Assembly (NCBI GenBank): GCA_937893735.1
Contig: CALBGD010000328.1
Coordinates: forward strand, 1-18,330
DNA: 18,330 nucleotides
Reading direction: 5' to 3'
Source of the DNA: an uncultured Clostridia bacterium
GTDB taxonomy: Bacteria; Bacillota; Clostridia; Oscillospirales; Ruminococcaceae
The notes below the pieces were generated by a model that made no database searches, was not told where the DNA came from, and was given only the letters and a program-made list of their open reading frames with translations. Every line of letters starts with the position of its first letter. The stretch's first letter is position 1. Below are positions 1 through 18,330 of this stretch, one piece after another. The position numbers and the translations under genes are program-made.

Positions 1-1
1 C

Positions 2-784
2 AAGGGGAACACCCTTGACGCTATCCGCGAGGGCATCAAGGATTCGTTCAACAATGCTGGTATCACGGATACAAACAAGATACCAGTTCTTGACGACAAT
101 GGCAATCTCACTATGCCTGATGGAAGCTCAGTAGTGGTATCCCAGAGACCCTCCATCAACCTTGACCAGCTTAAAGACGGTCAGCTCTATACAGTAGACG
201 TTTATGCGAGCGGCGCCAAAAAGACGATAACTTTCACGGGAGCTGCTGACAGAGCCGGTACCGCCGCCAATATTCAGGCGCAGCTTAACGAGGCTTTCAA
301 GTATGAGAAGCACATTCCCACCATCGACGAATACGGCAACATGAAGGTGGAATACGTTGACGGCAACGGCAAGACGGTTTCCGATTCCGTTTACCTCGCA
401 AAGAGCGACTCCGGAACCGCGCCTGATATTCAGAACGGCGCAACATATTCCAATAACTACATTCAGGTAACGATAGACGCTGCCGCTGCACTCAGACGCG
501 GCGATATCGAGTATGCTAACGCCTGCATCGACAGGATAGTTACCTCCTCGGAGAACCTGCTGGTGGAGATAGCAGACCTCGGTAATGCAGAGGAATATAT
601 ACAGTTCAACACGGACAGATTCGACACAAGAATCCTGAACCTCAAGGACAGACAGAAGACCCTCGAGGCGACAGACCTTGAATCTGAGATAACGCTGCTG
701 AAAACCTATGAGGCTATTTATAATGCGTGTCTCCAGATGTCGAGTTCGATCGTGCCGAACAGCATATTCAACTACATAAAGTAA
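2..784 (+). CDS. flgL: Flagellar hook-filament junction protein FlgL (HAP3), 3' part
   Basis: FlgL is a structural junction protein between the hook and the flagellin filament, exported by the flagellar type III system. The reading frame is open from base 2, so the gene starts before the window and only about the last 260 residues are seen. The first in-frame ATG (113) is internal. The C-terminal ~85 residues form the long flagellin-like D0/D1 helix (heptad-rich, with NTDRFDTRILNLKDRQ and a tail ending SIFNYIK), which resembles the end of FlgL and flagellin. The more divergent part before it would be the surface-exposed domain. The identification is supported by position: next come a YviE-like gene, fliW and csrA, as in Bacillus. 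Flagellin itself is the alternative, but flagellins usually end differently and this context favours FlgL. Confidence 0.85.
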   Translation, partial: KGNTLDAIREGIKDSFNNAGITDTNKIPVLDDNGNLTMPDGSSVVVSQRPSINLDQLKDGQLYTVDVYASGAKKTITFTGAADRAGTAANIQAQLNEAFKYEKHIPTIDEYGNMKVEYVDGNGKTVSDSVYLAKSDSGTAPDIQNGATYSNNYIQVTIDAAAALRRGDIEYANACIDRIVTSSENLLVEIADLGNAEEYIQFNTDRFDTRILNLKDRQKTLEATDLESEITLLKTYEAIYNACLQMSSSIVPNSIFNYIK

Positions 785-791
785 TGGCAAA

Positions 792-834
792 ATACGCCGC
801 CGCATTGCGGTACAGGCAGGGAAGCCCGGCGTAT
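792..834 (+). promoter_or_regulatory. Structured intergenic RNA with a CsrA-site-like hairpin
   Basis: In the 95 bases between flgL and the next start, an 8-bp inverted repeat (ATACGCCG 792-799 with CGGCGTAT 827-834) encloses two small hairpins. One is CCGC/GCGG (800-803 with 807-810). The other is GGC/GCC (815-817 with 824-826) with a hexaloop AGGGAA. A GGA in a hairpin hexaloop is the known CsrA-binding signature (consensus loop ARGGAU), and csrA lies two genes downstream. Binding is inferred and the inner stem is only 3 bp. There is no T-run, so a terminator is unlikely. Confidence 0.4.
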
Positions 835-879
835 CTATATATGGTTATATAAAAGCAGACAACTCAGGAGGTGTTGGAA

Positions 880-1506
880 GTGAATGGTAATTTATTGCAG
901 ATAACGACGATCCCGATAAATATCGAGATCAAGGTAACGAACGCGAAGTTCCAGTTTCCGGACGCGACAGAAAGACAGCCTAAGGTGAACATCACCACAA
1001 AGAACGGCGAGTACATCATGAAGGCAGACCCGATAAAGGTCAACATCGACACCTATCAGGCGAGAAAGAGCCTTGGCTACGGCCACATGACCGACGGCGA
1101 CATGATGAAGCAGAAGGCTCAGGAGGGCTGGTCGCTGGCATTCCAGGGGACGGCAAAGGTCGCCTCTGAGGGAAACCAGCTTGCACGCGGAATGTCCCCG
1201 GCTGAAATAGCTATCCAGAACGCGCGCGCAGGTGCAACGGTGGAGACCGTCATGGAGTTCCTGCCGAAGGAGGGCGCCGACATCACATTTGACGGCGGCA
1301 CGCTCAGCATAGACTACCAGATGGGCGATCAGGAGATCGACTGGGATATCATGAACCATATGAAGATGGAATTTGTTCCGGGAAGCGTTGAGATCATCAT
1401 GAAGGACAGACCCAGAGTAGAGATAGAGTATCTCGGCGGGCCTATCTATTTCCCGAGAAGCTCCGACCCGAACTACGAGCCGCCGCTGCTTGATGTAAAG
1501 GGCTGA
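880..1506 (+). CDS. YviE-like protein (DUF6470 family) of the flagellar operon
   Basis: This is a 208-residue protein without signal peptide or membrane segment. It resembles the family that sits between flgL and fliW in Bacillus (YviE), whose role is not established. Visible features are an N-terminal beta-rich stretch (LLQITTIPINIEIK), a central basic/amphipathic part (TYQARKSLGYGHMTDGD), and a C-terminal beta-rich region that is Pro-rich at the end. Start choice: the reading frame is open from GTG 871, but AGGAGG occupies 866-871. GTG 880 lies 8 bases beyond it and is the plausible start; TTG 874 is too close. It ends 23 bases before fliW and is probably co-transcribed with it. The family assignment rests on gene order plus general resemblance. 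Confidence 0.75.
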   Translation: MNGNLLQITTIPINIEIKVTNAKFQFPDATERQPKVNITTKNGEYIMKADPIKVNIDTYQARKSLGYGHMTDGDMMKQKAQEGWSLAFQGTAKVASEGNQLARGMSPAEIAIQNARAGATVETVMEFLPKEGADITFDGGTLSIDYQMGDQEIDWDIMNHMKMEFVPGSVEIIMKDRPRVEIEYLGGPIYFPRSSDPNYEPPLLDVKG

Positions 1507-1529
1507 TACGCAGCCTGAAAGGAATGCCT

Positions 1530-1958
1530 ATGAAGATCATTACAAGAGATTTTGGTGAGCAGGAAGTTGACGAAAGCAAGATCATCACTTTCCCGCAGGG
1601 TATAATCGGTTTTGAGGACGCGAAGAAATACGCGCTGCTGAGCCCTCTCGGTGACGGAGTGTTTCCGATGTGGCTCCAGTCCGTGGATTCAAGGGAACCG
1701 TGCTTTGTGGTGTACGACCCGATGGAGATATACTCTGACTACCGTTTTGAGATATCCGACGAGGAGCAGGCGCTTCTCGGAATAGACGAGAATGCCGCTT
1801 ACAGATGTCTCGCAGTGGCTATCGTTCCGGACGACTACAAAAAGACCACCATAAATCTCAGATGTCCTATCGTGGTTAACACCAAGTCGCGTGTGGCCTC
1901 TCAGGTTGTTCTGACGGAGCACTTCGACTTCAAGGCGCCGGTCTACGAGGAGGTCTGA
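1530..1958 (+). CDS. fliW: Flagellar assembly factor FliW
   Basis: In Bacillus, FliW is a cytoplasmic protein that binds either flagellin or CsrA. When free flagellin is scarce, FliW sequesters CsrA and thereby relieves repression of flagellin translation. The 142-residue protein has the family hallmarks: an N-terminal KIITRDFGE strand, FPQGIIGFEDAKKYALL at about residues 20-36, a WLQS...CFVVYDP block at about 48-63, and a C-terminal part containing NLRCPIVVN. An ATG at 1524 is also in frame, but it directly abuts the AAAGGA ribosome site at 1518-1523. ATG 1530 has a 6-base spacer and gives the usual FliW N-terminus. Its stop lies one base before the csrA start, so the two partners are probably made in fixed proportion. 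Confidence 0.95.
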   Translation: MKIITRDFGEQEVDESKIITFPQGIIGFEDAKKYALLSPLGDGVFPMWLQSVDSREPCFVVYDPMEIYSDYRFEISDEEQALLGIDENAAYRCLAVAIVPDDYKKTTINLRCPIVVNTKSRVASQVVLTEHFDFKAPVYEEV

Positions 1959-1959
1959 A

Positions 1960-2193
1960 ATGCTCGTTGTAACAAGGAAAACTGACGAGAGCCTTGTAAT
2001 CTCGGACAACATCGAGATAACCGTGCTTGAGATCGGCAAGGATAAGGTCAAGATAGGCATAAACGCTCCAAAAGAGGTAAAGATCATCAGAAGCGAGCTG
2101 AAAGACGCGCGCCAGACGAATGAGCAGGCTGCTCATGCTTCCGGCGCTGCAATAGCTGAGCTCCTGAAACAGCATAAACAGGAGGAAAACTGA
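1960..2193 (+). CDS. csrA: Carbon storage / translational regulator CsrA
   Basis: CsrA is a homodimeric RNA-binding protein that binds GGA motifs near ribosome sites and usually represses translation; in flagellated Bacillota the main known target is flagellin mRNA. The 77-residue protein starts MLVVTRKTDE, with R6 and R44 (in VKIIRSE), the two positions known to contact RNA in other CsrA proteins. The GINAPKEV core is also present. The C-terminal tail is longer than in E. coli (61 residues), as is common in Bacillota. Its ribosome site GAGGAGG lies inside the end of fliW (start one base after the fliW stop), and its own stop is one base before fliD. Translational coupling across fliW-csrA-fliD is likely. 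Confidence 0.97.
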   Translation: MLVVTRKTDESLVISDNIEITVLEIGKDKVKIGINAPKEVKIIRSELKDARQTNEQAAHASGAAIAELLKQHKQEEN

Positions 2194-2194
2194 C

Positions 2195-4609
2195 ATGGCA
2201 GTAAATAACATCAGACTTGGCGGTCTGACCTCTGGTTTTGATACTGAGGCTATGGTTTCTCAGCTCCTTTCATCTTACCAGACAAGGATCGACAATCAGA
2301 ACAAGAAGCTCACGAAATTATCGTGGCAGCAGACGGCTTACCAGGATATCACAAAGAAGATAACCGAGTTCAAGAACACCTACTTCGATATCTTAAAGCG
2401 CGATACCTACCTGATGAGCCCGACTTCTTTCAATAAGTACACTTCCGCTATTACCGCGGCAAATAATGCGGATACCACGGGGCTTACAGTCACCACGACT
2501 TCAAGCTCATCTGCGGGAAGCTACAAGGTCAAGCTCTCACAGCTTGCGACAGCAACAAAGGCAGAGGGCAGCGCCCTTTCAATGGGCAACTTCAGTCTTG
2601 ACCTTGACAAGGCTATCGCCAGCTCCGGCGGGGAGATAACCACCGCCGATGACGGCAGCAAGACCCAGAAGTTCAGCATGGCGCTGGATGTCCAGGTCGG
2701 CAGCGTTAAGAAGACCGTTGAATTCGATGTTGACGCGGTGCTTGACGCGGACGGAAACATTGCAAGCACGGACGACCTGAAGAAGAACATAGTTTCCGCG
2801 CTCAACACAAAGCTTCAGGAGAGCTTCGGCTACTCCGGAAGAAAGGACGGCGCTACCGGTGCGACTGACGCAAACGGCAACGAGTGGTATCTTCAGGCAG
2901 AGCTTGATTCCAACGGAAACGCACAGTTCAAGGTAGGCGGAAATTCTTCCGTTACCATCGCGGAGAACAAGGGCAGCTTCGGACTTAATAAGCCCAAGGC
3001 AAAGACTGCCATCTCCATCGGCAGCGTTGTCACCGGCAAGAACACATTCTCCGTTGAGATAGGCGGAAAGACCCATCAGCTCAGCTTTGACGGCGTGTCC
3101 ACCACATATTACGACAGCCGAAATCTTTCTGGCAACGAAGCAGTGCTGAAAGAGTTCAACGATCTGAAAGCGGCTTCCTACCGCAAGGCTAATCATCTGG
3201 CTGCTGACGCTACTGTAACCTCCAACCAGCTTGAAGCATATACATACACAAGCGAGCAGGCGGCAAAGGACAAGAACACCGCTGCACTCACAGAGGCGCT
3301 CAAGGGCATTGACGGCTACACCTTCACGCTGGACGGCTCCTACCTGACGGCAAAGGACAGCAGCGGAAAAAGTGCGGATTTCGCCATCACGGCGATCGAC
3401 GGCGGCACCCTCGGACTTTCCAAGGCTGCGGCTTCCAACAAGGCTAACTCAAATGCAAAGCTGTCCGACCTCGGCTTCAAGGCTGACGATGACGGCAAAT
3501 ATACAATGACCATCAACGGCAAAAAGATCACCGTTGACAAGGACGCTACGGTTTCTTCGCTTATGGCGGCAGTAAACAAGTCTGACGCGGGCGTTACCAT
3601 GACATATTCCACCCTTACCAACAGCTTCACAATAGAGGCCAACGAAAAGGGCGGCGCAGGAAAGGTCGAGGTAGAGGCTAACGACCTCACAAAGGGTCTT
3701 GGTCTTGCGGACGATAATGGCACGATAGGTCTGAAGCAGGGTCAGAATGCAATATTCGAGATAAACGGTCAGGAGATCTACCTGAACGACAACACGTACA
3801 CACTTGACGGCACCACCTTCACATTCAATGACAACATGAAGACAGGCGAGGAATACACCGTCAACGTAACCAAGGACAACAGTTCTGTCAAGGAGACTTT
3901 AAAGAAGTTCGTTGAGTCCTACAACAAGCTTATCGAGGACGTTTACGACTACATCGGAAAGTCCCCGGCGGAGGATTCCGACGGCAACAGATACGAGCCG
4001 CTGACCGACGCCGAAAAGGAGGACATGAGCGAGGACGAGATAACCAAGTGGGAGGAGAAGGCAAAGCAGGGCGTTCTCTACAATGATTCCACGGTGTCCA
4101 CGATCATGAGCAAGATGCGTTCAGTGCTGTATGAGAGCGTAACTCTTGATGACGGAAACAAGTTCGGCATTTACAGCATGGGCATAAAGACCTCCAGCGA
4201 GTGGAGCGAGCATGGCAAGCTGGAGATAGACGAGGACGCATTCGACAAGGCGTTCGAGAACAACTCCGACGCTATCGTAAAGCTGTTCACCGATACCACC
4301 TCCGGCGTTATGACAAAGCTGAACAAGGTCATCGACGGCGCAGTAAAGAGCTCCGGCGCGGCTGAAAACAGAGGTACTCTGGTGCAGAAAGCCGGCAAGG
4401 CTGACAGCTCCGTTACCACGGACAGCACCATCTACAAGCAGATGGTAAAGATGCAGGAGCGCCTGAAGGAGCTCCAGAACAGATACGATGATAAGGAAGA
4501 GTACTGGTGGAAGGTATTCACCAACATGGAGACCGCAATGAGCGACCTCAACAGCCAGACCAGCTACATTTCCCAGTATCTCGGGGGCGGCACAAGCAGC
4601 TACCAGTAA
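2195..4609 (+). CDS. fliD: Flagellar filament cap protein FliD (HAP2)
   Basis: FliD forms the cap at the filament tip under which exported flagellin folds. The 804-residue protein starts with the FliD_N signature (NNIRLGGLTSGFDTEAMVSQLL, then Q/K-rich helices to about residue 110). A flagellin IN-type motif (YTMTINGKKITVDKDATVSS) lies at about 434-490. The FliD_C domain runs from about 515 (QNAIFEINGQEIYLND) to the end, finishing in a long helix with the WWKVFTNMETAMSDLNSQ segment. FliD of Bacillus or E. coli is about 470-500 residues. The extra 300 residues lie in the Gly/Asp/Ser-rich middle (about 120-510), which is expected to be solvent-exposed variable domains. It is preceded by AGGAGG at the end of csrA and followed 24 bases later by fliS. 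Confidence 0.96.
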   Translation: MAVNNIRLGGLTSGFDTEAMVSQLLSSYQTRIDNQNKKLTKLSWQQTAYQDITKKITEFKNTYFDILKRDTYLMSPTSFNKYTSAITAANNADTTGLTVTTTSSSSAGSYKVKLSQLATATKAEGSALSMGNFSLDLDKAIASSGGEITTADDGSKTQKFSMALDVQVGSVKKTVEFDVDAVLDADGNIASTDDLKKNIVSALNTKLQESFGYSGRKDGATGATDANGNEWYLQAELDSNGNAQFKVGGNSSVTIAENKGSFGLNKPKAKTAISIGSVVTGKNTFSVEIGGKTHQLSFDGVSTTYYDSRNLSGNEAVLKEFNDLKAASYRKANHLAADATVTSNQLEAYTYTSEQAAKDKNTAALTEALKGIDGYTFTLDGSYLTAKDSSGKSADFAITAIDGGTLGLSKAAASNKANSNAKLSDLGFKADDDGKYTMTINGKKITVDKDATVSSLMAAVNKSDAGVTMTYSTLTNSFTIEANEKGGAGKVEVEANDLTKGLGLADDNGTIGLKQGQNAIFEINGQEIYLNDNTYTLDGTTFTFNDNMKTGEEYTVNVTKDNSSVKETLKKFVESYNKLIEDVYDYIGKSPAEDSDGNRYEPLTDAEKEDMSEDEITKWEEKAKQGVLYNDSTVSTIMSKMRSVLYESVTLDDGNKFGIYSMGIKTSSEWSEHGKLEIDEDAFDKAFENNSDAIVKLFTDTTSGVMTKLNKVIDGAVKSSGAAENRGTLVQKAGKADSSVTTDSTIYKQMVKMQERLKELQNRYDDKEEYWWKVFTNMETAMSDLNSQTSYISQYLGGGTSSYQ

Positions 4610-4633
4610 TAAATAAGAACCGAGGGTAAAACC

Positions 4634-5041
4634 ATGTCGAATCCCTATGCAGCATACAAAAAGCAGTCAGTTTCCACTATGACTCCGGTAGAGGTGGTCA
4701 TCAAGCTGTACAGCGAGACCGAGCGCCAGCTCGCCATCGGCGTCAGCGCGATAGAAGAAAAGGATATCATGAAGGCGCACACCTCGCTTGTTAAGGCGCA
4801 GGAGCTTCTCGGGGCGCTGCGCGGCGCGCTGGATATGGATATCCCGATATCCAAGAATCTCGATCAGCTCTACGATTTCTTCCAGAGGACAGCCGAAAAG
4901 GCTAACATGAAGAAGGACGCGGCAACCGCAGAAGAGGTAAAGAAGATCATTCCGATGATAGCAGACCTCCGCGACGCGTTCACCCAGATAAGCCAGATGA
5001 CCAAGGAAGAGATAGAGGCGCAGGCGAAGGGAAAGAAGTAA
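4634..5041 (+). CDS. fliS: Flagellin export chaperone FliS
   Basis: FliS binds the disordered C-terminus of flagellin in the cytoplasm, prevents early polymerisation and escorts flagellin to the export gate; in Bacillus it also contacts FliW-flagellin control. The 135-residue helical protein begins NPYAAYKKQSVSTMTPVEVVIKLY, the characteristic FliS N-terminus (Y-x-x-x, T-P-x-x-L/V-x-x-x-L-Y). Four amphipathic helices follow, with a Lys-rich tail (AKGKK). The ribosome site GAGGG lies about 9 bases upstream of ATG 4634. The fliD-fliS order is the standard one. Confidence 0.95.
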   Translation: MSNPYAAYKKQSVSTMTPVEVVIKLYSETERQLAIGVSAIEEKDIMKAHTSLVKAQELLGALRGALDMDIPISKNLDQLYDFFQRTAEKANMKKDAATAEEVKKIIPMIADLRDAFTQISQMTKEEIEAQAKGKK

Positions 5042-5074
5042 GCGTATTTTCTGAAAGTTCAGGGAGGTGTTATT

Positions 5075-5560
5075 ATGGCAGAACTTAAAGGCTGCGAGGC
5101 AGTTATCGAGGTGATGAAACAGATCATCGATGTGCTGCTGGAATACGAAAAGCAGACGGACGCCATGAGTAACGCGGATCTGGAAACGCTTCAGGAGGCG
5201 CTGCTGGCGCGCAACGAGCTCATCGGAAAGCTGGAGGAGCTGAAAGACCAGCTCGACGAGATAATAGAGCTTGAGACGAGCGATGAGCGCATACTGCTTA
5301 AAACGCTTGTCCATGGCAGCTATGTCAATGCCCCCCTGGACGAGGATCACAAGAAGGTCGAGCTTTTACAGCGAAACATCACTGTCATCAAGCAGCGCAT
5401 AGTCGATAAGGATAATGTCATATCCGGGCAGTTCAAGAGCCAGCACGTTGATTCACGCAAGGAGCTTGAACAGCTTAAGCAGACTCGCCAGAAGATCGGA
5501 TATTATAACAGCTCTGTCGTTGGCAGGGCGACCGGTCAGGCACTCAACAAGAACCTATAA
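5075..5560 (+). CDS. Flagellar chaperone of the FlgN/FliT type
   Basis: This is a 161-residue, almost wholly helical, charged protein with heptad-like patterns (residues ~8-35, 40-70, 95-140) and no membrane segment. Such proteins are type III chaperones: FlgN serves FlgK and FlgL, FliT serves FliD. The position directly after fliD-fliS matches fliT of enterobacteria, while the length and the C-terminal KIGYYNSS segment look more like FlgN. I therefore give no symbol. The ribosome site AGGGAGGTG lies 6-7 bases before ATG 5075. It is the last gene of the flagellar unit, and a strong terminator begins 6 bases after its stop. Confidence 0.7.
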   Translation: MAELKGCEAVIEVMKQIIDVLLEYEKQTDAMSNADLETLQEALLARNELIGKLEELKDQLDEIIELETSDERILLKTLVHGSYVNAPLDEDHKKVELLQRNITVIKQRIVDKDNVISGQFKSQHVDSRKELEQLKQTRQKIGYYNSSVVGRATGQALNKNL

Positions 5561-5565
5561 CTCTC

Positions 5566-5597
5566 ACCACCCGCAGCCCTGTTGCGGGTGGTTTTTT
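5566..5597 (+). terminator. Rho-independent terminator of the flagellar operon
   Basis: A 10-bp stem, ACCACCCGCA (5566-5575) with TGCGGGTGGT (5583-5592), has a 7-base loop and is followed by six T (5592-5597). The stem is perfect and GC-rich. It separates the flagellar genes from the promoter at 5672. Confidence 0.95.
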
Positions 5598-5671
5598 CTG
5601 CCAAATAATTTTTAGAAGGATTGTGCATTATCGCGAAAAAAAACAAAAAGTAACAAATCTGCACAAAGCGC

Positions 5672-5700
5672 TTGAAAAAATCGGGAATTTACTGTATAAT
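5672..5700 (+). promoter_or_regulatory. Vegetative (sigma-A type) promoter of the EAL-HDOD gene
   Basis: The -35 is TTGAAA at 5672-5677 and the -10 is TATAAT at 5695-5700, with a 17-bp spacer. A-rich DNA at about 5634-5656, upstream of the -35, could act as an UP element. Transcription would start near 5707, leaving a short leader of about 33 bases before ATG 5740. Confidence 0.88.
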
Positions 5701-5739
5701 AGTTATACATAAGCCATCACAAGCAGAGAGGTGATTTCA

Positions 5740-6954
5740 ATGAATGTCTACATGGCGCGTCAGCCGATATTTGATACACATAATCATGTATACGGTTATG
5801 AACTGCTATACCGCAGCAATGACAAGAAAAATGAATATACCGGGCTTAACGGCGATGAATCCACTGCGGACGTTGTAACAAATGCGTTTTTCGGACTGAA
5901 TATCAAGGATATAATCGGCAACGGAAAGGCGTTCATAAATTTCACGGCCAATCTGCTTAAGCACGGCGTTCCCAAAATGATATCCCCTGAGCTGGTGGTG
6001 GTTGAGGTCCTTGAAAATCTGCTGATGGACGATGAACTGCTTGCCGCCTGTCAGGATCTAAAGGAGCGCGGCTACACGCTGGCGCTGGACGATTTTGAGT
6101 ACGACAACAGTTACAGCGACCTGTTCGAGCTGGGAGATATCGTTAAGATAGACTTCCGCACATCGAAAAAATCCATTGAGGACACAGCATATATCTGCCG
6201 CTACTCTAATAAGGTCCTGCTGGCGGAGAAGATAGAGAGCCGGGAAGAGTTCGAATACGCGAAGAGCCTCGGGTGCAGCTATATGCAGGGCTATTATTTC
6301 GCGAAGCCGACTATAATGTCTAAAAACAGCCTCACCCCTCTGCCAGTGAATTTTATGAAGGTGATGCAGCTCGTTTCCCAGCCGGAGCCCGACCTTGAAG
6401 AGATAATCGAGGTCATCTCCTGCGATACGGCAATGTGTCAGCGGCTGCTCAGGCTTATAAATTCCGTGTATTTTGGTGTGAAGAACCGCGTCAGCTCCAT
6501 AGGTCAGGCGCTTGTTATCCTTGGACTGGACTACCTGCGCGACTGGGTTTACCTGATGGGAATGCAGCGTATAGTCCGCTGTGATAACGTTGAGATAATG
6601 CGTATCTCCTGCCTGCTGGCGAAATTCTGCCGTCAGCTCGCGCTGATGATACCGCAGGCGGCTCCGGATTCGGATTCCTACTACCTTATGGGGCTGCTTT
6701 CAATGGTCGCATGGGGCGGCGAGCAGGCGCTCAGCCAGACGCTGGAGGAATTTCCGCTGACTAACGAGATAAAGGACGGACTTCTCGGCAGGGGCGGAAT
6801 TTACAGCGATGTATACGACCTTGCCTACTGCTATGAAAAGGCGGACTGGGCAAGCGTAGATAAATATGTTGAGAAATATCATCTGGACAGCTCCCTTGTT
6901 GCAGAGGAGTTTGTCAAATGTGTGAAAGAGGCGGAGCGCATCAGAATGATGTGA
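5740..6954 (+). CDS. EAL-HDOD signalling protein (YuxH/CdgJ-like)
   Basis: EAL domains hydrolyse or sense cyclic di-GMP, and HDOD domains are phosphohydrolase-like protein-interaction domains; proteins with this pair affect motility in several bacteria. The 404-residue protein has EAL at about 1-200. The usual ligand positions are largely kept: E21 (ELL in place of EAL), N67, E89, D117-D118, K136, E163 and Q183 (QGYYFAKP). The catalytic loop reads DDFEYD rather than DDFGTG, so activity is doubtful and sensing is plausible. HDOD covers about 200-390 (SCDTAMCQRLLRLINSVYFG). The open frame extends to GTG 5731, but AGAGAGGTGA at 5725-5734 is the ribosome site for ATG 5740. It has its own promoter just after the flagellar operon and lies 18 bases before the next gene. 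Confidence 0.9.
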   Translation: MNVYMARQPIFDTHNHVYGYELLYRSNDKKNEYTGLNGDESTADVVTNAFFGLNIKDIIGNGKAFINFTANLLKHGVPKMISPELVVVEVLENLLMDDELLAACQDLKERGYTLALDDFEYDNSYSDLFELGDIVKIDFRTSKKSIEDTAYICRYSNKVLLAEKIESREEFEYAKSLGCSYMQGYYFAKPTIMSKNSLTPLPVNFMKVMQLVSQPEPDLEEIIEVISCDTAMCQRLLRLINSVYFGVKNRVSSIGQALVILGLDYLRDWVYLMGMQRIVRCDNVEIMRISCLLAKFCRQLALMIPQAAPDSDSYYLMGLLSMVAWGGEQALSQTLEEFPLTNEIKDGLLGRGGIYSDVYDLAYCYEKADWASVDKYVEKYHLDSSLVAEEFVKCVKEAERIRMM

Positions 6955-6972
6955 CCGCATGAGGGTTTTGTA

Positions 6973-8070
6973 ATGGCGTTTTTCCTTGATGAGATAGACG
7001 GCTGTCTGTGGGACTACCTGCGGCAGACGCATAAGAAAATAGTGCTCTATGGCATGGGCGACGGCGCGGAGAAAATAAAGAACGTCCTTGATGAGATAGG
7101 CGCTCCCGTTGCCGACATCATGGCAAGCGACGAGTTCGTGCGCGGGCATAGCTTCCTTGGCTACCGCGTGAAGAAGCTCTCCGAGATAGAGGAGCTTTAC
7201 GGTGATGATTTCCTGATACTTGTGTGCTTCGGCAGCCAGCTCCCGGACGTTATGGAGCACATTTACAGCATAGCCGCAAGGCATGAGCTTTATGCGCCTA
7301 ATGTCCCGGTGGTTGGCGACGGTCTGTTCACGCTGGACTACGCAAGGGAGCACCGCGCGGAGCTTAATAAGGTATACGGAATGCTCGCCGACGAACAGTC
7401 AAGGCTTGTATTCGAGAACGTTATCCGCTATAAGCTCAGCGGAAAGCTGGATTATCTGCGGGAGTGCGAAAGCCCGCACGCGGAGATGTTCGACCTGCTG
7501 AAGATGGGCACGGAGGAGACATATGTTGACCTCGGCGCCTACAACGGCGACACGATAGTCGAATTCCTGAACGAAACAAACATGAACTTCCGCAAGATAT
7601 ACGCGATGGAACCCGACCACAAGAATTACATCAAGCTGAAAAGGCGGCTGTACATGATAGGCTCCGGGCTGCTGGAGGCGTACAACGCAGGCGCATGGGA
7701 CACTGAAACTACTATGAGGTTCAGCCTGCGGGCGGGGAGAAGCTCCAAGGTGGACGAAAACGACCCGGATAAGCTGGCGAATCCTGCAAGATACCGCGAG
7801 GTCAGCATGATGAGCGTTGACCATATGCTCCGGGGAGATACGGCGACTTTCATCAAGTATGATGTCGAGGGAAGCGAGGAGCACGCGATAGAGGGCACGA
7901 AGAATACAATAGCAACATTCCGCCCTAAGCTTTCCGTGGCGCTCTACCACAGGAATGAGGATATGTTCGCGATACCGCTCCAGATAGCGTCGATAAATAA
8001 GAAATACCGGTTCTATCTCAGGCATCACCCGTATATACCTGACTGGGACACAAATTTATATTGCATTTGA
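6973..8070 (+). CDS. FkbM-family SAM-dependent methyltransferase
   Basis: FkbM-family enzymes transfer a methyl group from SAM, usually to hydroxyls of sugars or polyketides. Within the 365 residues, an N-terminal Rossmann-like domain (KIVLYGMGDGAEKI near residue 22) resembles a nucleotide-binding fold. The methyltransferase core starts with motif I YVDLGAYNGDT (about 184-194), then the acidic MEPD, and the family block FIKYDVEGSEEHAIEGT (about 292-308) followed by PKLSVALYH. The ribosome site GAGGG lies 7 bases before ATG 6973. The substrate cannot be read from the sequence. The neighbourhood suggests a surface or flagellin glycan, but no glycosyltransferase is in the window, so this is inference only. 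It probably shares an mRNA with the EAL-HDOD gene. Confidence 0.88.
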   Translation: MAFFLDEIDGCLWDYLRQTHKKIVLYGMGDGAEKIKNVLDEIGAPVADIMASDEFVRGHSFLGYRVKKLSEIEELYGDDFLILVCFGSQLPDVMEHIYSIAARHELYAPNVPVVGDGLFTLDYAREHRAELNKVYGMLADEQSRLVFENVIRYKLSGKLDYLRECESPHAEMFDLLKMGTEETYVDLGAYNGDTIVEFLNETNMNFRKIYAMEPDHKNYIKLKRRLYMIGSGLLEAYNAGAWDTETTMRFSLRAGRSSKVDENDPDKLANPARYREVSMMSVDHMLRGDTATFIKYDVEGSEEHAIEGTKNTIATFRPKLSVALYHRNEDMFAIPLQIASINKKYRFYLRHHPYIPDWDTNLYCI

Positions 8071-8079
8071 GGTCAAATT

Positions 8080-8910
8080 ATGAAGATAATAATTGGTATA
8101 GTACTAATATCAGTGCTTATTCTCGGGCTTGCGGCGTATCTTATCCTTATGCTGAACGCGCGGGAGATGATATTCTGCGGCGATGTCAAGAATCAGAGCG
8201 GCTCTGACCTTCAGGTGACGAGGGTTTACACGACCGACCTTAACGCCAACGAGACCCTCTCCGAAATAATCCTGAAAATGAACCAGACGAACGGTGACTC
8301 CGTACCGATATCCGATATCACGGAGGTTCTGGCGCAGTATCAGAACATCATCTATGCGCCGGTGGTTGAGCTTTCGGCTGAACAGGCGGATACCTCCACC
8401 TATGTCATAAACGGAAGCGTGCTTAACGGCCTCGCGCAGGACGGCAAAGAAGCTGTCACGGACTACCGCTACAAGGATATGCAGGTAAGCGCCATCGTCA
8501 CGAATGGCAGGGTGCTTGCGGCGCAGAATGTCTACGACCAGGAGCTTTCCGACCAGAAAACGGACGACGGAAAGGTATTCAAGGAGCGGCATACCGTTAT
8601 AGAGCCGATAGTTACCGGGGCAGATTCCGAGGCTTCTTTCGCGCTGACGGACTGCACCAATTTCCGGCTGATCGTCAACAGCTCGGATTTTCAGCAGCTT
8701 CCGGAGATAACATTCGTGTTCATGTATAACGTCAACGCTGAGAATCCGCTGGATTTCACGTCGGTCACCAACGATTCGCTGGCGGTCAGCATGAAGATGG
8801 AGTATGACGCCAACGGCAAACTGCTGCCCACATATGAGTTTATCAGGACGCTCACCCCGGAAGAGGCGGCAAAGCTGGGCGTGACGGTAAAGACGGTCAC
8901 AAAGAAATAA
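8080..8910 (+). CDS. Membrane-anchored protein of unknown function
   Basis: I do not recognise this 276-residue protein. Residues 2-26 form one strongly hydrophobic segment (IIIGIVLISVLILGLAAYLILML) without an obvious cleavage site, so it is probably a signal anchor with the rest outside. The remainder is beta-rich with alternating polar and hydrophobic stretches; cysteines are few. Near the end TPEEAAKLGVTVKTV looks like a helix plus strand. The ribosome site GAGGT overlaps the stop of the FkbM gene, and the start lies 9 bases after that stop. It therefore belongs to the same transcript, and a hairpin follows it at 8917. Confidence 0.8.
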   Translation: MKIIIGIVLISVLILGLAAYLILMLNAREMIFCGDVKNQSGSDLQVTRVYTTDLNANETLSEIILKMNQTNGDSVPISDITEVLAQYQNIIYAPVVELSAEQADTSTYVINGSVLNGLAQDGKEAVTDYRYKDMQVSAIVTNGRVLAAQNVYDQELSDQKTDDGKVFKERHTVIEPIVTGADSEASFALTDCTNFRLIVNSSDFQQLPEITFVFMYNVNAENPLDFTSVTNDSLAVSMKMEYDANGKLLPTYEFIRTLTPEEAAKLGVTVKTVTKK

Positions 8911-8916
8911 GCTGAC

Positions 8917-8940
8917 AGGGCGGTAAATAAGCCGCCCTTT
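8917..8940 (+). terminator. Probable terminator or attenuator hairpin
   Basis: AGGGCGG (8917-8923) pairs with CCGCCCT (8932-8938) around an 8-base loop. The stem can extend through GAC/GTC with a small bulge. The following bases TTTGTCGTTT are only a broken T-run, so termination may be partial and the radical SAM gene may still be transcribed from upstream. Confidence 0.65.
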
Positions 8941-8961
8941 GTCGTTTCAGGGAGTGATTTC

Positions 8962-9846
8962 ATGATTTGCAGGCTGTGTCCGCGTAAGTGCGGCGCTGAC
9001 CGTGAGAATACATTCGGCTTCTGCGGAATGGGTCGGAGCCTCCGGCTGGCGAGGGCGGCGCTCCACCAGTGGGAGGAGCCCTGCATAAGCGGCACAGACC
9101 CCTCCCGCGGGAGCGGCACCGTGTTTTTCTCCGGCTGTGTGATGAGATGCGTTTTCTGCCAGAATCACGAGATAAGCGCCGGAGGAATGGGAAAAGACGT
9201 CAGCGTGGAGCGGCTTTCGGAGGTATTCCTCGAATTGCAGGAGCAGGGGGCGTACAACATAAACCTCGTGAATCCCACGCACTTCGTGCCGCAGATAATC
9301 CGGGCGCTGGATATGGCGGGGGACAGGCTCCGTATTCCGGTGGTGTACAACAGCGGCGGCTATGAGCGTGTGGAAACGCTCCGGGCACTGGAGGGTTACG
9401 TTGATATATGGCTCCCGGACGTGAAGTATTTCTCGGACGAGCTGGCGCAGGAGCTTTCGCAGGCTCCCGGCTACTTTGATACCGCTATGAGCGCGGTGGA
9501 GGAAATGCTCCGCCAGACCGGGAAGCCGGTGTTCTCCCCGGACGGTATGCTGAAAAGCGGAGTTATCGTGCGGCATCTTGTGCTCCCGTATCATTACCGG
9601 GATTCCATTGAAGTCATCTCCCGGGTGGGGCAGCGCTTCGGAAAGGACGTGCTTTTCAGCCTGATGAGCCAGTATACGCCGTTTTACAAGGCCAAGGAGA
9701 TACCGAGGCTCAACCGCCGGATAACCACATTCGAGTACCGCAAGGCGCTGGACGCTGTTTACGCGGCGGGTCTGGAGGGCTTCATGCAGGAGCGCAGCTC
9801 CGCAAAGGAGGAATATACCCCGGATTTCGACCTCAGCGGGATATAA
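8962..9846 (+). CDS. Radical SAM protein, PflA/PflX type
   Basis: Radical SAM enzymes use a [4Fe-4S] cluster and SAM to make a 5'-deoxyadenosyl radical. The 294-residue protein has the cluster motif C59-x3-C63-x2-C66 within GCVMRCVFCQN. It also has four cysteines at the N-terminus (C3, C6, C10, C21), a pattern typical of the PflX-like group (COG1313). These are homologous to pyruvate formate-lyase activase but without a defined substrate. The NPTHF and YNSGGYE segments after the first barrel strands fit this group. No glycyl-radical enzyme is nearby, so activase function is not supported. The ribosome site AGGGAG lies about 7 bases before ATG 8962. No separate promoter is evident, and it may be reached by read-through of the 8917 hairpin. 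Confidence 0.88.
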   Translation: MICRLCPRKCGADRENTFGFCGMGRSLRLARAALHQWEEPCISGTDPSRGSGTVFFSGCVMRCVFCQNHEISAGGMGKDVSVERLSEVFLELQEQGAYNINLVNPTHFVPQIIRALDMAGDRLRIPVVYNSGGYERVETLRALEGYVDIWLPDVKYFSDELAQELSQAPGYFDTAMSAVEEMLRQTGKPVFSPDGMLKSGVIVRHLVLPYHYRDSIEVISRVGQRFGKDVLFSLMSQYTPFYKAKEIPRLNRRITTFEYRKALDAVYAAGLEGFMQERSSAKEEYTPDFDLSGI

Positions 9847-9869
9847 TTTGTGTAACTTGTTACATAAAT
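9846..9869. promoter_or_regulatory. 24-bp operator-like palindrome
   Basis: ATTTGTGTAAC (9846-9856) and GTTACATAAAT (9859-9869) are inverted repeats across a 2-bp centre. Ten of eleven positions match, and the core TGTAAC-TT-GTTACA is perfect. It begins at the last base of the radical SAM stop codon and lies 13 bp upstream of the -35 candidate at 9883. AT-rich arms and the lack of a T-run argue against a terminator. A dimeric repressor or activator site is the likeliest reading. Confidence 0.5.
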
Positions 9870-9882
9870 ATCTCAAATCCCC

Positions 9883-9916
9883 TTTACAAAATTGCTTTTT
9901 TGTGGTAAAGTATAAT
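9883..9916 (+). promoter_or_regulatory. Probable promoter of the SGNH-Rsm22 operon
   Basis: TTTACA at 9883-9888 is a fair -35. The best-placed -10 is TAAAGT (9906-9911, spacer 17). A better-looking TATAAT at 9911-9916 would require a 22-bp spacer or a different, poorer -35 such as TTGCTT at 9892. The position, between an operator-like palindrome and ATG 9949, favours a promoter here, but its exact -10 cannot be fixed by eye. Confidence 0.5.
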
Positions 9917-9948
9917 ATGTGAAATTTATATCTTCAGGGAGAAAGAAC

Positions 9949-10713
9949 ATGACTGGATTTGAAGAACTCAACCTTGGCATAGACGGCGACAGTATCACGG
10001 CCGGCGAGCAGTGGAGCTGGCACGTCTACAAGAATCTGAATATGAAGTCCCACAGCAACGTTGCCGTGGGAAGCTCCGTATGGTACAAGCGGACCGTGGA
10101 GTGCGGCGGAAAGACCATCACCACTCAGGATTACGGCGCGGCTGATTTCGCCGGGATAAGCGACGGCTGGGAGCCCACCGACGACGCAGAGGAAATGCAG
10201 AAGCGCATGAACAACTGCGCGGTGGTACATATACAGAGATTCCTCGCGGAGTACAAGAGCGGCAATTTCCCGAAGCCTGACATCTTCGCATTCGCGATGG
10301 GAACCAACGACCTCGCGGAGTTCATCGGCGACCCGGACAAGGCACTCACCGGAAAGGAGCTTTCCGGCAATGGGAACATCGACCTGTTCACCGAGGCGGG
10401 AGCCGCACGCTGGTGCATTCAGACCATTCAGGAGAATTTCCCGGAGTGCCGCGTGTTCGTTATGACGCCTATCCAGACCGCGACCCCGGAGCACAACCAG
10501 AAGATAGAAAAGACCATCGAATGCCTGCGTAAGATATGCAGGGGGCTTTCCGTGCAGGTCATCGACGCTTACAGCGGAAGCGGAATATGCGAGAAGTTCG
10601 AGGTCATCGGCGCAAGAGGAAAGTATCTCAAGGACGGACTGCACCCTGATATTGAGGGTCAGACCCTCGAGGGCGCATTCGCGACAAAGGAGATATGCAA
10701 CAACTATTTCTGA
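9949..10713 (+). CDS. SGNH/GDSL-type hydrolase, cytoplasmic
   Basis: SGNH hydrolases cleave esters of lipids, sugars or acylated glycans with a Ser-Asp-His site. The 254-residue protein has block I GDSITAG (catalytic S15), block III GTND (118-121, oxyanion N120) and block V DGLHPD (D229, H232). There is no signal peptide, so the substrate is probably intracellular. The frame is open from GTG 9919, but the ribosome site AGGGAG at 9936-9941 sits 7 bases before ATG 9949. That start also gives the usual short distance to block I. It is the first gene of the unit beginning at about 9883 and lies 10 bases before the Rsm22-type gene. The substrate is unknown. Confidence 0.88.
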   Translation: MTGFEELNLGIDGDSITAGEQWSWHVYKNLNMKSHSNVAVGSSVWYKRTVECGGKTITTQDYGAADFAGISDGWEPTDDAEEMQKRMNNCAVVHIQRFLAEYKSGNFPKPDIFAFAMGTNDLAEFIGDPDKALTGKELSGNGNIDLFTEAGAARWCIQTIQENFPECRVFVMTPIQTATPEHNQKIEKTIECLRKICRGLSVQVIDAYSGSGICEKFEVIGARGKYLKDGLHPDIEGQTLEGAFATKEICNNYF

Positions 10714-10723
10714 GAGGTAAACG

Positions 10724-11677
10724 ATGGAATTTCCGGCAGAACTGCGCGGGGAGATAGAGCGGCTTCTATCCGGCGAGAGCACTGAAAGGCTGACCTCCGC
10801 GGCGGAGGGGCTTTCAAAGCGGTACCGCGAGAACAGCGGCACCGGGAAAAGCCTTGCCGCCAGCCGCCGCGATATTCTGGCGTATGCGGCAGTGAGAATG
10901 CCCGCCACTTTCGGGGCGGTATCAAAGGCTCTGGAGCTTTCGCTGGAATGTATCCCGGAGGAAAACCGCGAGTTCTCCACGGCGCTGGATATCGGCGCAG
11001 GAACGGGCGCAGCGAGCCACGCGGCTTACGCCCTGACGGAATGCGGCAGTATCACCTGCATTGAGCGGGAGCCGGAAATGCTCGCGGTCGGCAGTCAGTT
11101 AACGGAGCTCTGCGGAGTTCCGGCGGTGTGGAAGAGCGGGGACATCACGGCAGGCCTTGACGAAAAGGCGGATCTTGTGATGTGCTCATACTGTCTTAAC
11201 GAGCTGAGCGCGGGCGCCCGCAGATCCGCCGCAGAGCGGCTGTGGAACAGCACTGAAAGGCTCCTGCTGATAGTGGAGCCGGGCACCCCGGAGGGCTTCG
11301 CGAATATCCTCGCCGCGCGGGAGCGTCTGGTGGAGCTTGGGGCGCATATCGCGGCTCCGTGCCCGCAGGAGGGCGTCTGTCCCATGGAAAATGGCGACTG
11401 GTGCCACTTCACTGCGCGGGTCGCAAGGAGCAGGCTCCACAAGCAGCTTAAAGGCGGGGACGTCCCCTATGAGGACGAGAAATTCTGCTTTATCGCGGCA
11501 TCGCGGGAGGCTGTACAGCCCTGCTCCGCTAGGGTTCTCCGTCACCCGAGGATAGACAGCGGCAGGATAACGCTCCGGCTGTGCACGCCCGGCGGCACCG
11601 AGGAGCGCATGGTCACAAAGAAGAGCCCCCAGTTCAAGGCGGCGCGTAAATCCGGCGCAGGGGACAGTTTCAATTAA
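10724..11677 (+). CDS. Rsm22/METTL17-family methyltransferase-like protein
   Basis: Rsm22 (human METTL17) aids assembly of the mitochondrial small ribosomal subunit; bacterial members are little studied. The 317-residue protein shows YAAVRMPATFGAV, SAM motif I LDIGAGTGAASHAA (88-101), VEPGTPEGF, and the family block APCPQEGVCP...DWCHF with C213-x5-C219-x7-C227. A fourth candidate cysteine is C267. As I recall, the first three have the same spacing as the [4Fe-4S] ligands of METTL17. The block VPYEDEKFCFIA is also typical. ATG 10724 lies 10 bases after the SGNH stop, with AGAGGT as ribosome site. I infer a role in 16S rRNA or small-subunit maturation, with iron-sulfur dependence likely but unproven. 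Confidence 0.88.
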   Translation: MEFPAELRGEIERLLSGESTERLTSAAEGLSKRYRENSGTGKSLAASRRDILAYAAVRMPATFGAVSKALELSLECIPEENREFSTALDIGAGTGAASHAAYALTECGSITCIEREPEMLAVGSQLTELCGVPAVWKSGDITAGLDEKADLVMCSYCLNELSAGARRSAAERLWNSTERLLLIVEPGTPEGFANILAARERLVELGAHIAAPCPQEGVCPMENGDWCHFTARVARSRLHKQLKGGDVPYEDEKFCFIAASREAVQPCSARVLRHPRIDSGRITLRLCTPGGTEERMVTKKSPQFKAARKSGAGDSFN

Positions 11678-11741
11678 TGGTATCATGGCGGTCACGCCTG
11701 AATATATTTACTAAGAATTTCACTAACAGGAGGGTATTACA

Positions 11742-12692
11742 ATGTTTAAGAAGGCAGCAGCGCTGTTACTCGGCGCAGTTATCATGGCGGCTTCGTCGAC
11801 AGTCACATTCGCGGAGAGCGCACCGGTGCAGACCGTTGTATGCGAGCAGGAGCTCGGAGCTTCCGCAGCAAAGGTATGGGACGGAAAGACCAAGCTGGAA
11901 TCCGGCAAGAGCTACGTCCTCAAGAAGAGCGCTACCATCACAAGCGCTTTCACAATTCCCAAGGGAACAACACTCACCCTGAACAAGGGCGCAAAGCTCA
12001 CCATCGGCAAGAAGGGCAAGCTCACCGTTAACGGCACGCTTACCGCAAAGGCTGGCTCCACCATCGTCGTTTCCGGCAAGCTGGCGCTTGGCAAGACCTC
12101 CAAGGATACTTTCGGCGGAAAGCTGACAGTAAACAAGAGCGGCGCGGTTTCCGGCACTCCCAAGAGCGTTAAGCTCGGCAAGAACGCCGCTGTGACCGTA
12201 AACGGCAAGAACACCTGCAAGAAGCTCGCGGCTCTGCTCGGCTCCACCGATGCCACCGCACAGGATAAGAAGGACATCGAGGCTGTTCTCAACGCATTCA
12301 TGAAGGATATCGCCGCAGGCGACATCACAGGCGCGCTGAAGAGCGTATATCCCGAGCAGTACGTTGACCAGCTCAACGAGGCGTTCAAGGCTTACGGAAT
12401 GACCCTTGACGAGTTCTTTAAGGCTTCCTATGACCAGATGCTGGCAGAGTACGGCATCACGGCTTCCGATATCCAGAACAACATCGACAAGGCTTCCGTC
12501 GTTGTTACAAAGCTCACCGACTACACCAAGGACATGACTGCTGAGGAAAAGGCTGTATTTGACGGCTGCGGCGATATCACCAAGGCTTACATAGCTGACA
12601 TTGCGGGCTACGTTGACGGCAAGGCTCAGGACGGCTCAGCAGCGCAGGTAAAGGTCGCTAAGGTCGGCGGCAAGTGGTATATCTGCGGCTGA
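11742..12692 (+). CDS. Secreted protein: beta-solenoid repeats plus NTF2-like domain
   Basis: This 316-residue exported protein begins with a signal peptide (MFKKAAALLLGAVIMAASST..., cleavage likely after TFA at 22-24). Residues about 58-155 are short Gly/Lys/Thr-rich beta repeats (TLTLNKGAKLTIGKKGKLTV pattern, about one turn per 8-10 residues), typical of right-handed beta-solenoids. Residues about 172-316 are helical, then beta, ending VKVAKVGGKWYICG, the usual end of NTF2/SnoaL-like domains. No anchor is seen. The function is unknown; binding to wall or polysaccharide is only a guess. AGGAGGG lies 8 bases before ATG 11742. It is probably in the same operon as the Rsm22-type gene (64-base gap, no terminator) and is one base from the next start. 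Confidence 0.8.
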   Translation: MFKKAAALLLGAVIMAASSTVTFAESAPVQTVVCEQELGASAAKVWDGKTKLESGKSYVLKKSATITSAFTIPKGTTLTLNKGAKLTIGKKGKLTVNGTLTAKAGSTIVVSGKLALGKTSKDTFGGKLTVNKSGAVSGTPKSVKLGKNAAVTVNGKNTCKKLAALLGSTDATAQDKKDIEAVLNAFMKDIAAGDITGALKSVYPEQYVDQLNEAFKAYGMTLDEFFKASYDQMLAEYGITASDIQNNIDKASVVVTKLTDYTKDMTAEEKAVFDGCGDITKAYIADIAGYVDGKAQDGSAAQVKVAKVGGKWYICG

Positions 12693-12693
12693 G

Positions 12694-13317
12694 ATGACTG
12701 ACGTTATCGTTGTGCTTACCAGCGGCGCGGAGTTTTCACAGGCGGAGAAATACCTCGGCTGTGTTTCGGCGCTGCGCCGGAACAGGATAGCTAAGAAGCG
12801 CTCCGATGAGGATAAGCTGCTGTCGCTGGCGGCTGGTCTGCTTCTGTCGCTGGAGCTCAGCCGGAGAACGGGAATTCCCCGGGAAAAGCTCCGGTATGAG
12901 CACGGCAGCTTCGGGAAGCCGTATCTTGTCGGGAGCTCCCTGCAATTCTCGCTTTCGCACACAAGGGGCGCGGTCTGCGCGGCATTCTCGGATAACGGGG
13001 AGGTCGGCGCGGATATCGAGAGCGCCTCACGCAGGGTCGGAGAGGGGCTCTATGCCCGCGTGCTTGCGGAAAACGAGCGCCCGCTCGTCCATTCCGGCGA
13101 GGACTTCATAAGGCTGTGGGTGCAGAAAGAGGCGTTCCTGAAACGGCTCGGCACCGGCATAGCAAGCGACCTGCGCGGCGCGGATACTACACTTATGAGG
13201 GATACCGCAGTGTACTCCGTGGGGGATTTCCTCGTGGGAATATCCGGGAAAGGCTCTGAAAGCGCGGCGATACACACCTTAGAGCTCACTGAACTGCTGG
13301 AACAGTTCAAGGTATAA
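12694..13317 (+). CDS. 4'-Phosphopantetheinyl transferase, Sfp type
   Basis: It transfers the phosphopantetheine arm of CoA to a serine of carrier proteins, activating fatty-acid, polyketide or peptide synthases. The 207-residue length is normal for the Sfp class (AcpS is about 120). Motifs are GKPYL (74-78), FSLSHT (85-90), VGADIE with the Mg ligands D107 and E109, and WVQKEAFLK with E146. No synthase or carrier gene is nearby, so the target is encoded elsewhere. The start follows the previous stop by one base, and no convincing ribosome site is visible, so translation is probably coupled to the secreted-protein gene. The coupling of these two genes is odd functionally. A terminator begins 7 bases after the stop. 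Confidence 0.92.
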   Translation: MTDVIVVLTSGAEFSQAEKYLGCVSALRRNRIAKKRSDEDKLLSLAAGLLLSLELSRRTGIPREKLRYEHGSFGKPYLVGSSLQFSLSHTRGAVCAAFSDNGEVGADIESASRRVGEGLYARVLAENERPLVHSGEDFIRLWVQKEAFLKRLGTGIASDLRGADTTLMRDTAVYSVGDFLVGISGKGSESAAIHTLELTELLEQFKV

Positions 13318-13323
13318 TCAACA

Positions 13324-13354
13324 AAAAAAGCTGTCCTTTTTGGGCAGCTTTTTT
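13324..13354 (+). terminator. Rho-independent terminator after the PPTase gene
   Basis: A 13-bp stem, AAAAAAGCTGTCC (13324-13336) with GGGCAGCTTTTTT (13342-13354), has one G-U pair, a TTTTT loop and a T-run in the 3' arm. The A-run on the 5' side makes it partly symmetrical, but there is no minus-strand gene for it to serve. Confidence 0.95.
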
Positions 13355-13394
13355 GAATTTATTGGTAAATCAAGCCGGAAATATCGTCAAAAGG

Positions 13395-13423
13395 TTGACA
13401 ATTCGGCAAAAATGATATATAAT
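13395..13423 (+). promoter_or_regulatory. Perfect-consensus vegetative promoter
   Basis: TTGACA (13395-13400) and TATAAT (13418-13423) are both exact consensus with a 17-bp spacer. Transcription should begin near 13430, giving a leader of about 108 bases before ATG 13538. It is the strongest promoter in the window by sequence, so some control at the leader is plausible. Confidence 0.93.
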
Positions 13424-13446
13424 AGATAAGGTTTTCAGAGTAAGGG

Positions 13447-13514
13447 GTGTGCTATGCCCTGTCCATCTGATGACCGGAGAGAGTTTATTGGGGCTGTGAA
13501 GTCAGCCCGCACGC
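13447..13514 (+). promoter_or_regulatory. Structured 5' leader RNA of the DUF4430 operon
   Basis: GTGTGC (13447-13452) pairs with GCACGC (13509-13514, one G-U pair) to close a multibranched region. Directly next to the closing stem is a perfect 6-bp hairpin, GGGCTG (13491-13496) with CAGCCC (13503-13508), loop TGAAGT. A weaker hairpin with a bulged C can form at about 13461-13474. GGG at 13444-13446 could instead pair with CCC at 13457-13459, opening the closing stem, which would make a two-state switch. The ribosome site GGAGG at 13524 lies just outside. It matches no riboswitch class I recognise; cobalamin-riboswitch core blocks are absent. Confidence 0.5.
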
Positions 13515-13537
13515 ATTTATATTGGAGGATAAAAGAA

Positions 13538-14443
13538 ATGAAATTCACAAAGATCATCGCAGCATTTGCAGCTGCGGCTGTTGCGGCAAGCGCAGCTTCC
13601 TTCTGCGTATCCGCAGAGGAGAACGAGCCTGCCGGCTACGTTTATTTCACCGCTGAAAAGACAACTATCGGTCAGGGCTTCACCGTAGAGCCGACAAAGG
13701 TTCCTTTCTATGAGGGCGACACAGGCCTCGACGTTGTTGAAAGAGCTGCTGAGGTACTTACCGAGACAACAGATTACGGCGCATACATCACAGCATTTGC
13801 TGACGAAGATATCGACACCACCGTTCCCGAGGAGATCCAGGCAGTTTGCCCCGAGATGACAGGCAGAACACAGGAAGGCTACCTAAGCAACTTTGACTAC
13901 ACCGCAGAAAGCGGCTGGAGCTATTTCATCAACGATGACTACGCACAGGTAGGCATCGGAGACTATGTTCCCACAGACGGCGATGTTCTGCGCTTTGCGT
14001 TCACCGTATACGGCTACGGCGCTGACCTCGGCATTGACAACTCTTCCTGGGGCGGCGTGGCTGCGCTGGTTCCTGCAACAAACAAGGCTGAGCTCATAAG
14101 ACTCTGCGCAGAGCTTAAGGACGTTGACACAGATGACGAGGCTTTCCAGTATACTTACACAGCAGCTATGGAGGCCCTTGCAGAGTACAACGTTCCGCAG
14201 GAGGATATAGACAACGCTGTTGCAAGCCTTACTGACGAGATCGCAGTTCTGGCTCCCGCTGCAACAGAGGAGACCGCTGACGTTACTGCTGAGGAAGTTA
14301 CCGCTGAAGACGGCACCGTTGAGGCAGACGTTTCCGCTGATACCGGCAAGGGCTCTCCTTCCACCGGAGTTGAGGGCGTTGCGGTTGCATTCGCAGTTGT
14401 CCTTCTCGCAGGCGCAGGCATTGCACTGAGCAAGAAGCAGTAA
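13538..14443 (+). CDS. Wall-anchored DUF4430 (transcobalamin beta-domain-like) protein
   Basis: This is a 301-residue exported protein. Its signal peptide covers residues 1-26 (cleavage near VSA-EEN). A DUF4430 domain at about 30-165 contains GWSYFINDDYA and GDVLRFAFTVYGYGADLG, the pattern of the C-terminal beta domain of transcobalamin and intrinsic factor. A helical FIVAR-like module lies at about 183-237, followed by a Thr/Glu/Ala-rich linker and SPSTG (273-277), a hydrophobic span and KKQ, which together form a sortase sorting signal of LPxTG type. I infer a surface protein that binds a small ligand, possibly a corrinoid. ATG 13538 is chosen from GGAGG 9 bases upstream and the immediate signal peptide. 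An in-frame ATG at 13454 with AAGGGG before it would add 28 residues. Confidence 0.85.
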   Translation: MKFTKIIAAFAAAAVAASAASFCVSAEENEPAGYVYFTAEKTTIGQGFTVEPTKVPFYEGDTGLDVVERAAEVLTETTDYGAYITAFADEDIDTTVPEEIQAVCPEMTGRTQEGYLSNFDYTAESGWSYFINDDYAQVGIGDYVPTDGDVLRFAFTVYGYGADLGIDNSSWGGVAALVPATNKAELIRLCAELKDVDTDDEAFQYTYTAAMEALAEYNVPQEDIDNAVASLTDEIAVLAPAATEETADVTAEEVTAEDGTVEADVSADTGKGSPSTGVEGVAVAFAVVLLAGAGIALSKKQ

Positions 14444-14446
14444 TCA

Positions 14447-16048
14447 ATGAAACGGTTTATCCGAATATTCACGGCGGTCTGCATGGCCATTTTTCTGGCG
14501 GTGCAGACCGCTTTTTCCGCCTCGGCAGAGGAATCCGGCTGGCTTTCTGCGGCAGACGAGTGCTTCGGCTGGCTGACCGCACAGCGCGGCACGGAGGACT
14601 TCTGGGACGATCTGGAGTACAAGAGCGCGGACTGGTCGGTGTACTGCCGCGCGAAGCTTTATGGCGCGGAGGGCTCAGAGCACTACATCGCCACGGCTCA
14701 GCGGCGCTTGCAGGAGCTTGCGGAGACAGATGGCTTCGTTAAGCCCACTGACTTCCAGCGGCTGGGGATAATCCTTGCGGCGCTCGGTGCGGACGGGTCC
14801 CGGGCGGCGGAGCTTGGAGCCTATAATAACTCACAGCTCGGCAGGCAGGGCTTCAACGCGTATATCTGGGCGCTTATCGCGATAAACGTCACCAGAGCGG
14901 AGCAGCCTGAAAATGCGCTCAACACAGCGGAGAGCCTTTCGCAGTATATTATTTCGCAGCAGCATGAGGACGGCAGCTTTGCCCTTTTCGGCGACGCGGG
15001 GGACGTGGATATCACTGCGGCTGCGGTGTATTCTCTTGCGGATTCCGGCATTCCGGGGGCGCGGGAGTCTGCGCAGCGCGGCGCGGACTGGCTCGCGGCA
15101 ATAGACGGAATGTACTGCTCCATGGGTACGCCTACCTGTGAAAGCACGGCTCAGGCGGTCATAGCCTACTGCGCTCTCGGAATGACAGAAAAGGCTCAGG
15201 AGGCGGCAGAGCAGCTCAGGCAGTACCAGCGGGAGGGAGGCGGTTACGCCCATCTCCTTGACGGCGATGTAAACGGGCTGGCTACCGTCCAGACGCTGGA
15301 GGCATTCACGGCGCTGGAGCTCTCAGGGCGGGGAGAAGCGCTGTTTTCTGCGGCGGAAAAGCTCCCGGCGGCACCGGAGACCGTTGATACCTCCACGGAA
15401 GAAGTTGTGCAGGAGCCGCAGGAGAGCGTGGCTTCCGGGTTCACGGGAGGTCAGATAAAGCTGATCATTTCAGTCATCGCGGGTATAGCGGCGGCGGTCT
15501 GTTCAGTCTGCTTCATAATCAGGAGGAAAAAGGCGCTTATTCCGGCGGCTGTGGCGCTCGCAGCAGTATGCGGCGGGGTCTGGCTGCTGGATATCCGTAC
15601 CCCGGAGGAGTACTATTCCGGCGGAAATGAAGGCTCGCTTGTGGTGGAGATATCCGCAGAATGCACGTCAGTCCTCGGGAAAATGGACAGCATAGACAGC
15701 GCCGTGAATCCTCCGGAGCTTATTCCGGAGGACGGCGTTGTTATAAGCCGCTGCGAGGTCTCCCTCCCGGAGGGCGCAACGGCATTCGACGCGCTTATCG
15801 AGGCTGCGCGGCAGCAGCGCGTGCGGGTGGACTATACCGGAGCAAGCTCCATGGGAACCTACGTCAGCGGCATCGGCGGCATATACGAGTTCGGATTCGG
15901 AGGGCTCAGCGGCTGGATGTACCGCGTGAACGGCGATTTCCCGGACGTGTCGTCCGCCGATATTACGCTGAACTCCGGCGATATCGTGGAGTTCGTGTAT
16001 ACCTGCGACCTCGGGCACGATGTGGGGGAAAATTACACGGCGCCTTGA
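14447..16048 (+). CDS. Transcobalamin-like alpha/alpha-barrel plus DUF4430 membrane protein
   Basis: This 533-residue exported protein has a signal peptide (1-27). At about 30-300 lie helical repeats with QxxDGSF and GGGYAHLLDGDVNGLATVQTL, typical of the prenyltransferase/terpenoid-cyclase barrel that also forms the alpha domain of transcobalamin. An acidic linker (310-333) leads to two membrane spans (337-358 and 363-381) joined by RRKK. DUF4430 follows at about 396-523, with SGWMYRVNGDFPD and SGDIVEFVYTCDLGHD. Alpha-then-beta is the transcobalamin order, and the two spans place both domains outside. Four bases separate it from the previous stop. No ribosome site is evident, so coupled translation is likely. 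I infer a corrinoid or similar ligand-binding protein; a bound ligand cannot be proved from sequence. Confidence 0.82.
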   Translation: MKRFIRIFTAVCMAIFLAVQTAFSASAEESGWLSAADECFGWLTAQRGTEDFWDDLEYKSADWSVYCRAKLYGAEGSEHYIATAQRRLQELAETDGFVKPTDFQRLGIILAALGADGSRAAELGAYNNSQLGRQGFNAYIWALIAINVTRAEQPENALNTAESLSQYIISQQHEDGSFALFGDAGDVDITAAAVYSLADSGIPGARESAQRGADWLAAIDGMYCSMGTPTCESTAQAVIAYCALGMTEKAQEAAEQLRQYQREGGGYAHLLDGDVNGLATVQTLEAFTALELSGRGEALFSAAEKLPAAPETVDTSTEEVVQEPQESVASGFTGGQIKLIISVIAGIAAAVCSVCFIIRRKKALIPAAVALAAVCGGVWLLDIRTPEEYYSGGNEGSLVVEISAECTSVLGKMDSIDSAVNPPELIPEDGVVISRCEVSLPEGATAFDALIEAARQQRVRVDYTGASSMGTYVSGIGGIYEFGFGGLSGWMYRVNGDFPDVSSADITLNSGDIVEFVYTCDLGHDVGENYTAP

Positions 16049-16080
16049 TGTAATCCGTTTCACAAATCTGTATTTTGCAC

Positions 16081-16100
16081 AAATATTCCGGAGAATTTTT
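16081..16100 (+). terminator. Weak terminator candidate after the DUF4430 operon
   Basis: AAATATTC (16081-16088) pairs with GAATTTTT (16093-16100) with one mismatch around the loop CGGA. The stem is AT-rich and the T-run is within its 3' arm. It is the only terminator-like element between the stop at 16048 and the promoter at 16136. The rest of that gap is AT-rich and shows nothing else. Confidence 0.4.
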
Positions 16101-16135
16101 GTTGAAAGCGTATGTGCGAAAATGCCGGTTGCTGC

Positions 16136-16164
16136 TTGCAAATAGAGCTGAAATATGATATAAT
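16136..16164 (+). promoter_or_regulatory. Vegetative promoter with extended -10
   Basis: TTGCAA (16136-16141) and TATAAT (16159-16164) have a 17-bp spacer, and TGA just before the -10 gives an extended -10 element. Transcription should begin near 16171, immediately upstream of the leader hairpin at 16180. Confidence 0.88.
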
Positions 16165-16179
16165 TTAATAGAATTATAT

Positions 16180-16212
16180 GGCGCAGTGCGCAGGGGAGAA
16201 TGTGCGTGTGCC
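16180..16212 (+). promoter_or_regulatory. Long bulged hairpin in the leader of the membrane-protein gene
   Basis: The outer stem GGCGCA (16180-16185) pairs with TGTGCC (16207-16212). After a bulged G (16186) the inner stem TGCGCA (16187-16192) pairs with TGTGCG (16201-16206). The loop is GGGGAGAA. This gives twelve pairs including G-U. The loop exposes GGA, and the ribosome site AGGAGG (16225-16230) carries another, an arrangement similar to CsrA-controlled leaders. The hairpin may instead simply stabilise the 5' end of the mRNA. There is no T-run, so it is not a terminator. Confidence 0.55.
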
Positions 16213-16238
16213 GTTCAGAGTACTAGGAGGAAAACCAA

Positions 16239-17801
16239 ATGACATCTGCCACAGTAAACAACGGCGTTGCAGCAAAGCAGCCGCTGAGCCACAAGACAGT
16301 TGGCATCGGCATGATCGCTTTCGCTGTGATCGAAGCTGTTGTTACGTTCTTTATGGTGATGAAGCCGCTTTTCATCAACCCCGTATACACACAGTGCGCT
16401 GCCTACAATGAAGAGGGCAAGGCTTGTATCGTAAAGCTTTTCGGCAAGACTTTCGCTTCCGAGGCTGAGATCGCCAACAACCAGATAATCCTTTCCCTCT
16501 GGGATACGATCATCAACATCGCCCTTATCTACGTTGTTATCACTGGCATTCTGGCGCTGCTTGCCGTATGCTACTACAAGGGGTTCGCGTTCGCGAAGTC
16601 CTATCTTATCGCTGTTTTCGGTGCCAAGACGCTTATCGCGCTGGTTCCGATCATGATCCCCTTTGCTAATTTCAGAAACTCCATGCGTATCTTCGGCGCT
16701 GTTGATGCGATCGTCTGCTTTGCAGCGTGCATTTACTGCATTTATCAGAGCAATCTCGAATATGCGGACGATATGCTCCTTACACCCGAGCAGATCGCAG
16801 ACATGAAGAAGCGCGGCATGACCGGCGGCTTATTCTTCCTGATGACTGTTGCAGCCTGTGTATTCGCGGCATTCGGCATGGGCGCCTATGGCAATATCGG
16901 CAACTCCGGCGGAAACTGGTCCATCGTTATAGGCTGGCTGGACGACACCGGTATCGCACAGGGCACCGTTCTTATGCTGATCATGGCGGCTGCGCTCATC
17001 GGTGCCATCACCTATGTGCGCGAGGGCGAGTGGGCTATGATCTACTTCTTCTCCTTCGGCGCTGCTATCACAGTTACAAACCTCATCGGAATCATCTTCA
17101 GATTCCTGTGGGTAGCCAAGACCTACAACCCCATGAAGGCTCTTGCTAAGTCCGGCGACGCTGACGCTACCGCTTGGCTCGGCTCAAACGGAATGACCTC
17201 ACGCTGGTGGATGACCACCATATTCCTTATCCTGTCCTTTGTGGCTGCCGCTGCGCTGACCGTTATGGCATTCGGCAAGATAAAGAAAAAGCTCACTTTC
17301 CACATCACTGAGGCTGAAAAGAAGCCCGCTATTGCGGTTCTTATCGGCTGCGGTTCCATCATTCTCAGCTTTGTGCTGACAATGATCGCAGTACTCATGT
17401 GGGATAAGCAGCACTACACCGCTGTCACACTCGGCGCAATGGACTATATGTACTTCATCGCTTACGGCGGTATCACACTGTTCCTTGCTATTGCAATGTG
17501 GTGTGGTTACAGCTTCACCAAGTTCGGAACACTGGCGCTTTACCTGATGATCGCTTCCTGCAACTTCTCTACGATCTTCACCGTATTCGGCGAGAGAAGC
17601 ACTAAGGTTGCAAACTCCATCGCAGAGCGTGACGCAGCTATCGCACAGGGTCTGTCCGAGATCCCCCGCGTATTCAAGGGCAGCAACTACATAATCTGCG
17701 GCATACTGTTCATACTTTCTGTTATTGCCTGTCTTGCTATCATAGCAGTGTTCGTTGTAAAGGAAGTAAGCAACTATATGTACCAGAAGCGTTACTCATA
17801 A
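16239..17801 (+). CDS. Polytopic membrane protein of unknown function, ~12 TM
   Basis: I do not recognise this 520-residue protein. About twelve hydrophobic spans lie near residues 20-42, 92-113, 119-141, 150-170, 195-215, 243-260, 264-292, 325-345, 362-386, 403-422, 428-449 and 484-508. The first loop (43-90) contains C53 and C63. A charged cytoplasmic-type loop follows span 4 (EYADDMLLTPEQIADMKKRG), and KIKKK follows span 8. A Gly-rich loop (GMGAYGNIGNSGGNW) follows span 5. No ABC, MFS, ECF or transferase motif is visible, so transporter is only a guess. ATG 16239 lies 8 bases after AGGAGG. It forms a single-gene unit with its own promoter, leader hairpin and strong terminator, suggesting separate and possibly high expression. 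Confidence 0.82.
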   Translation: MTSATVNNGVAAKQPLSHKTVGIGMIAFAVIEAVVTFFMVMKPLFINPVYTQCAAYNEEGKACIVKLFGKTFASEAEIANNQIILSLWDTIINIALIYVVITGILALLAVCYYKGFAFAKSYLIAVFGAKTLIALVPIMIPFANFRNSMRIFGAVDAIVCFAACIYCIYQSNLEYADDMLLTPEQIADMKKRGMTGGLFFLMTVAACVFAAFGMGAYGNIGNSGGNWSIVIGWLDDTGIAQGTVLMLIMAAALIGAITYVREGEWAMIYFFSFGAAITVTNLIGIIFRFLWVAKTYNPMKALAKSGDADATAWLGSNGMTSRWWMTTIFLILSFVAAAALTVMAFGKIKKKLTFHITEAEKKPAIAVLIGCGSIILSFVLTMIAVLMWDKQHYTAVTLGAMDYMYFIAYGGITLFLAIAMWCGYSFTKFGTLALYLMIASCNFSTIFTVFGERSTKVANSIAERDAAIAQGLSEIPRVFKGSNYIICGILFILSVIACLAIIAVFVVKEVSNYMYQKRYS

Positions 17802-17822
17802 TATACGCTGATCAGCTTTCTG

Positions 17823-17853
17823 AGGCGCTGCCCGTATGGGCGGCGCCTTTTTT
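17823..17853 (+). terminator. Rho-independent terminator of the membrane-protein gene
   Basis: An 11-bp stem, AGGCGCTGCCC (17823-17833) with GGGCGGCGCCT (17838-17848), has one T-G pair and loop GTAT, and is followed by T through 17853. It lies 22 bases after the stop codon. Confidence 0.96.
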
Positions 17854-17924
17854 ATGCCGTATATCAAAAGACTGCTGTCAGGCGTAATTTTCTATAAAAA
17901 TACCTAAATTTTTTGGCTGACCTA

Positions 17925-17953
17925 TTGCCAAAGCGAGGGAAATGTGCTATACT
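17925..17953 (+). promoter_or_regulatory. Vegetative promoter of the leucine-rich-repeat gene
   Basis: TTGCCA (17925-17930) and TATACT (17948-17953) have a 17-bp spacer, with TGC directly before the -10 (extended -10). AT-rich DNA lies just upstream (17887-17914). Transcription should begin near 17960, right at the first stem of the leader structure. Confidence 0.85.
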
Positions 17954-17960
17954 GAATATG

Positions 17961-18010
17961 AATACGGTGTGCTTTCTGAATTGGACACCATGCCGGATAC
18001 GGCGTGTATT
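17961..18010 (+). promoter_or_regulatory. Compact three-way-junction RNA in the 5' leader
   Basis: Three stems fit together with no unpaired linker. P1 is AATAC (17961-17965) with GTATT (18006-18010). P2 is GGTGT (17966-17970) with ACACC (17985-17989), loop 14 bases. P3 is ATGCCG (17990-17995) with CGGCGT (18000-18005), loop GATA. ACAC (17985-17988) could alternatively pair with GTGT (18004-18007), breaking P1 and P2, so two states are possible. It lies between the promoter and the ribosome site GGAGAGG (about 18034). No known riboswitch class is recognised. Confidence 0.5.
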
Positions 18011-18049
18011 AAGAATATGGGAAAATATATAAAGGAGAGGATCATTGAT

Positions 18050-18330
18050 ATGAAACTCAGAAAAAGAGTAATTGCCGCTGCACTTACTGGCTGCATAGCT
18101 GCCGGCTCTGTTCCGGCGCTTATGCCTCTGACAAGCTATGCTGCAAATGAGAACTACACCAGCAAGGATTCCGTGTGGCTCTATAATGAGAAGCTGTTCT
18201 ATGGCTCCGGTGAGACTGAGCCAAATGCGAACTTTGTAAAGGCACTCAAGAACGCCACCGGAGTAAAGGATATCACCGATATCACATTTGGCGACCTTGA
18301 GAAGATAACCGCCCTCAACCTGAGCGGAAT
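18050..18330 (+). CDS. Secreted leucine-rich-repeat-like protein, 5' part
   Basis: The gene is cut by the window end, with 93 complete codons present. A signal peptide covers residues 1-31 (basic start KLRKR, hydrophobic core, cleavage near SYA-ANE). It is followed by a linker with NANFVKALKNATG and then DITFGDLEKITALNLSG, which looks like the entry to internalin-style leucine-rich repeats. These mediate protein or surface binding. Ruminococcus-type bacteria encode many such secreted proteins. ATG 18050 lies about 10 bases after AAAGGAGAGG. The rest of the domain order, including any dockerin or wall anchor, cannot be seen. Confidence 0.75.
   Translation, partial: MKLRKRVIAAALTGCIAAGSVPALMPLTSYAANENYTSKDSVWLYNEKLFYGSGETEPNANFVKALKNATGVKDITDITFGDLEKITALNLSG

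Follow-up and report, generated by a model that had tools for sequence, protein, structure and literature searches.

Capture of vitamin B12 by surface proteins has already been demonstrated in gut Bacteroides, where it is carried out by BtuG (PMC6143338), homologues of which were not found outside the Bacteroidetes by its authors (PMC6143338). A comparable role in Gram-positive bacteria was proposed in 2007 by Burroughs et al. (PMC1796856), who found in low-GC Gram-positives secreted SLBB/toroid proteins that are often accompanied by a second SLBB protein. According to that account, the operons generally include CbiO/CbiQ genes, the hosts are usually without key enzymes of B12 synthesis, and the proteins may serve as scavengers of B12 or its precursors (PMC1796856). 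The text of PMC1796856 does not use the word "riboswitch". Import is represented by the vitamin B12 transporter ECF-CbrT (PDB 6fnp), which carries cobalamin and cobinamide (PMC5997447). In the literature searched, with most subscription papers and bioRxiv lying outside it, there was neither an experimental test of these proteins nor a report of a riboswitch link.

The locus considered here lies in a stretch of 18,330 nucleotides from an uncultured Clostridia bacterium, the whole of which is called the window; all features described are on the + strand. Two of its genes, A and B, probably encode a pair of proteins that capture corrinoids, either cobalamin or a precursor, at the Gram-positive surface, a reading that draws on sequence comparison and structural modelling. 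A scan of species genomes returned 18 loci encoding relatives of B (L001-L018), those of L001-L007 with 40-60% identity to B, while those of L008-L018 are less closely related or align with part of it. Seventeen of the 18 loci are Clostridia-type, mostly from uncultured MAGs, and L017 is from Ureibacillus massiliensis. Genome-level counts refer to 11 genomes of relatives (G001-G011).

The A-B operon and its products

Genes A and B are co-directional and separated by a gap of 3 nt. The operon is preceded by a sigma-70-type promoter (13395..13423), TTGACA-17-TATAAT, that matches the consensus at 12 of 12 positions with a 17-nt spacer, so that its description as perfect in an earlier note on this DNA holds. 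The 3.8 kb scanned contained 3 promoter-like sites, where shuffles predict 1.8; the remaining two reach scores of 10 and 9. Boxes and spacing recur upstream of gene A in six of the seven relatives compared (L001-L004, L006 and L007), and none were found at that place in the seventh, L008; L005 was not among the seven. The 5' leader that follows (13424..13537, 114 nt) had been called structured, a claim that fails: its minimum free energy of -32.3 kcal/mol corresponds to a z of -1.54, and 16 of 200 shuffles fold equally well. No Rfam family matched this leader, the cobalamin riboswitch included, at the gathering cut-off or at E<=5, and the suggestion that such a riboswitch is concealed in it was rejected on that ground.

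Gene A (13538..14443, 301 aa) encodes an exported, wall-anchored DUF4430 protein, as judged from PF14478 and NCBIfam NF033846. Its start is likely at 13538, where GGAGG precedes it; a start at 13454, given by a mechanical ORF call, was set aside. Hydropathy marks the N terminus as hydrophobic, DUF4430 occupies residues 118-156 (13889..14005; PF14478, E 3.7e-9, second half of the model), and an NPXTG-type sorting signal lies at residues 273-300 (14354..14437; NF033846, 27.2 bits versus a cut-off of 23.5). Against a gathering score of 23.8, the DUF4430 profile gives 37.3 bits for A and 52.1 bits for B.

Gene B (14447..16048, 533 aa) combines, by Pfam, model and hydropathy, a hydrophobic N terminus (signal peptide), an alpha/alpha barrel, a transmembrane hairpin and DUF4430. 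The barrel (about residues 28-297; 14528..15337) is of the terpenoid-cyclase type claimed for it (PF13249, E 3.3e-8), and DUF4430, which resembles the transcobalamin beta domain, covers residues 443-519 (15773..16003; E 9.1e-14). Between them the hairpin (residues 334-381; 15446..15589) consists of hydrophobic segments 340-358 and 363-381, corresponding to helices 334-359 and 364-380 of the model, with RRKK separating the two segments. By the positive-inside rule, the position of RRKK in the turn would place both domains of B outside. Taken with the NPXTG anchor of A and the hydrophobic N termini, the hairpin leads to a predicted surface location for both proteins. The earlier claim of two exported proteins that both carry DUF4430 is thereby confirmed, with export as a prediction. 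The further claim that the pair reproduces both domains of transcobalamin needs amendment: both domains are present, but B has the two by itself.

Comparison of the B model with known structures, a check proposed in the earlier note, gave a divided result. At E<=0.001 all nine PDB matches found by Foldseek are transcobalamin, intrinsic factor or haptocorrin, and ranks 1-9 take in both domains in one alignment of 475-554 columns. The mutual placing of the domains, however, does not match that of the nine chains (rmsd 10-17 A, TMq 0.25-0.37), in a model whose domain arrangement is uncertain (pTM 0.57) and that was built without ligand from an alignment in which one row (L013) is a barrel gene lacking DUF4430. 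With VIA-align the barrel dominates the best 50 matches, terpene cyclases being the most similar and transcobalamin being absent from those 50. All 54 aligned sequences share His269, Asp188, Ser233 and Gln236 of the barrel, and S488, W490 and Y492 of DUF4430 are likewise invariant in the 53 that have this domain, ECF-linked L008-L012 included.

The likeness of the barrel alone to many terpene cyclases and sugar-processing enzymes is what might be expected if A and B were generic surface proteins, for example adhesins or proteins that bind glycans, and their DUF4430 and barrel were unrelated to corrinoids; the wider beta-grasp superfamily is indeed thought to bind diverse ligands (PMC1796856). 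That explanation is nevertheless very improbable, given that at the E-value threshold above the model of B finds only transcobalamin-family chains and that relatives of the pair are linked to a cobalamin riboswitch and to a CbrT-like ECF module.

Riboswitches and ECF modules at related loci

The riboswitch evidence comes from cmscan searches with RF00174, which precedes the related genes in nine of the 17 loci searched. It lies before A in four of eight loci (L003, L006, L007 and L008), occupying in the first three the place equivalent to the leader of the window, and before related genes in five of nine further loci (L010, L011, L013, L017 and L018). It was not found in L001, L002, L004, L009, L012, L014, L015 and L016, among which L012, L014 and L015 apparently do not reach the full upstream region; L005 was left out of the search because its contig begins inside A. 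At the level of whole genomes, the sole cobalamin riboswitch found in five of the 11 (G003, G005, G006, G007 and G009) sits just before DUF4430 genes. Elsewhere G004 has at least two, not at these genes, G010 has 5 and G011 at least 7, and there was no match in G008, nor in G001 and G002 among the candidates scored; for G001-G004 and G011 those scored were 104 of the candidates from a first look.

A wider test took in 148 genomes from the family of G003, with DUF4430 in 73 and RF00174 in 101. Thirty-three of the 150 riboswitches listed, in 33 genomes, are followed within 7 kb by DUF4430 on the same strand, for which about 0.13 would be expected under uniform placement in 2.3-Mb genomes, an expectation that ignores kinship among the genomes. 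Within the same 150 and the same distance, 0 had the nearest DUF4430 upstream or on the opposite strand. For 40 of the 73 genomes with DUF4430, no riboswitch among those listed stands before a DUF4430 gene.

The second line of evidence is the gene content downstream. Relatives of EcfT and EcfA follow B in L008-L017 (10 of 18 loci), gene C follows it in L001-L007 (7 of 18), and L018 has neither. The ECF modules, which come after B or its DUF4430 half, were identified as relatives of the EcfT and EcfA of L008. By Pfam, L008 and L009 encode ABC ATPases, members of S-component families score above cut-off in L008, L009, L012 and L017, and the EcfT proteins of L015 and L017 match CbiQ; no family is assigned to the EcfT of L008 and L009, both of which the CbiQ profile misses. 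The S components of L008-L017 resemble one another, and each of the three of these 10 that were compared with the PDB has ECF-CbrT (6fnp) as its top match (L009, E 2.3e-12; L017, E 2.9e-8; L008, E 3.4e-4). Co-occurrence with B12 ECF transporters in related genomes had been proposed as a check; CbrT-like ECF modules stand at 10 of the 18 loci, with the three S components compared closest to CbrT.

The arrangement of L013, L015 and L017 bears on how the domains of B may have come together. There, two separate genes stand side by side directly before the ECF genes, one for a barrel protein that has SLH repeats and one for a protein carrying DUF4430 and a hydrophobic segment at its N terminus; the barrel profile scores above its curated cut-off in L017 only. 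Upstream, L013 and L017 encode an additional large SLH protein in which DUF4430 occurs in two stretches. It looks as if two such genes were fused to give the B of the window, where the hairpin would mark the junction. Since barrel and DUF4430 form one protein in one lineage and are encoded side by side in another, they probably act together.

The gene content of the genomes also bears on the use of corrinoids. CbiC, a marker of ring synthesis, was found in three of the 11 (G004, G010 and G011) and not in the other eight, a B12-binding domain is present in 10 of the 11, G006 being the exception, and NrdJ in two (G010 and G011); G006 matched neither the B12-binding domain nor NrdJ. One ORF with a B12-binding domain (L112, start missing) has MetH as its best match, at 372.6 bits against an NCBIfam cut-off of 1010.85. 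The scarcity of CbiC beside the near-ubiquity of the B12-binding domain is as expected of organisms that use corrinoids and do not make the ring.

Riboswitches at nine of 17 loci, CbrT-like ECF modules at 10 of 18 and the restriction of the best structural matches to the transcobalamin family together lend indirect support to the earlier proposal of corrinoid capture at a Gram-positive surface. In the mechanism envisaged, the wall-anchored A, through its DUF4430, and the membrane-anchored B would hold a corrinoid at the surface. The hairpin would join the domains of B so that both face outward, and B would close its barrel and beta domain on the corrinoid in the fashion of transcobalamin. A may hand the corrinoid to B, from which it would pass to a membrane importer, one that is presumed to exist in the clade of the window.

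Gene C and the question of the importer

For want of a neighbouring transporter, the earlier note did not commit itself to a ligand; in the distant relatives there is such a neighbour. For the window itself the absence of an adjacent ECF or ABC transporter is confirmed, the next gene after B being that of a 12-TM orphan protein, and no ECF module follows B in L001-L007 either. The riboswitch, too, was not found in part of this clade. In L003, about 40 nt separate the end of a promoter like that of the window from the aptamer match that follows. The distance from the -10 box to the start of A is 284, 365 and 215 nt in L003, L006 and L007, in which a riboswitch was found; where none was found, it is 114 nt in the window, 59 nt in L001 and, as rough values from an approximate start, 53 and 44 nt in L002 and L004. 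The simplest reading is that the aptamer was lost between a retained promoter and gene A. Since the searches detected no riboswitch ahead of the operon in the window or in these three close relatives, its expression there is probably not regulated by B12 through that device.

Such losses would also fit a pair that derives from corrinoid capture and has become decoupled from import in this clade, so that A and B now act as a surface store, scavenge for other uses or hold another ligand. In addition to the missing riboswitches and ECF genes, FecCD (BtuC-type) went unmatched in five of the six genomes with gene C (G001-G006), the one match, in G004, lying on the contig that carries its two riboswitches. 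Decoupling is rather unlikely, however: L003, L006 and L007, members of the same clade, retain the riboswitch before A even though gene C occupies the place of the ECF module, and the invariance of S488, W490 and Y492 extends to the ECF-linked L008-L012.

If, as is probable, the pair of the window does capture corrinoids for import, a shared ECF module working with another S component could serve it. One CbiQ-type EcfT was matched in each of G001-G006, a count that may be too low, as the CbiQ profile misses some EcfT proteins. In G003 this EcfT gene adjoins a fused EcfA and a truA-like gene, both named by eye. Matches to S components number five to six per genome, 33 in total, in keeping with a shared module; no CbrT-like S component was found by tblastn (E<=0.01) among 18 of the 33. 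Three of the 18, two from G003 and one from G005, were compared with the PDB; they were closest to RibU (E 2.4e-22), to a thiamine transporter (E 0.004) and to 4hzu (E 1.9e-6) rather than to 6fnp, and were rejected as CbrT. Eight of the 18 were also compared with NCBIfam and fell below every cut-off shown.

Gene C (16239..17801, 520 aa) is a candidate partner of A and B. It adjoins them in all seven close relatives (L001-L007) and occurs once in each of G001-G006, beside A-B, with no match in G007-G011. In the 148 genomes of the G003 family there are three matches: G003 itself, G015 (a short match) and G110, the last with 27% identity and away from A-B. Gene C has a promoter-like site of its own (16136..16164), with 10 of 12 positions and an extended -10, found in the promoter scan; by eye, similar sequence is present in the B-C gaps of L001-L007. 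About 12 TM segments are indicated by hydropathy, and the protein belongs to no Pfam family. A profile search gave 144 family members among 7997 scored candidates, and none of the 120 members listed carries a Pfam domain. The model (pLDDT 87.8, pTM 0.85) has no significant match in the PDB, its weak VIA rows including tetraspan-type pieces and a few MFS-type transporters. It is quite unlikely, though conceivable, that gene C is the membrane partner that replaced a lost ECF-CbrT module in corrinoid import; if it were, a family with neither a Pfam model nor a confident PDB fold would, together with the catchers, represent a new type of corrinoid importer.

Relation to known capture systems

The animal proteins transcobalamin, intrinsic factor and haptocorrin resemble B in having a barrel and a beta-grasp domain in one chain. 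They differ in being soluble, whereas A and B are predicted to be anchored in wall and membrane, in lacking a hairpin between the domains, and in sequence, identity being 11-15%. The likeness to ECF-CbrT of Lactobacillus delbrueckii (6FNP, PMC5997447), the best match of the S components of L008, L009 and L017, belongs to the relatives and not to the window; there, the T, A and S genes lie directly behind those of the capture proteins.

With the SLBB operons of Burroughs et al. (PMC1796856) the window shares DUF4430/SLBB and a toroid, a second paralogous SLBB protein, a Gram-positive anchor and the same predicted role. Its clade departs from them in joining toroid and SLBB by a membrane hairpin and in having gene C instead of CbiO/CbiQ (PMC1796856). 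The pair is thus probably a variant of the kind predicted in 2007 (PMC1796856). What is added beyond that prediction is the linkage of relatives to riboswitches and CbrT, and a clade that keeps the catchers without an importer alongside. The riboswitch and CbrT links make the 2007 prediction of B12 scavenging firmer and name precise proteins for testing.

Among analogues in function whose binding has been measured, BtuG of Bacteroides comes nearest (PMC6143338). It has in common with the system predicted here capture at the surface, loci regulated by B12 riboswitches (here those of the relatives) and partnership with an importer, but BtuG is a Gram-negative surface lipoprotein whose corrinoid binding has been measured, whereas binding by A and B is predicted (PMC6143338).

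Neighbouring genes in the window

A flagellar cluster comprising FliW, FliD and FliS, together with DUF6470 and an EAL/HDOD protein, occupies window 871-6954. The gene for a DUF4878 protein with a hydrophobic N terminus (window 11742-12692) has as its two neighbours a gene of the Rsm22 type and one for a phosphopantetheinyl transferase, and the protein is 38-47% identical in loci L001-L004.

Gene C and the gap ahead of it

Gene C (window 16239-17801), which adjoins the DUF4430 gene pair A-B in the clade loci L001-L007, encodes a member of an orphan family of 12-TM proteins; 144 members of the family were found, and no Pfam domain was present in the 120 listed. The gap between B and C (window 16049-16238) shares with those of L001-L007 a TATAAT-type promoter ahead of gene C and a TGCACAAATAT box, the latter being part of a palindrome in L006. 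A 5' hairpin in the gap is possible, with changes on both sides in 3 of 10 predicted pairs (seven sequences, excluding L005).

DUF4430 proteins and cobalamin riboswitches

In one gene-C genome (G004), a FecCD-type permease gene lies near two divergent cobalamin riboswitches (L109, C22:22000-34000), and CbiC is encoded on the same contig.

In at least 16 of the 148 genomes of the G003 family (e.g. G050, G088 and G028), a cobalamin riboswitch is followed 285-707 nt behind by a DUF4430 stretch. Because the open frame of this stretch is only 143-228 aa in 13 of the 16 genomes listed, the idea embodied in the A-B pair (window 13538-14443 and 14447-16048) seems to have a simpler version here, in which DUF4430 makes up a short protein on its own.
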